Part shown: positions 1 to 64,000 of the stretch, one piece after another
How positions within the stretch are numbered: position 1 is the first letter of the stretch
How the letters are laid out: every line of letters begins with the position of its first letter
Assembly (NCBI RefSeq): GCF_016887565.1
Contig: NZ_CP069396.1
Span: forward strand, 1,267,001-1,331,000
Direction of reading: 5' to 3'
Source: Archangium violaceum
GTDB lineage: Bacteria > Myxococcota > Myxococcia > Myxococcales > Myxococcaceae
Length of the DNA: 64,000 nt
The notes under the pieces: generated by a model
What the model was told of the DNA's origin: nothing
The model's input: only the letters and a program-made list of their open reading frames with translations
The model's database searches: none
Made by a program: the position numbers and the translations under genes

Positions 1-677
<677 letters not shown>

Positions 678-681
<4 letters not shown>

Positions 682-1082
682 GGCTGTCTCTCCTCGGTAA
701 GGGTTCGCGTCTCTCGCGGCACGACCTTCACGGTCGCGGCGCGCGCGCGTGCCCCAAGCATCGGGGCAAGATAGGGGCTGCTCTGGTATTTCGTCCGGTA
801 CGCCTCGTCGACACGGGCGTTGATCGGGCCCTCCACCGGCTCGAAGGCGACCTCCTTCGCCATCCCGGCGGCGGTGATCCGACCCGCCTTCTGCCGCAGC
901 GCCGCCTGGTACCAGCGCGAGTTCCGCCCGTTGTAGGCGCGCACGTAGAGCGTGTCACCGACCGCGACGGACCAGATCCACGTCGGGGTGCCGTACGTCT
1001 TCCCGTCCTCGCGGAACGGTGAGATGTGGAGGTCATCTGCCTCGGCGATCCTGCGGAGTTCGTCATTCAACCAAGTGCTCAT
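678..1082 (-). CDS. DUF2255 family protein
   Basis: A 134-residue protein beginning MSTWLNDELRRIAEADDLHI. The block TYGTPTWIWSVAVGDTLYVR followed by RNSRWYQAALRQKAGRI is characteristic of DUF2255, a small beta-rich family of unknown biochemical role. The start at 1082 was chosen because GAGGAGG lies about nine bases upstream. The frame stays open further upstream, but that part is antisense to the neighbouring reductase gene and is not believed. It is the first gene of the operon DUF2255, CMD, aldo/keto reductase. The 325 bases upstream hold a short-chain dehydrogenase relic and a copy of a probable regulatory region. Confidence 0.85.
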
Positions 1083-1135
1083 GCTTGGGTCCTCCTCGAA
1101 AGTGCATTGACAGCAGGACGGAAGAAGGCGCCTCG

Positions 1136-1193
1136 TCAGCACGCCGTATAGCCGCCATCGACGGCCAGCGCTGCCGTCGGGTTGACCGCGCGG
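1136..1193 (-). pseudogene. Relic of a short-chain dehydrogenase C-terminus
   Basis: Read on the minus strand, the last codons before the TGA at 1136-1138 give NPTAALAVDGGYTAC. This is the typical C-terminal end of short-chain dehydrogenases/reductases (TGxxLxVDGGxTA). No coherent SDR body precedes it, so only the tail survives. Such dehydrogenases commonly sit with CMD proteins and aldo/keto reductases, which suggests that the operon once had another reductase here. The match is short, so confidence is moderate. Confidence 0.45.
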
Positions 1194-1234
1194 CCCGGAT
1201 GGCTGTTGGGTCGTCGAACCATGACGACACCCAC

Positions 1235-1308
1235 AGAAGTACGCCCCGGGCCCGCCGAGAACCAGACGCCGGGAAGTAAATGGGCTTTGAAGCCCTGGTT
1301 GAGAATAG
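1235..1308. repeat. 74-base region duplicated at 2681-2754 (copy A, probable regulatory relic)
   Basis: This 74-base stretch aligns without gaps to 2681-2754, with about 56 identical positions counted by eye. The best kept parts are AGAAGTACGC at the left and GGCTTTGAAGC...CTG.TTGA.AAT at the right. In the other copy the segment is the gap between a divergent LysR gene and its neighbour. Copy A has the same orientation but no LysR gene to its right; 1309-1407 has no convincing gene. It is probably a relic promoter/operator left by duplication and decay. The gap 1083-1407 otherwise holds only the SDR relic. Confidence 0.6.
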
Positions 1309-1407
1309 GCCGTGGCCTTCTTTGACGGCGCTGAAGCCCGCGAGCGGCTGTCCGAACGGCGCTTCCCTTCCTGGGCGGTACTCCTCCTCGAACGCCCGTT
1401 GAGCTCC

Positions 1408-2661
<1,254 letters not shown>

Positions 2662-2680
2662 TTACGCCGGGCTTGCCAAG

Positions 2681-2754
2681 AGAAGTACGCGCCGGGCTCG
2701 CCGACGACTAGGCGTCCGGGAGCGAACAGGCTTTGAAGCTCTGCTTGATAATGA
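2681..2754. promoter_or_regulatory. Divergent promoter/operator region (copy B of the 74-base repeat)
   Basis: This lies in the 194-base gap between the divergent starts of the Tat reductase (2592) and the LysR gene (2787). LysR regulators usually bind such gaps, often at T-N11-A sites inside dyads. The ungapped similarity to 1235-1308 argues that the segment has been kept as a unit and is likely the LysR binding region. No operator was demonstrated. Confidence 0.5.
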
Positions 2755-2786
2755 GCCCGGGTCTGCTCGATAGACGGGCACTCGCG

Positions 2787-3692
2787 ATGAAGACCGCTCT
2801 ACTTCCCCAGCTCCAGGTGTTCCTCGTCGTGGCGCGTCTGCGCAGCTTCAGCGGCGCGGCGCGCGAGCTCGGCCTCTCCACGGCAGCGGTGAGTCAGTCC
2901 GTGCGCCATCTCGAGGAGCAACTGAGCGTGGTGCTGCTCACCCGCACGACGCGCAGCGTGTCGCTGACGGATGCCGGGCGGCGCCTGATCGAGGGCGCGG
3001 GCCCGGGACTGGGCCAGGCGCTCGCCGCCCTCCGCGAGGTGTCCGCGCAGCCGGGGGAGGCGGTGGGCCGGCTGAGGTTGTCGGTGCCGCGGATGGCGGT
3101 GCCCTTCCTCATCACCCCGGTCCTCCCCACCTTCCGTGAGCGCCACCCGCGGGTGGAGGTGGATGTCATCATCGAGGATCGCTTCGTGGACATCGTGGCG
3201 GAGGGCTACGACGCGGGCGTGCGGCTGAGCGAGGCCATTGAGCGCGACATGGTGCAGGTGCGGCTCACCGACCCGTTCCGCTTCGTGGTGGTTGGAGCTC
3301 CCAGCTACCTCGCACGCCACGGCACGCCCCAGCGCCCCGAGGACCTCCTGCGCCACGAGTGCCTCACCTTCCGCTCGGAGACGAACGGCGCGCTCTACGC
3401 GTGGGACCTGGAGCGGGGCCGCAGGACGTGGCGCGTGCCGGTGCGCGGCGGCGTGGTCACCAACGACATCCATCTGCCGGTCGCTCTGGCGCAGGAAGGC
3501 TTGGGGCTGGCGTACGCCTTCGAGCCGGTGGTGGCGGAGCGGCTGCGTACCGGGCAGCTCGTGAGGGTGCTCGAGCCCTACGCGCCCACCGTCCCCGGCT
3601 TCTTTCTCTACTTCCCCAGCCGTGCCCAATGCTCCACGCCTCTGCGCCTCTTCGTCGAGGCTGCCAGGGAGTTGGCCGCCAGGAGGGTGTGA
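2787..3692 (+). CDS. LysR family transcriptional regulator
   Basis: A 301-residue protein of normal LysR length. Residues 1-60 are the winged helix-turn-helix (LPQLQVFLVVARLRSFSGAA, then LGLSTAAVSQSVRHLEEQL, then LLTRTTRSVSLTDAG). The rest is the periplasmic-binding-protein-like effector domain. It resembles the branch that controls oxidoreductase and efflux genes (DYDAGVR-like and HECLTFR blocks). The internal ATG at 2787 is preferred to 2733 because it gives the standard short N-terminus. It is transcribed away from the Tat reductase and towards the lipoprotein CMD gene, and probably regulates one or both; the inducer is unknown. Confidence 0.93.
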   Translation: MKTALLPQLQVFLVVARLRSFSGAARELGLSTAAVSQSVRHLEEQLSVVLLTRTTRSVSLTDAGRRLIEGAGPGLGQALAALREVSAQPGEAVGRLRLSVPRMAVPFLITPVLPTFRERHPRVEVDVIIEDRFVDIVAEGYDAGVRLSEAIERDMVQVRLTDPFRFVVVGAPSYLARHGTPQRPEDLLRHECLTFRSETNGALYAWDLERGRRTWRVPVRGGVVTNDIHLPVALAQEGLGLAYAFEPVVAERLRTGQLVRVLEPYAPTVPGFFLYFPSRAQCSTPLRLFVEAARELAARRV

Positions 3693-3836
3693 TGGGCAGT
3701 CGCACACTGTCAATCACCGCTTCAAGGCCTATTTGTCCCTGACACGTAGTCATCCGAGCACCTGGGGCGTATCTATTTGTAGACGGGGAGCAACGCCGAG
3801 CTCTGCTGTCACTGTTCATTCAATGGAGGGACGTCG

Positions 3837-4673
3837 ATGAAACGACTCACCACAACCGTCCTGTTGCTCCCGCTGCTACTTTCAGGCTGTTCGCATGCGA
3901 ACGGAGTAGGAGTTGCTCCAGATCTCAGGACGTCGCCGGCAGTAGCCCCTCAGGCGAAGCAGCCCAACATCGAGGGCCGGAGGCTGTCACCTGACGACGT
4001 CCGGCGGGTTGCGCCTGCCCTCGAGCAGTACACCCAGGAGCGCCTTTACGGCGAGGTATGGAAGCGTCCCGGCCTCACGCCGCGCGACCGCAGCATCGTC
4101 ACGATCGCTACCCTGATCGCGCGCAACCAGGCACCGGCGCTTCCCTACTATTTCAACCAGGCCCTCGATAACGGCGTCAAGCCGAGCGAACTCTCGGAGA
4201 TCATCACGCATCTCGCGTTCTATTCGGGCTGGGCGAATGCCTTTGCGGCCGTCGGGGCGGCGAAGGACGTCTTTGCTCAGCGCGGCATCGGACCTGATCA
4301 GGTCCCGCCGGCCTCTGTTGAGCTTCTTCCCCTGGACGAGGCCGCCGAGGCGCGACGCGCAGCTCAGGTCGAGGCGAGTTTCGGGGCGGTCGCTCCGGGA
4401 GTCGTGCAGTACACCACTGACGTGCTCTTCCGTGATCTCTGGTTGCGTCCGGCCCTGGCGCCCCGGGACCGGAGCTTGGTGACGGTGAGCGCCCTGGTTG
4501 CTTCAGGCCAGGTCGCGCAGATCCCCTATCACCTGAACAGGGCGATGGATAACGGCCTGACGCGAGCGCAGGCGTCCGAGATGCTCACGCACTTGGCCTT
4601 CTATGCAGGTTGGCCGAACGTCTTTTCCGCACTCCCCGTGGCCAAGGACGTGTTTGAGAAGCGTCCAAAATGA
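3837..4673 (+). CDS. Lipoprotein with two CMD domains
   Basis: A 278-residue protein. Residues 1-18 form a lipoprotein signal ending in the lipobox LLSGC, so it should be anchored in the envelope. Two CMD-family domains follow: about 50-150 ([20 protein letters not shown] ... [19 protein letters not shown]) and about 175-275 ([20 protein letters not shown] ... [19 protein letters not shown]). The second is closer to the cytosolic CMD protein at 349-681. No CxxC is present in either half. GGAGGG precedes the start. With the Tat-exported reductase nearby, it suggests that the same chemistry operates outside the cytoplasm. The substrate is unknown. Confidence 0.88.
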
Positions 4674-4704
4674 GGCGCGTGGCCGGTGTGAGTCCGCCGC
4701 CGGG

Positions 4705-4821
4705 GCGGTCTCGCTGCCCTTCAACCCGGCGAAGCTCAAGGGGCTCTCGGCGAAGCTCCTTCGCAGGCGCCACGAGAACAACTACGGCGGGGCGGTGAAG
4801 AACCTCAACAACGCTCGTCGG
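4705..4821 (+). pseudogene. N-terminal fragment of an Fe/Mn superoxide dismutase
   Basis: The frame reads [20 protein letters not shown] then [16 protein letters not shown]. This matches the N-terminal helix hairpin of a Fe/Mn superoxide dismutase branch ([22 protein letters not shown]). The similarity stops near 4821, where an unrelated fragment begins on the other strand. The remaining three quarters of the gene, including all but the first metal-ligand region, are gone. It is a relic cut by recombination. Confidence 0.6.
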
Positions 4822-4960
4822 CGATCAGCACGGGCAGCGAACTGCGGATGCCTTGGCCCATCTCCGAGCGGTGGCAGACGATCGTCACCAGCCCGTCGGG
4901 AGCTACGTGCACGAAGACGTTCGGGTTCAGCCCCGGGGCGGAGGACTCCTCGGCCGGGGA
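4814..4960 (-). pseudogene. N-terminal fragment of a molybdopterin-dependent oxidoreductase large subunit
   Basis: On the minus strand the codons give [20 protein letters not shown] then [20 protein letters not shown]. This is the start of the xanthine dehydrogenase/isoquinoline 1-oxidoreductase beta-subunit fold (PNAFVRIAPDGTVTV....EMGQG...LP.L.AEEL). The similarity runs for about 45 residues and stops where the superoxide dismutase fragment begins on the opposite strand. The rest of the roughly 700-residue enzyme is absent. Between 4960 and 5162 nothing recognisable was found. Confidence 0.6.
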
Positions 4961-5161
4961 GCGTATAGGCAGGATAGAGGCGGTGTGGAGGGGGAGGGCT
5001 GGTGCAGAGGGGCGGAGGAGGGCCGCTGACGGGTGCCGGCCGAGCTGAGAGCCGGGCCGGTGGAGAGGCCACGCAGCCTCCTTGGGCATGCCTGCCCAGG
5101 CCGCCCTCCCATGAGGGGCGCGGCAGGGGCATCAGGTCTCTTGGCTGTGGCGGCGTAAGCC

Positions 5162-5720
5162 TCAACACCAAGCGCCCTGGGGTGGCGCTCGCGCCGGGGT
5201 CAGGCTCGCACCTGCCGTGGGCAGTCCCAGATGCTCCAAAATCGCGCGCACCCCTCTGGCTTGCTTCACGTACGCCAGCACCCGCCGCCTGCCTCCACAC
5301 CTGACGCAGGTGAAGCCCGTCCACCGCGAATGTCCTGCGCAGCAGCCCTGCCCAGTCTACTGGCGGCGTCCTCTCCTTCCTCCGCTCCTGCCTCGTTCCT
5401 GCCTCAGGCGCCACGCTCGCCTCCTCTGCTCCTACCTGGGGGCGCGTCACGCTCCTCTCCTCCGCTCCTGCTTGGGGGAGCTGAAATGGCCGCACTTTCG
5501 CGCCTGGAGCGAAGACGCCATGAAACCTCGTGAGGTTTGCCCGAGGCGGAGGCACCAGGGACGCCACACGTCGTAAGAATTCCAGCCCGGTGAAGAGCAG
5601 GTGCGTGGTGCCGTCGGGCAGCGGGCGCTTCATCCGCCAGGCGATGCGGCCGTCCTCCGCTCGTGACAAACGCTCCAGCGCCAGCGCGCCGCGCGCCCCG
5701 TAGCGGCACAGCCGCTCCAC
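5162..5720 (-). pseudogene. IS91-type (Y2) transposase, C-terminal fragment with a frameshift
   Basis: The minus strand carries VERLCRYGARGALALERLSR, then KRPLPDGTTHLLFTGLEFLR, then PPPRANLTRFHGVFAPGAKV. These are diagnostic of the Y2/IS91 transposase C-terminal half. Near 5316-5320 the frame must shift by one base, after FAVD, to continue with the zinc motif CVRCGGRRRVLAYV and the family-typical end ARGVRAILEHLGLPTAG. It stops at TGA 5162-5164. The catalytic tyrosine region is missing. It is a dead copy, truncated at its 5' side close to the recombinase cassette. Confidence 0.75.
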
Positions 5721-5766
5721 ATCCCATTCGCAGACTACGATACATGCAGGGCCGGTTTCGGGCTGC

Positions 5767-6210
5767 GTGACCATCACCCTGCCGACTCATCCGCTCCAAG
5801 GCGTGCAGTTGCCGTTCATCCGCACCGTCCGCAGCCAGGACGGCAGGCGGTACATCGATGTGGAGCACCCACCTGGCTGGTGCATGAGGCTTCCCATCGA
5901 GTGGACAGACCGCTCCCCGCCTCAGCTTCCACCCAGCATCGGCGGTCGTGAGGCTCGCCTCGGCATTTCCGACCTGCTCAAGCTCGCTGATGCTGTTGAG
6001 GTGGCACTTCGCCAAGAGCCTGCCCCGCCGCCTGATTATGACTCAGCGGCTGCGCATAGCTTTATCCATGTTGCCTCCTCCAGTCCCTCAACCCGCACTG
6101 CCCTGGTCAACACTGCCCGCCGCAATCCGACAAGACCTCCTCAGAGCGTGGACGACCCTCCTGCACAAAATGCTTCGCGCCGAGGCCGCAAGCGCGGAGG
6201 AAAGCGATGA
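5767..6210 (+). CDS. DUF5372 family protein, partner of the recombinase
   Basis: A 147-residue protein with a GTG start. Residues 5-80 match the DUF5372 pattern: THPLQGVQLPF near the start, then a short beta-rich core with LPIEWTDRSPPQ and GISDLLKLADAVE. The last 60 residues are basic and of low complexity and overlap another open frame. DUF5372 proteins are small proteins of unknown function often found just upstream of large serine recombinases. The stop overlaps the recombinase start (ATGA at 6207-6210), so the two are translationally coupled. A role as accessory protein of the cassette is inference. Confidence 0.7.
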   Translation: MTITLPTHPLQGVQLPFIRTVRSQDGRRYIDVEHPPGWCMRLPIEWTDRSPPQLPPSIGGREARLGISDLLKLADAVEVALRQEPAPPPDYDSAAAHSFIHVASSSPSTRTALVNTARRNPTRPPQSVDDPPAQNASRRGRKRGGKR

Positions 6211-6298
6211 ACGAGAAGATTCGAGCAACCCATCTGGAGCGGCGCGCGATTGTCTACCTGCGACAGTCCACACTCAAGCAGGTCCACGAACACCATGA
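6038..6298 (+). CDS. Possible small nested protein of the recombinase cassette
   Basis: This open frame of 86 codons overlaps the 3' part of the DUF5372 gene and the first 92 bases of the recombinase gene in a different frame. Its middle (LPWSTLPAAIRQDLLRAWTT then LLHKMLRAEA) looks like a real amphipathic helical protein. The DUF5372 frame is of low complexity over the same bases. Translation could begin at 6038 or at the second ATG at 6068. Small helical proteins of this kind often accompany DUF5372 and recombinase genes, so it may be the third gene of the cassette. No clear ribosome site was found, and the call is tentative. Confidence 0.4.
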   Translation: MTQRLRIALSMLPPPVPQPALPWSTLPAAIRQDLLRAWTTLLHKMLRAEAASAEESDEREDSSNPSGAARDCLPATVHTQAGPRTP

Positions 6299-8330
6299 AT
6301 CCACCGCTCGCCAGTATGCCCTGCAACAGCGGGCCTTGGAGCTGGGTTGGCCGACCGAGCGGATAGAGACCTTGGATGAGGACATGGGCCAGAGCGGTGC
6401 AAGCGCGAGCTGGCGTGCAGGCTTCCAACGGCTGGCCGAGGACGTTGCACGCGGACGAGTAGGAGCCATCTTCTCCCTGGAAGTTTCGCGCCTGGCCCGC
6501 TCTTCAGCGGACTGGCACCGCCTGCTCGAACTGTGTGCCCTGGCCGATGTCCTCATCGCAGACGAGGACTCCGTCTTCAGCCCTCGGGATTACAATGACC
6601 GGTTGTTGCTCGGTCTCAAAGGCACCATGAGTGAGGCCGAGCAGTACTGGATGCGCCTGCGCCTGCAAGGGGGCAGACTCTCCAAGGCCAGGCGGGGCGA
6701 GCTCTTTCTCCCGCCACCGGTCGGCTACGAATGGGATGAAGCGGCTCAGCGCTTGCGCCTCGACCCTGACGAGCAGGTCCAACGCATGGTGCGCCTGGTC
6801 TTCGAGCGCTTTCGTATGGAGGGCAGTGCCTTCGCGGTCATGCGCTACTTCGAAAGGAATGGGCTGAAGATGCCTGTTCGCTCTCAAAGCATGCACCAGG
6901 TGCGCTGGGGTCCCGCACGTCACGGAACCATCCTCCAGATACTTCACAATCCCGCATACGCGGGTGCCTACGTCTTCGGCCGCCGCGAGGAGCATCTGGC
7001 GCTGGTGAATGGTCAGTTGAAGCGACGGCGCATCATCAAAATGCCACAGGAAGAATGGAAGGTATGTCTGCGAGACCACCACCCGGCATATATTTCCTGG
7101 GAGGAATACCTGGCCAACCAGAAGAAGCTCCATGAAAACCGCTCCAACTCCAGGTTGCCGGACCAACGTGGTGCTGCTCGCGAAGGGAATGCGCTGCTGC
7201 AAGGCCTCGTGCTGTGTGGGCGGTGTGGCCACCGCATGCAGACGCGCTATCACGGCCTACGACGCCATGCGTACTACGAGTGCCGTAGTCCCACACCAGA
7301 AGGTGGCGACAAGAGCATGTGCTGGATGGTCGCGGCAGCAGCGATTGATGAGGCCGTTGCCAGGCTCTTTCTCGAGGTAACTCAGCCCCCAGAAATCGAA
7401 CTCGGGCTCGCCGTGGCCCGAGAGGTGGAACGCCAGGTGGGCGAGGTCCAGCATCAATGGAAGTTGCGCTTGGAGCGTGTCCGCTATGAGGCTCAACTGG
7501 CGGAGCGCCGCTATAAGGCCATTGACCCAGATAACCGTGTCGTGGCCCGGACTCTTGAGCGCGAGTGGGACGACCGTCTTCGCGAACTCGAAGAGGCTGA
7601 GCACGAGTACCAGGAGGTCCTCAAGCGCGAGAAGCTCGAACTGACGGACAAGGACCGGGCAAGAATCCTTGCTCTCTCAAAAGACCTGTCTCGCGTCTGG
7701 AATGCGAAGAGCACGACCCATGCAGAGCGCAAAAATCTCCTCCGTATCCTTGTGCGAGAGGTAACGCTGAGGCCGCTCGAAGTGCCCGAGCGGATGACGC
7801 GTATTCAGGTGGTCTGGCAGACGGGGGCGAGCAGTGACCTCAGCATCCCACGTCGTACTCGATTCGAGGCAAGGAAGACCTCCGCCGAAGCTGTCGAGTG
7901 CATTCGCACGCTGTTCGAAGAAAAGAGGAGCGATGACGAGATAGCGGTCGAACTCAATCGGCGCGGCTTGCGCTCCGGTGGCAAACGCCCTTGGGATGCG
8001 AAGGCAGTGAGTTGGGTCCGCTGGCGCCACGGTCTCCATCACTTGCCCGTGCCACCGCAGGCGGGGCCGCAACCCACTCGCCGAGCTGATGGCCTCTACT
8101 CCGTGCGCGGGGTGGCTGAGTACTTCAACGTCACCAGGTGGATAGTGTACTACTGGATAAAAGAGGGCTGGCTCAAGGGTGTCGAGGGCGGTGGGATGGG
8201 GCGCTGCTGGTGGTTCAAGCTGGATAGCCAGACAATCAAGCGCCTGACTGATGCCAGGTCCCGAGGGTACGGGCCAGGCGGGCGTAGTCATTCCCAGAGC
8301 CGTCTCCGAGAAGAGGGGCATTATGCATAG
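6207..8330 (+). CDS. Large serine recombinase (resolvase/invertase family)
   Basis: A 707-residue recombinase. Residues about 13-155 are the resolvase catalytic domain with YLRQST (nucleophile Ser21, Arg19) and the GRVGAIFSLEVSRLARS block. About 170-275 is the recombinase domain (PPVGYEWDEAAQRLRLDP). A zinc ribbon follows with Cys337, Cys340, Cys359 and Cys372, then a coiled coil at about 410-500. Near the C-terminus a helix-turn-helix-like segment (YFNVTRWIVYYWIKEGWLKG) may give added DNA specificity. All catalytic features look intact and there is no frameshift, so it may be active. It probably moves the cassette beginning near 5.7 kb. No direct repeats or attachment core could be identified at either side by eye. 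Confidence 0.93.
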   Translation: MNEKIRATHLERRAIVYLRQSTLKQVHEHHESTARQYALQQRALELGWPTERIETLDEDMGQSGASASWRAGFQRLAEDVARGRVGAIFSLEVSRLARSSADWHRLLELCALADVLIADEDSVFSPRDYNDRLLLGLKGTMSEAEQYWMRLRLQGGRLSKARRGELFLPPPVGYEWDEAAQRLRLDPDEQVQRMVRLVFERFRMEGSAFAVMRYFERNGLKMPVRSQSMHQVRWGPARHGTILQILHNPAYAGAYVFGRREEHLALVNGQLKRRRIIKMPQEEWKVCLRDHHPAYISWEEYLANQKKLHENRSNSRLPDQRGAAREGNALLQGLVLCGRCGHRMQTRYHGLRRHAYYECRSPTPEGGDKSMCWMVAAAAIDEAVARLFLEVTQPPEIELGLAVAREVERQVGEVQHQWKLRLERVRYEAQLAERRYKAIDPDNRVVARTLEREWDDRLRELEEAEHEYQEVLKREKLELTDKDRARILALSKDLSRVWNAKSTTHAERKNLLRILVREVTLRPLEVPERMTRIQVVWQTGASSDLSIPRRTRFEARKTSAEAVECIRTLFEEKRSDDEIAVELNRRGLRSGGKRPWDAKAVSWVRWRHGLHHLPVPPQAGPQPTRRADGLYSVRGVAEYFNVTRWIVYYWIKEGWLKGVEGGGMGRCWWFKLDSQTIKRLTDARSRGYGPGGRSHSQSRLREEGHYA

Positions 8331-8494
8331 CGCACCCAGGCCCTGCCTGTCGTTGGCATGCAGATGCGTGTTGGCGTGCAGGGAGGATTCCTCGGAGGTG
8401 TTTGAGCCTGGGCAGGGGTGCGATGGACCTCGTCCACCGCGGAGTGGGCTACCTGCTCCAGGGCGGCAAGGTGCTCCTCGGAGCGCCCGGCGGC

Positions 8495-9301
8495 TCACCG
8501 CCGCAGGAGCTCGTTGCCAATGGCCCGCTGTGCCTCGAACGTTCTGGGAACGGTGGAGGGCGCCTGGTGCGTCCACATGCCGAAGTTGAGCAGGCCGTAG
8601 ATGCGTGGGTCACTGCGGGCGAGGTCGTAATACTCCCAGTTCGCGCGGGCGAGCGCCGCGTCATCGCTGTACGCGCTGACCAGATAGGATTGCGGCACCA
8701 GCCAGAGCTTCTGGGAGGGCGTCAGGGTGGCACGCAGCGTGTTGAGATGGCCCACCACCTCCGACAGAGGGCCGTAGTGGTCGAAGCCCACCCAGTCCGC
8801 ACGCGCGGGAGTGACGAGTGACGGCGACAGCGAGGGCACCGCATGCACCACCATCACCGGGATGGAGGGGAACGTGTCCTTGATGGTGTTCACGCACGTC
8901 TCCAGGTCCCTCACGGATACGCCTACCCAGTAGGGCTCATCGATGACGTAGAACCCCCCCACACTCCCCAGGTACGGGGTGATTTGAGTGACGAGCTGGT
9001 TCCATGCCCGCGCATGGTCCGGGCGCAGCGTCGAGCCGTTGAAGAACTGCCAGCGCGTCTCCAGCAGGCACTTCACCCCGCGCGCGGCGCAAGCGGCGAG
9101 GTCCTCGGGGCGTTGAACGAAGTTGAGGTTGGTATGGGCCGTCACCTCATCCAGGTGGGGGCCATGACTCCCGGACTGGGCCCAATAGTAGCCATGGTGC
9201 TTCAGGTGGTTCACCACCGGGGAGACCGCCACGTCATCGAAGCGGGACACCTGTCCGTTCTCCAGGTACGCCCCCAGGTACAGGTACGCCGAGGAGGGAA
9301 G
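8495..9301 (-). pseudogene. TIM-barrel glycoside hydrolase-like gene lacking its 5' end
   Basis: The open frame encodes about 268 residues with glycosidase-like features: VKCLLETRWQFF, a likely acid/base segment GGFYVIDEPYWVG, ADWVGFDHYGPL, and a C-terminal LLNFGMWTH strand. The frame starts abruptly (ALPSSAYLYLGAYLENG) with no signal peptide or plausible start. The similarity ends near 9301, where a GNAT fragment begins on the opposite strand. The N-terminal part of a secreted barrel enzyme therefore seems lost. The exact family was not recognised. A GTG at 9250 could still give a shorter product. Confidence 0.55.
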
Positions 9302-9569
9302 TGCGCCCGGCCCGTTCAGCCGGGCGGTCTACCTCGGCTCGCTGGGCGTCGAGCCGTCGCTGGCCGGGCGCGGACACGGGGGCCGGCTGCTCCAGCAAAC
9401 CCTCACCGGATTGGCGCGGCGTTGGACGACCTGCGTCCTGCGCACCGAGCAGCCGCGCAACATCGCCTTCTACCGCAAGCACGGCTTCAAGCTGGTGGAC
9501 GAGAGCGTGGTGCCGGTGAGCGGGCTCCCCGTATGGGTCTTCTCACGCCCGCTCGAGAAGACGCGCTGA
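9302..9569 (+). pseudogene. GNAT acetyltransferase, C-terminal fragment
   Basis: The frame to the TGA at 9567-9569 reads FSRAVYLGSLGVEPSLAGRG, then HGGRLLQQTLTGLARR, then RNIAFYRKHGFKLVDES. These are the acetyl-CoA-binding motif A (V.P...G.G.G..L) and motif B (N..FY.K.GF) of GNAT N-acetyltransferases. The N-terminal half and the start are absent; the frame meets the truncated glycosidase-like gene at about 9301. Both genes lost their 5' ends at the same point, as expected from one deletion between divergent genes. Confidence 0.65.
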
Positions 9570-9576
9570 CGCGGGT

Positions 9577-9603
9577 AGCCCTCACCGCGGTGGGATGAGG
9601 GCT
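9577..9603. terminator. Bidirectional hairpin terminator
   Basis: AGCCCTCA and TGAGGGCT form an eight-base-pair stem around an eleven-base loop. It lies between the stops of two convergent genes (9569 and 9614), so it can end both transcripts. Confidence 0.55.
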
Positions 9604-9613
9604 CCTGTCCTTC

Positions 9614-10624
9614 CTATGCGAGGTTTTCGAGCACCCTGGACCAGTGCTCGCGCATCGCCTCGCGGGCCTTCGCGTCTGGCAGCTTCTCCATATGCACGTG
9701 GAGGGAGACGCCTCGCGCCTTCGGTACCAGCGTGAGCTGCAGTGTCGCGGGTTTCCTCCATCCTTCCGGCTGCCAGGTCATGCGGATGCGCTGCCCGGGC
9801 TTCACCACCCGGACCTCGCCGCGTACGCCGGGTACTCCACGGCGCTTGGGAACCTCGTAGCCCGCCCCCGGCTCGAGCGTCAGCGTCGCGCCGGCACCGA
9901 GCCACCGCTCCGCCTGTGTTGCAACCCGCTCCCACATTTCACGGGCACTCACCGGCAGCGTGCGTACCACTCCCACCTGGAAGCCCGTCGCCGCCGTCTC
10001 GCCCACGACCCGCTTGCCGCGGGCCTGCTCGTACGCCACGGCAATGGACTGCTGCCACCACGCGGACTCCACCTCTCGGGCCAGGTGCGCGACGAGCTGC
10101 TTGTGGTTCAGCTCGCCTGCTCCCGCGGCGTCCAGCGCACGCATCCACCCCTTCCAGTCCCGCCCGGTCTCCCCCTTCACGGCGCTGTCGGTCACGCGTT
10201 CGGTGATGAGCGCCTTCTTCGCGGCCGCCTTCTTCGTGGCCGAGGGCTTCTTCCCGATCGCGGCAATCTCCGCGAGCCGCGCCTGCACCAGCGTCTTCAC
10301 CAGCTTCGCCGGGAGCGGCTTGTCTGGCGGGAAGGTCACGCCACTCTTCGACGTGGCATAGCCGTCCAACTGCGCCTTCAGCGCCGGCACCACGCTGCCG
10401 CTGAACGGGTAGTAGCCGCAGTGGGTCTTGAAGAAGGCGAAGCCGGCCACGGCCTTCCCGTCGACCTTGAAGGTGGGCATCTGGTAGCTGATGGTTTCGA
10501 CCGCCCCCGGAAGCAGCTTGCGGAGCTGCATGCGCAGCGCCCCCAACGTCTTCTTCGCCGCCGGGTCCTTCAGTCCCGCCAGGTATGCGTCGATGGGCTG
10601 CAACCCTCTCGGATTCGTCGCCAT
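9614..10624 (-). CDS. DUF1801, DUF4287 and SRPBCC-domain fusion protein
   Basis: A 336-residue soluble protein with three parts. About 5-110 is a DUF1801 (YdhG-like) domain: LPGAVETISYQMPTFKVDGK, FKTHCGYYPFSGS, then FPPDKPLPAKLVKTL. About 145-215 is a DUF4287-like helical region (HKQLVAHLAREVESAWWQQS). About 215-336 is an SRPBCC/AHSA1-like ligand-binding fold (RTLPVSAREMWERVATQAER ... RIRMTWQPEGW). An Ala/Lys-rich linker at about 120-135 joins the first two. These domains are common in small soil-bacterial proteins of unknown role. The start at 10624 is used because upstream codons are not family-like. It faces the GNAT fragment. Confidence 0.85.
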   Translation of the reverse strand: MATNPRGLQPIDAYLAGLKDPAAKKTLGALRMQLRKLLPGAVETISYQMPTFKVDGKAVAGFAFFKTHCGYYPFSGSVVPALKAQLDGYATSKSGVTFPPDKPLPAKLVKTLVQARLAEIAAIGKKPSATKKAAAKKALITERVTDSAVKGETGRDWKGWMRALDAAGAGELNHKQLVAHLAREVESAWWQQSIAVAYEQARGKRVVGETAATGFQVGVVRTLPVSAREMWERVATQAERWLGAGATLTLEPGAGYEVPKRRGVPGVRGEVRVVKPGQRIRMTWQPEGWRKPATLQLTLVPKARGVSLHVHMEKLPDAKAREAMREHWSRVLENLA

Positions 10625-10746
10625 GGTCTTCGAGTCCCCGTGGTGTTCTCGGAACGCGGTACGCATCCGCACTCCGTCTTCGTGTGGAGCATAGAGCATG
10701 GGACGGATGGGCGCCCGGTTGATGCACGAGGGCCCGTGAGCCGCGC

Positions 10747-10784
10747 GGCTCCGGGCCGGAGCACCCTGTCTCCGGCCCGGAGCC
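10747..10784 (-). terminator. Strong hairpin terminator after the LamG lipoprotein gene
   Basis: GGCTCCGGGCCGGA and TCCGGCCCGGAGCC form a perfect 14-base-pair stem with a ten-base loop. It begins about ten bases beyond the stop of the minus-strand gene that ends at 10795, where its terminator would be expected. Confidence 0.65.
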
Positions 10785-10794
10785 ACTCAGGACC

Positions 10795-13700
10795 TCAGAA
10801 CAGCGTCAGCCCGTCCACCCAGATGTCGTACGGGTCCGCGCCCCAGGTGTCCGTGCGGATCTCCACGTAGTCCACCTTCGAGAAGGTGGGCGAGCCGCTG
10901 GCGGTGCGCGTCCAGCCGCTGCCCCCGGCGAGCGGAAGCTCCACGTAGACCCACTCGTCCGGCGAGGTGGGCAGCAGATTGGCGCTCGGCGTGTAGACGT
11001 ACTCGCCGCCGCCGGTGGTGCCCAGCACGACGACCGGGAAGGTGCCCTGCCAGCCGTACTGGTTCGGGTTGCGCGCGCGGAGGAAGACGCCCAGGCGCGT
11101 TCGGCTGGAGGCGTTGAGCGCGAGGTTGCGGCCCGCGGGCGTGAAGACGGCCAGCCCGAAGCCCTCGTTGCTCGCCACCTTCACCGAGCCGCTCCCGAAC
11201 AGCTTGCTCACCGTGTCATCCGTGAGCGTGGTGGTGCACGTCGAGTTGCACCGGAAGCCCCATTGAGAGGCCGTGTCCCCGAGCGCGGTGCCGTTCGGCG
11301 CCACCGCGACGAGCCGCGAGGCGAGGCCGCCGGTCGTGCCGTCGTTGACGAACACGTCCACGTCATACAGGCCCGCGGAGGGGAAGGTGACGGACGGCGT
11401 GGCGGTGCCAGCGCCCAGCAGCTGGTAGGGCGGGAGCGCATCCGGCACGAAGCTGGCGCCCGCGCGCTGCACCAGCCAGTGGAAGCCGAGCGGATCGTTC
11501 TTGTCGGAGGAAGCGGAGGCGTCCAGCGTCACGGGCTGCCCGGCCACGGCGCTCACCGGCGCGAGCTGCGCGTCGGGGCTCCCGTTGTTGGGGTTCAGGC
11601 CGCAGCCGCCCACGGTGAAGACCCCCTCCACCTGGCAGCCCAGGCGCGGCGTGGGCATGACGTTGCCGCCCGTGCAGTTGGAGGCCAGCATCACCCCGCG
11701 GGTGGCTTCCAGGTACACGTCGCAGTTGCCCGTGCAGCGGCTGGTGTTCGTGCCATTGCTGGCGAAGGTGTTGCGCTGGATGAGCAGGTGGCTGGAGTTG
11801 GCCAGGCTGCTGCGCGGCTTGCAGACGTCCAGCACGTCCCACTCCTGGATTTCGCGGCCCGTCAGGAGGATGCCCACCCGCCCGCTGTGGGCGATGCGGT
11901 TGTTCTCGATGACGGTGTGGCGGTCCTCGCCAATCTGGATGGAGATGCCATCCACGAGGTTGCGCTCCACCGTGTTGCCGGACACCACCGCGTTGTCATT
12001 CCCGCCGAGCCACAGGCCGTAGTTGCTGTCCGACGCGATGTTGCCAATGAACTTGTTTCCATCGCACCAGGACTCGATGGCGTTGTGCGGGCTGAACGAG
12101 GTGTCGTTGTTCTGGAGGGTGTTGTTCGGGGCGCAGGCGCCGATGACGGCGCGCAGGAAGATGCCATCTCCGCCGTAGCGCGTGTCGTTGCCATAGAGCA
12201 GGTTCCCGCTGCTGCCCGCGTCCACGATGATGCCCGCCGAGTCCCGGGTGTCCACGCCGTACCAGTTGGATGGATACACGAGGTTGTCGCCGCGGATGCC
12301 CCAGCTGAAGTCATTCCGCGCCAGCACATTGTTATGCGAGTCCACCAGCGTGGCGCCGGTGTTGGAGCAGTGGCTGGCCACGTTGCCCACCACCTGGTTG
12401 TTACGGCTGTTCGAGCGCAGCTCGAAGCCGTTCCAGTTGCGCGACAGGGTGCTGGCATTCACGGTGCTGTCCGTGACGCCATCGAAGCGCACGCCGCCGC
12501 CCTGCACCGAGTCCTGCACCCAACCGGCCGCGGGGTCGGTGAAGTTGTCATCGAACGCCGCGTCCTCCACCAGCAGCCGCGCCGCCGAGGAGGCCGTGAG
12601 GCCGTAGCGGAACCCCTTCGCGCCACAGCCGCGCACGGTGACGTCGTTGACGCCGCTCACGGAGATGCCCACGGTGGGCGCCGCCGTGGTGCCCGTCCCG
12701 GAGCTGCTCCGGAACACGGTGCCGGGCGCGCACTCCAGCGTCACGCCGCTCGCGGTGATGCGCACGGCGGGCGTCCCGGACGAGGACGGCAGGTCATACG
12801 TGCCGGCGCACACGCGGGTGGATGCGCCCACGACGAGCTGCTGGCCCGCCACCGGGGTGACGCACGGCGGCTGCAGTCCGGAGGTGAGGTACGCGAGGTT
12901 GACGACCTGGGCCTCGCTGAGCGCGACGTTGAAGAGGCGCACGTCATCGATGAACCCCTGGAAGGCATTGCCCGCGGGGTAATTGCCAATCTCCACGGAC
13001 TTGTTGGAGTTCTGCAGGGTGCCACTGACGCTGGCCTGGGCCACGCGCTGGCCGTTGACGTAGAGCCGCATCGTCTGGCCGTCATACGTCCCGGCCACAT
13101 GGGCCCACTGACCGGCCGTGGCGGGCGCCGCGATGTCATGGGGCTGGCCCCAGGTGCCACCGGGCAGGACGATGGTGAAGTGGTACTGCCCGCCAGAGAC
13201 GGACAGCGAATACGAGTCATAGGCGTACCACTTGTTGACGATGACCTGGCTCACGTCCACGCGCGAGGGCTTCACCACGGCGGCCAGCGTGAGGCTGGTG
13301 GTGAAGTGGAGCTGCGGCTTGTCCGCCACATCCACCACGCCGCCCGCGAAGGAGATGGCCGATCCGGACAGGCCCGTGGCGCAGGTGGCCGCGCCGCTCT
13401 TCTGGCCATCCGCCGGGCTGGCGTTGCCGGAGGTGTCCCGCAGCAGCGTGCTCGTGTCCGAGCAGTCGTCGAAGTCCCACAGCGCGGTGGCCTGGGGAAT
13501 GCCAAGGAGCGCCGAGGCCAGCCGCTTCACCTGCGTGCCATCCAGCGCGACGTTGAAGAGGCGCACGTCGTCGATGAGGCCGTGGTAGGCGTTGCCGCTC
13601 GGGTGGTCACCGATGGCGATGGGCCGGTTGGAGTCCTGCAGCGAGCCGGTGACGCTGGCCTGGGCCACCCGCTGGCCGTTGACATAGAGCCGCATCGTCT

Positions 13701-14244
13701 GGCCATCGAAGGTGCCGGCCAGGTGCGCCCACTGACCGGCGGTGGCGGGCGCGGACAGGTTGTACGTCACGCCCCACGTGCCCCCGGGCAGCGCGATGTC
13801 GAACTGGTAGCGCCCGTTGCGGATGGCCAGCGCGTACGAGTCGTAGAAGTACCACTTGTTCACGATGGCCTGAGAGCCGTCCACGCGCGCGGGCTTCACC
13901 AGCGCGGAGAGGGTCATCGCGGTCGTGAAGTGCAGGTTCGGCCGGTCCGCCGTCTCCACCTTTCCCTGCCCCGTGAAGCGCCCCGCGGCGCCCGAGGGCG
14001 AGCGGAAGGCACAGCCCACCTTCCCGCTCCAGACTCCGGTCTTGCCCGTCGAATCGGCGATGAGGTCGGACGTGTACGAGCAGTCGTCGAAGCTCCACAC
14101 CGCCACGGGTGCGGGCAGTCCCGGGATGGTGACGATGGCGGAACGTTGGGATTCGGTCGAGTTCTCGGCGGCGCGCTCTTCCCCCACCACGCCGCAACCG
14201 ATGGCGAGCCCCAGCGACAGCAGGGCAGCAACAAGCCTTGACAT
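10795..14244 (-). CDS. Lipoprotein with two LamG domains and a parallel beta-helix
   Basis: A 1149-residue secreted lipoprotein (MSRLVAALLSLGLAIGC, lipobox LAIGC). Two LamG/concanavalin-like domains follow at about 45-255 and 258-460; they are clearly duplicated (LHFTT, IVNKWYxYDSY, GTWG, QTMRLYVNGQRVAQASV and IDDVRLFNVAL recur). About 475-880 is a right-handed parallel beta-helix with many NxIxxN-type rungs (NosD/pectate-lyase-like). A PKD-like segment at about 890-980 and a C-terminal jelly-roll ending DIWVDGLTLF follow. The architecture fits a surface protein binding or cleaving polysaccharide. Catalytic residues were not located, so an adhesin role is equally possible. The start at 14244 is chosen for its signal peptide. 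It is divergent from 14437. Confidence 0.88.
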   Translation of the reverse strand: MSRLVAALLSLGLAIGCGVVGEERAAENSTESQRSAIVTIPGLPAPVAVWSFDDCSYTSDLIADSTGKTGVWSGKVGCAFRSPSGAAGRFTGQGKVETADRPNLHFTTAMTLSALVKPARVDGSQAIVNKWYFYDSYALAIRNGRYQFDIALPGGTWGVTYNLSAPATAGQWAHLAGTFDGQTMRLYVNGQRVAQASVTGSLQDSNRPIAIGDHPSGNAYHGLIDDVRLFNVALDGTQVKRLASALLGIPQATALWDFDDCSDTSTLLRDTSGNASPADGQKSGAATCATGLSGSAISFAGGVVDVADKPQLHFTTSLTLAAVVKPSRVDVSQVIVNKWYAYDSYSLSVSGGQYHFTIVLPGGTWGQPHDIAAPATAGQWAHVAGTYDGQTMRLYVNGQRVAQASVSGTLQNSNKSVEIGNYPAGNAFQGFIDDVRLFNVALSEAQVVNLAYLTSGLQPPCVTPVAGQQLVVGASTRVCAGTYDLPSSSGTPAVRITASGVTLECAPGTVFRSSSGTGTTAAPTVGISVSGVNDVTVRGCGAKGFRYGLTASSAARLLVEDAAFDDNFTDPAAGWVQDSVQGGGVRFDGVTDSTVNASTLSRNWNGFELRSNSRNNQVVGNVASHCSNTGATLVDSHNNVLARNDFSWGIRGDNLVYPSNWYGVDTRDSAGIIVDAGSSGNLLYGNDTRYGGDGIFLRAVIGACAPNNTLQNNDTSFSPHNAIESWCDGNKFIGNIASDSNYGLWLGGNDNAVVSGNTVERNLVDGISIQIGEDRHTVIENNRIAHSGRVGILLTGREIQEWDVLDVCKPRSSLANSSHLLIQRNTFASNGTNTSRCTGNCDVYLEATRGVMLASNCTGGNVMPTPRLGCQVEGVFTVGGCGLNPNNGSPDAQLAPVSAVAGQPVTLDASASSDKNDPLGFHWLVQRAGASFVPDALPPYQLLGAGTATPSVTFPSAGLYDVDVFVNDGTTGGLASRLVAVAPNGTALGDTASQWGFRCNSTCTTTLTDDTVSKLFGSGSVKVASNEGFGLAVFTPAGRNLALNASSRTRLGVFLRARNPNQYGWQGTFPVVVLGTTGGGEYVYTPSANLLPTSPDEWVYVELPLAGGSGWTRTASGSPTFSKVDYVEIRTDTWGADPYDIWVDGLTLF

Positions 14245-14436
14245 GAACAGCCCCCTCTCGGCTCGCGCACGGCTCCTCCGTGGAACTCGGGGCGCGAGCA
14301 CAGGCGCCGCGTACCTCCGCCCCGGAAGACTGTCAACGCCATCCAGTCACAGTCGACAGGAAGTTGCATGTGACCGCTATTCCCACGCCCGCATGCTCGA
14401 TGGCTCTCCTGGGCTCTTCCGGGGTAAGCCGCAAGA

Positions 14437-15954
14437 ATGATCCGAGCCTTTCTTCTTGGAGCAGTGCTCTTGCCGCTGTCCGTGCTCGCCGAGACGCCTG
14501 TGCCCACGCGGACGGCCTCGGCGGATCTGGACGCAGATGGAAAGCCTGAGTCCATCACGCTCGACGTGAAGGACTCCACGTTCGTGCTGAGCGCCGGCAA
14601 GGCACGGGCGGAGGGACGCTTCGAGGGGCCGGTGAAGGGCTTCACCGTGGTGGATCTCGCGAGCGATGACCCTCGCCGCGAGGTGCTGCTCCAGGGCCAG
14701 GGCGCTGGGGGCGTCCCCGCGTACCGTCTCTTTCGCCTGACGGGTGGCGCTCTCCAGGAGCTGGCACTGCCTCCGGGCCAGCCAGGCATCTCCGGAAACC
14801 GTATCCTCCTGGCCGATGTCCCCATGGCCTTCTGGGTGCGGCGCGACAAGTACCTCTATGACGCGGCGAAGCCGGGCTTCACCGAGGTGCCCCAGCCGCT
14901 GTACTTCGTCGGCAAGGGCGTGGTGCCGGAACAGCCGCTGAAGCTGCTCGTGTCTCGTGAAGGCAACAGCGTGGTGACCGAGGTGGCGGCGAAGACTCCG
15001 GTGGTGGTGCTCGCCTTCAGCCCCGCACCGGACGCCGCTCGGGATGACGACTCCCAGGGCTGGTACGTCGTCCTCACGCGCCAGCACCTGCTCGGCTGGG
15101 TGCGACGCACGGCCCTGGGAGCCACCCCGCTGGTCCAGGACACGCCCGACTTCCCCTTCATCAAGTCAGGGGCTTTCCACGAGGAAACCGAGCTGAAGGA
15201 ACTTGTCAGCAGCCTCGAGGCGGACCTGAACGGCGACGGGCAGGCGGAGACCCTCCGCATCGAGAAGCTGCCAGAGAAGGCCCACGCGCCATCCCGCAAC
15301 TCGGATGAGGCCGCCTGCTGGCAGGACGACAACTCCTTCAAGGTCTCCATCGGAAAGGCGAGCCTGAAGACAGACAGCGGCCCCTGCCTCGCGGTGTCCT
15401 ATGCCGGCATCGTCGACCTCGACACGCGAGATCCACTCAAGGAGCTGGTGGTGGTCGCGGAGGGACGCCCCTCGTTGGAGAACCAGTACTTCCTGTTTCG
15501 CTGGACGGGACAAGCGCTCGAGCCGGCCTTCAGGCCATGGCCGGGCCCGGACCAGCTGGGCGCGTTCCCGGGAAACGGCACGGTGCTCTTCGACGCGGAC
15601 GGCTTGCGCTGGCGGAGCATGGAGCGCTGGGTCTACGACGCCCAGCAGAACAAACTGCTCTCCCCGCCCCAGGAGTGGACGTACATCGGCTGGAACCACA
15701 CCGTGAAGCAGTCCTTCGCGCTCTCGTTCGCGCCCGCGAAGGGCAGTGCGGTCGTCGCCAATGTCCGCGTTGGCAGCACCGTCACCCTGCTCGCCCGAGC
15801 GGAGGTGGGGGCGACGGAGAAGAAGCCTCACCGGGTCTCCGGGAGCAACGCGGCTCCTCGTGGCGGAGAGATCTGGCTGCTCTTCAAGTCGGAGACTGGC
15901 CTGGTGGGATGGGTGCTCGACAAAGGCCTCAAGCTGGAGCCTTCGTTGGGCTGA
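14437..15954 (+). CDS. Exported protein with Asp-rich repeats and SH3-like domains
   Basis: A 505-residue protein with a Sec signal peptide (MIRAFLLGAVLLPLSVLAET). It seems built of two similar halves. Each starts with a calcium-loop-like, FG-GAP/VCBS-type motif (ADLDADGKPESI near residue 28; ADLNGDGQAETLRI near 265). Each ends with an SH3-like segment that finishes GW followed by V (QHLLGWVRRTALG; TGLVGWVLDKGLK). Bacterial SH3 domains usually bind peptidoglycan or proteins in the envelope, so a periplasmic or surface role is inferred. It is monocistronic, divergent from the LamG lipoprotein gene and followed by a 216-base gap with no recognised feature. Confidence 0.8.
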   Translation: MIRAFLLGAVLLPLSVLAETPVPTRTASADLDADGKPESITLDVKDSTFVLSAGKARAEGRFEGPVKGFTVVDLASDDPRREVLLQGQGAGGVPAYRLFRLTGGALQELALPPGQPGISGNRILLADVPMAFWVRRDKYLYDAAKPGFTEVPQPLYFVGKGVVPEQPLKLLVSREGNSVVTEVAAKTPVVVLAFSPAPDAARDDDSQGWYVVLTRQHLLGWVRRTALGATPLVQDTPDFPFIKSGAFHEETELKELVSSLEADLNGDGQAETLRIEKLPEKAHAPSRNSDEAACWQDDNSFKVSIGKASLKTDSGPCLAVSYAGIVDLDTRDPLKELVVVAEGRPSLENQYFLFRWTGQALEPAFRPWPGPDQLGAFPGNGTVLFDADGLRWRSMERWVYDAQQNKLLSPPQEWTYIGWNHTVKQSFALSFAPAKGSAVVANVRVGSTVTLLARAEVGATEKKPHRVSGSNAAPRGGEIWLLFKSETGLVGWVLDKGLKLEPSLG

Positions 15955-16170
15955 GCGCGGCGGGCCCCGCGCTTTCTGGGGCTCAGGTGCGGCGGTTGAT
16001 GCGCTCGGTGCGCAAGCTGAAGGCGTCCCAACTCCGGACGCTGAGCCTCATGGTGGTCGCGCTCAGCGGGAGCGGTGGGCGGTTTGCTCACGCTACAGCC
16101 AGGCAGAGTAGAGTCCCCCTTGGAACGGGATGACCGTGACATGTGTCCCATCCGCCGCGAGGGGGTGCAT

Positions 16171-19116
16171 ATGAGCGACGAGGTTCCCGAAGGAACGGAC
16201 GGCCCGGCATCCGGGCTCCAGGACGAAACCTCCACCCTGCTTCGGCTCCCCATCAACCAGGACAAGGCCGCTACCCTGCCCCTGGCGGCGATGACGGAAG
16301 AGATGTTCCCCGCGTTGGCGTCGGGACGCCTCCTGGTGGGTCGCTACACCGTGCTCGACATCCTGGGGCAGGGTGGAATGGGTCTGGTCCTGGCCGCCTA
16401 TGACGCACGGTTGGATCGGCGCGTGGCGCTCAAGGTGTTGCGTTCCCGGAAGGACTGGGAAGATGGCGGCGAAAGGGAAGCGCGGCTGGTGCGTGAGGCC
16501 CAGGCCATGGCACGCCTCTCCCACCCTCATGTGGTGTCCGTGTACGACGCGGGCTCATTGGAGGACGGCTCCGTCTTCATCGCGATGGAGTACGTAGAGG
16601 GGACGACGCTGCGGCGCTGGGGCGAGCAGCGGTCCCGCTCCTGGCGCGAGGTGTTGGAGGCATTCCTGGCCGCTGGAAGGGGACTGGCGGCGGCGCATGC
16701 GGTGGGCCTCGTCCACCGCGACTTCAAGCCGGAGAACGTGCTGGTGGGGAAGGACGGGCGGGTGCGGGTGACGGACTTCGGTCTGGCGCGCGTCGGGGCC
16801 GCCTCGCTCCCCACGGGACGGGTCCCCGTCTCCCCTCCCGAGGGCGGGAGTAGCTCCGTTCTCACCCAGCCCGGGACGCTGATGGGCACGCTCCGGTACA
16901 TGGCCCCCGAGCTGCTCCAGGGGGCGCGAGCCGATGTGCGCAGCGACCTGTTCGCCTTCTGCGTGTCCCTCTACGAAGCCCTGTATGGACAGGCTCCCTT
17001 CGCGGGCGACACCCAGTCCGAGCGCGCTCGCGCCCAGGAGGAGGGTCGGGTGACTCCGCCGCCCAAGGGCTCCGAGGTGCCGGCCTGGGTGGAGCGCACG
17101 GTGCTTCGAGGTCTGCGTGCGGACCCGGGCGAGCGTCACGCCTCCATGGAGGAGTTGCTGACGGCGCTGGCGGATGACCCCGAGGTGAGGCGCCGGTCCT
17201 GGCGGCTCAATGCCGTGATGGGGGGCCTGGTGGCCGTGGTGCTGGTGGGGCTCGCCTCGGGAGGCTGGGTGTTCCTCCAACGCCAGGGGCAGGTGTGCGG
17301 CCGGATGGAGACGCGGCTGGCGGGTATCTGGGACGAGGATGTGAGGTCAAAGGTCAGGGAGTCCCTGCTGGGCACGGGACTGACCTACGCGCGGGACACC
17401 TCCGAGCGCGTCTCCGTGCTCCTGGACGACTACGCGGGTGAGTGGGTGAAGCAGAGGACGGAGGTGTGCGAGGCGGCGCGTCAGGAGGGCCCGGCACAGC
17501 CCCGGAGCCTGACGGTGCTGCGGGAGTACTGTCTGGAACGGAGGCGGGGTCAGCTTCGCGGTTTCACGGAGCTGCTGGGGCGGGGGCCGGACCGGGAGTT
17601 GGTGGACAAGGCGGTGCAGGCGGCGTTGGCCCTCCCGTCACTGGACTCTTGCGCGGATGTGAAGGCGCTGACGATGGCGGTGCCACCGCCGGAGGATGCG
17701 GTCGTTCGGGCGCGAGCTCAGGTATTGCAGGAGCAGGTGGACCTGCTGGAGACACTGGGCAATGCCGCCAGGTACAAGGAGGGGTTGGCGCTGGGCGAGG
17801 AGTTACTGCGCCAGGTGGAATCCGTGGGCCATGCGCCGTTACATGCCCACACCCTGTTCCAGGTTGCCGCATTGCAAAAGGGGGCGGGCGACTACAAAGG
17901 CGCCGAGGCGCGGATGCGGCAGTCCATTGCCATGGCCGCGCGGGGGAAGGATTTCGAGTTGTTGGCCAAAGCGTGGAGCCAGCTGCTCTTCATCGTGGGG
18001 TATCATCAGGGCCGTCATCAGGAGGCGCTCGAACTGGAGCTGGTGGTCGAGGCTGCCGTCGATGTGGCCGATGACGCTCTGACGCGTGTCTCCTCGCTCC
18101 TCGCTCATGGGCACGTGCTCATGCAGATGGGGAGGAGTGAGGAGGCAAGAGCAAGATTCGAGCGCGCACTGGCATTGGGGGAAAAGACATTGGGCCCGGA
18201 GCATCGCTCTGTTTTTATCGCGCTCGACAACCTGGGCCTCCTGCTCATGACGATGGGAAGGAACGAGGAAGCAAGAGCGAAACTCGAGCGCGCTCTGGTT
18301 TTACGGGAGAAGGCATTGGGGCCGGAACACCCGGATATGGGTTATGCACTTGAATCCCTGAGCACTGTGCTCCTCATCATGAGGAAATACGAGGAGGCAG
18401 AAGAGAAGTCCACGCGTGCGCTAGCCTTGAAGGAGAAGGCACTGGGGTCGGAGCATCTCGAGGTCGCTCAGTCGCTCAGTACCCTGGGCAGCGTGCTCAT
18501 GATGATGGGCCGGTATGAGGAGGCGAGACAGAAGCACGAACGCGCGCTGGCTCTCAGTGAAAAGACGCTGGGGCCGGAGCATCCTCACATCACCATGCCA
18601 CTCTTCAACCTGGGCGTCGTGCTCGAAAAGATGGGGAGATACGAGGAGGCCCGGGAGACGTTCGAGCGTGCTCTCGCGGTGCACGTGAAGGCCCAAGGGC
18701 CAGAGCATCCCAAGACGGCGTACGCGCTCACCCGTCTGGGCAATGTGCTCGTGGCTCTCAAGAGGTATGGAGATGCTCGGGAGAAATTCGAGCGAGCGTT
18801 GGCACTACGAAAGAAGGTGCTGGGGCCAGAGCATCCTGAGCTCGCTCTTCCACTCCTGGGGTTGGCCAGACTCGCGCAGCTCCGTGGCAAGCCCTCCGAG
18901 GCCATTTCGCTGATCGAGCGCGCCCTGGGTCTGGCCGTAGGCGAGAGTCTCGCCGAAGCACAGCTCGCGCTGGCGCGTGCGCTCTGGGACTCGAAGCAGG
19001 ACCGCTCACGCGCCGTGCAATTGGCCACCCAGTCACGGGAGTACTGGGAGCGTATCGGCGATGCGTCGAAGCTCGCCGAGTCCTCCCAGTGGCTGGCCAT
19101 CCATGCCAGTCCCTGA
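16171..19116 (+). CDS. Membrane Ser/Thr protein kinase with C-terminal TPR array
   Basis: A 981-residue kinase. The catalytic domain (about 58-320) has the glycine loop GQGGMG, Lys88 in VALKVL, Asp184 in the HRDFKPEN loop and DFG at 202-204, so it should be active. A single membrane helix lies at about 347-370 (VMGGLVAVVLVGLASGGWVF). The outer part is helical, and from about 650 to 930 contains 42-residue TPRs of kinesin-light-chain type (ALALxEKxLGPEHP recurs), the usual protein-binding part of myxobacterial kinases of this class. GAGGGGG upstream of 16171 fixes the start; the more upstream frame lacks a site. The target is unknown. A GlxA-type regulator gene follows after 95 bases. Confidence 0.95.
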   Translation: MSDEVPEGTDGPASGLQDETSTLLRLPINQDKAATLPLAAMTEEMFPALASGRLLVGRYTVLDILGQGGMGLVLAAYDARLDRRVALKVLRSRKDWEDGGEREARLVREAQAMARLSHPHVVSVYDAGSLEDGSVFIAMEYVEGTTLRRWGEQRSRSWREVLEAFLAAGRGLAAAHAVGLVHRDFKPENVLVGKDGRVRVTDFGLARVGAASLPTGRVPVSPPEGGSSSVLTQPGTLMGTLRYMAPELLQGARADVRSDLFAFCVSLYEALYGQAPFAGDTQSERARAQEEGRVTPPPKGSEVPAWVERTVLRGLRADPGERHASMEELLTALADDPEVRRRSWRLNAVMGGLVAVVLVGLASGGWVFLQRQGQVCGRMETRLAGIWDEDVRSKVRESLLGTGLTYARDTSERVSVLLDDYAGEWVKQRTEVCEAARQEGPAQPRSLTVLREYCLERRRGQLRGFTELLGRGPDRELVDKAVQAALALPSLDSCADVKALTMAVPPPEDAVVRARAQVLQEQVDLLETLGNAARYKEGLALGEELLRQVESVGHAPLHAHTLFQVAALQKGAGDYKGAEARMRQSIAMAARGKDFELLAKAWSQLLFIVGYHQGRHQEALELELVVEAAVDVADDALTRVSSLLAHGHVLMQMGRSEEARARFERALALGEKTLGPEHRSVFIALDNLGLLLMTMGRNEEARAKLERALVLREKALGPEHPDMGYALESLSTVLLIMRKYEEAEEKSTRALALKEKALGSEHLEVAQSLSTLGSVLMMMGRYEEARQKHERALALSEKTLGPEHPHITMPLFNLGVVLEKMGRYEEARETFERALAVHVKAQGPEHPKTAYALTRLGNVLVALKRYGDAREKFERALALRKKVLGPEHPELALPLLGLARLAQLRGKPSEAISLIERALGLAVGESLAEAQLALARALWDSKQDRSRAVQLATQSREYWERIGDASKLAESSQWLAIHASP

Positions 19117-19211
19117 CGAGAAAGAGACAAGAATCGACGGCTTCTGGCCAGACGTCCGGCGGCTCACCCGTCCCTCTTGGCAGGAAGTGGAGGCTCGTTC
19201 ATCTTCGCGCC

Positions 19212-20165
19212 ATGCACGTCGTGGCCATCGTCGCGATGAACGGAGTCGTCCCGTTCGATCTGTCGATCCCCTGTGAAGTGTTCCAGCGTGTCCGGCTGCC
19301 TGGCGGCCGGGCCGGTTACCAGGTCCGCGTCTGTGGGGTGACGCCCGAGGTGAGCGCCGGAGCCTTCACCCTCCGGACCCACTCGGGTCTGGAGGAGCTG
19401 GCGCGGGCGGACACCCTCGTCCTTCCCGGCGTCGCGGACCTGAATGCTCCCATTCCCGAGGAGCTCCTGCGGGCGGTCCGCTCGGCGGCGGCCAAGGGGG
19501 CCCGCGTGGCCTCCATCTGCTCCGGGGCCTTCCTGCTCGCCGCGACCGGGCTGCTCGATGGACGGCGCGCCACGACCCACTGGCTGGCGACGGACGAGCT
19601 GGCGCGCCGCCATCCGGAGATCCAGGTCGACCCGGACGTCTTGTATGTCGATGAGGGGCAATTCTTGACGTCGGCGGGCGCCGCGGCGGGGCTGGATCTC
19701 TGTCTGCACATGGTGCGGCTCGACCATGGTGCCACGGTGGCGGCGGATGCGGCCCGGCTCGCGGTGATGCCGCTCGAACGCGACGGGGGACAGTCTCAGT
19801 TCATCGTGCACGCGCCGCCCGCCCCGGACGGCTCGTCGCTCGAGCCGCTCCTGCGCTGGCTCGAGGAACGCCTCCACGAGCCGCTCAGGCTCGAGGACAT
19901 CGCGCGCCACGCGGCGCTGAGCGTGCGCACGCTCAACCGCCGCTTCCGTGAGCAGATGGGCACCACACCCCTCCAGTGGCTCCTCCGTGCCCGCGTGCGC
20001 CGTGCCCAGCAACTGCTCGAGACGACGGGACACTCCGTGGAAGTCATCGCGGAGCGGGTCGGCTTCGGCTCGGCGACCGCCTTTCGTGAGCACTTCCAGC
20101 GGTTCGTGACCACGAGCCCACAAGCCTACCGTCGCTCGTTCCGCTCCGCTCAGGTCAGCCACTGA
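19212..20165 (+). CDS. GlxA-type AraC family regulator with DJ-1/PfpI domain
   Basis: A 317-residue protein. Residues 1-170 are a DJ-1/PfpI-like domain (MHVVAIVAMNGVVPFDLSIP at the start; SICSGAFLLAATGLLDGRRA with the nucleophile-elbow Cys; THW). Residues 205-310 are an AraC DNA-binding domain with two helix-turn-helices (LEDIARHAALSVRTLNRRFR and VEVIAERVGFGSATAFREHF). This is the GlxA layout, in which the DJ-1 part senses a ligand. ATG 19212 is taken as start because it begins the DJ-1 fold exactly. A strong hairpin follows the stop. Confidence 0.93.
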   Translation: MHVVAIVAMNGVVPFDLSIPCEVFQRVRLPGGRAGYQVRVCGVTPEVSAGAFTLRTHSGLEELARADTLVLPGVADLNAPIPEELLRAVRSAAAKGARVASICSGAFLLAATGLLDGRRATTHWLATDELARRHPEIQVDPDVLYVDEGQFLTSAGAAAGLDLCLHMVRLDHGATVAADAARLAVMPLERDGGQSQFIVHAPPAPDGSSLEPLLRWLEERLHEPLRLEDIARHAALSVRTLNRRFREQMGTTPLQWLLRARVRRAQQLLETTGHSVEVIAERVGFGSATAFREHFQRFVTTSPQAYRRSFRSAQVSH

Positions 20166-20195
20166 GCCGCTGGGGGAGCGGAACGATCAATTGAA

Positions 20196-20225
20196 CGGGG
20201 CAGCGGGTTTCAACCCGCTGCCCCG
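20196..20225. terminator. Strong bidirectional hairpin terminator
   Basis: GGGGCAGCGGGTT and AACCCGCTGCCCC pair perfectly around a two-base loop, with one more C-G pair at the base. It lies between the convergent stops of the AraC gene (20165) and the di-heme protein gene (20281). Confidence 0.75.
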
Positions 20226-20280
20226 ACAGGTCCCCCAGTCCCTCCCTCCTACGAGCCGCGAACCGCGCCGCGGGTCCGGC

Positions 20281-22467
20281 TCAGAGCGACTCGAGGAACG
20301 CGAGCACCGCGGTCCGATCGTCCTTGCTCAGCGCCTCGAACCGGGTGCGGCTGTTGGTCGCCTCGCCGCCGTGCCAGGCGATGGCCTCCATGAGCGTGCG
20401 CGCACGCCCGTCATGCAGGTAGCGCACGTTCTGTGCTCCCCCTTGGACGAACTTGAGCGAGCCGATTCCCCACAGCGGCGCGGTGCGCCACATGCTCGGT
20501 CCGGCCTGTCCCTCGGTCAGCGTATCGGCCAGCCCCGGCCCCATGTCGTGGAGCAGCACGTCGGTGTACGGATGGATGGTCTGATTGCGCAGCTCGGCGA
20601 ACGGATGATTCGCGCCGGTCTTCATCTGGGGCGTGTGGCAGGTCCCACACTGAGCCTGGACGAACAAGGCACTGCCGCGATTGATCAGCGTGGGGTTCAT
20701 GTCATGCTCGGGCGAGACGCGCATGCCATCGGGGTAGCCGCTGCGCAGGCTGCGCTGGGCCGGTACCCCCAGCAGCGCGAGGTAGGAGGCGAGTCGCTCC
20801 ATCTCGGTCTCGGAGATGGCCGTCGCGGCCGTCGTCGCGCTGCAATTGGCCGCGCCACGCTGGCAATCGAGCGTCTTGTAGACGGGCGAGGTGACCCCCA
20901 TGTCCTTGAGAAGCGCGGTCGCCGACTGCTGGCGAAGGGTTGCCTTGCTCGCCTTCCAGCCGAAACGGCCGAGATGCCGGTTGCCGTTTTCCGGGTTGAT
21001 GGCCCAGTTCGGCACGCCCCGCACGCCGTCCCCGTTCGCATCATTCGGGTCGGCGAGGTTCAGGATCGTCGACTCGTCCACGGCTTCGAGCAGGCCCAGG
21101 CCGATGACCTGGGGCGCCTGCCGGACGGAGAATTGCACGGGCACGGGCCCCTTGAAGGCATAGACGGGTTTCTGCAACTCGATGGTCTCGCCATCGGTCA
21201 ACGTGCGCACCGTCTTCTCGTACGACTTCACGGAGACCGAGTAGTCGGGTGCGCCCGCGGCCTGGGCCCGTTGCTGCACATTCAATCCGTAGGTGGGATC
21301 TGGAGTCAGCTGGGTGCTGGAGCTCGATGCGGCGGTGTCGATGGACAGGGTGTACAGCGGGCCGCCCGGCGTCGGAGCCACGCTGCGCCCATTGAGCGCG
21401 TGGCACGCGATGCAGCTGACGTTGTTGTAGCGCGGCCCCAGCTGATTGGCGTGCTTCGTGAACACGGGGTTGATGTCCGGGCTCTCGGAGTGTTTCCCGT
21501 CGACGAACGAGGTGTGGAACAGTCTCCGTCCTTCAACGAAGCGCCTGGTGTTGGCGATACCGATGTTGTTGGCCATCTGCTGGAACACCCGATGCGGCTC
21601 CTCGGAGTAGTTGTAGGAGACGCTGGCCATGCCACCCAGCAGGGTGCTCTCGGGCAGAGGGGCGGAGTCGAGGGTGGGGGCAATGCCATACCACGGGCGC
21701 ATGCCCACGCCGACCTGGTACAGCTGCTCGAAGGAGTAGTAACGGATGCCCCCGCCGTCGATCACGGCCTTGTTGTCGGCCGTGTACTGGAGGAACGGCG
21801 CGGGGGTCACCTCGATCACATCGCCGAGCTTGAGGGGAGTGCCTGGCTGGGGGGCGCGCCAGTTGTCGGTGATCACGACCATGCAGTCTTCCCGAGCCGA
21901 GGTCGCGTGACAGATGTTCTTGCCTCCCTCCAGGGGATTCTCGAAGCCGACATTCATCTTCCAGCCGTAATCGCGGATATCCGGATCCACGCGCCGGAAC
22001 GCGCTGAAGCCCGACTCGACGAAGGTCCCGTCGTTCACCCGCAGGGAGAACTCGATGCGCGAACGCCCGGCGGGGACCTGGTCACGGACCAGAATGCCGA
22101 AGGTCCGGTTCTGGAAGTACCACGTCGGAAAGGTGAAGTAGTTGCCCGGGCCGACGTCGGGCGCATCCCAGGGTTCGCCTCGCTCGCGGGCATGCCGGTT
22201 GGTCGGACGGAAGCCAGCGAGGGTGACCAGTGTTCCGTCGGCCTCGGTGTACTGAATCTGTTCGAACACCTGGGTGCCGGCGGTATGGAGCGGGACATAG
22301 TCCGTCGCTCCCAGCCCGGGCGTCGTTGCCACGGGGGCGGGCCCCGACGGGGGCGGGGACTCATGGCTGGCCCGCGACGAGCCATCGCTGGCTTTCGAGT
22401 CGCCGCCGCACGCGGTGAGGGACAGAATGGCGGCGAACAACCCAGCGGATGCGGTTCGGACCTTCAT
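20281..22467 (-). CDS. Di-heme oxidoreductase (DUF1111) lipoprotein
   Basis: A 728-residue exported lipoprotein (signal MKVRTASAGLFAAILSLTAC, lipobox LTAC). The C-terminal half is the di-heme peroxidase-like DUF1111 fold. Heme-binding motifs are CIACH at about 352-356 and CGTCH at about 607-611, with family blocks FGWKASKATLRQQSATAL and PLWGIGSLKFVQGG. Residues about 60-330 form an extra N-terminal part with DNWRAP and ICHATS segments. Such proteins are thought to carry out periplasmic or surface electron transfer or peroxide-linked oxidation; the substrate is unknown. GAGGAGAA precedes the start at 22467. It is divergent from the ketopantoate-reductase-like gene. Confidence 0.9.
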   Translation of the reverse strand: MKVRTASAGLFAAILSLTACGGDSKASDGSSRASHESPPPSGPAPVATTPGLGATDYVPLHTAGTQVFEQIQYTEADGTLVTLAGFRPTNRHARERGEPWDAPDVGPGNYFTFPTWYFQNRTFGILVRDQVPAGRSRIEFSLRVNDGTFVESGFSAFRRVDPDIRDYGWKMNVGFENPLEGGKNICHATSAREDCMVVITDNWRAPQPGTPLKLGDVIEVTPAPFLQYTADNKAVIDGGGIRYYSFEQLYQVGVGMRPWYGIAPTLDSAPLPESTLLGGMASVSYNYSEEPHRVFQQMANNIGIANTRRFVEGRRLFHTSFVDGKHSESPDINPVFTKHANQLGPRYNNVSCIACHALNGRSVAPTPGGPLYTLSIDTAASSSSTQLTPDPTYGLNVQQRAQAAGAPDYSVSVKSYEKTVRTLTDGETIELQKPVYAFKGPVPVQFSVRQAPQVIGLGLLEAVDESTILNLADPNDANGDGVRGVPNWAINPENGNRHLGRFGWKASKATLRQQSATALLKDMGVTSPVYKTLDCQRGAANCSATTAATAISETEMERLASYLALLGVPAQRSLRSGYPDGMRVSPEHDMNPTLINRGSALFVQAQCGTCHTPQMKTGANHPFAELRNQTIHPYTDVLLHDMGPGLADTLTEGQAGPSMWRTAPLWGIGSLKFVQGGAQNVRYLHDGRARTLMEAIAWHGGEATNSRTRFEALSKDDRTAVLAFLESL

Positions 22468-22633
22468 TGCCTGTTCTCCTCGAATGGAATGCGTCGGAGT
22501 CGCTCCTGTCTTTTTAACGACCGGCGATCGAGAGAAACAAGAAGTCTGCCATTTCTCGGTTTGCTGGAAAGCAAGCGGGGTGGGGTACACGTTGGCCATG
22601 GCCACCGACCACGCGCTGGTTATAGAGGGCCCC

Positions 22634-23497
22634 ATGAAAATCGCCATCGTTGGTCCCGGCGCCATCGGCAGCACCTTCGCTTTTCATCTCGCCCGAGCGG
22701 GCCATGAAGTGACGGTCGTCGCGCGCGGTGCGCGCCTCGCGCAACTCGAGAAGGAGCGCGCCATCGTCACCACGGATGAGCAGCGCGCACCGGTCGAAGT
22801 GAGCGCCGCGCTCAAGCCCACCACCCCGTGGGACCTGGTGCTGGTCACGGTCCTCGAATCACAGGTCGATGCGGTATTGCCCGCGTTGCAACGCAGCGCC
22901 GCGAAGCAGGTGATGTTCATGTTCAATACCTTCGCGCCGCTCGACCGGTTGCGCGACGCGGTAGGTGCCAACCGTTTCGTCTTCGGTTTTCCAGCCATCC
23001 TCGCCGAGCTCAAGGACGGCAAGCTCCAATCCCAAGTCATCCCTCGCGCGCTCTCCGCGCTGCAGATCACGATCGTCACGGATGAGGCGTGGGCCGCGGT
23101 CTTCTCGAAGGCTGGCATTGCCACCGATACGCAGGTCGACATGCACAGCTGGTTGCGCACCCACGCCGCACTGGTGGTACCGGTGATGATTACCTCTTTT
23201 CGTGCCTACGAGCGCGGCTCCGGGCTCTCGTGGAACGAATCGCGCGAGCTCGCTTCAGGCATGGCCGAAGGGCTCTCGCTCGTTCGCTCGTTGGGTCATC
23301 GGCTGACGCCCTCGAACGTGGCGCTCCTCGACAAATTGCCGGCTCCTGTCCTCACGCTTGGGCTGTGGTTGCTCAGTCGAAACCCCGCGATCGTCGCACT
23401 CGGAGGAAAGGGGCCCGGTGAGGCGCGCACGCTGATCGACGCCATGGTTGCTTCCGCGCCGACACGGAGCGCGAGGCTTCGGTCGCTGCGGCCGTGA
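22634..23497 (+). CDS. Ketopantoate reductase family protein (ApbA/PanE-like)
   Basis: A 287-residue NADP-dependent oxidoreductase. The N-terminus is the Rossmann nucleotide motif (MKIAIVGPGAIGSTFAFHLA), followed by VTVVARG. The C-terminal helical domain is of the ApbA type. Classical PanE reduces ketopantoate in pantothenate synthesis; this member differs around the second half and may act on another 2-keto acid. ATG 22634 gives the exact Rossmann start and has GAGGG upstream; an in-frame ATG at 22598 is the alternative. It stands alone between a divergent lipoprotein gene and a DUF2306 gene. Confidence 0.85.
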   Translation: MKIAIVGPGAIGSTFAFHLARAGHEVTVVARGARLAQLEKERAIVTTDEQRAPVEVSAALKPTTPWDLVLVTVLESQVDAVLPALQRSAAKQVMFMFNTFAPLDRLRDAVGANRFVFGFPAILAELKDGKLQSQVIPRALSALQITIVTDEAWAAVFSKAGIATDTQVDMHSWLRTHAALVVPVMITSFRAYERGSGLSWNESRELASGMAEGLSLVRSLGHRLTPSNVALLDKLPAPVLTLGLWLLSRNPAIVALGGKGPGEARTLIDAMVASAPTRSARLRSLRP

Positions 23498-23614
23498 TGC
23501 CAGAATCGGGCTCGCATGTCCGGTGGAGGGATGATGGGGCTTGGCGGCGGGAAGAGGGTGGGTGTGTACTACGCGGAGGCTGTATTCCTCCCCTCGCTTG
23601 CCTCCGGAAGAGAC

Positions 23615-24310
23615 ATGTCGCACACGAAAATCGCCAGGATGGGCCGCTACGTTGTCTTCTATCTCGCCTTCCTGGGCATCTTCAGCGCGCTCTCTCCGTA
23701 CATCATCCCGAAGGCGTTCTACGACCAGATCATGGTGGTGCTCTACGGGAGCCAGATCGCGACCGAGATGATCCCCAAGCAGTTCGAGTGGCCCATCCAG
23801 AACATGCTCCACCGGCTGGGTGGCACCCTCTACATGGTGATGGGGGTGTTGCAGTTCAACAAGACCTTCCGGGCCCGCCGCCCGCGGGTGCACCGCTGGG
23901 TGGGCCGGGCCTTCATCCTCTTGAGCTTCACCGCCGCCATCTCGGGGGGGACCATGGCGTATACGCACGGCATGGCCGGGACCGTCGAGCTGGTGCCGAG
24001 CATCGTCTTCGGCGTGCTGATGATCCTCTTCACGGCCAGGGCATACCTCTCCGCGCGCAAGCGCGAGTTCGCCCAGCACCGCGAGTGGATGATCCGCAGT
24101 TTCTCCATCGGCCTGGGCGTCGCGACGATTCGCATCCTCTACGGGGTGGGCATCGCGACCACGTCGCTGACGCCGACCCAGCTCATCGGGGTGACCTTCT
24201 GGTCGGGCTGGCTCGTGACGATGGCCGCGGGGGAGTGGTGGATCCACCAGACGCGGCCGGCGCGGCGGCTCGACGTGGAGGCACAGCCCGTTTCGCCGCA
24301 GGGCGCATGA
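23615..24310 (+). CDS. DUF2306 family membrane protein
   Basis: A 231-residue integral membrane protein with about six hydrophobic segments. DUF2306 features are visible: HRLGGTLYMVMGVLQF, then RRPRVHRWVGRAFIL, then AQHREWMIRSFSIGL. The conserved histidines in these blocks lie close to membrane helices and could bind a metal or heme, but the family function is not known. The start at 23615 (MSHTKIARMG) has GGAAGAG upstream; the frame from 23516 has no membrane features. Confidence 0.85.
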   Translation: MSHTKIARMGRYVVFYLAFLGIFSALSPYIIPKAFYDQIMVVLYGSQIATEMIPKQFEWPIQNMLHRLGGTLYMVMGVLQFNKTFRARRPRVHRWVGRAFILLSFTAAISGGTMAYTHGMAGTVELVPSIVFGVLMILFTARAYLSARKREFAQHREWMIRSFSIGLGVATIRILYGVGIATTSLTPTQLIGVTFWSGWLVTMAAGEWWIHQTRPARRLDVEAQPVSPQGA

Positions 24311-24349
24311 AGCGTGTGCACGCGGGCGTTTGCGCTCCAGGGAGAGGGG

Positions 24350-24372
24350 AGGCGGCGTCCTCCTTGCCGCCT
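24350..24372 (+). terminator. Possible terminator hairpin
   Basis: AGGCGGC and GCCGCCT form a seven-base-pair stem 40 bases after the stop of the DUF2306 gene. No T-run follows, so it is only a candidate. The rest of the gap 24311-24533 shows nothing else. Confidence 0.35.
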
Positions 24373-24533
24373 GGTGGGACATGCGCTCCCTCGCGTCCTC
24401 GCGCCTTCAACCCACCCTGGCACTGTCCTCACAGGGCGCGATGCTCGGATCGAGGGGCTCCTTCTCATCGCGATGTCCGGCCGAGAGGGTGAGGTGGGGT
24501 CGCTGAGCGCTTCCTGTAGAATGCGCCCCGTCC

Positions 24534-25163
24534 ATGCCCCTCGACCTGACGAGCTACGTCCCCCGCCTGCGAGGAGAGTTCCCGCTCTTCCCGTTGGAAG
24601 ACGCGCCCTGGAACATCGTGGCGAAGCTGCCCCTGGTGCTTCCCCGGTACCTCCAGCAGTTGGACTCGAAGGATTACGAGGACAGGGCGGGCGTCTACAT
24701 CCACCGCTCCGCCCGGGTAGAAGACGGAGCCATTCTCAAGGCACCGGTGCTGATCCGAGAAGGTTGCTTCATCGCCGCCCATGCCTACCTGCGCGGCGGT
24801 GTCATCCTGGGCCCCCAGGTCACGGTAGGCCCGGGGTGTGAGCTCAAGACCAGCATCATCTCGAGCAGCTCCGTGCTGGCCCACTTCAACTTCGTTGGCG
24901 ACAGCATCATCGGCCGGAGTGTCAACCTGGAAGCCGGCGCGGTGATCGCCAATCACTGGAACGAGCGGACGGACAAGACCATCCGCGTCCGCATCAACGG
25001 ACAGAAGATCAGCACGGGCTGCACCAAGTTCGGTGCGCTGCTCGGCGATGGGGTGCGCATCGGCGCCAATGCCGTCCTGTCCCCCGGTACCCTCCTCGCA
25101 GCCGGCGCGGTGGTGGGCCGGCTGCAACTCGTCGAGCAGGATGGGGCGGAGCCTCGAGGATAG
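24534..25163 (+). CDS. Left-handed beta-helix (hexapeptide) transferase-like protein
   Basis: A 209-residue protein. From about residue 55 it is made of hexapeptide repeats (IHRSARVEDGAILKAPVLIR, then FIAAHAYLRGGVILGPQVTV, then IIGRSVNLEAGAVI), forming the left-handed beta-helix of acyl- and nucleotidyl-transferases such as the GlmU C-terminal domain. A later run (GDGVRIGANAVLSPGTLLAA) closes the helix. The N-terminal 50 residues are not catalytic-domain-like. It is likely an acetyltransferase for a sugar or amino sugar; the acceptor is unknown. It converges on the next gene with a ten-base gap. Confidence 0.85.
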   Translation: MPLDLTSYVPRLRGEFPLFPLEDAPWNIVAKLPLVLPRYLQQLDSKDYEDRAGVYIHRSARVEDGAILKAPVLIREGCFIAAHAYLRGGVILGPQVTVGPGCELKTSIISSSSVLAHFNFVGDSIIGRSVNLEAGAVIANHWNERTDKTIRVRINGQKISTGCTKFGALLGDGVRIGANAVLSPGTLLAAGAVVGRLQLVEQDGAEPRG

Positions 25164-25173
25164 GCTTCCTGGC

Positions 25174-25761
25174 TTACGGAGGGCCGTAGCCCTGGCGGAG
25201 GGAGTTCAGCTCCACCGCGGTGGCGTAGATCTGCGCCCAGCTCCGGTACTTCCAGCGGTCCGCCAGCCCCTTCTGGTCGTTGGCGTAGTGGAAGAGGTCT
25301 TCGCGGAAGAGTGCGTCCGCGGCCTTGCGCGCCTCCGGTCCGAGCGGCGTGCCCTTGCGCTCGTAGTACCGCAGCAGGTCGTAGCCGTAATCGTGCGTCT
25401 TGGCCGCGGGGTCGAACTCCTTGTCCGGGCCAATCTTTCCAGGAGCGGAAGCGGAGCCGAATGGGTCCTGCATCCGAGTCCCGTGCCGGGTCTGAACGGT
25501 GTTGGGCGTGTAGCCCATCACCTTCGCGAAGTCCGCGGGCGGGGGGCGGGCACCGGTGAGGTAGTCCCGCATCAGCTTGCCATGGTCACCCGCGGGCGCC
25601 GCCGCGATCTTCGCCGTGCGCTGCACCGTCGGCGCACCCGTGGTGAAGGAATCGCGCAGGTGGCTCGGAGTCTCGGGCGTGGCGGGCTGGGGGGGCGCGG
25701 ACGGTCCGGGGCGGGAGGTCAGCGGACGGAGGAGGGGGGCGCGATCATTTCGGATGATCAT
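25174..25761 (-). CDS. Phospholipase A2-like protein
   Basis: A 195-residue protein with a Pro-rich N-terminal 55 residues. The C-terminal part carries AAKTHDYGYDLLRYYERKG, resembling the catalytic HD helix of prokaryotic phospholipase A2 (HDxGY). It is followed by two helices rich in Asp/Tyr (ADALFREDLFHYANDQK). No Sec signal is obvious, so release may need another secretion route. Start 25761 (MIIRNDRAP) is preferred: the longer frame to 25860 would overlap the divergent TPR gene start. The PLA2 assignment rests on this short motif and is tentative; delivery as an effector is only speculation. Confidence 0.55.
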   Translation of the reverse strand: MIIRNDRAPLLRPLTSRPGPSAPPQPATPETPSHLRDSFTTGAPTVQRTAKIAAAPAGDHGKLMRDYLTGARPPPADFAKVMGYTPNTVQTRHGTRMQDPFGSASAPGKIGPDKEFDPAAKTHDYGYDLLRYYERKGTPLGPEARKAADALFREDLFHYANDQKGLADRWKYRSWAQIYATAVELNSLRQGYGPP

Positions 25762-25858
25762 GACGGTCGGGGGCGAGGGCTTTTCTCTATTCTCGTAAAA
25801 GGCGGGTGCGCGGTTGCGCGTGGGCGCTCGCCGCACCGCGTAGGAGGGAGGAACCACC

Positions 25859-26311
25859 ATGGGAGAGCGCGAGTACCAGGACGGAATGGCCCGGCTGGAG
25901 GCGGGAGACGTGGAGGAGGGGCGCAGGCTGCTGGAGGCGGCCTTGAGGGCCTCGCCCGGGTCGGTGGAGGTGATGCACGGTCTGGCGCGGGCGCTGGATC
26001 TGGCGGGGGAGCGCGGTCAGGCACGGGCGTTGTTGGAACGGGCCCATGCCCAGGCGCCGGGCGAGCCGGGGCCCGCGTGTGACCTGGCGATGCTGTACCT
26101 GGAGGAGGAGGAGGGGACCCGGGCGGAGCGTGTCCTGGCCCCCGTGCTGGCGGCTCACCCGGAGCACCCGCGCGCCAACCTCTGCATGGCGATGGCCTTG
26201 GCGAAGGCGCAACCGGAGCGCGCGCGCGGGCACGTGGTCAAGGCACTCCAGGAGACGGAGCCCGAAGGACGGCGGCAGGCCGAGGCGCTCCGGCGCGTGC
26301 TGGGTGCCTGA
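25859..26311 (+). CDS. Small TPR protein
   Basis: A 150-residue soluble protein made almost entirely of tetratricopeptide-like helix pairs (GMARLEAGDVEEGRRLLEAA, then LARALDLAGERGQARALLER, then EPGPACDLAMLYLEEEEGTR). TPR proteins act as protein-interaction scaffolds. GGAGGGAGGAA just upstream gives a very good ribosome site. It is divergent from the phospholipase-like gene, possibly sharing its promoter region (25762-25858). Confidence 0.8.
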   Translation: MGEREYQDGMARLEAGDVEEGRRLLEAALRASPGSVEVMHGLARALDLAGERGQARALLERAHAQAPGEPGPACDLAMLYLEEEEGTRAERVLAPVLAAHPEHPRANLCMAMALAKAQPERARGHVVKALQETEPEGRRQAEALRRVLGA

Positions 26312-26433
26312 GGAGGTGGGCGCTCGTGGCGGAAGTGCCTGAGCTTCCTCCTGTTCTACACGAGGGGGTGCAATGACGAGTCGGCCCGGCTGGGCAGCCA
26401 GCGGATTTTCTGCCCGCGTTCCTGGGGAAAAGA

Positions 26434-26466
26434 CCCTCACCCCAGCCCTCTCCCAGAGGGAGAGGG
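26434..26466. repeat. Dispersed palindrome, copy 1 (probable terminator)
   Basis: CCCTCACCCC, AG, then CCCTCTCCC-AGA-GGGAGAGGG: a nine-base-pair stem with a three-base loop and the conserved side tail. It lies between convergent genes (stops at 26311 and 26500), so it can terminate both. Similar copies occur at 39122, 56772, 56838 and 58141. Confidence 0.8.
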
Positions 26467-26499
26467 AGCGGCCAGTGCTCAACGCCCACTTGCAAGCCA

Positions 26500-26856
26500 T
26501 CATTTCCCCGCCGTCTCTTGTCGGTGCGAGGCCAGGAACTCGGCGACGAAATCGAGGTACTTGCGGATGGCCTGCTCGGGATTTCCACCGCAGTCTCGCA
26601 GGTATTTAGCTTCCCAGCCTTCCGTAGGGAATTCACCTCTATCCCGTAGCCACTCTCGAAATTGGCTATACTCGACATCATTTACACCCTGGTCGAGCTG
26701 GCACATGTGGTAGCCAACGATGAGTCCTTGAAAGCGATCCACATTGGGCTCCCCAATATGCATGCCCAAGCGCCCGGCTTGTGCATCTCGGCGGACTCGC
26801 ATCAGATAATCGAGCAGCATGCTGGGAACTTTGGAGGCCTTAGGGGCAGAAGTCAT
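26500..26856 (-). CDS. Probable immunity protein for the adjacent papain-fold toxin
   Basis: A 118-residue acidic, soluble protein with no signal peptide. The family was not recognised. The layout (helix, GLIVGYHMC, FREWLRDRGEFPTEGW, then a final helix EQAIRKYLDFVAEFLAS) resembles small immunity proteins of polymorphic toxin systems. It begins 22 bases after the stop of a secreted cysteine-protease-like gene and is co-transcribed with it, the usual toxin-then-immunity order. The start at 26856 was chosen because the longer frame overlaps the toxin gene. The function is inferred from position and general form only. Confidence 0.5.
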   Translation of the reverse strand: MTSAPKASKVPSMLLDYLMRVRRDAQAGRLGMHIGEPNVDRFQGLIVGYHMCQLDQGVNDVEYSQFREWLRDRGEFPTEGWEAKYLRDCGGNPEQAIRKYLDFVAEFLASHRQETAGK

Positions 26857-26878
26857 GGGAGTTCTGGGGCGCTTGTTC

Positions 26879-27466
26879 TCAGGGACTCTTGACGATCTGC
26901 CAATCAACGCCAGCAATCGCGTGAAGTCTGGCGAGATAGTCCGACAGCTTCATTCCGAGCGGACCTGTGTAGGCATCACGAATCAGGTCCCCCACTTTGA
27001 CTGCGACGTGGTAGCCAGTTCGCGTTACGGACGTGTTCTTACCGTTCACCAGATCGAACGTCATGTAGTCGATTCCATTCCTGGCCCTGAACGCGATGTA
27101 CTCGGGCTTCTGGTCGAGCCGGTCGTAGGCCATGTAGATGGTGCGTGCCACCTCCTGGCACTTGCCGACGACCTGGCTTGCCGCGCTGTAGGCCGTCTGT
27201 AGATTCGTCAGCCACGTTGGAGCCTGGCGGCCCGTGTCCGCTTCGTACGCGACGATGGCCGCTGAGACGTCACCACGAGCCAGCGCCGCCACCAGTCTGG
27301 CGCGTGTGGACTCCATGATGGTGGGCACGGCACGTGCCGCCGTGGACATCACGGGACTGGATGCCTGGGCGAGGAGTACGGGCGGCTCCGCCGTGCTGGG
27401 GGCGGCGCACAGGCAGAGCATCAACCAGAAGGCGAGCGGGATATTCGACTCACGAGGACCCTTCAT
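26879..27466 (-). CDS. Secreted papain-fold (Tox-PL-2-like) cysteine protease or toxin
   Basis: A 195-residue protein with a Sec signal peptide (IPLAFWLMLCLCAAPSTA). The C-terminal 95 residues show the layout of papain-fold toxin domain 2: a Cys in a helix start (GKCQEVA, Cys103), a His in a strand (TGYHVAVKVG, His153) and an Asp followed by a tyrosine/glycine turn (IRDAYTGPLG, Asp164). This is a plausible Cys-His-Asp triad. Such domains usually sit at the end of large secreted toxins; here the protein is short and Sec-exported. It is followed directly by a probable immunity gene. It could instead be a housekeeping peptidase or amidase. Confidence 0.6.
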   Translation of the reverse strand: MKGPRESNIPLAFWLMLCLCAAPSTAEPPVLLAQASSPVMSTAARAVPTIMESTRARLVAALARGDVSAAIVAYEADTGRQAPTWLTNLQTAYSAASQVVGKCQEVARTIYMAYDRLDQKPEYIAFRARNGIDYMTFDLVNGKNTSVTRTGYHVAVKVGDLIRDAYTGPLGMKLSDYLARLHAIAGVDWQIVKSP

Positions 27467-27544
27467 GTGGGCATGATACCGGGCTTCTCCGAAGTGGAAG
27501 GCTCAGCACCGGAAGGCGCCAGAATCGCTAGAGTCGTGCCCGCC

Positions 27545-28237
27545 ATGCCTCCTCGCGCACCCCTCGTCCACATCCACGACCATGCCCTGCCCGACGCGGA
27601 CTTCGCCCGCCTGTGGCGCAAGGTCCGCGCCCTGGGCACCGAGCGTCTGCGCCAGACCTACCAGACGACGTTCTGGTTCGACCTCGGCCAGCCCTCCAAC
27701 ATCGTGGAGCAGGTGATTCTGGAACTGCGCCCGCGTGTGCCCCCGCGCCGAGGCCTCGCCGGCGTCGAGTGGTGGTTCTCCCGCATGCGCACCACGGACG
27801 TGCAGGTGGACTTCCACCAGGACCGCGACGAGAAGCTCGCCCTGCGCGGCGGCCCGCTCGTGCACCCACGCTTCACCTCCCTGCTGTTCATGAACAGCGT
27901 CCGCGGTGGGGCGCTCGCGGTGACGAAGGCCCTGCCCTGCGAGGACAACCCCTCACTGGCTCCCGACACCAGCGACTTCGACCTCGCGATGCCCAGGCCC
28001 AACCGCTTCGTCTACTTCCGGGGCGATCTCACCCACGGCGTGCTCGACGCGGACAACCAGATTCCCAACGGGAAGCTGCCGGGCAGCTCGCGGTTGCGCG
28101 TCACCCTGGTGATGAACTGGTGGGCCCAGCGCCCCACGGACATCCCCACCTTCGCCGAGTCCAAGGTGTACCGCTCCCTCGCGCTCGCGCCGCGCGCCCC
28201 TGGTGCGCGGCCTACTTCCGCGGGTCGGAGGCGATGA
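27545..28237 (+). CDS. 2-oxoglutarate/Fe(II) oxygenase-like protein
   Basis: A 230-residue soluble protein. It contains a double-stranded beta-helix pattern with a possible HxD...H iron triad: VDFHQDRDEKL (His and Asp), then FVYFRGDLTHGVL (distal His), then an Arg in SRLRVTLVMNWW that could bind 2-oxoglutarate. A C-terminal Arg/Pro-rich tail overlaps the convergent gene end by 26 bases. ATG 27545 is used because the domain begins shortly after. The substrate is unknown and the family call is moderate. Confidence 0.65.
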   Translation: MPPRAPLVHIHDHALPDADFARLWRKVRALGTERLRQTYQTTFWFDLGQPSNIVEQVILELRPRVPPRRGLAGVEWWFSRMRTTDVQVDFHQDRDEKLALRGGPLVHPRFTSLLFMNSVRGGALAVTKALPCEDNPSLAPDTSDFDLAMPRPNRFVYFRGDLTHGVLDADNQIPNGKLPGSSRLRVTLVMNWWAQRPTDIPTFAESKVYRSLALAPRAPGARPTSAGRRR

Positions 28238-29003
28238 AGAAGACCGAGGCCGCGCCCACCACCAGTGCCGCGCCTCCCGCGTACACCCAGGGGCTCTCGT
28301 ACCAGGGCTTCTGCTCGATGACGGCGAGCTGCAACGGCGCCAACGGGTTGGCCGCCCGCGCCACCGTGTTGCCCTGGGCGTCGAGCGCCTCGACGAAGTA
28401 CCACGCGGTGAACGAGGCCTCGCGGCTGGGGGAGGGCAGCTCGCCCTCGCACGTGCCCTCCTGGCACTCCATGGGCGCGGCGCGGTAGGGGCCCCCAGGA
28501 ACCAGGGCGTGGCGCAGCATCACCTGGCTCGCCCTGCCCTGCGGGTCCCTCAAGGTGGCTCGCACCTGCTTCGGGCGGCTCGCGTCCTCGCGCGGCAGCA
28601 GCTCCAGCCGGGGCCGGGCGGCCAACATCGCGCGCACCCGCTCCACCAGATCCTTGTGCTTCTGCGGGGCGTCGGCGGGAGGCCGCACCCAGGCGTCCAG
28701 CTCCAGTGCCTCGCTGGTGCGCTGCTCGGCGTTCACCGTGTCGTCCAGCAGCAGGTGGATGAAGCCCAGCTCCAGCAGGGCCTGGGCGCGCTCGGCCGTG
28801 GGGCGGTTCGGCTGGCCGAGGTAGCGCTGGTACTCGACGACGGCCTCCTCGTAGCGCAGGGCGCTGGCGAGCGCTCGCGCCTGGGCGAGGTCCGCCTGGG
28901 CCTCTCCGGGCGCGGGGGCCTGGGCGAGCACGAGGGAAGACGCGGCGCGCGAGGGCACGCCGGGAGCGGCGGTGGCGAGGGCGAGAATCGTGAGCGAGAG
29001 CAC
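28212..29003 (-). CDS. Exported TPR-like protein with C-terminal membrane helix
   Basis: A 263-residue protein. A signal-like N-terminus (MLSLTILALATAAPGVPSRA) is followed by a short helical TPR region (residues about 35-100: LAQARALASALRYEEAVVEY and ALLELGFIHLLLDDTVNAEQ). A beta-rich middle with two Cys in a possible disulphide (MECQEGTCEGEL) comes next. A membrane helix near the C-terminus (WVYAGGAALVVGAASVFFIA) ends in a short basic tail. The layout is common in myxobacterial envelope proteins of unknown role. It runs towards the 2OG oxygenase gene, overlapping its 3' end. Confidence 0.75.
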   Translation of the reverse strand: MLSLTILALATAAPGVPSRAASSLVLAQAPAPGEAQADLAQARALASALRYEEAVVEYQRYLGQPNRPTAERAQALLELGFIHLLLDDTVNAEQRTSEALELDAWVRPPADAPQKHKDLVERVRAMLAARPRLELLPREDASRPKQVRATLRDPQGRASQVMLRHALVPGGPYRAAPMECQEGTCEGELPSPSREASFTAWYFVEALDAQGNTVARAANPLAPLQLAVIEQKPWYESPWVYAGGAALVVGAASVFFIASDPRK

Positions 29004-29106
29004 CGCCCCCGAGCCTACCCGGGCTCCCGGGACTTGTCAGACCGGTGCGCTAGGAATCTCCCCGCGGGCCGGTCGTCGGGGGGGCCCGAACCGCGTGTCG
29101 TCGAGG

Positions 29107-29141
29107 GGAGCCGGGTCCGGGCGGGTCTCGGGCCCGGCTCC
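29107..29141 (-). terminator. Hairpin terminator
   Basis: GGAGCCGGG and CCCGGCTCC form a nine-base-pair stem, beginning about eleven bases beyond the stop of the minus-strand lipoprotein gene that ends at 29153. Confidence 0.5.
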
Positions 29142-29152
29142 TCCACTTCGCC

Positions 29153-29728
29153 TCAGAGGCCGCCGGGGCCCAGCGCGCCTTCCAGCCCCTGGAAGGGTTT
29201 GGTGACGACGGCGTGCAGGACGACGTCCCGCAGCTCGATGTTCAGCGGCAGCGCCTCGCCGATGGTCGCGCGCGTCACCGTGTTGCTGACGATGACCCAG
29301 ATGCGCTTCTGGCCGATGGCCTTCACCAGCCCCGGCGTGTCGATGACCACCGGCGTGCTCGTGTTGGGCGCGAAGTTGCGCGGGGCCAGCAGCACCTCGG
29401 CGGTGGCGTAGTACGGGGGCAGGTTCTGGTCGGTGTAGGTGATGGGCTCGTCCGGCGTGGCGGTGCCGGTGAAGGACAGCCGCGCGGACGTCTCCAGCGT
29501 GAACGCCTTCGAGGGGTTGTGCACCGTGAGCGTGGCGGTGATCTCCTTCACGGTGACGTCCAGCCCCTGCGTCTCGAGGGGCAGGTCGATGGCCACCTCG
29601 GCGTAGACGGGTTTGAGCACCGAGGTGATGGGGATGGTCTGCGACATGGGCTCCGTCTCCACGGCGACCTCGGCGGAGCACGCGGAGAGCAGGAGCGGGC
29701 AGAGCAGGGCGAGGAGCTGGCGTCTCAT
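29153..29728 (-). CDS. Lipoprotein, LEA/beta-sandwich-like
   Basis: A 191-residue lipoprotein with signal MRRQLLALLCPLLLSAC and lipobox LSAC. The mature part is beta-rich (VYAEVAIDLPL, VKEITATLTVHNPSKAFTLE, RATIGEALPLNIELRDVVLH), as in late-embryogenesis-like lipoproteins, but no firm family was recognised. Its ATG overlaps the stop of the outer-membrane gene upstream (ATGA at 29725-29728), so the pair is translationally coupled and probably acts together at the outer membrane. Confidence 0.75.
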   Translation of the reverse strand: MRRQLLALLCPLLLSACSAEVAVETEPMSQTIPITSVLKPVYAEVAIDLPLETQGLDVTVKEITATLTVHNPSKAFTLETSARLSFTGTATPDEPITYTDQNLPPYYATAEVLLAPRNFAPNTSTPVVIDTPGLVKAIGQKRIWVIVSNTVTRATIGEALPLNIELRDVVLHAVVTKPFQGLEGALGPGGL

Positions 29729-30453
29729 CGGAAGGTCCAGGACAGGTCGAAGGCGGGGACGACGGGGATGCGGCCGTCGTTGTAGGGGAGCATGGGCTCG
29801 GTCAGGTCCACGTAGGCGGCTCCGAGCGAGAGGCCGAGGTTCTCTCCGGCGTAGCGGATGCCGGCCGCGCCGCGCAGGGGCAGGCCCTCGCGCAGCACGG
29901 TGCCGAACTCCCCCACGATGGACCAGTTGCCGGCGACGTTGACCACCACCGCGCCCGTCACCGAGGTGGAGGCGGTCTGGTAGCGGGAGTGACGCGCCTC
30001 GGCCTGCACCAGCACCCGGCCGAGCGACACGCCGTACAGCGCGTAGAAGCTGGGCCCGCTGAAGCTGGCGTCGTAGCGCTTCACCGCGGGCTCCTGGGAG
30101 GTGACGACGTCGGAGAGGAGCGAGGCGCCCATGAACTTCGCGTAGCGCGCGCCGACGACGAAGCGGTGGGGCCCCGCTTCCAGCCCCCAGCGCAGGCCCA
30201 GGTTGGGCGTGAGCGCCAGGTCCGCCAGGACGGAGGTGTCCAGCGCGAAGCCCAGGGCCAGCGGCAGTGCCGAGCGCTGCAGGCCGATGACGGGGTACTT
30301 GATGGCGGCGGCCTCGTCGGTGGTGAGCAGCCGCGCGTTGCCGGCGCGAGCCTCCGCCGGCTGGAGGAGGGCGACGAGCGCCCAGAGGACGAGCCCGGCC
30401 GCGACGGGACGGCACAGGCGGGGGGATGTGTGTCGAGGTTTCAACCCACTCAC
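29725..30453 (-). CDS. Outer-membrane beta-barrel-like protein
   Basis: A 242-residue exported protein with signal VAAGLVLWALVALLQPAEARA. The mature part alternates in the way of membrane beta-strands (LALGFALDTSVLADLALTPN, GLRWGLEAGPHRFVVGARYA, GAAGIRYAGENLGLSLGAAY) and ends in an aromatic strand FDLSWTFR near the C-terminus, as in outer-membrane barrels. It is likely the partner of the lipoprotein gene overlapping its end. No specific function can be given. Confidence 0.75.
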   Translation of the reverse strand: MSGLKPRHTSPRLCRPVAAGLVLWALVALLQPAEARAGNARLLTTDEAAAIKYPVIGLQRSALPLALGFALDTSVLADLALTPNLGLRWGLEAGPHRFVVGARYAKFMGASLLSDVVTSQEPAVKRYDASFSGPSFYALYGVSLGRVLVQAEARHSRYQTASTSVTGAVVVNVAGNWSIVGEFGTVLREGLPLRGAAGIRYAGENLGLSLGAAYVDLTEPMLPYNDGRIPVVPAFDLSWTFR

Positions 30454-30618
30454 TCCTTGAGAGGACGGGGAGGGCTCCGATGTACCGCGCCCGGGCCCGC
30501 TTTGTCATACGCACTCCCGGTGTAGGCCCGTGCATGAGGGCGCTTCCCCGCCGGGGAGGCAGCCACTCCCGCCGCACGTTCACCTTGCGAAGTACCCCGG
30601 CCGGGCATATTCGGTGAA

Positions 30619-30638
30619 TTGTATGGGCTCCCATACAA
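30619..30638. promoter_or_regulatory. Palindromic operator candidate over the marR start codon
   Basis: TTGTATGGG-CT-CCCATACAA is a perfect inverted repeat with nine-base arms. It includes the ATG of the MarR gene at 30623. MarR dimers bind palindromes of this size, so autoregulation of the marR-clc-DUF2156 operon is likely. Binding here would also mask the translation start region. Confidence 0.6.
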
Positions 30639-31144
30639 ATCGCGAGGACGTCCAGACGGTGATGGACGCCATCCGGCGCATCGTGCGTCTGCTGCGCGTG
30701 TCGGCTCGCGCCTCCGAGGGGCTCGTCGGCATCAGCGGCGCCCAGCTCTTCGTGCTCCAACAACTCGCCGAGGCGGGCACGTGCTCCATCAACGAGCTGG
30801 CCGAGCGCACCTTCACGCACCAGAGCTCGGTCTCGGTGGTGGTGAGCCGGCTCATCGAGCGGGGACTGGTGTCCCGGAAGCCCTCGGAGGTGGACGGGAG
30901 GCGGGTGGATATCTCCCTGACGCCCGAGGGCCGGGAGCTGATGCGCAGCGCTCCGCCGATGGCCCAGGCCCGGCTCATCTCCGGGTTGCGGAAGCTGGAG
31001 CCCACGAAGCGCGCCGCGCTCGCCGAGGGACTCGCCACGCTGGTGCGCGAGCTCGGCCTGGACGCGGAGGCCGCTCCACTCTTTTTCGAGGACGAGGCGC
31101 CCCCGCGGCGCCGTCAGGGGAAACGACACCATGAAGAAACCTGA
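30623..31144 (+). CDS. MarR family transcriptional regulator
   Basis: A 173-residue MarR protein. The winged helix-turn-helix is clear: GISGAQLFVLQQLAEAGTCS, INELAERTFTHQSSVSVVVS and the wing RKPSEVDGRRVDISLTPEG. It begins the operon that continues with a ClC channel, overlapping its start by 14 bases. ATG 30623 lies inside a perfect palindrome and has no strong ribosome site; ATG 30662 is an alternative start downstream of the palindrome. It probably controls its own operon, with an unknown ligand. Confidence 0.9.
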   Translation: MGSHTNREDVQTVMDAIRRIVRLLRVSARASEGLVGISGAQLFVLQQLAEAGTCSINELAERTFTHQSSVSVVVSRLIERGLVSRKPSEVDGRRVDISLTPEGRELMRSAPPMAQARLISGLRKLEPTKRAALAEGLATLVRELGLDAEAAPLFFEDEAPPRRRQGKRHHEET

Positions 31145-33023
31145 GCTCACCTCGGTCTCCGAGGGCACTGGCGACCGCGAGTCCCTGCCGGTCGCGCCCT
31201 CCATGGGGCCCACGCTGGAGAACGAGCCGCGTGCACCCCTGGCCACGGGGCCGATGGATGGACGCGTGGTGGTCATCAGCGGCCTGTGCATCCTCATCGC
31301 CATCGCCGCGGGGCTGGTGGCCCAGTTGCTCGGAGCGCTCATCGCGCTCATCACCAACCTGGCCTTCTACGGCCGGCTCTCCCTCCAGGAGGTGTCCCCG
31401 GCGGACCACACGCTGGGGCTCTGGGTACTCGTCATCCCCGTGCTCGGCGCGCTCGTGGTGGGGGTGATGGCGCGTTACGGCTCCAAGGCCATCCGCGGCC
31501 ACGGCATCCCCGAGGCCATGGAGCAGGTGCTGCTCAACCGCAGCCGGATTCCGCCGCGGGTGACGTTCCTCAAGCCGCTGTCGTCGGCGGTGGCCATCGG
31601 CACGGGCGGGCCGTTCGGCGCAGAGGGCCCCATCATCGCCACCGGCGGCGCGATGGGCTCGTTCCTGGGCCAGGTGCTGAAGGTGACGGCGGACGAGCGC
31701 AAGGTGCTGCTGGCGGCGGGCGCCGGGGCGGGCATGGCGGCCACCTTCGGCGCGCCCGTGTCGGCGGTGCTGCTCGCCATCGAGCTGCTGCTCTTCGAGT
31801 TCCGCCCGCGCTCGGTCATCCCGGTGGCGCTGGCCACCTCCACGGCCACGGCGGTGCGCATGGCCTTCGTCGGAGGGGCGCCGGCCTTCGACATGCCGGA
31901 CGTGGCGGCGCCGGGTGGAGGCGCGTTGGCCTTCTACATCGGCATGGGCGCGCTCATCGGCGTGGCCTCCGTCATCGCCACGCGGGCCGTGTACCGCATC
32001 GAGGACGCCTTCGAGAAGCTGCCCATCCATTGGATGTGGTGGCCGGCGCTCGGCGCCATCGCCGTGGGCGTGGTGGGGTATTTCGAGCCGCGCACGCTGG
32101 GCGTGGGCTACTCCAACATCGAGGCCATCATCTCCGGCCGGCTCGTGGGCACGGCGGCGCTCGTCTTCTGCCTGCTGAAGTTCACCTCCTGGTCCATCGC
32201 GCTGGGCAGCGGCACGTCGGGCGGTACGCTGGCGCCGCTGTTCACCATCGGAGGCGGGCTGGGCTCGGCGCTGGGCGCGCTGGCGGTGTGGCTGGTGCCG
32301 GGGCTGGGCGTGGACGTGCGCATCGCGGCGCTGGTGGGCATGGCGGCCATCTTCGCCGGGGCCTCGCGCGCGCTGCTGACCTCGGTGGTGTTCGCCTTCG
32401 AGACGACGCGTCAGCCCCTGGGCCTGCTGCCCCTGCTGGGCGGCTGCGCGGCGGCCTACCTGGTCTCGTCGCTGCTCATGCGCCACTCCATCATGACGGA
32501 GAAGCTGGCCCGGCGCGGGGCACGGGTGCCCTTCGAGTACTCGGCGGACGTGCTGGCCAACACGCTGGTGAGCGCGCACGGGCTGCGGCCGGTGGTGACG
32601 CTCACGGCGGATGACACCGTGGCCTCGGCGCGGGCGTGGCTCGCCACGGGAGGCGAGGGTACCCGGCACCAGGGCTTCCCGGTGGTGGATGGCACGGGGC
32701 GGCTGGTGGGCGTCATCACCCGGCGCGAGCTGTTGGAGGGCGAGCCGGTGGCGGGGCGGCGCGTGCGGGAGCTCATCCGCAAGCCCCCAGCGGTCGTCTT
32801 CGAGGACAGCACGCTGCGCGAGGCGGCGGACCACATGGTGCGCGAGGACGTGGGGCGGTTGCCGGTGGTGACGCGGCGGGAGCCGTGGAAGGTGGTGGGC
32901 ATCCTCACGCGGAGCGATCTGCTGGCCGCGCACCGGCGGCGGCTGGAGGAGGCGCACCAGGCCGAGCAGGGCATCGGAGGTGGCCGTCCGCCCTCGAGGC
33001 CCCAGTCCCCCCTGCCGGTATGA
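31131..33023 (+). CDS. ClC family chloride channel/antiporter with CBS domains
   Basis: A 630-residue integral membrane protein. The ClC signature segments are present: RGHGIPEAM, GTGGPFGAEGPIIATGGAMG with the gating glutamate Glu165, and GSGTSGGTLAPLFTIGGGLG. The C-terminal 130 residues hold a CBS pair (RPVVTLTADDTVASARAWLA and PPAVVFEDSTLREAADHMVR), which usually senses adenine nucleotides. AGGGGAAA lies before the start. It overlaps marR (14 bases) upstream and the DUF2156 gene (ATGA) downstream. It moves chloride, or chloride against protons; the gating Glu allows exchange. Confidence 0.96.
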   Translation: MKKPELTSVSEGTGDRESLPVAPSMGPTLENEPRAPLATGPMDGRVVVISGLCILIAIAAGLVAQLLGALIALITNLAFYGRLSLQEVSPADHTLGLWVLVIPVLGALVVGVMARYGSKAIRGHGIPEAMEQVLLNRSRIPPRVTFLKPLSSAVAIGTGGPFGAEGPIIATGGAMGSFLGQVLKVTADERKVLLAAGAGAGMAATFGAPVSAVLLAIELLLFEFRPRSVIPVALATSTATAVRMAFVGGAPAFDMPDVAAPGGGALAFYIGMGALIGVASVIATRAVYRIEDAFEKLPIHWMWWPALGAIAVGVVGYFEPRTLGVGYSNIEAIISGRLVGTAALVFCLLKFTSWSIALGSGTSGGTLAPLFTIGGGLGSALGALAVWLVPGLGVDVRIAALVGMAAIFAGASRALLTSVVFAFETTRQPLGLLPLLGGCAAAYLVSSLLMRHSIMTEKLARRGARVPFEYSADVLANTLVSAHGLRPVVTLTADDTVASARAWLATGGEGTRHQGFPVVDGTGRLVGVITRRELLEGEPVAGRRVRELIRKPPAVVFEDSTLREAADHMVREDVGRLPVVTRREPWKVVGILTRSDLLAAHRRRLEEAHQAEQGIGGGRPPSRPQSPLPV

Positions 33024-34390
33024 GTGGCATCCCCCATGACGCGCACCCGCGGGTGCTGGCGCTGCTGCGGCGATACGGCTGGAACGCGACGTCCTTCCAG
33101 GTGCTGGAGCCAGGGTACTCGTACTGGTTCGACGGCGAGGACGCGTGCGTGGCGTACGTGGACACGGGCGGGGCCTGGGTGGTGGCCGGTGCTCCCATCG
33201 CCCCCGAGGAGCGCCTCGCCGAGGTGGCGGAGCGCTTCGAGGCGCACGCGGCCGCGTCGGGCCGGCGCCTGTGCTTCTTCGCCACCGAGCAGCGCATGCT
33301 GGAGGCCGCCGCGCTGAGGGGACTGTCCATCGGCGAGCAGCCCGTGTGGGACCCGAGGCGGTGGGAGGAGGGCGTGCGCGAGAGCCGGAGCCTGCGCGAG
33401 CAGCTGCGCCGCGCGCGGGCCAAGGGCGTGAGGATTCGCGAGGTGACTCCCGCCGAGCTGAAGGACCCCGGCCACCCGATGCGGGCGGGGGTGGACCGGC
33501 TGATGGAGCGCTGGCTGCGCTCCCGCCGCATGGCGCCGATGGGCTTCCTGGTGCAGCTCTCCCCGTACGCCTGGGCCGAGGAGCGCCGCTCCTTCGTGGC
33601 GGAGCGGGACGGGGAGGTGGTGGCCTTCCTGTCGGCGGTGCCGGTGTACGCGCGCAACGGCTGGTTCGTGCAGCACCTGATGCGGGACAGGAAGGCGCCC
33701 AACGGCACCGCGGAGCTGCTGGTGGACGCGGTGATGCGCGCGGCGGCGGAGGAGGGCCGGAGCTATCTGACGCTGGGGCTCGCTCCCCTGGCGGGCGCGG
33801 TGGCCGGCTGGCTGCGCGCGGCCCGGGTGGTCGGCACGCCCCTCTATGACTTCGAGGGCCTCCGGTCCTTCAAGGCCCGGCTGCGCCCGCACGCGTGGGA
33901 CCGCATCCACCTGGCCTGGCCCGCGCGGCGCTCCACGCCCTGGCCCTGGCCGTTGTACGACGCCCTCACCGCCTTCGCCCGGGGCAGCCTCGCGCGCTTC
34001 GGCGTGGCCACGCTCCTGCTCCGGCCCCTGCTGCTCGTCTGGCTGCTCGCCGTGCTGCTGGTGCCCTGGACGGTGCTGCTCGCGCTGCCGGCCAACGCGC
34101 CCCGCTTCCCCTCACCACTCGTGCAGTGGGGCTGGGTGCTCTTCGACGTGGGGCTGACGGTGGCGCTCTTCTCGCTCGTCCGCCACTGGCGCAAGTGGCT
34201 CGCCACGCTGCTGGCCTCGGTCATCACCGGGGATGCGTGCCTCACGCTCCTCGAGGCACTCCTCTACAACGCCCCTCGCGCACGAGGGCCCGGCGACTGG
34301 CTCGTCATGTTCGTGGCGGTGCTCGCTCCGGCCACGGCGGCGGTGCTGCTCTTCTGGGCGCGCCGCCACCCGACACTCGAGCACGTCTGA
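33020..34390 (+). CDS. DUF2156 (MprF-like transferase) protein with C-terminal membrane domain
   Basis: A 456-residue protein. Residues 1-300 are the DUF2156 double-GNAT fold of phosphatidylglycerol lysyl/alanyl transferases (LRRYGWNATSFQVLEPGYSY near the start; PMGFLVQLSPYAWAEERRSF; NGTAELLVDAVMRAAAEEGR; YLTLGLAPL). Residues about 325-450 hold four hydrophobic helices. In MprF the membrane part lies before the transferase; here it follows it, and the flippase is absent. The enzyme family transfers amino acids from aminoacyl-tRNA to membrane lipids. Its start overlaps the ClC stop (ATGA), so co-translation is likely. The exact substrate is unknown. Confidence 0.85.
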   Translation: MSGIPHDAHPRVLALLRRYGWNATSFQVLEPGYSYWFDGEDACVAYVDTGGAWVVAGAPIAPEERLAEVAERFEAHAAASGRRLCFFATEQRMLEAAALRGLSIGEQPVWDPRRWEEGVRESRSLREQLRRARAKGVRIREVTPAELKDPGHPMRAGVDRLMERWLRSRRMAPMGFLVQLSPYAWAEERRSFVAERDGEVVAFLSAVPVYARNGWFVQHLMRDRKAPNGTAELLVDAVMRAAAEEGRSYLTLGLAPLAGAVAGWLRAARVVGTPLYDFEGLRSFKARLRPHAWDRIHLAWPARRSTPWPWPLYDALTAFARGSLARFGVATLLLRPLLLVWLLAVLLVPWTVLLALPANAPRFPSPLVQWGWVLFDVGLTVALFSLVRHWRKWLATLLASVITGDACLTLLEALLYNAPRARGPGDWLVMFVAVLAPATAAVLLFWARRHPTLEHV

Positions 34391-34394
34391 GCCT

Positions 34395-34631
34395 TCATCT
34401 GTTCGGAAGGGATTCGTCCTCGGGCGGCACGGGCGTGGGCGCGGGCGCGAGGTACACGTCCCGGCCCTGCACGCGCGCCACTCCGTGGTAGCGCACCATG
34501 TAGTCCCGTCGGGCGGGCCATCCCTGCTCCAGCTCGAAGTGGGTCTCCCCCACGTTCGCCACCGTGCCGAGCTTCCGGCCTTCCAGGTCCCTGACCGTCA
34601 TGCCTTCCTGGATGTCATCCGGGCTGATCAT
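34395..34631 (-). CDS. Small PRC-barrel/DUF2171-like protein
   Basis: A 78-residue soluble protein (MISPDDIQEGMTVRDLEGRK, LGTVANVGETHFELEQG) with the beta-rich pattern of PRC-barrel or DUF2171 proteins. A Pro/Glu-rich tail follows. It is convergent with the DUF2156 gene (gap of four bases). A similar small protein lies at 45506-45814. The function is unknown. The following gap (34632-34873, 242 bases) contains no recognised gene; a short GC-rich dyad near 34753 may be a terminator. Confidence 0.75.
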   Translation of the reverse strand: MISPDDIQEGMTVRDLEGRKLGTVANVGETHFELEQGWPARRDYMVRYHGVARVQGRDVYLAPAPTPVPPEDESLPNR

Positions 34632-34873
34632 CGCCGTCCCTCAATCATGGTCGTCCCTCACGGATTCGTTCCCCCTCGTCCCCTACATGTCGTGTCTCCC
34701 AGGGGAGAAAACACTCGGGGGCGCGCGCCTCGATCGGTACTCGTCCCCTCCCACGGGGAGGGAGCAGCGCCCGTCCATCTCGGCGGAGGAGGGGACGGGC
34801 GGCCAGCGGAGCCGGTCACACCCCGTGGTCTCCCCCTACCTTTCTCACCGAGGTCTCATGACGCACGGGGGTG

Positions 34874-36109
34874 ATGTCCATGGCGCAGGCGCAAGCCCAG
34901 AGGTTGGACGCGCTCAGGATTGACCGTTCGGCCCACCCCCGGCGGAGACTGGGACGCCGGTGGCTCTGGTGGGGAGCGCTCGCCGTCGTGCTCGCCCTGG
35001 TGGTGGGCGCGCTGGTGGTGGGCCGTGCCCCCAGCGTGCGCGTGGCCGAGGTCCGTGAGGCCCGCCCCGGCGAGCAGCAGACCGAGCTCTCCGCCGCTGG
35101 TTTCGTCGCCTCGCGTCGGCGCTCCGTCATCGCGCCCCAGGTGGCGGGCCGCCTCGTGGAGGTGGCGGTGGAGGAGGGCGATGCGGTGAAGAAGGGGCAG
35201 GTGCTCGCCCGCCTGGATGACCGGGACGCCCGTGTGACGGCCGCGCGGGCCCGTGCGGAGCTCCAGGCGGCCTACCAGCGGCTCCTCGCCGCGCGGGCCA
35301 CGGCGACCCGGGCGCGGAGTGACCTGGTCCGGGCCGAGCGGCTGGCGCAGGCGCAGGTCATCACCCGGGCGAGCTTGGAGGAGTCGCAGGCGCTCGCCCA
35401 GGCCTCCTCCGCCGAGGAGCTGGCCGCGAGTGCCCAGCTCACCGCGGCCCAGCGCGCGGTGGAGGCCGCGGAGCTGCAGCTGTCCCATACCGTGGTGCGG
35501 GCGCCCTTCCAGGGCACGGTGGTGCGCAAGCTGGCGGATGAGGGCGCGGTGCTCGCGCCCGCCGCGCTCGAGCAGGAGAACATCGGCGGCATCGTCGAGC
35601 TGGTGGACCTGGGGGCGCTCGAGGTGGAGGCCGAGGTCAGCGAGGAGCAACTGCCGCGCATCGAGGTGGGGCAGCCCGCGCTCATCTTCCTGGATGCGTA
35701 CCCGGACCAGGCCTTCGCCGGAGAGGTGCGCTCGGTGCGCCCGGCCATCGACCGCTCCAAGGCCACCGCCGACGTGAACGTGGCATTCGACGAGATACCT
35801 CCGGGCGCGCTGCCGGACATGGGCTCGCGGGTGGCCTTCCTGAAGGAGGAGCTGTCCCCGGAGGCGCTCACGAAGAAGGACGGGGCGCTGCGAGTGCCGG
35901 CCTCGGCGGTGGTGCCGAGCGAGGGGCAGTCCGTGGTGTGGGTTGTGCAGGACGGGCGGCTGAAGCGCCAGCCGGTGCAGGTGGTGGAGAAGGTGGGGGA
36001 CGAGGTGGCGCTGGCTCAGGGGCCGAAGCCGGGGACGCAGGTGGTGGTGTCGCCGGACGAGCGGTTGCGCACGGGGCGCAAGGTGAAGGTGCTGACGGAG
36101 GGCGGATGA
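34874..36109 (+). CDS. Periplasmic adaptor (membrane fusion) protein of a MacAB-like efflux system
   Basis: A 411-residue membrane-fusion protein. A membrane anchor lies at about 35-55 (WLWWGALAVVLALVVGALVV). The barrel-sandwich/lipoyl half motifs are AGFVASRRRSVIAPQVAGRL and VVRAPFQGTVVRKLADEGAV, flanking a coiled coil of about 100 residues. A beta-barrel and a membrane-proximal domain follow. Start codons GTG 34871, ATG 34874 and ATG 34880 are close together; 34874 is taken. It overlaps the ATPase gene by ATGA. It would link the inner-membrane transporter to an outer-membrane channel encoded elsewhere. Confidence 0.92.
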   Translation: MSMAQAQAQRLDALRIDRSAHPRRRLGRRWLWWGALAVVLALVVGALVVGRAPSVRVAEVREARPGEQQTELSAAGFVASRRRSVIAPQVAGRLVEVAVEEGDAVKKGQVLARLDDRDARVTAARARAELQAAYQRLLAARATATRARSDLVRAERLAQAQVITRASLEESQALAQASSAEELAASAQLTAAQRAVEAAELQLSHTVVRAPFQGTVVRKLADEGAVLAPAALEQENIGGIVELVDLGALEVEAEVSEEQLPRIEVGQPALIFLDAYPDQAFAGEVRSVRPAIDRSKATADVNVAFDEIPPGALPDMGSRVAFLKEELSPEALTKKDGALRVPASAVVPSEGQSVVWVVQDGRLKRQPVQVVEKVGDEVALAQGPKPGTQVVVSPDERLRTGRKVKVLTEGG

Positions 36110-36801
36110 GCACCGTGCCACTGGAAGTGACGCCTCCCATCATCCGGCTCCGGGGGGTCTCCAAGTCCTACCGGCGCGGCGACCTCGTCGTGCCCGTGCT
36201 GGAGGGGGTGAACCTGGACATCGAGACGGGGGCCTTCGAGGCCTTCATGGGCCCGTCCGGCTCGGGCAAGTCCACGCTGCTCAACCTCATCTCCGGATTG
36301 GACCGGCCCACCTCGGGGGTGGTGGAGGTGGGCGGGCACGACCTGGCGCGCATGAGCGACAAGGAGCTGTCCGACTGGCGCGCGGGCCACGTGGGCTTCG
36401 TCTTCCAGATGTACAACCTGCTGCCCGTGCTCACGGCGGCGGAGAACGTGGAGCTGCCGCTGCTGCTCTCACCGCTCTCGCGCTCGGAGCGTCGCGAGCA
36501 CGTGGCCGCCGCGCTGGGGGTGGTGGGCCTGGGGCACCGGATGAGCCACCGCCCGCCGCAGCTGTCCGGAGGCGAGCAGCAGCGGGTGGCGATCGCCCGG
36601 GCCATCGTCACGGACCCGGACCTGCTCATCGCGGACGAGCCCACGGGAGACCTGGACCGCAAGTCTGCCGAGCAGGTGTTGGACCTCTTCGCGCTGCTGC
36701 ACCACGAGCTGCACAAGACGCTGGTGATGGTGACGCACGATCCGCATGCCGCCGAGCGGGCGGACCTGGTGCGGCACCTGGAGAAGGGGCTGCTGCAATG
36801 A
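36106..36801 (+). CDS. ABC transporter ATP-binding protein (MacB/LolD type)
   Basis: A 231-residue ATPase with Walker A GPSGSGKST, Q-loop FVFQMYNLLPVLTAAENV, signature LSGGEQQRVAIARAI, Walker B LLIADEPTGDLD and the H-loop MVTHD. It is of the MacB/LolD/FtsE class, which powers mechanotransmission rather than direct pumping. Starts and stops overlap with both neighbours (ATGA at 36106 and 36798), so the adaptor, ATPase and permeases are made together. Confidence 0.96.
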   Translation: MSTVPLEVTPPIIRLRGVSKSYRRGDLVVPVLEGVNLDIETGAFEAFMGPSGSGKSTLLNLISGLDRPTSGVVEVGGHDLARMSDKELSDWRAGHVGFVFQMYNLLPVLTAAENVELPLLLSPLSRSERREHVAAALGVVGLGHRMSHRPPQLSGGEQQRVAIARAIVTDPDLLIADEPTGDLDRKSAEQVLDLFALLHHELHKTLVMVTHDPHAAERADLVRHLEKGLLQ

Positions 36802-37958
36802 CGTTCGGGCGGCTCGTCTGGAAGGACCTGCTGCGCAACCCCTTGAGGCTGGGCCTCACGGTGCTGGCGGGGGCGGTGGGGGTGATGGCCTTCATCTTCC
36901 TGCGCACGGTGGTGGACCTGTTCTACGTGGGGGCGGCGGCGGCGCAGGCGGACCGCCTCTTCACCCGTAGCAAGGCGTCCATCACGGAGGACCTGCCGCT
37001 GTCCTATCTGCCGCGCATCGCCGCGGTGCCCGGCGTGAGCGACATCACCTTCTATGGCTTCTTCGGCGGGAGGTATGGCGAGTCGCAGAAGGACTTCTTC
37101 GGCTCGGCCTTCGTGGACCCGCCCTCCTTCATGAAGGTGTTCGACGAGGTGGCCGTGCCTCCGGAGCAGGTGGCGGCCTTCACGGCGGACCCGTGCGGTG
37201 CGCTCATCGGGAAGGACCTGGCGGCGCGTTACGGCTGGAAGGTGGGAGAGCGGGTGACGCTCAAGGGCACCATCTATCCGGGTGATTGGACCTTCACCGT
37301 GCGCGGCATCTACGACGTGCGCAGCGGCGGCATGGACACCGCCACGTTCTTCTTCGGCTTCCGCTGCCTCAACGAGAAGATGCCGGAGGATCGGAAGGAC
37401 CGGGTGGGGGCCTTCATGATCCGGGTGGAGGATCCGTCGCGCTCGGCGCTGGTGTCCTCGACGGTGGACGCCATGTTCGCCAACAGCCCGTACCCCACGC
37501 GCACCGAGAGCGAGCGCGCGGCCACGCTGGGCTTCATCTCCATGCTGTCGGCCATCATCACCGCGGTGCAGGTGGTGTCCACCGTCATCCTGCTCATCAT
37601 CCTGCTGGTCATCGGCAACACGCTGGCCATGAGCGTGCGCGAGCGCACGCGCGACCTGGCGACGCTTCGGGCCATGGGCTTCAAGAGTGGACGGGTGGTG
37701 ATGCTCGTCCTGTTCGAGTCGCTCGTCATCGGTCTGGCCTCGGCCGCGCTGGGGGTGCTCATCGCCCCGCAGCTCATCCAGGGCTTCATCGGGGCGGTGG
37801 GCTCGCAGCTGGGCGGCATCCCCAAGGACTTCATGCGCGAGAGCACGCTGCTGCTCGGGGCGCTGGCGGCACTGGGGGTGTCGCTGTTGGCCGGGGCGAT
37901 TCCAGCGATGCGGGCCGTGCGCATTCCCGTGGCCGAGGGGCTGAGGAAGGTGGCCTGA
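36798..37958 (+). CDS. ABC transporter permease (MacB/FtsX fold), first
   Basis: A 386-residue membrane protein with the MacB/FtsX layout: one helix at the N-terminus (LRLGLTVLAGAVGVMAFIFL), a large periplasmic domain (about 50-250) and three C-terminal helices. The cytoplasmic loop RERTRDLATLRAMGFKSGRV is the usual contact to the ATPase. It lies directly upstream of a second, divergent permease, so the transporter is probably a heterodimer. Substrate unknown; lipids, peptides or antibiotics are possible. Confidence 0.93.
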   Translation: MTFGRLVWKDLLRNPLRLGLTVLAGAVGVMAFIFLRTVVDLFYVGAAAAQADRLFTRSKASITEDLPLSYLPRIAAVPGVSDITFYGFFGGRYGESQKDFFGSAFVDPPSFMKVFDEVAVPPEQVAAFTADPCGALIGKDLAARYGWKVGERVTLKGTIYPGDWTFTVRGIYDVRSGGMDTATFFFGFRCLNEKMPEDRKDRVGAFMIRVEDPSRSALVSSTVDAMFANSPYPTRTESERAATLGFISMLSAIITAVQVVSTVILLIILLVIGNTLAMSVRERTRDLATLRAMGFKSGRVVMLVLFESLVIGLASAALGVLIAPQLIQGFIGAVGSQLGGIPKDFMRESTLLLGALAALGVSLLAGAIPAMRAVRIPVAEGLRKVA

Positions 37959-37961
37959 GCG

Positions 37962-39119
37962 ATGATTCCCCTCTACTACAACACGCGCAGCCTCTGGGCC
38001 CGGCGGCTGTCGACGGGGCTCACCGTGGTGGGCCTGGGGCTCGTCGTCTTCGTCTTCGCCGCGGTGCTGATGCTGGCCAACGGCATCGAGTCCGCGCTCG
38101 CCTCGGGAGGAGACCCGCGCAACGTCGTCCTCCTCAACAAGGGCTCCACCAGCGAGCTGATGAGCACCGTGGAGCGCGATGCCCTGCGGGCCCTGGGCAG
38201 CGCGACGCAGGTGGCCTCCTCGGTGCAGGGGGACCCGCTGGTGGCCGGCGAGCTGGTGGTGCCGGTGCTGCTGCCCCGCCCGGACGGCAAGGAGTCCAAC
38301 GTCAACGCGCGAGGCATCGGTCCCCAGAGCTTCGCCATCCGGCCCGTCGTGCGGCTCATCGCGGGACGGCCTCCGAGGGTGGGGACGAACGAGATCGCCC
38401 TGGGCGAGGCGCTGGTGGGTCGCTCGCCGGGAGCGCGGCTGGGAGGCGAGCTGCGCTTCGCGGAACAGCGCTGGCCCGTGGTGGGCGTCTTCTCGGCGGA
38501 CGGCGGGGCCTACGAGTCCGAGCTCTGGGTGGACGTCAACCGGCTGGGCTCGGCCTTCGACCGGCCGGGGCTCAGCTCCATCGTCGTGCGGACGGGCTCG
38601 GTGCCGGCCCGGGATGCCTTCATCCAGGCGGTGGAGGGAGACCCGCGCTTCACGCTCGAGGCGAAGCCGGAGCCCGAGTACTGGGCGGAGCAGGCCACAT
38701 GGCTGGCCACCTTCATCCGGGTGCTCGGCCTGTTCGTGTCCTTCATCTTCAGCGTGGGCGCGGTGCTGGGGGCGATGATCACCATGTACGCGCAGGTGTC
38801 GGCGCGGATCACCGAGCTGGGCATGCTGAGGGCGGTGGGCTACCGGCGCCGCAGCGTGCTGGCGAGCATCCTCATCGAATCGGCCGTGCTGGGCGCGGCT
38901 GGAGGGGTGCTGGGCGCGCTGGGGGCGCTGGCCACGCGGTGGATGGAGATCCGCACCCTGAACTTCCAGACGTTCGCCGAGGTGCGCTTCGGCTTCACGC
39001 CGACACCGGGCATCGTGGTGGCGGCGCTCGTCTTCGGGACGCTGATGGGCACACTGGGCGGGATGTTGCCCGCGCTGCGCGCCTCACGGCTGTCCATCCT
39101 GGATGCACTGAGGGCCTAG
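37962..39119 (+). CDS. ABC transporter permease (MacB/FtsX fold), second
   Basis: A 385-residue permease of the same fold as the preceding gene, but with low similarity. It has an N-terminal helix (GLTVVGLGLVVFVFAAVLML), a periplasmic domain (about 45-240), then three helices with the ATPase contact loop ARITELGMLRAVGYRRRSVL. It follows the first permease after three bases and ends the operon at the palindrome 39122-39144. Confidence 0.93.
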   Translation: MIPLYYNTRSLWARRLSTGLTVVGLGLVVFVFAAVLMLANGIESALASGGDPRNVVLLNKGSTSELMSTVERDALRALGSATQVASSVQGDPLVAGELVVPVLLPRPDGKESNVNARGIGPQSFAIRPVVRLIAGRPPRVGTNEIALGEALVGRSPGARLGGELRFAEQRWPVVGVFSADGGAYESELWVDVNRLGSAFDRPGLSSIVVRTGSVPARDAFIQAVEGDPRFTLEAKPEPEYWAEQATWLATFIRVLGLFVSFIFSVGAVLGAMITMYAQVSARITELGMLRAVGYRRRSVLASILIESAVLGAAGGVLGALGALATRWMEIRTLNFQTFAEVRFGFTPTPGIVVAALVFGTLMGTLGGMLPALRASRLSILDALRA

Positions 39120-39121
39120 CT

Positions 39122-39144
39122 CCCCTCTCCCGAAGGGAGAGGGG
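39122..39144. terminator. Dispersed palindrome, copy 2, between convergent genes
   Basis: CCCCTCTCCC-GAA-GGGAGAGGGG, a ten-base-pair stem with a three-base loop, lies between the convergent ends of the efflux operon (39119) and mreB (39152). The position fits a bidirectional terminator. It belongs to the palindrome family also seen at 26434. Confidence 0.75.
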
Positions 39145-39151
39145 AGGGGGC

Positions 39152-40216
<1,065 letters not shown>

Positions 40217-40427
40217 TCATTTCCCTGCACTTTCAGGGAACGCGCGGCAACCTACTACGCAGGGCTCTCAGCAGGAAGAAAAGGCAACTGTCAAGTGCAC
40301 GGCCCGGCCGGAGAGCGTCCGGGCCTCGGGGCCCCCCGTCCTCTCCCTCCATCCGCCCTTCCTCCCTCTGAGAGATGGTCCGGGGTGAGGGGTTTCCCCC
40401 ACATGCTCGCCGCTCGCCCGGCTCCTC

Positions 40428-40991
40428 TCAGTAGGAGGGGCGGGGCTCGGTCTCCTCGGCCAGGAGGAAGGTGTCCGCCGCTTCCCCGGCCTCCTGCTCG
40501 GTGGAGACGGGGCCGAGGTGGAAGGGCTCGGCCACCGCGCCGGTCTCCACCGCATGCCGGTACTCGGGTGTCTGGCGGAGGGCCTCGCTGGTGATGCGCA
40601 GGAGGGCCTCGCGCACGGGCTCGAAGAGCAGGCCGGCGGCGTACCAGAAGGGGGCGTAGTCCAGGCGGACGAGCCCCTTCACGTTCAAACCCCGCTGCTC
40701 GTAGTCCCAGGGGCAGCGGCCGAGCGCCTTGCGCAGCACCCATCCCGTGGCGAACTCGGCGCCCAGGATGACCGTGGTGTAGGCAAGTGCGCGCACGGGC
40801 CGGGGAAGGAAGCGCAGCCGGTCATGGAGGAACTCCAGCCCCAGCGCCGTGGCGCCGTAGATGGGGTGCATCCAGAGGTACGTCGTCGCCGTGGCGTTCC
40901 TATCCCGCTCGAAGAGAGCCGCCCCCATGCCGGTGAAACACACCTCCATCACCCAGCCAGCACACCCGTACAGCAGGAATCGCGGTAGCAC
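40428..40991 (-). CDS. CmpB-type (PF06541-like) membrane protein
   Basis: A 187-residue membrane protein with about four helices. It has the layout of the CmpB/ABC-transporter type IV family: YGCAGWVMEVCFTGMGAALF, TTYLWMHPIYGATALGLEFL, ILGAEFATGWVLRKALG, CPWDYEQRGLNVKGLVRLDY. The C-terminal 45 residues are acidic and soluble. The biochemical role of the family is not settled. The gap to mreB (40187-40427) contains only a degenerate partial copy of the dispersed palindrome near 40350-40385. Confidence 0.7.
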   Translation of the reverse strand: MLPRFLLYGCAGWVMEVCFTGMGAALFERDRNATATTYLWMHPIYGATALGLEFLHDRLRFLPRPVRALAYTTVILGAEFATGWVLRKALGRCPWDYEQRGLNVKGLVRLDYAPFWYAAGLLFEPVREALLRITSEALRQTPEYRHAVETGAVAEPFHLGPVSTEQEAGEAADTFLLAEETEPRPSY

Positions 40992-41081
40992 TCTCGGAAC
41001 CTAGGAACCGGATTCCCGATGGGCACCTGGGACAGGCGGTCGGTGAGTCACCGGGCGGACGAGCGGGCCCAGGGCGGGCCG

Positions 41082-41107
41082 GAGGGTGTCGGCCGCCCGA
41101 CACCCTC
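41082..41107 (-). terminator. Hairpin terminator after the glycosyltransferase gene
   Basis: GAGGGTGTCGG and CCGACACCCTC pair over eleven bases with a CCGC loop, ten bases beyond the glycosyltransferase stop at 41117. Confidence 0.65.
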
Positions 41108-41116
41108 AAGGGGTAC

Positions 41117-41836
41117 TCAGCGTTTGATGGCGTACTTGCCGATGGCGTAGAGGGCCCGGACGCCATCCTTCCAGCCGATCTTCTTGCCCTCCTCGTAGGT
41201 GCGCCCGTGGTAGCTGATGGGCACCTCGAAGACGCGCCAGCCCCCGCGAGCCACCTTGGCGGTGATTTCCGGCTCGATGCCGAAGCGGTCCTCCTCGATG
41301 TTGACCGACCGGATGACCTCGGCGCGGAAGGCCTTGTAGCAGGTCTCCATGTCCGTGAGGTTCAGGTTGCTGGTCATGTTGGACAGCATGGTGAGGAAGT
41401 GGTTGAGCACCGAGTGCCAGAAGTAGAGGACTCGCCGGGGCGTGCCGGTGAAGCGGCTGCCGAAGACGACGTCCGCGTCGCCATCGATGATGGGCTGGAT
41501 GACGCGGGGAATCTCCTTCGGGTCGTACTCGAGGTCCGCGTCCTGGATGATGACGATGTCCCCGGAGGACTCGGAGAAGCCGCGGCGCAGGGCGGCGCCC
41601 TTCCCCTGGTTCTTCTCCTGGAAGAGGATGCGCAGCTCGTTGCGGTTCTTCGGGGTGCCGTCGAGGGCGGACAGGCCCTTGTCGGCGAGCTGCTGGAGGA
41701 ACTCGCGGCTCCCATCCCGGGAGCAGTCGTCCACGATGACGAGCTCCTTGGGGAAGTCCACCGCGGTCACGCGGCGGAGGATTTCGGCGAGGGTGGCAAT
41801 CTCGTTGTAGACGGGGATGACGACCGAGACGAGCAT
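41117..41836 (-). CDS. Glycosyltransferase family 2 (DPM1-like)
   Basis: A 239-residue soluble GT-A enzyme. It starts MLVSVVIPVYNEIATLAEIL, followed by the nucleotide-binding VIVDDCSRDGSREFL, the metal-binding DADLEYDP, and VFGSRFTGTPRRVLYFWHSV, typical of dolichyl/polyprenyl-phosphate sugar transferases. GGWRVFEVPISYHGRTYEEG is the acceptor-side motif. It lacks a membrane anchor. It most likely transfers a sugar to polyprenyl phosphate for envelope glycan assembly. It is the last of a minus-strand run including a desaturase. Confidence 0.93.
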   Translation of the reverse strand: MLVSVVIPVYNEIATLAEILRRVTAVDFPKELVIVDDCSRDGSREFLQQLADKGLSALDGTPKNRNELRILFQEKNQGKGAALRRGFSESSGDIVIIQDADLEYDPKEIPRVIQPIIDGDADVVFGSRFTGTPRRVLYFWHSVLNHFLTMLSNMTSNLNLTDMETCYKAFRAEVIRSVNIEEDRFGIEPEITAKVARGGWRVFEVPISYHGRTYEEGKKIGWKDGVRALYAIGKYAIKR

Positions 41837-41916
41837 GGCGGGGCCGGCTCTATCCGATTTCCGAGCCCCGCGCGACTCTTCGGTAGGGGGAGCCCCTGGA
41901 AACGGGGACGCCCCTC

Positions 41917-42288
41917 CTACCAGTACCGGCGCTGCGCAGGGGGCGGAGGGGCCGGCGCGGGCACCGGCTCGAGCATGCCGCACCCCAGGAGGCGATCCAC
42001 CGCCGCCTTGACCTCCTTCGAGGAGGCACAATCCTCCAGGCCGCGCGCCGCCTCCGAGACGGTCCTCTCCCCCATCCCGAACTCCACGAGGAAGAGCCCA
42101 TCCTCCGAGGTGAGCCCCCGGGGGCTGCTCCAGGCCTCACGGGCCGCGTCGAACTGGGCTCGCCCCGCCCCCGCACGCGCCTTCTCCACCATGAGGGTGT
42201 ACGCCGACACGGCCTCGCTGCCCTTCGGGGAGAGCCGGAACTTCTGCGCACGCCCGAAGCGAACCTTCTCTGGAGTCTCGTCGTTCAT
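41917..42288 (-). CDS. Small protein coupled to the desaturase gene, function unknown
   Basis: A 123-residue soluble protein. Helical segments with a Pro/Ala-rich tail (PAPAPPPPAQRRYW) are seen. The pattern TSEDGLFLVEFGMGERTVSE then SSKEVKAAVDRLLGCGMLEP suggests a winged-helix-like fold, but the family was not recognised. Its ATG overlaps the desaturase stop (ATGA), so translation is coupled and it may serve the desaturase or its control. Confidence 0.65.
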   Translation of the reverse strand: MNDETPEKVRFGRAQKFRLSPKGSEAVSAYTLMVEKARAGAGRAQFDAAREAWSSPRGLTSEDGLFLVEFGMGERTVSEAARGLEDCASSKEVKAAVDRLLGCGMLEPVPAPAPPPPAQRRYW

Positions 42289-43394
42289 ACCACCGCCTCC
42301 ACCATGACCGCTTCCACGACCTCTGGCTGGCCCATCCGCTTGAGCCAGCGCACGTGGCTCCCCAATGCCGCGCCCACGCTCTCCTGCGCGCGGTAGCGCA
42401 CGCCGTGCTCCCGGCACGTCTCCTCGACGAGCCGCGAGAGCGCCGGGTAGTGCAGATGGCACACCCTCGGGAACAGGTGGTGCACCACCTGGAAGTTGAG
42501 CCCACCCAGATACCAGCACAGCAACCGATTGCCCCGCGCGAAGTCCACCGTCGTCTCCACCTGGTGCACCGCCCACTCGCGCGCGAAGGTGCCGCCGCCT
42601 TCGGGCACCTCGGAAAACTCCGCCTCCTCCACGCAGTGCGCGAGCTGGAACACGCTCGCCAGCGTCAGCCCGAGGACGAACGAGGTCAGCGCGTAGCAGA
42701 GCGCCACCTTCCACACGGGATGGAAGAGGGCCGGCACCACCAGCGCCCAGCCGATGAAGAACAGCTTCCCGCCGAGGACCCCGGCCAGCTTGCGCCCGGT
42801 GGGACGCGGCATCTTCTGCCGCCCGACGCTCCCGTTGAGCACGTCCTTGAAGTCATCGACGAAGTGCCACTTCACCGCGAGCAGCCCGTAGAGCATCCAG
42901 ATGTAGACATGCTGGAAGCGGTGGGCCGCGTGCAGCCGCTGGCCCGGCGCCACCCGGCAGAAGGGCTGGATGTCGATGTCCGCGTCGAGCCCGACCACGT
43001 TGGGATGGCTGTGGTGGAAGATGTTGTGCTTCCAGCTCCAGACATAGGAAGACGCACCCAGGACATCGAGCGTCCACGCGAGCAGCCGGTTGATGCTCTT
43101 GCGCTCCGAATAACCTCCGTGGTTGGCGTCGTGCTGGATGCTGAAGCCGATGCCGGCCATCGCCAGTCCGAGCGACACGCACCCGAGGACCGCGCTCCAG
43201 GGACCCGTCGCCACGAAGACGAGGAAGGCATACGAGGCCGCGAACCAGCCGAGCAGCGCCGCCGTCTTGGCGTACATGCCGGGCAGATCGCGCTGTGCTC
43301 GCCCGCTCTCCTGGAAGTACCGCTCTACCCGTGTCTTGAGAGCCTGATGAAAGGGTCCCGCCTCCGGAAACTTCGCCTTCGTCGCCTGCGACAA
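42285..43394 (-). CDS. Fatty acid/acyl-lipid desaturase
   Basis: A 369-residue membrane di-iron desaturase. The three histidine boxes are present: HDANHGG, HNIFHHSHP and QVVHHLFP, the last in the front-end-like acyl-lipid desaturase form. Four hydrophobic segments frame them (YAFLVFVATGPWSAVLGCVS, LGLAMAGIGFSI, GWALVVPALF, ALTSFVLGLTLASVF). The reaction is O2-dependent introduction of a double bond into lipid-linked acyl chains using ferredoxin or cytochrome b5-like donors. No cytochrome b5 domain is fused. It is coupled to the small gene downstream. Confidence 0.94.
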   Translation of the reverse strand: MSQATKAKFPEAGPFHQALKTRVERYFQESGRAQRDLPGMYAKTAALLGWFAASYAFLVFVATGPWSAVLGCVSLGLAMAGIGFSIQHDANHGGYSERKSINRLLAWTLDVLGASSYVWSWKHNIFHHSHPNVVGLDADIDIQPFCRVAPGQRLHAAHRFQHVYIWMLYGLLAVKWHFVDDFKDVLNGSVGRQKMPRPTGRKLAGVLGGKLFFIGWALVVPALFHPVWKVALCYALTSFVLGLTLASVFQLAHCVEEAEFSEVPEGGGTFAREWAVHQVETTVDFARGNRLLCWYLGGLNFQVVHHLFPRVCHLHYPALSRLVEETCREHGVRYRAQESVGAALGSHVRWLKRMGQPEVVEAVMVEAVV

Positions 43395-43597
43395 CGTCCA
43401 CCCGCTCTCGGGCCACCGATGGGTTCGCGGTCCGCGCGGGGCAAATCCCGGCGCGGTCGTACCCCAGCTCGTGGTGACGCCACCTTCGTAACACGTTCGG
43501 ACCTCGTGGCGGTCACGTGGTGGTCACGAGGTGGAACTTTATCGGTTACCGGAAGTTCGGAGGCTCCCCCACCAGCCGAGAGCCCCGGCGGCGAGCC

Positions 43598-45028
43598 TCA
43601 GGCCGCCCGGCGCAGTGCCTCCAGCAGTGCGTCCAGGTCCCCGTCCGTGGTGAGCGGGTTGATGATCGTGGTGCGCAGCCACACGCGCCCACCGAGCGTC
43701 GTCTGCACCAGGTAGAAGTCCCCGCTCGTGACGAGCGACTCGCGCAGGCGCACCTGGAGCGCGTCCAGCTCCGAGGCCGGCACCCCCTGGGGCGTGTGCC
43801 GGAAGCAGACGATGTTGCAGTCCGGAGGCACCGCCAGCTCGAAGTCCCCGGCGGCCTGGAGGCGCTCGGCGAAGCGGCGCGACAGGTCGAAGGTACTGGT
43901 GACGGAGTCCGCGAAGAGCTTCGTGCCCAGCACGCTCAGGCTGGCGTACAGCTTGAGCGCCATCATCTCCTTGGTGCACTCCAGCGTGCGCAGCGCCACG
44001 TCGCTCCACGGGCGCGTGTCCTGGCCCGTGAAGAGATAGGAGGCCTCCTGCGCGAAGGCCTCGAAGGAGCGGTTGCCCTCGCGGAAGAGCACGGCGGTGA
44101 TGAGCGCCGGCATCATCATCAGCTTGTGCGCGTCCCACACCACCGAGTCCGCGCGCTCGATTCCCTTCACCCGGTGGCGGTACGTGGGGCTGAGCGCCGT
44201 CGAGGCACCATGCGCCCCGTCCACGTGGAACCACAGGCCGTGCTTCTCGCAGAAGTCGGCCACGGCCTCGAGCGGATCGAACGCGCCCGTGGCGGTGGAG
44301 CCGGCGCTGGCCACCACGGCGATGGGACGGCGGCCCGCGCGCTTCGCTGCGGCGAGCACCTCCTCCAGCGCCTCGGGGCGCAGCCGGTAGCGCGCGTCCA
44401 CCGGCACGGGCGTGACGCCCTCCGCACCCCAGCCCATCACCTTGGTGGCCCGCGAGACGCTGTAGTGCGTGGACTCGGGGACGAGCACCGTGAGGGGCGG
44501 CCCCGCCGTGGCGCCACCGTTCCACGCGTCGAAGCCCGCCTTCGCCTGGCGCGCGGCCAGCAGCGCGGTGAGGTTGCCGGCGGAGCCACCCGAGGTGAGC
44601 ACGCCTCGCGCGCCCTCCGGCATTCCGAGCACCCCGGCCATCCACCGCAGCACGTTGTGCTCCATGGCGGTGGAGACGGGCCCCATCTCGTACACGGCCA
44701 TGCCGTTGTTGAGCAGCGAGGAGGCGAAGTCGCACAGTGCCGACAGCGGCACCGGGGCCGACACCTGGTGGCCCACGTAGCGCGGGTGGTGCAGGTGGTG
44801 CGAGCCCTCGATGACCCGCGAGAGCAGGGCCGTGAGGTCGCCGGAGGGCTCCTCGGGGAAGTCCGCGGGGAAGCGCTCGACGTTGGTGGCGGGCGGGGCC
44901 CAGGGCAGCACCGGCCCCTCGCGGCGGAGGGTGCGCGCGAGGTGGTCGGCGAGCTGATCCACCAGCTGATGCCCGAGGCGGCGGAAGTGCTCGGGGTCGT
45001 AGGCGGCGGCGAGGCGGGAGGATGACAT
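43598..45028 (-). CDS. PLP-dependent group II amino acid decarboxylase
   Basis: A 476-residue enzyme of the aromatic-amino-acid/glutamate/diaminobutyrate decarboxylase fold. Features are GVLTSGGSAGNLTALLAARQ, PESTHYSVSRA (His stacking on PLP), FHVDGAHGASTAL (Asp pairing with the pyridine nitrogen) and the Schiff-base lysine in WDAHKLMMMP. It makes an amine from an amino acid; the substrate could be tyrosine, tryptophan or 2,4-diaminobutyrate and is not fixed by the sequence read here. Start 45028 (MSSSRLAAAYDPEHFRRLGH) is typical of the family. It is divergent from the selenoprotein gene. Confidence 0.93.
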   Translation of the reverse strand: MSSSRLAAAYDPEHFRRLGHQLVDQLADHLARTLRREGPVLPWAPPATNVERFPADFPEEPSGDLTALLSRVIEGSHHLHHPRYVGHQVSAPVPLSALCDFASSLLNNGMAVYEMGPVSTAMEHNVLRWMAGVLGMPEGARGVLTSGGSAGNLTALLAARQAKAGFDAWNGGATAGPPLTVLVPESTHYSVSRATKVMGWGAEGVTPVPVDARYRLRPEALEEVLAAAKRAGRRPIAVVASAGSTATGAFDPLEAVADFCEKHGLWFHVDGAHGASTALSPTYRHRVKGIERADSVVWDAHKLMMMPALITAVLFREGNRSFEAFAQEASYLFTGQDTRPWSDVALRTLECTKEMMALKLYASLSVLGTKLFADSVTSTFDLSRRFAERLQAAGDFELAVPPDCNIVCFRHTPQGVPASELDALQVRLRESLVTSGDFYLVQTTLGGRVWLRTTIINPLTTDGDLDALLEALRRAA

Positions 45029-45164
45029 GGGGCCTGCATGGCCCCGTGGCGTCCGGGCGTCAATGGATTCGTGGTCCATGGGACGAGGAGAGGGGTCTCC
45101 TGCTTGCACCCTGGTCGTCACGCGTGGTTTCAGTCCCTATCCACACCGTGAAAGGAGGCCCTCC

Positions 45165-45410
45165 ATGGCCGCCCGTATCACCATCACGTACTGCAATTCC
45201 TGAGGCTACAAGCCTCGGGCCGCCCGTGCGGCGGCCGTGCTGAAGAAGGAGCTGAACCTGGACGCGGAGTTGAAGCCCGGTCCCTCGGGCAGCTTCATCG
45301 TGGAAGTGGATGGCAGGCCCGTGGTGAAGAAGGAGTCGCTCGCCTTCCCCACCGAGCAGCAGATCGTCGAGGCCGTGTCCAAGGTGCTCGGCTCTCCGGG
45401 CAGCTCCTGA
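45165..45410 (+). CDS. Selenoprotein W-like (Rdx family) protein, in-frame UGA for selenocysteine
   Basis: Read through the TGA at 45201-45203, the frame gives 81 residues: MAARITITYCNS, Sec13, GYKPRAARAAAVLKKELNL and so on, ending VSKVLGSPGSS at TGA 45408-45410. The CxxU motif (CNSU) followed by GYKPRA and a thioredoxin-like beta-alpha-beta-beta core (GSFIVEVDGRPVVKKES) is that of the SelW/Rdx family. AAAGGAGG seven bases before the ATG is an excellent ribosome site, and codon use stays strongly coding on both sides of the UGA. A hairpin follows the UGA. The role is likely a small redox protein. A mutated CxxC homologue with an accidental stop is the alternative. A conventional gene finder would see only short fragments. 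Confidence 0.82.
45218..45236 (+). promoter_or_regulatory. Candidate bacterial SECIS hairpin
   Basis: GGCCGCC-CGTGC-GGCGGCC is a perfect seven-base-pair stem with a five-base loop whose apex starts 21 bases after the UGA. Bacterial SECIS elements lie in this distance range inside the coding region and have G in the first loop positions, as here. A smaller hairpin (GAGGC-TACAA-GCCTC) overlaps the UGA itself. Which one SelB would read is not known. Confidence 0.5.
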
Positions 45411-45505
45411 CCCCCGGCGTGCGGGCGGCCGGGGGCTCGCCACCCGGTGCCACGCTCCCCAGCCAGGACCCAGGGCCCCACCTTCGTGTCACGGGAGGTG
45501 TGGTC

Positions 45506-45814
45506 ATGGGTGCAGCCTGGATGGAGTCCCCTTTCGAGCGGCGCTCGATTCAGCACGCGATGAAGGTGCGGGATCAGGACGGGAAGGTGCTGGGGAAGGT
45601 GGCGTGCATCGGAGAGACGGTCCTGTTCGTGCGCCAGCGCTTCTCCCGCAGGCTCTGGGCGGTGCCCCTGTCCCATGTGGAGCGGGTGACGGGGCAGGGC
45701 GTGTACGTTTCGGGCCGGGAGCACGCCGCCGTGGAGCCGGTGGGAGACCGGCTGCGCACGGAGATCATCACGGCAGTCCATCCGTTGGCCGAGCCCCCGC
45801 GGACGCACGCATGA
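45506..45814 (+). CDS. Small PRC-barrel/DUF2171-like protein
   Basis: A 102-residue soluble protein. The core IQHAMKVRDQDGKVLGKVAC, then IGETVLFVRQRFSRRLWAVP, resembles PRC-barrel or DUF2171 proteins and the small protein at 34395-34631. GGGAGGTG precedes the ATG at 45506. It lies 95 bases after the selenoprotein gene and 42 bases before dapD, in the same direction; a shared transcript is possible. The function is unknown. Confidence 0.75.
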   Translation: MGAAWMESPFERRSIQHAMKVRDQDGKVLGKVACIGETVLFVRQRFSRRLWAVPLSHVERVTGQGVYVSGREHAAVEPVGDRLRTEIITAVHPLAEPPRTHA

Positions 45815-45856
45815 GGATGGTGCGCCGGGCGGGGTTTCGTGCTTGAAGGAGCGGTC

Positions 45857-46681
45857 ATGTCCTCCATCGAGAGTCTTTCCCAGAGGGTGTCCGCGGCCTT
45901 CGCGGACCGGGCGAAGCTGAAGGAAGCCGATTACGCCGCGGCGGTGCGCGAGACGCTGGCGCTGCTGGACGCGGGCGAGCTGCGGGTGGCCGAGAAGGGC
46001 CCCGAGGGCTGGAAGGTGAACGCCTGGGTGAAGGAGGCCATCCTTCTGTTCTTCGCCATCTCCGACATGAAGGTGATGGAGGTGGAGCCCTTCGAGTTCT
46101 TCGACAAGATTCCGTTGAAGAAGGGGCTGGAGGGGGCGGGCGTGCGCGTGGTGCCGCCGGGCGTGGTGCGCTATGGGGCCTTCGTGGAGCGCGGGGCGGT
46201 GGTGATGCCCGGCTATGTGAACATCGGCGCGCGCGTGGGCGCGGGGACGATGGTGGACACCTGGGCCACGGTGGGCAGTTGCGCGCAGGTGGGGCGTGAC
46301 GTGCACCTGTCGGGCGGCGTCGGACTGGGCGGGGTGCTCGAGCCACCCACCGCCTCGCCGGTCATCATCGAGGACCGCGCCTTCATCGGCAGCCGCTGCA
46401 TCGTGGTGGAGGGCGTGCTGGTGGAGGAGGAGGCGGTGCTGGGCGCCAACGTGGTGCTCACGGCCTCCACGCCCATCATCGACGTCTCCGGCCCCGAGGA
46501 GAAGGTCTACAAGGGCCGGGTGCCGGCGCGCAGCGTCGTCATTCCGGGCATGAAGGAGAAGCAGTTCCCCGCCGGCCGCTACATGGTGCCGTGCGCGCTC
46601 ATCATCGGGCAGCGCAAGGAGAGCACGGACAAGAAGACGAGCCTCAACGCGGCCCTGCGCGACTTCGCCGTGCCGGTATAG
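45857..46681 (+). CDS. dapD: 2,3,4,5-tetrahydropyridine-2,6-dicarboxylate N-succinyltransferase
   Basis: A 274-residue DapD. The N-terminal helical part (LKEADYAAAVRETLALLDAG) is followed by KVNAWVKEAILLFFAISDMK. The left-handed beta-helix has RYGAFVERGAVVMPGYVNIG, ARVGAGTMVDTWATVGSCAQ and GGVGLGGVLEPPTASPVII, all typical of DapD. It adds succinyl-CoA to tetrahydrodipicolinate in the succinylase branch to meso-diaminopimelate and lysine. A dapE-like gene lies 9 kb away at 55683. AAGGAG before ATG 45857 fixes the start. Confidence 0.95.
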   Translation: MSSIESLSQRVSAAFADRAKLKEADYAAAVRETLALLDAGELRVAEKGPEGWKVNAWVKEAILLFFAISDMKVMEVEPFEFFDKIPLKKGLEGAGVRVVPPGVVRYGAFVERGAVVMPGYVNIGARVGAGTMVDTWATVGSCAQVGRDVHLSGGVGLGGVLEPPTASPVIIEDRAFIGSRCIVVEGVLVEEEAVLGANVVLTASTPIIDVSGPEEKVYKGRVPARSVVIPGMKEKQFPAGRYMVPCALIIGQRKESTDKKTSLNAALRDFAVPV

Positions 46682-46824
46682 GCCCCGTCGCAGGGCCCCT
46701 CTGTCTGGCCTCGCCCGCCCGCTGTGTTGCCTCGGGGTGAGGCCGTGCACATGTCCAGAGGGGATGGGGCGAATCCCCGGACGGGCAGCAGGGGTGGCGC
46801 GAGCCCGTCCGGAGGCAGCCTCGG

Positions 46825-49800
46825 ATGGACTCGCTTCAGGAAGACACGGACTTCGGCGACTCCTTGATGGAGGAGGTGGTGCACGCCGAGGAGCCCTGGC
46901 TGCCCAGTCCCGTCCCCGGAGAGAAGCTGGGGGGGCCCACCGGCCGGCGCTTCGAGATACAGCTGGCGCTGGGCCGCGGCTCCATGGGCGAGGTGTTCCG
47001 GGCCTGGGACTCGGAGCTGCAGCGCGAGGTGGCGCTCAAGTTCCTGACGCCCCGCTCCGCGTCTCTCGGGAGCCGGGCCACCGAGCTGCTCCAGCGCGAG
47101 GCCCGGGCCATCGCCCGGCTGAACCACGAGAACATCGTCCGCCTCTTCGACGTGTCCGAGTGGCGTGTCGAGCACGGAGGACAGCGGCTGCCCTTCCTGG
47201 TGATGGAATATCTGGAGGGTCAATCGCTGGCGGAGCTGCTGCTCAGGGGCCGCCCGGAGCTGAAGCAGGCGATGATGCTCATGGAGGGCGTGGCCGCTGG
47301 CCTGGCCCACGCCCACCTCCGGCATCTCATCCACCGGGACCTGAAGCCAGCCAACGTCTTCCTCACCCGCGAGGGGACGGTGAAGCTGTTGGACTTCGGC
47401 CTGGCCCACCTGGTGGCGAGCACCCTGCCCGTGCCGGAGATGTCCACGGCGGGCACTCCCCTGTACATGGCGCCAGAGCAGTGGTTGGGCCGGCCCCAGG
47501 ACGCGCGGACCGACGTCTGGGCCGCGGGGCTGCTGTTCTACGAGCTGCTGACCGGCGTGCGGCCCTTCCCCTTCCTGCGTGCCGATGAGCTCCGTGCCCG
47601 GGTGACCTCTCCGGAGCCGCTGCCCTCGGTGCGCGCTCTCCGCCCCGAGTTGTCGCCGGAGGTGGAGCAGCTGCTCGCCTCGGCGCTGGCCAAGGACCCC
47701 ACCCGGCGCATTCCCTCGGGGCAGGAGCTGTTGGAGGAGCTGCGCGAGCTGGGTGAGCACCTCGGGCTGCGCCGCGAGCAGGGACAGAGCTCCCTTCCCC
47801 AACGTCGACAGGTGACGCTGGTGTGCTGCGTGCTGACCGGCCTCCCGGCGGCGCTCGACCCCGAGGATCTCGATGAGCTGGAGACCGCCTTCCATGATAG
47901 CTGCGCGGAGCTGCTCGGCCAGCAGGGGGGCTCGGTCACTCCGGCCATGGGCTCCCAGGTGCTGGCCTGCTTCGGCTACCCCCATGTCCAGGAGGAGGAC
48001 TCCAGGCATGCCGTCCACGCGGGATTGCTCCTGATTCGTGAGCTCCCCCGGGTGCTCCAGCACAAGCTGCCTCACCCGTCCACGCGAGGGCTCTCCGTGG
48101 CGGTCGGCATCCACACGGACAGGGTGGCGCTGCACGAGAGCGCGGGGGGGCCCGTCCTGTCGGGCGAGGCCCCCGATGTGACCGCCTGGCTGGCCCGGCA
48201 GGCCGAGCCCGGCACGGTGCTCCTCAGCGAGGCCACCCGGGCCCTGGTGCGTGCCGCCTTCGAGCTGGAGTCGCTCGGGAGCCGGAGCCCCACGGTGCCG
48301 CCGGCCCAACACCCGGTGCGGGTGTTCCGGGCGCTGAGCGAGCGCAAGGGGGGCTCGCGCTTCGAACGGACGCGCGAGGCCTTCGGGCTGACCCCCCTGG
48401 TCGGGCGGGAGCGCGAGCTGGGAGAGGTGCTCGGCTTGTGGGAGCGGGCCCGGCGAGGGCAGGGCGCCGCCCTCCTGCTCCGTGGCGAGGCCGGCCTGGG
48501 CAAGTCCCGCCTCATCCACGAGGTGCGCTCACGGCTGGCTCCCGAGGCCGACTGCCGCCTGAGTGCCCAGTGTGGCTCCTCGTTCTCCACCAGCGCGCTC
48601 TATCCCATCATCGAGCTGCTCCAGCGCCTGCTCGAGGACGCACGCGCGGAAGGCTCCTCGTCCTTCTCGCTTCGTGGGGTGGAACAGCGGCTGCGCGCGC
48701 TCGGCCTCTCGGTCGAACACCGGCAGGCGCTCGTCTCACTGCTGTCCCTCCCTCCCCTGGAGACGCTGCCCTCCACCCAGCTCACGCCGGAGCGGCGCAA
48801 GTCCCTGGTCTTCGAGGCCCTGGCCCTCCTGCTGCGGAGCCTGGCTCACGAGCGCCCGGTGCTGGCCGTGGTGGAGGACCTGCATTGGGCGGACCCTTCC
48901 ACCCTGGAGCTCCTGGCCTCGCTGCGCGAGTCGGTGACGCAGTCCCGGGTGCTGCTGCTGCTCAGCTCCCGCCCCGAGTCGCGCGACGCCGCGCCCCTGT
49001 GGCCCGGGCTCCACGTCCTCTCGCTGGAGCGGCTGTCCGAGAAGAACACCCAGGTGCTGGTGCGGGAGATGGTCCGGGGCCGGTCCCTGGCCTCGGACGT
49101 GGTGCGGCAGCTCGTGAAGAGGACGGAGGGCGTTCCGCTCTTCGCCGAGGAGCTGACGCGCATGATGCTGGAGCGGCAGGCCGCTGGAGATCCGTCCGCC
49201 TCCATTCCCCTGAGCCTGCACGAGCTGTTGCTCGCGCGCCTGGATGCGCTGCCTTCGCGGCAGAAGATGCTGGCGCAGCTCTGCTCGGTGATGGGGAGGA
49301 GCTTCTCGAGTGCCCTGGTGGCGGCGCTCACCCAGCAGTCCGAGGCCGCCAGGCACAGGGACCTGGAGGGGCTGGTCGCCGCGGGCATCCTGGAGCGGGA
49401 GGGGCCGGGCGAGGGGCCGACGGAGTACCGGTTCCGGCACGCCCTCATCCAGGACGCGGCCTGTCAGTCGCTGCTGCGTGGCACCCGGCGCGAGTACCAC
49501 CAGCGCATCGCCGAGGTGCTGGAGGAGTCCTTCCCCGACGTGGCGGAGTCCCATCCGGAGCTGCTGGCGCATCATTATACGGAGGCGGATCAGCCCGCGC
49601 GGGCCCTCGAGTGGTGGGCTCGCGCCGGGGAGCTCGCCAGCCAGCGCTCGGCCAACCAGGAGGCCATCGAGCACCTCACGCGGGCGCTGAAGCTGTTGCG
49701 CTCCCTGCCGGACGCGAGCCAGCACCGGGGCGAGGAGCTGCGGCTCCTGGTGATGCTGGGCATTCCCCTGGTGCAGGCTCGGGGCTATCAGACCCCGGAG

Positions 49801-50793
49801 GTGGAGCAGATCTTCTCTCGCGTGCGCGTGCTGTTCGGCGCGGTGGGCGACGAGCTGTCCCGGTTGGAGCTGTCCTACTGGTGGGTCTTCTCCTTCTATC
49901 TGGCGCGCGGCGAGCTGCCCCTGGCGCGGGGGCTGGCGGATCGGCTGGTGGACCTGGGTCAACGCCAGCACCACCGGGAGCTGCTCGCCCTGGGGCACTG
50001 GATGGTGTGCATGGTGGCCTTCTCCCGAGGGGAGGGCCGCGCCGCGCGGGAGCATGCGGAGCTCGCGCTGGAGTGCTCGTACTTCACCCTGGAGGAGCAC
50101 CGGGTGCTGGCTCTCCGGTACTGGGTGGATCCGCGAGTGGCGGCGCTGGCCTCCGGCTCGGTCATCCTCTCCTGGGGAGGTGAGTGGGAGCAGGCCCGCT
50201 CCTGGGCGCAAGAGGCGCTATCGCTGGCCGGACGGATCGGCCACCTGCACACCTCCGCCTTCGCCCTCTACTCCGTGGCACTGGGCTCCCAGTTCCGGGG
50301 GGATGTGGCCAGCACCCTGGAGCTGGCGGAGCGATGCCTGGCGCTCTCGAGCGAGCACGACTTCCGGTTCTGGCGGGGCGGCTCGGCGCTCCTGCGCAGC
50401 TGGGCCCTGGCCGGGCTGGGGTGGGCGCCGCAGGGCCTGGCGCTCATGCGGCAGGGGTTCGAGCAATTGCACGCCTCCGGCATCCAGGCCAGTCGGAGCC
50501 ACTCCCGCGGCATGCTGGCGGAGATCCACCTGCTGCGCAGACAGCCCCAGCAGGCGCTGGAGGTGGTGGACCAGGCGCTGGCCGAGCTGGGCGAGGAGCG
50601 CTTCTACGCCTCGGCACTGCACCGGCTGCGGGGAGAGAGCCTGCGCCGGCTCGGCCGTGAGCAGGAGGCCGAGGCCAGCTTCCGGTGTGCGCTCGCGGTG
50701 GCCCATGAGCAGGGGGCCCTCAACTTCGAGCGCCTCGCGCGGCAGAGGCTCGAGCAGTCTCCCGCTCCCTCCGCGCCGCCGGTGCCCGCATGA
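46825..50793 (+). CDS. Ser/Thr kinase fused to a degenerate cyclase, AAA-type ATPase and TPRs
   Basis: A 1322-residue cytosolic protein. The kinase (about 40-310) has GRGSMGEV, Lys72 in VALKFL, HRDLKPANV (Asp172) and DFG (Asp190), so it should be active. About 325-480 is a class III nucleotide-cyclase fold, but the two metal-binding Asp positions are changed: VLFCDL-type sequence has become LVCCVL, and the LGD of the second motif is now AMGSQ. It is therefore a pseudo-cyclase. About 505-800 is an AAA/NB-ARC-like ATPase with Walker A GEAGLGKSRL and Walker B-like VVEDLHWADPS. The remaining 500 residues are helical TPR-like. Fusions of this kind occur as regulators in myxobacteria. The target is unknown. 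Confidence 0.93.
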   Translation: MDSLQEDTDFGDSLMEEVVHAEEPWLPSPVPGEKLGGPTGRRFEIQLALGRGSMGEVFRAWDSELQREVALKFLTPRSASLGSRATELLQREARAIARLNHENIVRLFDVSEWRVEHGGQRLPFLVMEYLEGQSLAELLLRGRPELKQAMMLMEGVAAGLAHAHLRHLIHRDLKPANVFLTREGTVKLLDFGLAHLVASTLPVPEMSTAGTPLYMAPEQWLGRPQDARTDVWAAGLLFYELLTGVRPFPFLRADELRARVTSPEPLPSVRALRPELSPEVEQLLASALAKDPTRRIPSGQELLEELRELGEHLGLRREQGQSSLPQRRQVTLVCCVLTGLPAALDPEDLDELETAFHDSCAELLGQQGGSVTPAMGSQVLACFGYPHVQEEDSRHAVHAGLLLIRELPRVLQHKLPHPSTRGLSVAVGIHTDRVALHESAGGPVLSGEAPDVTAWLARQAEPGTVLLSEATRALVRAAFELESLGSRSPTVPPAQHPVRVFRALSERKGGSRFERTREAFGLTPLVGRERELGEVLGLWERARRGQGAALLLRGEAGLGKSRLIHEVRSRLAPEADCRLSAQCGSSFSTSALYPIIELLQRLLEDARAEGSSSFSLRGVEQRLRALGLSVEHRQALVSLLSLPPLETLPSTQLTPERRKSLVFEALALLLRSLAHERPVLAVVEDLHWADPSTLELLASLRESVTQSRVLLLLSSRPESRDAAPLWPGLHVLSLERLSEKNTQVLVREMVRGRSLASDVVRQLVKRTEGVPLFAEELTRMMLERQAAGDPSASIPLSLHELLLARLDALPSRQKMLAQLCSVMGRSFSSALVAALTQQSEAARHRDLEGLVAAGILEREGPGEGPTEYRFRHALIQDAACQSLLRGTRREYHQRIAEVLEESFPDVAESHPELLAHHYTEADQPARALEWWARAGELASQRSANQEAIEHLTRALKLLRSLPDASQHRGEELRLLVMLGIPLVQARGYQTPEVEQIFSRVRVLFGAVGDELSRLELSYWWVFSFYLARGELPLARGLADRLVDLGQRQHHRELLALGHWMVCMVAFSRGEGRAAREHAELALECSYFTLEEHRVLALRYWVDPRVAALASGSVILSWGGEWEQARSWAQEALSLAGRIGHLHTSAFALYSVALGSQFRGDVASTLELAERCLALSSEHDFRFWRGGSALLRSWALAGLGWAPQGLALMRQGFEQLHASGIQASRSHSRGMLAEIHLLRRQPQQALEVVDQALAELGEERFYASALHRLRGESLRRLGREQEAEASFRCALAVAHEQGALNFERLARQRLEQSPAPSAPPVPA

Positions 50794-50895
50794 CACGCGC
50801 GCCGCTCATCACGAAAGTTGCTTTACGGCTCCCTCTTCTGAGTGGGCGCGTTCCATGAGGTCCCGACCGAGGAACCGATGAGGTGATGACCGCGT

Positions 50896-53800
50896 ATGAA
50901 CCCCCGACCGACCCGGTTTCGTCTGCACTTCCACGGCAAGTTGCTCGCGGCCTTCGTCCTGGTGCTCCTCCCGGTCCTGGGGCTGCTGATCGCCGGCTTC
51001 CTCTCCGACCTGCGAAGGACCCAGGCGTTCATCCTGGAAGCCCAGTCGCTGACGGCCCAGTCCGTCGCCGTGCAGGTCTCCGAGGTCTTCGATGGCGCCA
51101 TCGGGCTCGGCTGGGCCGTGGCGCAGGACCCCATGATCCGCGCCCTGGACCCCGGCGTGCTGGACTCGCACCTGAGGACGATGGTCGAGCACAGCCCCCT
51201 CTATGAGTCCATCGGGGTCTACGACGCCCAGGGCATCCAGCGAGGGTGGGGAGGCCCGGCCGGCTTCGCCGAACCCGGACCCGACATCCACGACCGCCCG
51301 TACTTCCAACAGGTGATGGCGAGCAATTCCCCCGTCATCTCCGACGTGCAGGAGATGGAGCACACCCGGCGCGCGGGGTTGATCGCCATCATTCCCATCC
51401 ATGGCGACGGAGGACGGTCCATCGGGGTCGTCACCATCCGGCTCAGGTCCGAGCAGCTCGCGGATCGCTTCCTGGATGCCCGCTTCCAGCAGCGGCAGGT
51501 CATCCTCCTGGTCGACCCCAGCGGCAGGCTGGCCTTCCATACCGGCGCCGCCTACCTCCCCTACCGGCAGAGTGGTTCCTACCTCCACTTCGACGCCGTG
51601 CATGAGGCGCTCAAGGGACTGCCGAGCCGGTTGGCCCGGTTCAAGAGCCCCTTCCTGGGAGACGAGCACCTGGGGGCCTTCACCCCAGTCCCCCGGTATC
51701 CCTGGGCCGTGGGGGTGTCGGTCGAGCGCGACCTGGCCCTGGCACCCATCTACGCGCAGATGCGCCTGAGGCTCGGCGTCTTCGGGGGCATCCTCGTGCT
51801 GAGCCTCCTGCTGGCCCTGGGGCTGACGCGCTTCTATGCCCGCCCGGTGCGGCAGCTCCGGGCGGCCGCCCTGGCGCTGGGACGGGGCGACCGGGAGGCG
51901 CGCGTGCACATCCAGACGGGGGATGAGATGGAGGACCTGGGCACGGCCTTCAACACCATGGCGGCCGAGGTCGCGCGGCGCGAGACGGAGGTGAACGCCC
52001 TGCACAAGGAGGCCGAGCACCAGGCGCTCGAGCTGGCGGCCATCATCAACAGCGTGCCGGATGCCATCTTCCTCGCCAGCCCGGAAGGGCGGGTGGTCAG
52101 CACCAATCCCGCGGGCGCCCGGCTGGTGGGGTTCAAGGGCCAGGCCACGTTCGACGAGATTCCCCTGTCCGAGAGCCTCCAGCGCTACGACCTCCGGCAC
52201 CCGGATGGACGCCCGATGGCGCAGAAGGAGCTGCCACTGGCTCGCGCGCTGAGGGGGGAGACCTTCACCGACGCGGAGATGCGCCTGCGCAGCCTGGATG
52301 GCAGACAGCTCCTGCTGAGCACCAATGGCGCTCCCGTCCGGGATGCGTCCGGGCAGATCATCCTCGGGGAGATCGTCATGCGCGACATCACCCGGCACCG
52401 GCAGGAGGAGGAGGCCCTGCGCAGGAGCGAGGAGAGCCTCGCCCAGGCGCAGCGCATCGCGCACCTGGGCAACTGGGATTGGGACCTGGCGAGCAATCAG
52501 TTCCACGGTTCGGATGAGGTCTGCCGCATCCTGGGTCTGGCCCCCTACGCGTGCGCGCTCTCCTATGAGACGCTCCTCTCCCTCGTTCCTCCCGATGAGC
52601 GGCAGGGCATCGAGAAGGCGATGGAGGCGGCGCGGGAGAGGCTGGAGCCCTTCCGCCTGGACCATCGCATCCTCCGCCCGGACGGCACGGAGCGCATCGT
52701 CCACCAGGAGGTCGAGGTCCTCCAGGACGAGGAAGGCCACCCGGTGCGCATCCTGGGGACGGTGCAGGACATCACCGAGCACAAGCGGGTGGAGGACGAG
52801 CTGGAGCGGCTGCTCGACCAGGAGCTGGCGCTGGCGCGGGTCGGCCAGGCGCTGGTGAGCGAGGTGGAGCTCGAGCGCATCGCCGAGGTGGTCATCGAGC
52901 AGAGCCTGCACAGCCTGCGCGCCGATGTCGTCGCGCTCTGGCTGGCCGAGCCGGAGCGCCGGGAGCTCACCCTGCTCGCCTCGCACCATCTCCCGAAAGA
53001 CGAGCGTCTGGGGCACCTCTCCTTCGATGCTCCCGTGCTCGCGGCGCAAGCGGCCCGGACGGAGCTCATCCAGGTCGTCGAGGACGTCCAGACGGAAGGA
53101 CAGCCCGGCGTCTCGTGCATCTGGGCGGAAGAGGGGGTGCGCGGCGTGGCGGCGTTTCCGCTGCGCTCGCGCGGGCGCCTGGTGGGGGTGATGACCTACG
53201 GCACCTACGCCACACGCACCTTCTCCTCTCGCGAGCTGGAGTTCCACTCCACGCTGGGCCAGCTGTTCGCCGTGGCCATCGAGAAGGCCCGCCTGTTCCA
53301 ACAGGTGCGCGACGCCCTGCGGCTGCGCGAGGAGTTCATGGCGGCCGCCGCCCACGAGCTGAAGACTCCCGTCACCGCCATCCAGACCTGGGCGGAGGTC
53401 CTGCTTGAGAAGGAGGCGCCCACTCCCCGCCAGAGCAAGGGGCTCGCCGCCATCGCACGCAACACCCGGCGCATCACCCGGTTGGTGGAGCACCTGTTCG
53501 CCGCCGTGAAGATGGCTCCCGGTGTGCCGAAGCTGAAGCGCCAGCCGTTCGAGCTCCACGCCCTGATCCAGGAGCGGGTGGAGAAGGCGGCGGGAACCAC
53601 GGAGTGCCCGATCCACGTCGAGGCCCCCGACTCGCTCGTCGTCGATGGCGATGGCTACCTGCTGGGCGAGGTGCTGTCCCATCTGCTGGAGAACGCCATC
53701 CGGTACTCCCCCCAGTCCGGTGGAGCCATCGAGCTGGAGGCCCGGAGGCAGGGAGGCGAGGTGGTGGTGTCCGTGCACGACCACGGCCCGGGCATTCCGC

Positions 53801-54054
53801 CGGAGCGCCAGCCCCATGTCTTCGAGCCCCTCTACGAGCCGGTGCCACCCGGGTCGCCGGGCTACACGGGGGTGGTGGGGCTCGGGCTGTACCTGTGCCG
53901 GCAGATCATCGAGGCGCATGGGGGACACATCTGGCTGACGAGCTCCCCGGGAAAGGGCTCGACGTTCTCCTTCCGCATCCCCCTGGCGGAGGCTTCGTCC
54001 GGGGAGCACCTTCCCGTGTCCGGTCCCGAGCGGGAGCTCCTCCTTCCAGGATGA
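50896..54054 (+). CDS. Hybrid-input sensor histidine kinase (Cache-HAMP-PAS-PAS-GAF)
   Basis: A 1052-residue membrane kinase. A first helix (LLAAFVLVLLPVLGLLIAGF), an extracellular double-Cache domain (about 45-290, with DIHDRPYFQQVM), a second helix near 300 and a HAMP domain come first. Then follow PAS (about 375-500), PAS/PAC (about 515-635), GAF (about 650-810), HisKA with AAHELKTPV (His820) and HATPase with ENAIRYSP (Asn933), DHGPGIP and GLGLYLC. All catalytic boxes are intact. There is no receiver domain and no response regulator next to it, so the partner is elsewhere. It likely senses a small organic molecule through Cache and redox, light or a second ligand through PAS/GAF. Confidence 0.96.
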   Translation: MNPRPTRFRLHFHGKLLAAFVLVLLPVLGLLIAGFLSDLRRTQAFILEAQSLTAQSVAVQVSEVFDGAIGLGWAVAQDPMIRALDPGVLDSHLRTMVEHSPLYESIGVYDAQGIQRGWGGPAGFAEPGPDIHDRPYFQQVMASNSPVISDVQEMEHTRRAGLIAIIPIHGDGGRSIGVVTIRLRSEQLADRFLDARFQQRQVILLVDPSGRLAFHTGAAYLPYRQSGSYLHFDAVHEALKGLPSRLARFKSPFLGDEHLGAFTPVPRYPWAVGVSVERDLALAPIYAQMRLRLGVFGGILVLSLLLALGLTRFYARPVRQLRAAALALGRGDREARVHIQTGDEMEDLGTAFNTMAAEVARRETEVNALHKEAEHQALELAAIINSVPDAIFLASPEGRVVSTNPAGARLVGFKGQATFDEIPLSESLQRYDLRHPDGRPMAQKELPLARALRGETFTDAEMRLRSLDGRQLLLSTNGAPVRDASGQIILGEIVMRDITRHRQEEEALRRSEESLAQAQRIAHLGNWDWDLASNQFHGSDEVCRILGLAPYACALSYETLLSLVPPDERQGIEKAMEAARERLEPFRLDHRILRPDGTERIVHQEVEVLQDEEGHPVRILGTVQDITEHKRVEDELERLLDQELALARVGQALVSEVELERIAEVVIEQSLHSLRADVVALWLAEPERRELTLLASHHLPKDERLGHLSFDAPVLAAQAARTELIQVVEDVQTEGQPGVSCIWAEEGVRGVAAFPLRSRGRLVGVMTYGTYATRTFSSRELEFHSTLGQLFAVAIEKARLFQQVRDALRLREEFMAAAAHELKTPVTAIQTWAEVLLEKEAPTPRQSKGLAAIARNTRRITRLVEHLFAAVKMAPGVPKLKRQPFELHALIQERVEKAAGTTECPIHVEAPDSLVVDGDGYLLGEVLSHLLENAIRYSPQSGGAIELEARRQGGEVVVSVHDHGPGIPPERQPHVFEPLYEPVPPGSPGYTGVVGLGLYLCRQIIEAHGGHIWLTSSPGKGSTFSFRIPLAEASSGEHLPVSGPERELLLPG

Positions 54055-54070
54055 AGGGAGGAAGGGAGGT

Positions 54071-55165
54071 ATGGTGCCCGCCGTGAACTCATTCAACTGG
54101 CGTTCGGAGAGCGACGAGCCCGCTCCGTCGAGACTCTCTCCCGTCGATGACCGCCTCACCGCGGACGCGGCGCTGCGACGGGTCCGGCGCGGCGAGCACC
54201 TGCTGTACACCGGCGATTTCCACAACGCGAAGCAGCTCCTGGGCGCCATGGGGCGCCGCCTCCCCGAGCCTCCCTCGGCGCGCTCGCCCCTGGAGGCCTT
54301 CCGGGCGGAGCGCCGCGCGCGTCAGCTCGAGCACGAGACGCTCTCGCGCATCGTGGTGGCCCTGGACCGCTCCTACCGGCTCGAGCTCAAGCGCGCTCCC
54401 GACGTCGCCGAGGCCTGCCGGTGGGTGTGGGGCGAGCCCGAGGCCGACACGACGGTGGTCTCCTTGAAGACGCTGCTCGGCATGCTCGGCGCGGCGGAGT
54501 GGCGCCGCAAGGGCCTCGCGGTGCCCGGTCTCGAGGGGAAGATCCACCCGCATTACGGCGTCTACCTGCCCACGCGCACCGACTACGTCGAGCTGCTCCT
54601 GTCGATCACCGAGGTGAAGGGAAAGAAGGTGTTCGACGTGGGGACGGGGACCGGCGTGCTCTCGTTCCTGCTCCTGCAGCGCGGAGCGGCCTCCGCGGTC
54701 GCGACCGATTGTGACTCGCGCGCCGTGGCGTGTGCCCGGGAGAACGCCGAGCGGCTCGGCCTCTCCAAGCGCTTCGAGGTCATGGAGGGAGACCTCTTCC
54801 CGCCCGGCAAGGCCGACCTCGTCGTGAGCAATCCGCCGTGGATTCCCGAGCCGCCGAAGAACCGGGTCGACCGCGCCGTGTTCGATGAGGACGACCGCTT
54901 CCTGCGCGGGTTCCTGGAAGGACTGACCGGACACCTCAACCCGGGAGGAGAGGGGCTGCTGTTGCTGTCCGACCTCGCGGTGTTGCTCGGGCTGCGCTCC
55001 GCCGGGTGGCTGGACGAGCAGCTCGCGCGCAACGAGCTCGTCGTGAAGTGGAAGCGGTCGACTCCGGCGCGTCATTCGAAGGCGAAGGACCGGTCCGACC
55101 CCCTGCACGCGGCGCGCTCCCGCGAGGTCACTACTCTCTACGGGCTCAGTCCCGCTCGACCCTAA
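54071..55165 (+). CDS. Class I methyltransferase of the HemK/PrmC-like group
   Basis: A 364-residue SAM-dependent methyltransferase. Motif I is VFDVGTGTGVLSFLLLQRGA, with the acidic DCDSRAV and the catalytic NPPW (LVVSNPPWIPEPPKNRVDRA). NPPY/W enzymes methylate planar nitrogens in proteins, RNA or DNA. The N-terminal 170 residues are an unusual helical part that is not typical of PrmC, so the substrate is unclear. GGGAGG lies just before ATG 54071, 16 bases after the kinase stop, so it may belong to the same transcript. Confidence 0.85.
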   Translation: MVPAVNSFNWRSESDEPAPSRLSPVDDRLTADAALRRVRRGEHLLYTGDFHNAKQLLGAMGRRLPEPPSARSPLEAFRAERRARQLEHETLSRIVVALDRSYRLELKRAPDVAEACRWVWGEPEADTTVVSLKTLLGMLGAAEWRRKGLAVPGLEGKIHPHYGVYLPTRTDYVELLLSITEVKGKKVFDVGTGTGVLSFLLLQRGAASAVATDCDSRAVACARENAERLGLSKRFEVMEGDLFPPGKADLVVSNPPWIPEPPKNRVDRAVFDEDDRFLRGFLEGLTGHLNPGGEGLLLLSDLAVLLGLRSAGWLDEQLARNELVVKWKRSTPARHSKAKDRSDPLHAARSREVTTLYGLSPARP

Positions 55166-55289
55166 ATCTTACCGATTTCTGTACGGGTGCCACCCCCCCG
55201 CGATTCGCCAAGGCATTGAAATCACAGCTATCTACCCCTGCGCGCTTGTTGGCACGGCGGATGCTCTATGGCTTCCACGAGAAGTCGGT

Positions 55290-55575
55290 CGGGCAGGACG
55301 GGTGAGGCGGTCGGGGTAGGGCGGGGCAGTTGGGGTTGTGGGTGGTGGGGGTTGGGTCGGGGCAGGGCGGGGTGGTCGGGGTTGGGGTCGGGCGGGGTGG
55401 TCGGGGTTGGCGGGTGGGGTTGGGTAGGGCGGGGCGGTCGGGGGGGTTGGGTAGGGACCGAAGGGTTGGGAGTTTTCTGGGGCAGTAACGGTTGGGTGGG
55501 TTGGGGATGGGCGGGTTGGGTTGAGCAGGGGCGGTAGGTAGGGAGTCTTCGGGGGTAGTGACGGGGAAGTGCATC
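55290..55575 (+). repeat. G-rich imperfect repeat block, G-quadruplex prone
   Basis: The plus strand is an almost unbroken series of G-runs of three to seven separated by short T/C/A spacers (units like GGGGTTGG, GGTCGGGG and GGCGGGGT). It lies in the 517-base gap between the methyltransferase and dapE. Both strands are open over parts of it, but the frames are pure repeat. Folding into G-quadruplexes on the plus strand is likely. No gene is supported in 55166-55682. Confidence 0.7.
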
Positions 55576-55682
55576 GGGGAGGAGCTGCTGGGGAGCGGCT
55601 CCTCCCCGATTGTTTTTCCGTACGCGCGGGGTACTGCTGACCCCCACGACTCCCACGGGTAACCTCTGGCCGGGAGCAATCC

Positions 55683-56759
55683 ATGACCGACCTCGCGACC
55701 CGACTCGCCCAGTCCACGCTGTCCCTGTGCCGCATCCCCAGTCCCATTGGTGAGGAGCGGCTCATCGCCGACCACGTGGAGCGCTGGGCGCGGGCGCACT
55801 TCCCCCAGCGTGAGGTGTTCCGTCAGGGGCACTCGCTGGTGCTGGGGAGCCTGCAGGATCCGAGGCCCACGGTGGCGCTGGTGGGGCACCTGGACACGGT
55901 GCCGGCGCACCCGAACGACCTGGAGCCGCGAATCGAAGGCGAGCGGGTCTTCGGCCTGGGGGCGTCGGACATGAAGGGCGGGCTGGCGGTGATGATGGCG
56001 CTGGCGGAGGACCTGCCGCGCGAGCAGCTGCCGGTGAACCTGGTGGTGGTGCTCTACGAGCGGGAGGAAGGCCCGTATCTGGAGAGCGGACTGGGGCCGC
56101 TGTTCGACACGAGGCCGGAGCTGAAGCGGGTGAAGTTCGGCATCGCGATGGAGCCGACGGACGGGGTGGTGCAGGTGGGGTGCGTGGGGAGCCTGCACGT
56201 GACGCTGCGGTTCAAGGGGAGGAGCGCGCACTCGGCGAGGCCGTGGCAGGGGGAGAACGCCATCCACAAGGCGGGGCCGCTGCTGGCGCGGCTGCTGGAG
56301 ATGCCGAGGCGCGAGGTTCTGTACGGGGAGTTCGCCTTCTACGAGGTGATGAACATCACGAAGGCGTCGGGAGGGCGTGCGCGCAACGTGATACCGGAGG
56401 GGTTCGAGCTGAACCTGAACTATCGGTTCGCGCCGGGGAAGACGGTGGAGCAGGCGCAGCGGGACGTGCGGGAGCTGGTGGGGGACGTGGCGGAGCTGGA
56501 GTTCACGGACCTGGCGCCGAGCGGGCGGGTGTGCGCGGACAACGCGCTGTTCCAGGAGCTGATGAAGCTGACGGGGCTGCCGGCGGCGTCGAAGCAGGCG
56601 TGGACGGACGTGGCGCGTTTCTCGGAGCTCGGGGTGGACGCGGTGAACTTCGGGCCTGGGGAGACGGCGCAGGCGCACCAGGCGAACGAGAGCGCGCCGA
56701 TTCCGGCGTTGGCGGTGGCGTACGAGAAGCTGGCGACGTTCCTGAAGGGAGCACGTTGA
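55683..56759 (+). CDS. dapE: Succinyl-diaminopimelate desuccinylase-like M20 peptidase
   Basis: A 358-residue M20 metallopeptidase fold. Zinc-site motifs are VALVGHLDTVPAH (His, Asp), GLGASDMKGGLAVMMALAED, YEREEGPY (catalytic Glu pair) and FGPGETAQAHQANESAPI (last His). The central lid carries RNVIPEGFELNLNYRFAPG. It fits the actinobacterial/myxobacterial DapE type, which removes succinate from N-succinyl-LL-diaminopimelate in lysine and peptidoglycan synthesis; dapD is in the same window. An acetyl-amino-acid deacetylase is the alternative. It starts just after the G-rich block. Confidence 0.9.
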   Translation: MTDLATRLAQSTLSLCRIPSPIGEERLIADHVERWARAHFPQREVFRQGHSLVLGSLQDPRPTVALVGHLDTVPAHPNDLEPRIEGERVFGLGASDMKGGLAVMMALAEDLPREQLPVNLVVVLYEREEGPYLESGLGPLFDTRPELKRVKFGIAMEPTDGVVQVGCVGSLHVTLRFKGRSAHSARPWQGENAIHKAGPLLARLLEMPRREVLYGEFAFYEVMNITKASGGRARNVIPEGFELNLNYRFAPGKTVEQAQRDVRELVGDVAELEFTDLAPSGRVCADNALFQELMKLTGLPAASKQAWTDVARFSELGVDAVNFGPGETAQAHQANESAPIPALAVAYEKLATFLKGAR

Positions 56760-56771
56760 ACCAATCATCAC

Positions 56772-56804
56772 CCCTCTCCCTCCGGGAGAGGGACGGGGTG
56801 AGGG
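56772..56804. repeat. Dispersed palindrome, copy 3
   Basis: CCCTCTCCC-TCC-GGGAGAGGG plus the tail GGGGTGAGGG lies 12 bases after the dapE stop and may terminate it. It is the first of two copies in the same orientation. Confidence 0.75.
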
Positions 56805-56837
56805 TATCTCGGGCCCCGGGTTGAACCCGTGTCCGCC

Positions 56838-56870
56838 CCCTCTCCCTCTGGGAGAGGGCTGGGGTGAGGG
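56838..56870. repeat. Dispersed palindrome, copy 4
   Basis: CCCTCTCCC-TCT-GGGAGAGGG plus GGGGTGAGGG, in the same orientation as the copy at 56772, 66 bases away. Such tandem pairs are usual for REP-type elements. Confidence 0.75.
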
Positions 56871-56955
56871 TCTTCCGTCCAGTTCCTCCACGGAGACACT
56901 CCGAGCCCGAACCACCGTGCAAGAATGAGCGGTGTCCGGGTGTTGAGAGACTCAG

Positions 56956-57234
56956 ATGAACCCTCAGCTGCTCTTCCAGGAGTCCGCGTCCTTGCGGCGC
57001 ATGGTGGTGCTGATGGTGCTGATCGCCATCCTGCTCTTCCACTGGGAGCCGGATGCCCGTCTGCTCAGCGCGCCAGCGCAGCGGCGGGAGTCCGACGGGC
57101 CCCTGCCCGAGGACGGAAGTGAGGTTGGAACGCAGGCCGCGAGACCGCTCCACTCGGCGCACTTGGAGGCCATCCCCCGGCGCCTGCCCGGTCCGCGCCA
57201 GTCGGCGAGGCGTCGTCCGGGCCGGCGCGGCTGA
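56956..57234 (+). CDS. Small membrane protein of unknown function
   Basis: A 92-residue protein with one membrane helix near the N-terminus (RRMVVLMVLIAILLFHW) and a hydrophilic, Arg/Pro-rich C-terminal part. Third codon positions are strongly G/C, as in the neighbouring genes, which supports coding. No family was recognised. It is convergent with the DMT transporter gene, whose stop lies 16 bases further on. Confidence 0.55.
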   Translation: MNPQLLFQESASLRRMVVLMVLIAILLFHWEPDARLLSAPAQRRESDGPLPEDGSEVGTQAARPLHSAHLEAIPRRLPGPRQSARRRPGRRG

Positions 57235-57249
57235 GCCGAGCACGAGCTC

Positions 57250-58116
57250 TCATCGCGAGGATGCGGAAGCCTTCCGCTGGCGCGCCGTGAGGGCCAGGAG
57301 CACGCCACACAGCAAGGCACCGCCCGCGCCCACCAGCCGCGGCGTCAGCGCCTCGCCGAGCAGCAGCACGCCGCCCGCCGCCGCCACCACCGGCACCGCG
57401 AGCTGCACCACCGCCGCCCGTAGCGCCGTGAGGTGCGGCAGCGCCGCGTACCACAGGCTGTAGCCCACGCCCGAGGCCAGCGCCCCCGAGGCCACCGCGA
57501 GCCCCACGCCCGCTGGAGTCGCCCGCGGTGCTCCCTGGACGAGCAGCGCCAGCGCGGAGAGCCCCAGCGTCATTGGCACACTCCGCAGGAAGTTGTCCGC
57601 CGTGGCCGCCAGCGGGTCCGCGTTGCCTCGTCCTCGCAGCGAGTACACGCCCCACGCCACGCCCGCTCCCGCCATCAGCGTGGCCCCGAGCGCGTCCGGT
57701 GCCGTGGCTCCGGGCAGCCGCAGCACCAGCAGCCCTCCGAGTGCCATCGCCAGCCCCATCCACTCGAGCACCCGCGGGCGCTCGCCCCGGAAGAGGCCCA
57801 CGCCCAGCATCGTCGCCTGTACGCATCCGAAGAGGAGCAGTGCTCCCACTCCCGCCGGGATTCGCACGTACGCCAGTGAAAAGCCCGCCGCGTAGGTGAA
57901 CAGCGCCAGCGCCGAGCCCCATGAGCCCCGGCGCTCTCCTCCTCCCCGTGCTCGCAGGAGGAGCCACAGCACCAGTGCTCCCGAGAGCAGTCGCACGCTG
58001 GTGAAGCTCGCCGCGTCGATTCGCCACGCTCCGTTCTCGAGCGCCGCCCGGCACAGCAGCGAGTTGGCCGCGAATCCCATCAGGGCCAGGACGGTGAGGA
58101 CCGCGGTCTTCAGCAC
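57250..58116 (-). CDS. EamA/DMT family transporter
   Basis: A 288-residue membrane protein with ten predicted helices arranged as two EamA repeats: N-terminal (LKTAVLTVLALMGFAANSLL; FTSVRLLSGALVLWLLL) and C-terminal (ATLMAGAGVAWGVYSLRG; LTALRAAVVQLAVPVVAAAG). The drug/metabolite-transporter family exports amino acids, metabolites or drugs. The substrate is not clear. It lies between the dispersed palindrome at 58141 and a small membrane protein gene. Confidence 0.92.
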   Translation of the reverse strand: MLKTAVLTVLALMGFAANSLLCRAALENGAWRIDAASFTSVRLLSGALVLWLLLRARGGGERRGSWGSALALFTYAAGFSLAYVRIPAGVGALLLFGCVQATMLGVGLFRGERPRVLEWMGLAMALGGLLVLRLPGATAPDALGATLMAGAGVAWGVYSLRGRGNADPLAATADNFLRSVPMTLGLSALALLVQGAPRATPAGVGLAVASGALASGVGYSLWYAALPHLTALRAAVVQLAVPVVAAAGGVLLLGEALTPRLVGAGGALLCGVLLALTARQRKASASSR

Positions 58117-58140
58117 GGGGGCAACCTGGGGGCTCCTATA

Positions 58141-58173
58141 CCCTCACCCCGACCCTCTCCCAGAGGGAGAGGG
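58141..58173. repeat. Dispersed palindrome, copy 5
   Basis: CCCTCACCCC-GA-CCCTCTCCC-AGA-GGGAGAGGG, the same unit as copy 1. It lies between the OMP gene end (58231) and the EamA start (58116), so it may terminate the OMP operon. Confidence 0.8.
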
Positions 58174-58230
58174 AGGGGATGGGGGGAGGGGATGGGGGGA
58201 GGGGATGGGGTTGGGAATGGGTGGGGGGTA
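58174..58230 (+). repeat. Short G-rich tandem repeat
   Basis: GGGGATGGGGGGA is repeated three times, followed by GGGGTTGGG and GGGTGGGGGG. It directly adjoins the palindrome at 58141-58173 and ends at the stop of the outer-membrane gene. It is G-quadruplex prone on the plus strand, like 55290-55575. Confidence 0.7.
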
Positions 58231-59463
58231 TTACCGCCAGAAGCCCACCGAGATACCGAAGTTCGAATAGCGCCTCGAGGCGTCGAAGGAGGCCGTCAGC
58301 GCCCAGTCCTCCAGGTAGCGGAACAGGAACAGCTCGAAGCCTCCCGTCAGGTGCGGCCTCGGCAGGTGGTCCTCGAACGGCGAGGGCTCCACGAAGACCC
58401 CCAGCCTTGTACGCAGTCTCCCGGGCCACGTCTCGTGCTCCACTCCCACCCGCGGTTGCAGCATCCCCGATGCCCCCACCTTCACCGGATCCGTCAGGGC
58501 CGTGAACGAGTGGATCGACACCGCGTTCTCCGCCGGAGAGATGAAGTCCGCCTGCGCGCTGATGAGCCACCGCCCCGCCAGCCCTCCCTCGTCCTCCGGC
58601 GGCACCTCCGCGAAGTGCTCCCCCTCCAGCATCTGTCTGCGCGCCGCGGGCGAGAGCCGGTTGTAGCGCTCGGCTCCTTCTCCCAACCGCCAGCTCACCC
58701 CCAGCGACAGCACCGCCGGTGACACCACCGCCGAGTACAGCTGCCGGCCCGCGATGAAGGGCACCTGTCCCACGCCTCGCCGCCACTGTCCCACCACCTC
58801 CGGCCGCACCGACACTCCCAGCCGGTACGGCCTGCCCTGCGGCCGGTAGAGCATGTCCAGCGCGATGCCCGTGTTCCCGTAACGCCAGTCCCCCTCCGGC
58901 TTGTGGCTGAGGACCGCCTGCGCGCTGTAGATGCCGAAGCCGAGGATGAAGTCGTCCCGCCCCAGCGCCAGCGCTCCCGCCAGCGTCGTCTGGAGGAGCG
59001 ACACGCGGATGAGGTCATTCCGGTCGCAGTGGACGGTGTTGCAGTAGCCCACCTGGTAGTTGCGCAGCGAGAAGCCCATGCCGAAGTTGCGGTACTGCAG
59101 CAGCACCGCGCCCAGCAGCTGGAGCGTCGTCGGCGCGTCGTCGGCGAAGCCGTCGTTGTCCAGGTCCTTACCCTTGGCCTTGGACAGCGGCAGGTCCATC
59201 CAGGACAGCGTCACGCCTACGTCCCAGTCCCGGTCCAACTGCGGCGAGCGGTGGGCGAGCGCGGCCATGTTGGTGGTGAAGCCCGCCACGCCCTCGGCGA
59301 TGCCCACGTTGGCACCGCCCATCGCCACCACCCGCGACGAGCCCATCAACACGCCGGAGTTGAGGTACAGCCGCTCCGGCCGCGTGGCCTCGGGCACTTC
59401 GTCCTGTGCCCATGCCGCTGGCGCCGCCAGCAGCACCACCCAGAGAAAGAGGACGGCTCGCAT
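58231..59463 (-). CDS. Outer-membrane beta-barrel protein
   Basis: A 410-residue exported protein with signal MRAVLFLWVVLLAAPAAWA. The mature part has the FadL/PorV-like start MGGANVGIAEGVAGFTTNMA and alternating strands ending YSNFGISVGFWR with an aromatic near the C-terminus. A DLDNDGFADD calcium-loop motif is present. It probably resides in the outer membrane and may be a channel or assembly factor. Its ATG overlaps the stop of the upstream carbinolamine dehydratase gene (TGATG), so translation is coupled to it. The link to that enzyme is not obvious. Confidence 0.82.
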   Translation of the reverse strand: MRAVLFLWVVLLAAPAAWAQDEVPEATRPERLYLNSGVLMGSSRVVAMGGANVGIAEGVAGFTTNMAALAHRSPQLDRDWDVGVTLSWMDLPLSKAKGKDLDNDGFADDAPTTLQLLGAVLLQYRNFGMGFSLRNYQVGYCNTVHCDRNDLIRVSLLQTTLAGALALGRDDFILGFGIYSAQAVLSHKPEGDWRYGNTGIALDMLYRPQGRPYRLGVSVRPEVVGQWRRGVGQVPFIAGRQLYSAVVSPAVLSLGVSWRLGEGAERYNRLSPAARRQMLEGEHFAEVPPEDEGGLAGRWLISAQADFISPAENAVSIHSFTALTDPVKVGASGMLQPRVGVEHETWPGRLRTRLGVFVEPSPFEDHLPRPHLTGGFELFLFRYLEDWALTASFDASRRYSNFGISVGFWR

Positions 59464-59774
59464 CAGCCCTGCTTCACCACCTGGGTGAACAGCGTGTCCG
59501 CCTCGGCCGCCAGCTTCGTGTCCCTCCACGTCAGGCCGCCCGCGTCGTGCGTCACCAGCGCCAGCGTCACCTTGCGCCACCGGATGTCGATGTCCGGGTG
59601 GTGGTCCGCGGCCTCGGCCGCCTTCGCCACCCGGCTCACGAACTCGATGCCCGCGAGGAAGCTCGGCGCTTCATAGGTCCGGCGGATCATCCCTCCCTCG
59701 TGCTTCCACTCGGGGTGCTCGGCGAGGAACTGCTTCAGGGCCTCGGGGGTCAGCTGCGTCTTGTCATAGGCCAT
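59463..59774 (-). CDS. phhB: Pterin-4a-carbinolamine dehydratase
   Basis: A 103-residue protein of normal family length, starting MAYDKTQLTPEALKQFLAEH. The family signature is AAEAADHHPDIDIRWRKVTL with the catalytic histidines, followed by LTLAL-like strands and GGLTWRDTKLAAEAD. It dehydrates 4a-hydroxytetrahydropterin made by aromatic amino acid hydroxylases. It lies 12 bases after glpK and overlaps the OMP gene; no phenylalanine hydroxylase is adjacent. Confidence 0.93.
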   Translation of the reverse strand: MAYDKTQLTPEALKQFLAEHPEWKHEGGMIRRTYEAPSFLAGIEFVSRVAKAAEAADHHPDIDIRWRKVTLALVTHDAGGLTWRDTKLAAEADTLFTQVVKQG

Positions 59775-59786
59775 GGGCGTCTTCTC

Positions 59787-61271
59787 CTAGGCGCGCTCCA
59801 CCGCGCGCCGCCACTTCGTCAGGTGCCGCTCTCGCACTTCCGCCTTCATCTTCGGCTTGAAGACCTTGCCCACCTTCCAGGCGCGGCGGATGGCGTCCGT
59901 GCCACTCCATACGCCCGCTCCCAGGCCCGCCAGGAAGGCCGCCCCCAGGCTGGTGGTCTGCAGGTTCTGCGGACGCACCACCTCCGTCCCCAGCATGTCC
60001 GCCTGGAACTGCATCATCAGGTTGTTGGCCGAGGCGCCTCCGTCCACCTTGAAGGCGGGAATCTCCCGGCCGGTGTCGCGCCGCATGGCATCGGCCAGGT
60101 CGTTGATCTGCATCGCCACGCCCTCCAGCGCCGCGCGCGCCAGGTGCGCCGCCGTGGTGGAGCGGTCGATGCCGGCGAAGAGGCCACGCGCCTCGGGACG
60201 CCAGTGCGGAGCCCCGAGCCCCGCCAGCGCCGGGACGAACACCACGTCCCCGCTCTCCTTCACGCTGGCGGCCAGCGGCTCCACGTCCCCGGCCTTCTTG
60301 ATGACCTTCAGCCCGTCGCGCAGCCACTGCACCGCGGCTCCGGCGATGAAGGAGCTGCCCTCCAGCGCGTACGCCGTCTTGTCCCCGATGCGCCAGGCCA
60401 CCGTGGTGAGCAGCCCCGCGCTCGAGTACACGGGCGCCTCCCCCGTGTTCATCAGCAGGAAGGCGCCGGTGCCGTAGGTGCACTTGGCCTCGCCGGGGGT
60501 GAAGCACGCCTGTCCGAAGAGGGCCGACTGCTGGTCTCCCGCCATGCCGCTGATGGGAATTCCGTCCGGCAGACCGCGCATCCCCTTCGTGGTGCCGTAG
60601 ACCTCGGCCGAGCCTCGAATCTGGGGCAGGCACGCGGACGGCACCTTGAAGAGGGACAGCATGGCCTCGTCCCACTTCAGCAGGGACACGTCCATGAGCA
60701 GGGTGCGGCTGGCGTTGGACACGTCGGTGACGTGCGCCTGGCCCCCGGTCATCTTGTAGACGAGCCAGGTGTCGATGGTGCCGAAGCACGCATCCCCCTT
60801 CTCGGCGCGCTTCCGGGCCCCCTTCACGTGCTCCATCATCCAGCTCAGCTTGGTGCCCGAGAAGTACGGGTCCAACACCAGGCCCGTCGTCTTGCGCACC
60901 CGCGCCTCCTCGCCCTGCTCGCGCAGCTTCGCGCAGTGCTCCGAGGTGCGCCGGTCCTGCCACACGATGGCATTGGCCAGCGGCTTGCCCCCGTCACGCA
61001 GCCACAGGCCCGTCGTCTCGCGCTGGTTGGTGATGCCCACCGCGGAGAGGTCCTTGCCGGCCAGCCCCGCGTTCTTCAGGGCCTGGCGGATGCAGTACTC
61101 GACGCTGGCCCAGATTTCGTCCAGGTCATGCTCCACCCAGGAGGGCTTGGGGAAGTACTGGGTGAACTCGCGGTAGGCGCTCCCCACCACCCGGAGCTTG
61201 TCATCCAGGATGGAGACGTGGGTCCCGGTGGTGCCCTGGTCCACTGCCAGCACGTACTTCGCCTTCGCCAT
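59787..61271 (-). CDS. glpK: Glycerol kinase
   Basis: A 494-residue FGGY kinase. Features are YVLAVDQGTTGTHVSILDDK (phosphate loop), AVGITNQRETTGLW, AIVWQDRRTSEHCAKLREQG, GLVLDPYFSGTKLSWMMEHV, AGDQQSALFGQACFTPGEAK and VDGGASANNLMMQFQADMLG (adenosine site). The match to GlpK is close throughout. It phosphorylates glycerol to glycerol-3-phosphate. A glycerol channel and a glycerol-3-phosphate dehydrogenase are not next to it. It is the first gene of a three-gene minus operon with phhB and the OMP gene, and is divergent from an FHA gene. Confidence 0.96.
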   Translation of the reverse strand: MAKAKYVLAVDQGTTGTHVSILDDKLRVVGSAYREFTQYFPKPSWVEHDLDEIWASVEYCIRQALKNAGLAGKDLSAVGITNQRETTGLWLRDGGKPLANAIVWQDRRTSEHCAKLREQGEEARVRKTTGLVLDPYFSGTKLSWMMEHVKGARKRAEKGDACFGTIDTWLVYKMTGGQAHVTDVSNASRTLLMDVSLLKWDEAMLSLFKVPSACLPQIRGSAEVYGTTKGMRGLPDGIPISGMAGDQQSALFGQACFTPGEAKCTYGTGAFLLMNTGEAPVYSSAGLLTTVAWRIGDKTAYALEGSSFIAGAAVQWLRDGLKVIKKAGDVEPLAASVKESGDVVFVPALAGLGAPHWRPEARGLFAGIDRSTTAAHLARAALEGVAMQINDLADAMRRDTGREIPAFKVDGGASANNLMMQFQADMLGTEVVRPQNLQTTSLGAAFLAGLGAGVWSGTDAIRRAWKVGKVFKPKMKAEVRERHLTKWRRAVERA

Positions 61272-61371
61272 GAGATGGAGCCTCCTGAGGCTGCCTGCGT
61301 GGTGTCCGGGCGAACCATAACCGAGCCAGGGCTCTTGGCACGCGCCGCGTACACGCCTACCCTTGCGCGCC

Positions 61372-61905
61372 ATGCCATCCGTGAGGGAATTGCGAGCGCT
61401 GGTGCAGACGGACGTGAAGACGTTCCAGGACCAGCATGGCCCGGTGGCGCTCATCCAGCAGCCACCCGCCCCCGTCTTCCAGCGCCTGGCCCAGCAGATG
61501 GGCGGGGCGCGCACGGTGTTCATGGCCCACCGCTCCCGGCTGGCGGACCGGTTGATGGCGATGCTGCAGGGCTTCGAGCACCTGCAGGTCCTCTTCCTCA
61601 AGCCCAAGATGGACGGCGAGGTCTTCGCGGTGGGGCGGCTGGAGACGAGCTCCCTGGTGGTGCACGACCCGTCCGTCTCCAAGTTCCACGCCTTCATCCG
61701 CTGGAGCGCGGGAGACGGCAACTGCTACGTGCGCGACGCGGGCTCGATGAATGGCACGTTCGTCAACGCCATCGCCCTGGGCGAACAGGAGCAGCAGCTG
61801 TTCGACGGGGACGGGCTGTCCTTCGGCGACGCGCAGTTCCTCTACGTTCGCGCCGAGACGCTGCACGCGCACCTGTGCGCGGCCATCCCCTCCGTGGCCC
61901 GCTGA
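61372..61905 (+). CDS. FHA-domain protein
   Basis: A 177-residue soluble protein with a helical N-terminus and a forkhead-associated domain at about 75-160. The phosphothreonine-binding residues are VFAVGRLETSSLVVHDPSVS (GR), then KFHAFIRW (H), and VRDAGSMNGTFVNAIAL (N). It would bind phosphothreonine made by the Ser/Thr kinases common in this genome, two of which lie in the window. The ATG at 61372 is preferred over a TTG at 61363. It is divergent from glpK. Confidence 0.9.
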   Translation: MPSVRELRALVQTDVKTFQDQHGPVALIQQPPAPVFQRLAQQMGGARTVFMAHRSRLADRLMAMLQGFEHLQVLFLKPKMDGEVFAVGRLETSSLVVHDPSVSKFHAFIRWSAGDGNCYVRDAGSMNGTFVNAIALGEQEQQLFDGDGLSFGDAQFLYVRAETLHAHLCAAIPSVAR

Positions 61906-62027
61906 AGCGTCCACTGCTGGGCGTCTGGCCGCCCCCGGGTCTGCCTCCGGACGTGCCAGCGGCCAACAGTGCCTAGCTTGCTTCTCGTCCCGGGCGTGGT
62001 GGTGCATCCGGGGAGGGGAGGCAGGGG

Positions 62028-62735
62028 ATGAAGGGCTTCATCTTCGAGGAGTTGAACGGTGGGGCGAGCTGCCGCACCTACCTCATCGTCAGCCCGCGGA
62101 CACGCGAGGCGCTCATCGTGGACCCGGTGCTGGAGCTGCTGCCGGGCTACATGCAGCGGTTGGCGAAGGACCAGCTCCGGCTGAAGGTGGTGGTGGACAC
62201 CCATACGCACGCGGACCACCTGTCCGGGTGCCGGGAGCTGGCGCGGATGACGGGCGCGGTCATCGCGGGGGCTCCCGAGGGCTCGGTGCACCGGGTGCTG
62301 AGCGACGGAGAGGTGCTGGAGGTGGGGGATGTGCGCCTCACCGTCTGGGCGTCCCCGGGGCACACGGCGGATGGCCTGGTGCTGGTGATGGAGGACCGGG
62401 TGCTCAGCGGGGACACGCTGCTCATCGGCGCCACGGGCCGCACGGACCTGCCCACCGGTGACGCCGAGGCCGAGTACCGCAGCCTCCAGCGCCTGCTGTC
62501 ACTTCCGGAGGACACGCTCGTGTACCCCGCCCATGACTACGGCGGGCGCACGTTCAGCACCATCGGCCACGAGCGCCTCACCAACCCGCGCCTGCGCCTG
62601 AGCTACGAGGCGTTCATCCAGTTGATGACGTCTCCTCGCAACGAGAAGCCAGCGCGCCTGGCGGAGGCGCTCGCCTACAACACGCGCCCGCTCGACGCGT
62701 ACGACGAGCCGGCCGAGCAGGCCTTCATGCTGTAG
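62028..62735 (+). CDS. Metallo-beta-lactamase-fold protein, ETHE1-like
   Basis: A 235-residue metallohydrolase fold. Iron/metal ligands are in VVVDTHTHADHLSGCRELAR, then SPGHTADGLVLVMEDRVLSG, then GDTLLIGATGRTD and YPAHDYGGRTFSTI. This is the ETHE1/persulfide dioxygenase layout (single Fe, GRTD loop) rather than glyoxalase II. It would oxidise glutathione or protein persulfide to sulfite. No rhodanese domain is fused. GGAGGGGAGGCAGGGG upstream gives a ribosome site. Confidence 0.9.
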   Translation: MKGFIFEELNGGASCRTYLIVSPRTREALIVDPVLELLPGYMQRLAKDQLRLKVVVDTHTHADHLSGCRELARMTGAVIAGAPEGSVHRVLSDGEVLEVGDVRLTVWASPGHTADGLVLVMEDRVLSGDTLLIGATGRTDLPTGDAEAEYRSLQRLLSLPEDTLVYPAHDYGGRTFSTIGHERLTNPRLRLSYEAFIQLMTSPRNEKPARLAEALAYNTRPLDAYDEPAEQAFML

Positions 62736-62797
62736 GCGGGGGGCGGTGGCTCGGTCGTCGCCGCCGCCGTCGCTGCCCTCGTCCACCGGGTCGAGCG

Positions 62798-63217
62798 TCA
62801 GGCCACCTTGGTGGTGGCGCGCTTGAGACGCTGGCGGGAGAGGGCGGCACGCGCCTCGTTCTCGTCGTGGACGAACTCCAGATCGAACGAGGGTTTGCCC
62901 GTGAAATACATCATCAGCGCGAGCCCCTTGGCGGCGGCCTTGGCCACGAAGTTGGCGCCGATGTACGCGACCCCCAGGTACCAGTCCTGGCGGATGTTCT
63001 TGGAGGCGTAGCCCCGGGCCTCGGAGGGGATGGTGCCAATCTCCGCCAGGTCGGTGATGAGATAGAACGGCTTCTTCTCGGCCAGCTCGCGGCAGATGTC
63101 GACGAGCTGTTTGACCTCCTCGAGCCCGATGTCACCCTTGATCTTGATGAACAGGGTGTCGGGTTGCTCGAAGCGGATGTAATGGGTGCCGATGGACCAT
63201 TCGCGGGGAGCCGTCAT
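62798..63217 (-). CDS. SpoIIAA/STAS-like protein, paralogue 1
   Basis: A 139-residue soluble protein starting MTAPREWSIGTHYIRFEQPD. It has the alternating strand/helix form of SpoIIAA-like (STAS) proteins: TLFIKIKGDIGLEEVKQLVD, then PFYLITDLAEIGTIPSEARG, then YIGANFVAKAAAKGLALMMY. No conserved phospho-Ser/Thr was identified. A clear paralogue follows at 63335. The longer start at 63259 is not family-like. The role is unknown. Confidence 0.78.
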   Translation of the reverse strand: MTAPREWSIGTHYIRFEQPDTLFIKIKGDIGLEEVKQLVDICRELAEKKPFYLITDLAEIGTIPSEARGYASKNIRQDWYLGVAYIGANFVAKAAAKGLALMMYFTGKPSFDLEFVHDENEARAALSRQRLKRATTKVA

Positions 63218-63334
63218 GGGGAGCCTCGTGACTGCCGGTGTATCGCAGTCCAGGGCCATCCGGTAGGTGGTTCCCGGAAGGCATGACGGGAGCGGTCGTG
63301 TCGGGGCCCGTCCGGACGTGCCCGGAGCGGACGG

Positions 63335-63751
63335 TCAGGCGACCCGAGCTCGGCCGTGAGCACGCTCGCGGGCCAGGAGCTCGCGTGCCTCCTCCTCCGA
63401 GCCGACGAAGTGCAGGTCGAAGGTGAGCCGGCCGGTGAGGTAGTGAACGAAGGCGAGGCTCTTGGCGGCGGCCTTCTGCACGAAGCCCGCCCCGATGTAG
63501 ACGGAGCCGAGGAACCAGGCGGGATTGACGTTGCGGGAGACGTAGTTGCGCGCCTCCGAGTCGACGGTGGTGGCCTCCCGGAGATCCGTCACCACGAAGA
63601 AGGGCCGGTGGTTGCCCAGCTCTCCGTAGATTTCAGACAGACAGACTGCATCCTGGAACGTGGTCTCCCCATCGATCCTCACCCAGAGGATGTCCGGTTG
63701 CTCGAAATGGGCAGAATGCGTCCCGAGCTTCCATTCGCGGCGGATGGCCAT
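63335..63751 (-). CDS. SpoIIAA/STAS-like protein, paralogue 2
   Basis: A 138-residue protein similar over its whole length to the one at 62798-63217: MAIRREWKLGTHSAHFEQPD, then FFVVTDLREATTVDSEARNY, then YIGAGFVQKAAAKSLAFVHY. The two genes lie in tandem on the minus strand with a 117-base gap. This points to local duplication with divergence of the substrate- or partner-facing segments (residues about 30-55). The function is unknown. Confidence 0.78.
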   Translation of the reverse strand: MAIRREWKLGTHSAHFEQPDILWVRIDGETTFQDAVCLSEIYGELGNHRPFFVVTDLREATTVDSEARNYVSRNVNPAWFLGSVYIGAGFVQKAAAKSLAFVHYLTGRLTFDLHFVGSEEEARELLARERAHGRARVA

Positions 63752-63844
63752 GTGACCCCCCCATGACGTTTGCCGCGCATACTACGCGTGTGGTTGTAGA
63801 AGAGTAGCGGCGTTGCAAGAGTTTCGGCGCTTCTGTCCAGTCTT

Positions 63845-64000
63845 TCAACGCTCTCGCGCTGGAGTGTCTCCGTAACCCGTCAGCTCCACGTAGCCGCGCC
63901 CCTGGAGGGGCTGGCCCTCGTGCGTGCCCGAGAGGCGGACGGAGCCCTCCCAATAGCGAACACTCACCGGCAGCTCCTGGTCGGCCAGGGCGGGGGTGAT
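63845..64000 (-). CDS. Lipocalin/AttH-like protein, C-terminal part (cut by the window edge)
   Basis: The last 51 residues are present, ending at TGA 63845-63847. They read PVSVRYWEGSVRLSGTHEGQ then PLQGRGYVELTGYGDTPARE. The pair WEG...V and GRGYVELTGY is the C-terminal signature of the AttH/CrtC-like lipocalin family (carotenoid 1,2-hydratase and secreted hydrolases). The beginning lies beyond base 64000, so export and exact role cannot be judged. Confidence 0.7.
   Translation of the reverse strand: MTPALADQELPVSVRYWEGSVRLSGTHEGQPLQGRGYVELTGYGDTPARER

Follow-up and report, generated by a model that had tools for sequence, protein, structure and literature searches.

SelW-like selenoproteins have been described from several groups of bacteria. 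The main text of PMC1794560 reports them for Geobacter sulfurreducens, Desulfotalea psychrophila, Alkaliphilus metalliredigenes, Desulfotomaculum reducens and Symbiobacterium, and that of PMC1088965 for marine bacteria in the Sargasso Sea set. The former, a paper from 2006, notes that Cys homologues of SelW-like proteins are very rare or absent among organisms that contain Sec. In bacteria, the SECIS element is a stem-loop just 3' of the UGA with a small, G-containing apical loop, whereas eukaryotic SECIS elements lie in the 3' UTR (main text of PMC1088965). The epsilonproteobacterial SelW (PMC4607533; model NF041051) belongs to the same family and has a Sec codon, and according to the main text its genes have likewise been missed by annotation.

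For myxobacteria, the record is sparse. Anaeromyxobacter dehalogenans is credited with 11 selenoproteins, none of them listed as SelW-like in the main text of PMC1794560, where the genus name occurs once. The terms Myxo, Archangium and Corallococcus are absent from the main text of PMC1794560 and PMC1088965, and word-initial "Myxo" is absent from the main text of these two as well as of PMC4607533, PMC5029168, PMC9312934, PMC12013277, PMC5330540 and PMC5322559. Literature listings for selenoprotein or selenocysteine combined with myxobacteria, Myxococc or Myxococcus xanthus yielded nothing relevant; subscription journals and supplements fall outside their scope, so that a prior supplementary listing is possible. 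The initial annotation of the locus had called Sec use little described in this organism group. This holds for the myxobacterial literature found, but not for the wider group, as selenoproteins of Anaeromyxobacter and SelW-like selenoproteins of other deltaproteobacteria have been published (main text of PMC1794560).

We describe a SelW-like gene from Archangium violaceum, contained in a DNA stretch of 64,000 nucleotides that was analysed as a whole (the window). It shares with the bacterial SelW-like selenoproteins reported in those main texts the SelW family, Sec and a hairpin of the bacterial type immediately 3' of the UGA. It differs in the group of organisms, being found in Myxococcota (Archangium, Myxococcus, Corallococcus, Pyxidicoccus, Hyalangium). 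The family is thus a known one, from bacteria and animals, in a group for which no mention was found, and the new aspect is chiefly the fidelity with which the relatives keep the Sec form. The features are listed in Table 1.

Table 1. Features of the SelW-like locus, in coordinates of the window.
Feature	Coordinates	Strand	Basis
Shine-Dalgarno-like AAAGGAGG	45151..45158	+	Sequence reading
SelW-like (Rdx family) selenoprotein gene (predicted), 81 residues, Sec13	45165..45410	+	Sequence, profile and homologues
In-frame UGA, predicted to encode selenocysteine, in CxxU redox motif	45201..45203	+	UGA there in 97/98 matching genomes
First hairpin, including the UGA; less conserved	45201..45217	+	77.1% of cells paired
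SECIS-like hairpin, 7 bp, 5-nt loop CGUGC, G at loop position 2	45218..45236	+	96.5% of cells paired; third-position covariation

The start codon (ATG, 45165-45167) follows the Shine-Dalgarno-like motif at a distance of six bases. Codon 13 is an in-frame TGA, and a second TGA (45408-45410) is the terminal stop. When the first TGA is read as U, the product is MAARITITYCNSUGYKPRA...GSS, with the CxxU motif CNSU at residues 10-13 (context CNS-U-GYKPRA). The Pfam Rdx domain (PF10262) spans residues 4-72 and thus runs across the TGA (E 7.2e-13, 49 bits, cut-off 22.6), and the TIGR02174 model scores 47.4 bits (cut-off 34.2). The ATG, its upstream motif and a CxxU at an in-frame UGA in a frame running through 45410, all noted in the initial annotation, were thus seen again and are now backed by a domain match across the TGA. 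With a score above the domain cut-off and an N-terminal CxxU motif, the product is a member of the Rdx (SelT/SelW/SelH) family. It reaches 66.1 bits with NF041051 (SelTWH_Campy), below the curated cut-off of 88, and is not an equivalog of that epsilonproteobacterial protein. The SelW family profile matches eight distinct solved SelW-family-like sequences, among them Selenoprotein W (PDB 2npb). The mammalian protein is of the same family by this profile comparison, in which its match is weak (E 2.8e-7). A comparison of ten relatives gave a pN/pS of 0.38 upstream and 0.47 downstream of the UGA. For the two other forward frames of the downstream part, the values are 1.36 and 1.65, and for the antisense frames 1.02, 1.79 and 0.52. 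These values are moderate evidence for a coding frame 3' of the UGA. Mammalian selenoprotein W presumably carries the CxxU motif as well.

The UGA was followed through two sets of relatives. The first comprised 98 genomes, including that of the window, and 50 had a match; the best locus, read in each of the 50, was CxxU in 49 and CxxC in one (G064, L069). The second set came from a profile search of 195 Myxococcota genomes, in which 98 matched and 97 had no match. The match contains a TGA in all but one of these 98, and reading the best locus in every one of them gave 97 CxxU proteins and a single CxxC. The 97 are made up of the 49 from the first set and of 20 and 28 from two further readings. 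The comparison with CxxC and CxxU homologues that had been suggested for this gene thus came out heavily on the CxxU side, and the relatives, checked for a frameshifted or unrelated sequence after the UGA, keep homologous sequence instead. In the scan behind the last of these readings, which covered 38 loci and included several that had been read before, 37 were CxxU; the remaining one (L127), outside the strict pattern, belongs to a genome (G012) that is CxxU when read at L028. Among the 13 most distant loci (L191-L203), U is followed by N in 11 and by G and S in one each.

A DNA pattern that includes the TGA matched 57 stretches of named records, among them Archangium violaceum, A. lansinium, Myxococcus xanthus, Corallococcus, Pyxidicoccus and Hyalangium; the gene is present in the named M. 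xanthus strain AM003. All 57 have a Cys three codons 5' of the TGA and a homologous in-frame protein 3' of it, two of them ending at the stretch boundary; the pattern demands a TGA and is therefore silent on the frequency of Cys forms, and many of the stretches overlap the genome set. A protein pattern with a Cys codon, scanned against the genome contigs, returned 50 stretches without a confirmed relative, because the relatives' genes carry TGA, and no Cys form with the motif was confirmed. Judged from these genomes, an in-frame UGA is conserved at the Cys/Sec position, and the Sec form appears nearly invariant among the Myxococcota that have the gene, which is less expected than the family membership. 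Together with the Rdx and TIGR02174 matches, retention of the same TGA in 97 of 98 matching genomes confirms, at the level of sequence comparison, that the TGA-spanning gene is more than chance.

Some individual loci deserve mention. In G064, decoding of a UAA as Sec was considered and rejected: the locus reads as a CxxC protein and the TAA is its normal end. G025 (L064, G025:C44), a genome with selA, has a CxxU and a CxxC Rdx gene side by side, which possibly form a natural Sec/Cys pair for comparison. The SelW-like protein of G001 (L025), a relative from the same genus as the window, is the same as that of Archangium lansinium MIWBW (L170). The SelW-like protein of a record labelled Comamonas sp. 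KCTC 72670 (BNCN01000005.1, L180) shows no difference, in the part that was read, from the protein of a myxobacterial genome (G044, L032), and this record is probably mislabelled or mixed.

In the databases, the gene is represented by its downstream part. A protein search returned 24 relatives, all annotated as proteins of 45-63 amino acids that start at residue 22 or later, after the UGA; the active site is missing from every one of them. The source-labelled entries are named Rdx family, selenoprotein W-related or hypothetical. The search finds only entries that share short words with the query, and correctly annotated records may exist elsewhere. These annotations would fit a UGA that acts as a genuine stop or arose as a lesion in a pseudogene, with the downstream stretch being a remnant or a separate short ORF. 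We consider this extremely improbable. Both the UGA and the protein on its two sides are kept in nearly all matching genomes, the Rdx match begins before the UGA, and a lesion would not fall on the redox residue across so many lineages. Moreover, AAAGGAGG precedes the upstream ATG, while by eye codon 25, the start chosen most often in the annotations, has no Shine-Dalgarno-like motif within the 24 bases that precede it.

A bacterial selenoprotein gene calls for a Sec machinery in the same genome. The initial annotation had proposed a search for selA, selB, selD and tRNA-Sec and had named the absence of selB and tRNA-Sec as counter-evidence. All four have matches in the genome that carries the window (13.2 Mb, a single contig), so that this objection falls away: selA (575 bits), selB (328 bits; the GTPase domain with SelB-wing_2 and SelB-wing_3, the C-terminal winged helices), selD (379 bits) and a complete tRNA-Sec (73 bits, anticodon TCA). 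By sequence, two further genes are likely selenoprotein genes. SelD itself carries HCAGU (L018), and an FdhA-like gene (L215) carries ARIUHSS, which we take to be the FDH Sec motif; the pieces of this gene score below the TIGR01591 cut-off. With the SelW-like protein, this makes at least three likely selenoproteins in this genome. The machinery and the retention of the UGA with its downstream protein among relatives support the original proposal that the gene encodes a selenoprotein.

Across the first set of relatives, the gene tends to occur with the Sec system. When the profile matches in G072 and G096 are included, 51 of the 98 genomes have a CxxU gene. A selA above the family cut-off is present in 49 of these and in 33 of the 47 others (Fisher p 7e-4, a value that is indicative only, as the genomes are related). 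A tRNA-Sec was found in 46 of the 51 (E 1e-9, strict filters); at this setting, five CxxU genomes had no match, and two (G029, G049) had no selA match. Only G029 (87% complete, 900 contigs) lacks a match to both, which is probably an assembly gap. The CxxC genome G064 has neither a selA nor a tRNA-Sec match. Among the 82 genomes with selA, 33 had no match to the SelW-like gene in either homologue search, which means that this gene is not the only one for which the Sec system is retained.

The sequence taken by itself would be compatible with a UGA that is decoded by ordinary readthrough (e.g., as Trp) or passed by a ribosomal hop, rather than read as Sec. To this we give next to no credence. 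The UGA occupies the Sec/Cys position of the SelW family, the CxxU gene co-occurs with selA, and the one genome with Cys in place of the UGA is without detected selA and tRNA-Sec. A conserved, covarying hairpin 3' of the UGA also speaks for selenocysteine.

This hairpin has a perfect 7-bp stem (GGCCGCC at 45218-45224, GGCGGCC at 45230-45236) and the loop CGTGC. As reported at the outset, it begins 17 bases after the UGA, counted from the first UGA base (15 after the last). Four of its seven pairs follow automatically from Ala codons that lie opposite each other (GCN to GCN), so pairs between third codon positions are the real test of this stem. Pairing was analysed in an alignment of 47 loci (45 distinct), which left out the two most distant of the 49 CxxU loci (L068, L070) and the CxxC locus (L069). 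Over both helices, 23 cells are changed on both sides, as opposed to 7.9 in shuffles, and the covariation score is 0.189 (0.134 in shuffles); none of the 500 shuffles reached either value. Two further counts are not exceptional: 3 pairs are changed on both sides (2.8 in shuffles, reached by 409 of 500), and there are 12 further pair types (10.9 in shuffles, reached by 44 of 500). All these shuffles ignore relatedness. A larger set of 101 loci gave 65 distinct rows once duplicates, stretches of insufficient length and a single locus in which U is not followed by G had been removed. Pair 21-33 is CG, UA or UG in all 65 rows and pair 18-36 is standard in 61, and each of the two has three branches on which both sides changed. 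When the 136 third-position pairs are ranked by excess pairing, the top five contain three of the four third-to-third stem pairs (hypergeometric p 1e-4), or two of three for the second stem alone (p 0.003); the other stem pair in the top five is 6-12, from the first stem. Two non-stem pairs are also among the top five, namely 27-54, which ranks first, and 12-48.

Fold energy was tried as evidence for a SECIS and set aside as weak across the family. Compared with 300 synonymous-codon resamplings, the sequence in the window is only modestly low in energy (z -2.61, p 0.010), and across the family the energies hardly differ from those of such resamplings (mean z -0.52, 49 loci). The case for the hairpin is one of covariation and not of energy. 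Rfam, at gathering scores, has no match within the window. As judged from the sequence, the element has what characterizes a bacterial SECIS, a stem-loop just after the UGA and a small apical loop containing G, and is a candidate for it.

A Sec gene might also be served by the first hairpin, which includes the UGA, or by both hairpins together; this concerns only the step of recognition. The first stem folds as 7 bp in the window, and its third-position pair 6-12 covaries, but of the 45 distinct rows, 14 lack its pair 2-16, 25 its pair 3-15 and 18 its pair 7-11. The second helix, by contrast, is paired almost throughout. We regard this alternative as unlikely, and the UGA-including hairpin is probably not the recognised element.

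The stretch 45165-45410 is thus very probably a gene for a SelW-like selenoprotein, with the UGA read as Sec by way of the second hairpin. From the features computed here, namely the gene, the position of its UGA, the conserved protein downstream, the Sec genes and tRNA of the genome and the conserved, covarying hairpin, we infer Sec insertion, binding of this hairpin by SelB and a redox activity. During translation, SelB with Sec-tRNA-Sec would bind the hairpin and deliver selenocysteine at the UGA, and translation would end at the second TGA. The product would be a small Rdx (SelT/SelW/SelH) family oxidoreductase, presumably with a thioredoxin-like fold. Its active-site pair would be Cys10/Sec13, with the selenol acting in thiol/selenenylsulfide exchange.

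Myxobacteria are predatory and largely aerobic. With this gene, soil myxobacteria would join the users of SelW-like selenoproteins, and the database entries found miss the active site of the protein. The relatives provide a phylum-wide gene set in which to ask why Sec has been retained and Cys has not taken its place.

The neighbourhood of the gene varies among relatives. In the window, an opposite-strand gene for a PLP-dependent decarboxylase (43598-45025) and a gene for tetrahydrodipicolinate N-succinyltransferase (45839-46681) are neighbours, and the window has no match to a TauE-like gene. Between the SelW-like and the succinyltransferase genes lies an ORF (45419-45814, + strand) that has no Pfam match. 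A TauE-like gene is located directly upstream, on the same strand, in 15 of the 57 named loci (e.g., L183, L141, L158), with one further locus (L181) having too little upstream sequence. The single upstream copy that was checked, in L050, matches PF01925 (E 5.8e-35), and its stop codon overlaps the SelW start as ATGA. In L183, L164, L158 and L166, the aligned TauE-like frame reaches the SelW ATG. This neighbour suggests a link of the SelW-like protein to sulfur or selenium compounds and is, in some relatives, a first handle on the substrate of a bacterial SelW. YedE, another protein resembling sulfur transporters, has been proposed to function in selenium metabolism (PMC5322559); the terms TauE, TSUP and SelW are absent from the main text of that paper. 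It is tempting to speculate, though we find it somewhat doubtful, that the SelW-like protein of Myxococcota is an essentially Sec-only enzyme which in part of the group is translationally coupled with a TauE-family membrane transporter, and that its role is specific to sulfur or selenium compounds rather than that of a general antioxidant.

The tRNA-Sec gene of the genome is present as one complete and two partial copies (C1:5178448-5178574, 5182903-5183000 and 5204985-5205079; L071, L072, L001, L002). The partial copies are 99% identical over 98 bases and 86% identical over 127 bases. A second functional tRNA-Sec (59.5 bits) was considered and rejected: the shared 98-base repeat does not extend to the 5' acceptor strand, there are mismatches in the acceptor, another partial copy, the third, is found at a distance of 4.4 kb, and the second copy is adjoined by a gene with a Phage_integrase match. 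For these reasons, the two extra copies resemble attachment-site repeats of tandem islands in the tRNA-Sec gene. The selC gene of E. coli is likewise described as an attachment site for islands, as the tRNA-Sec gene appears to be here.
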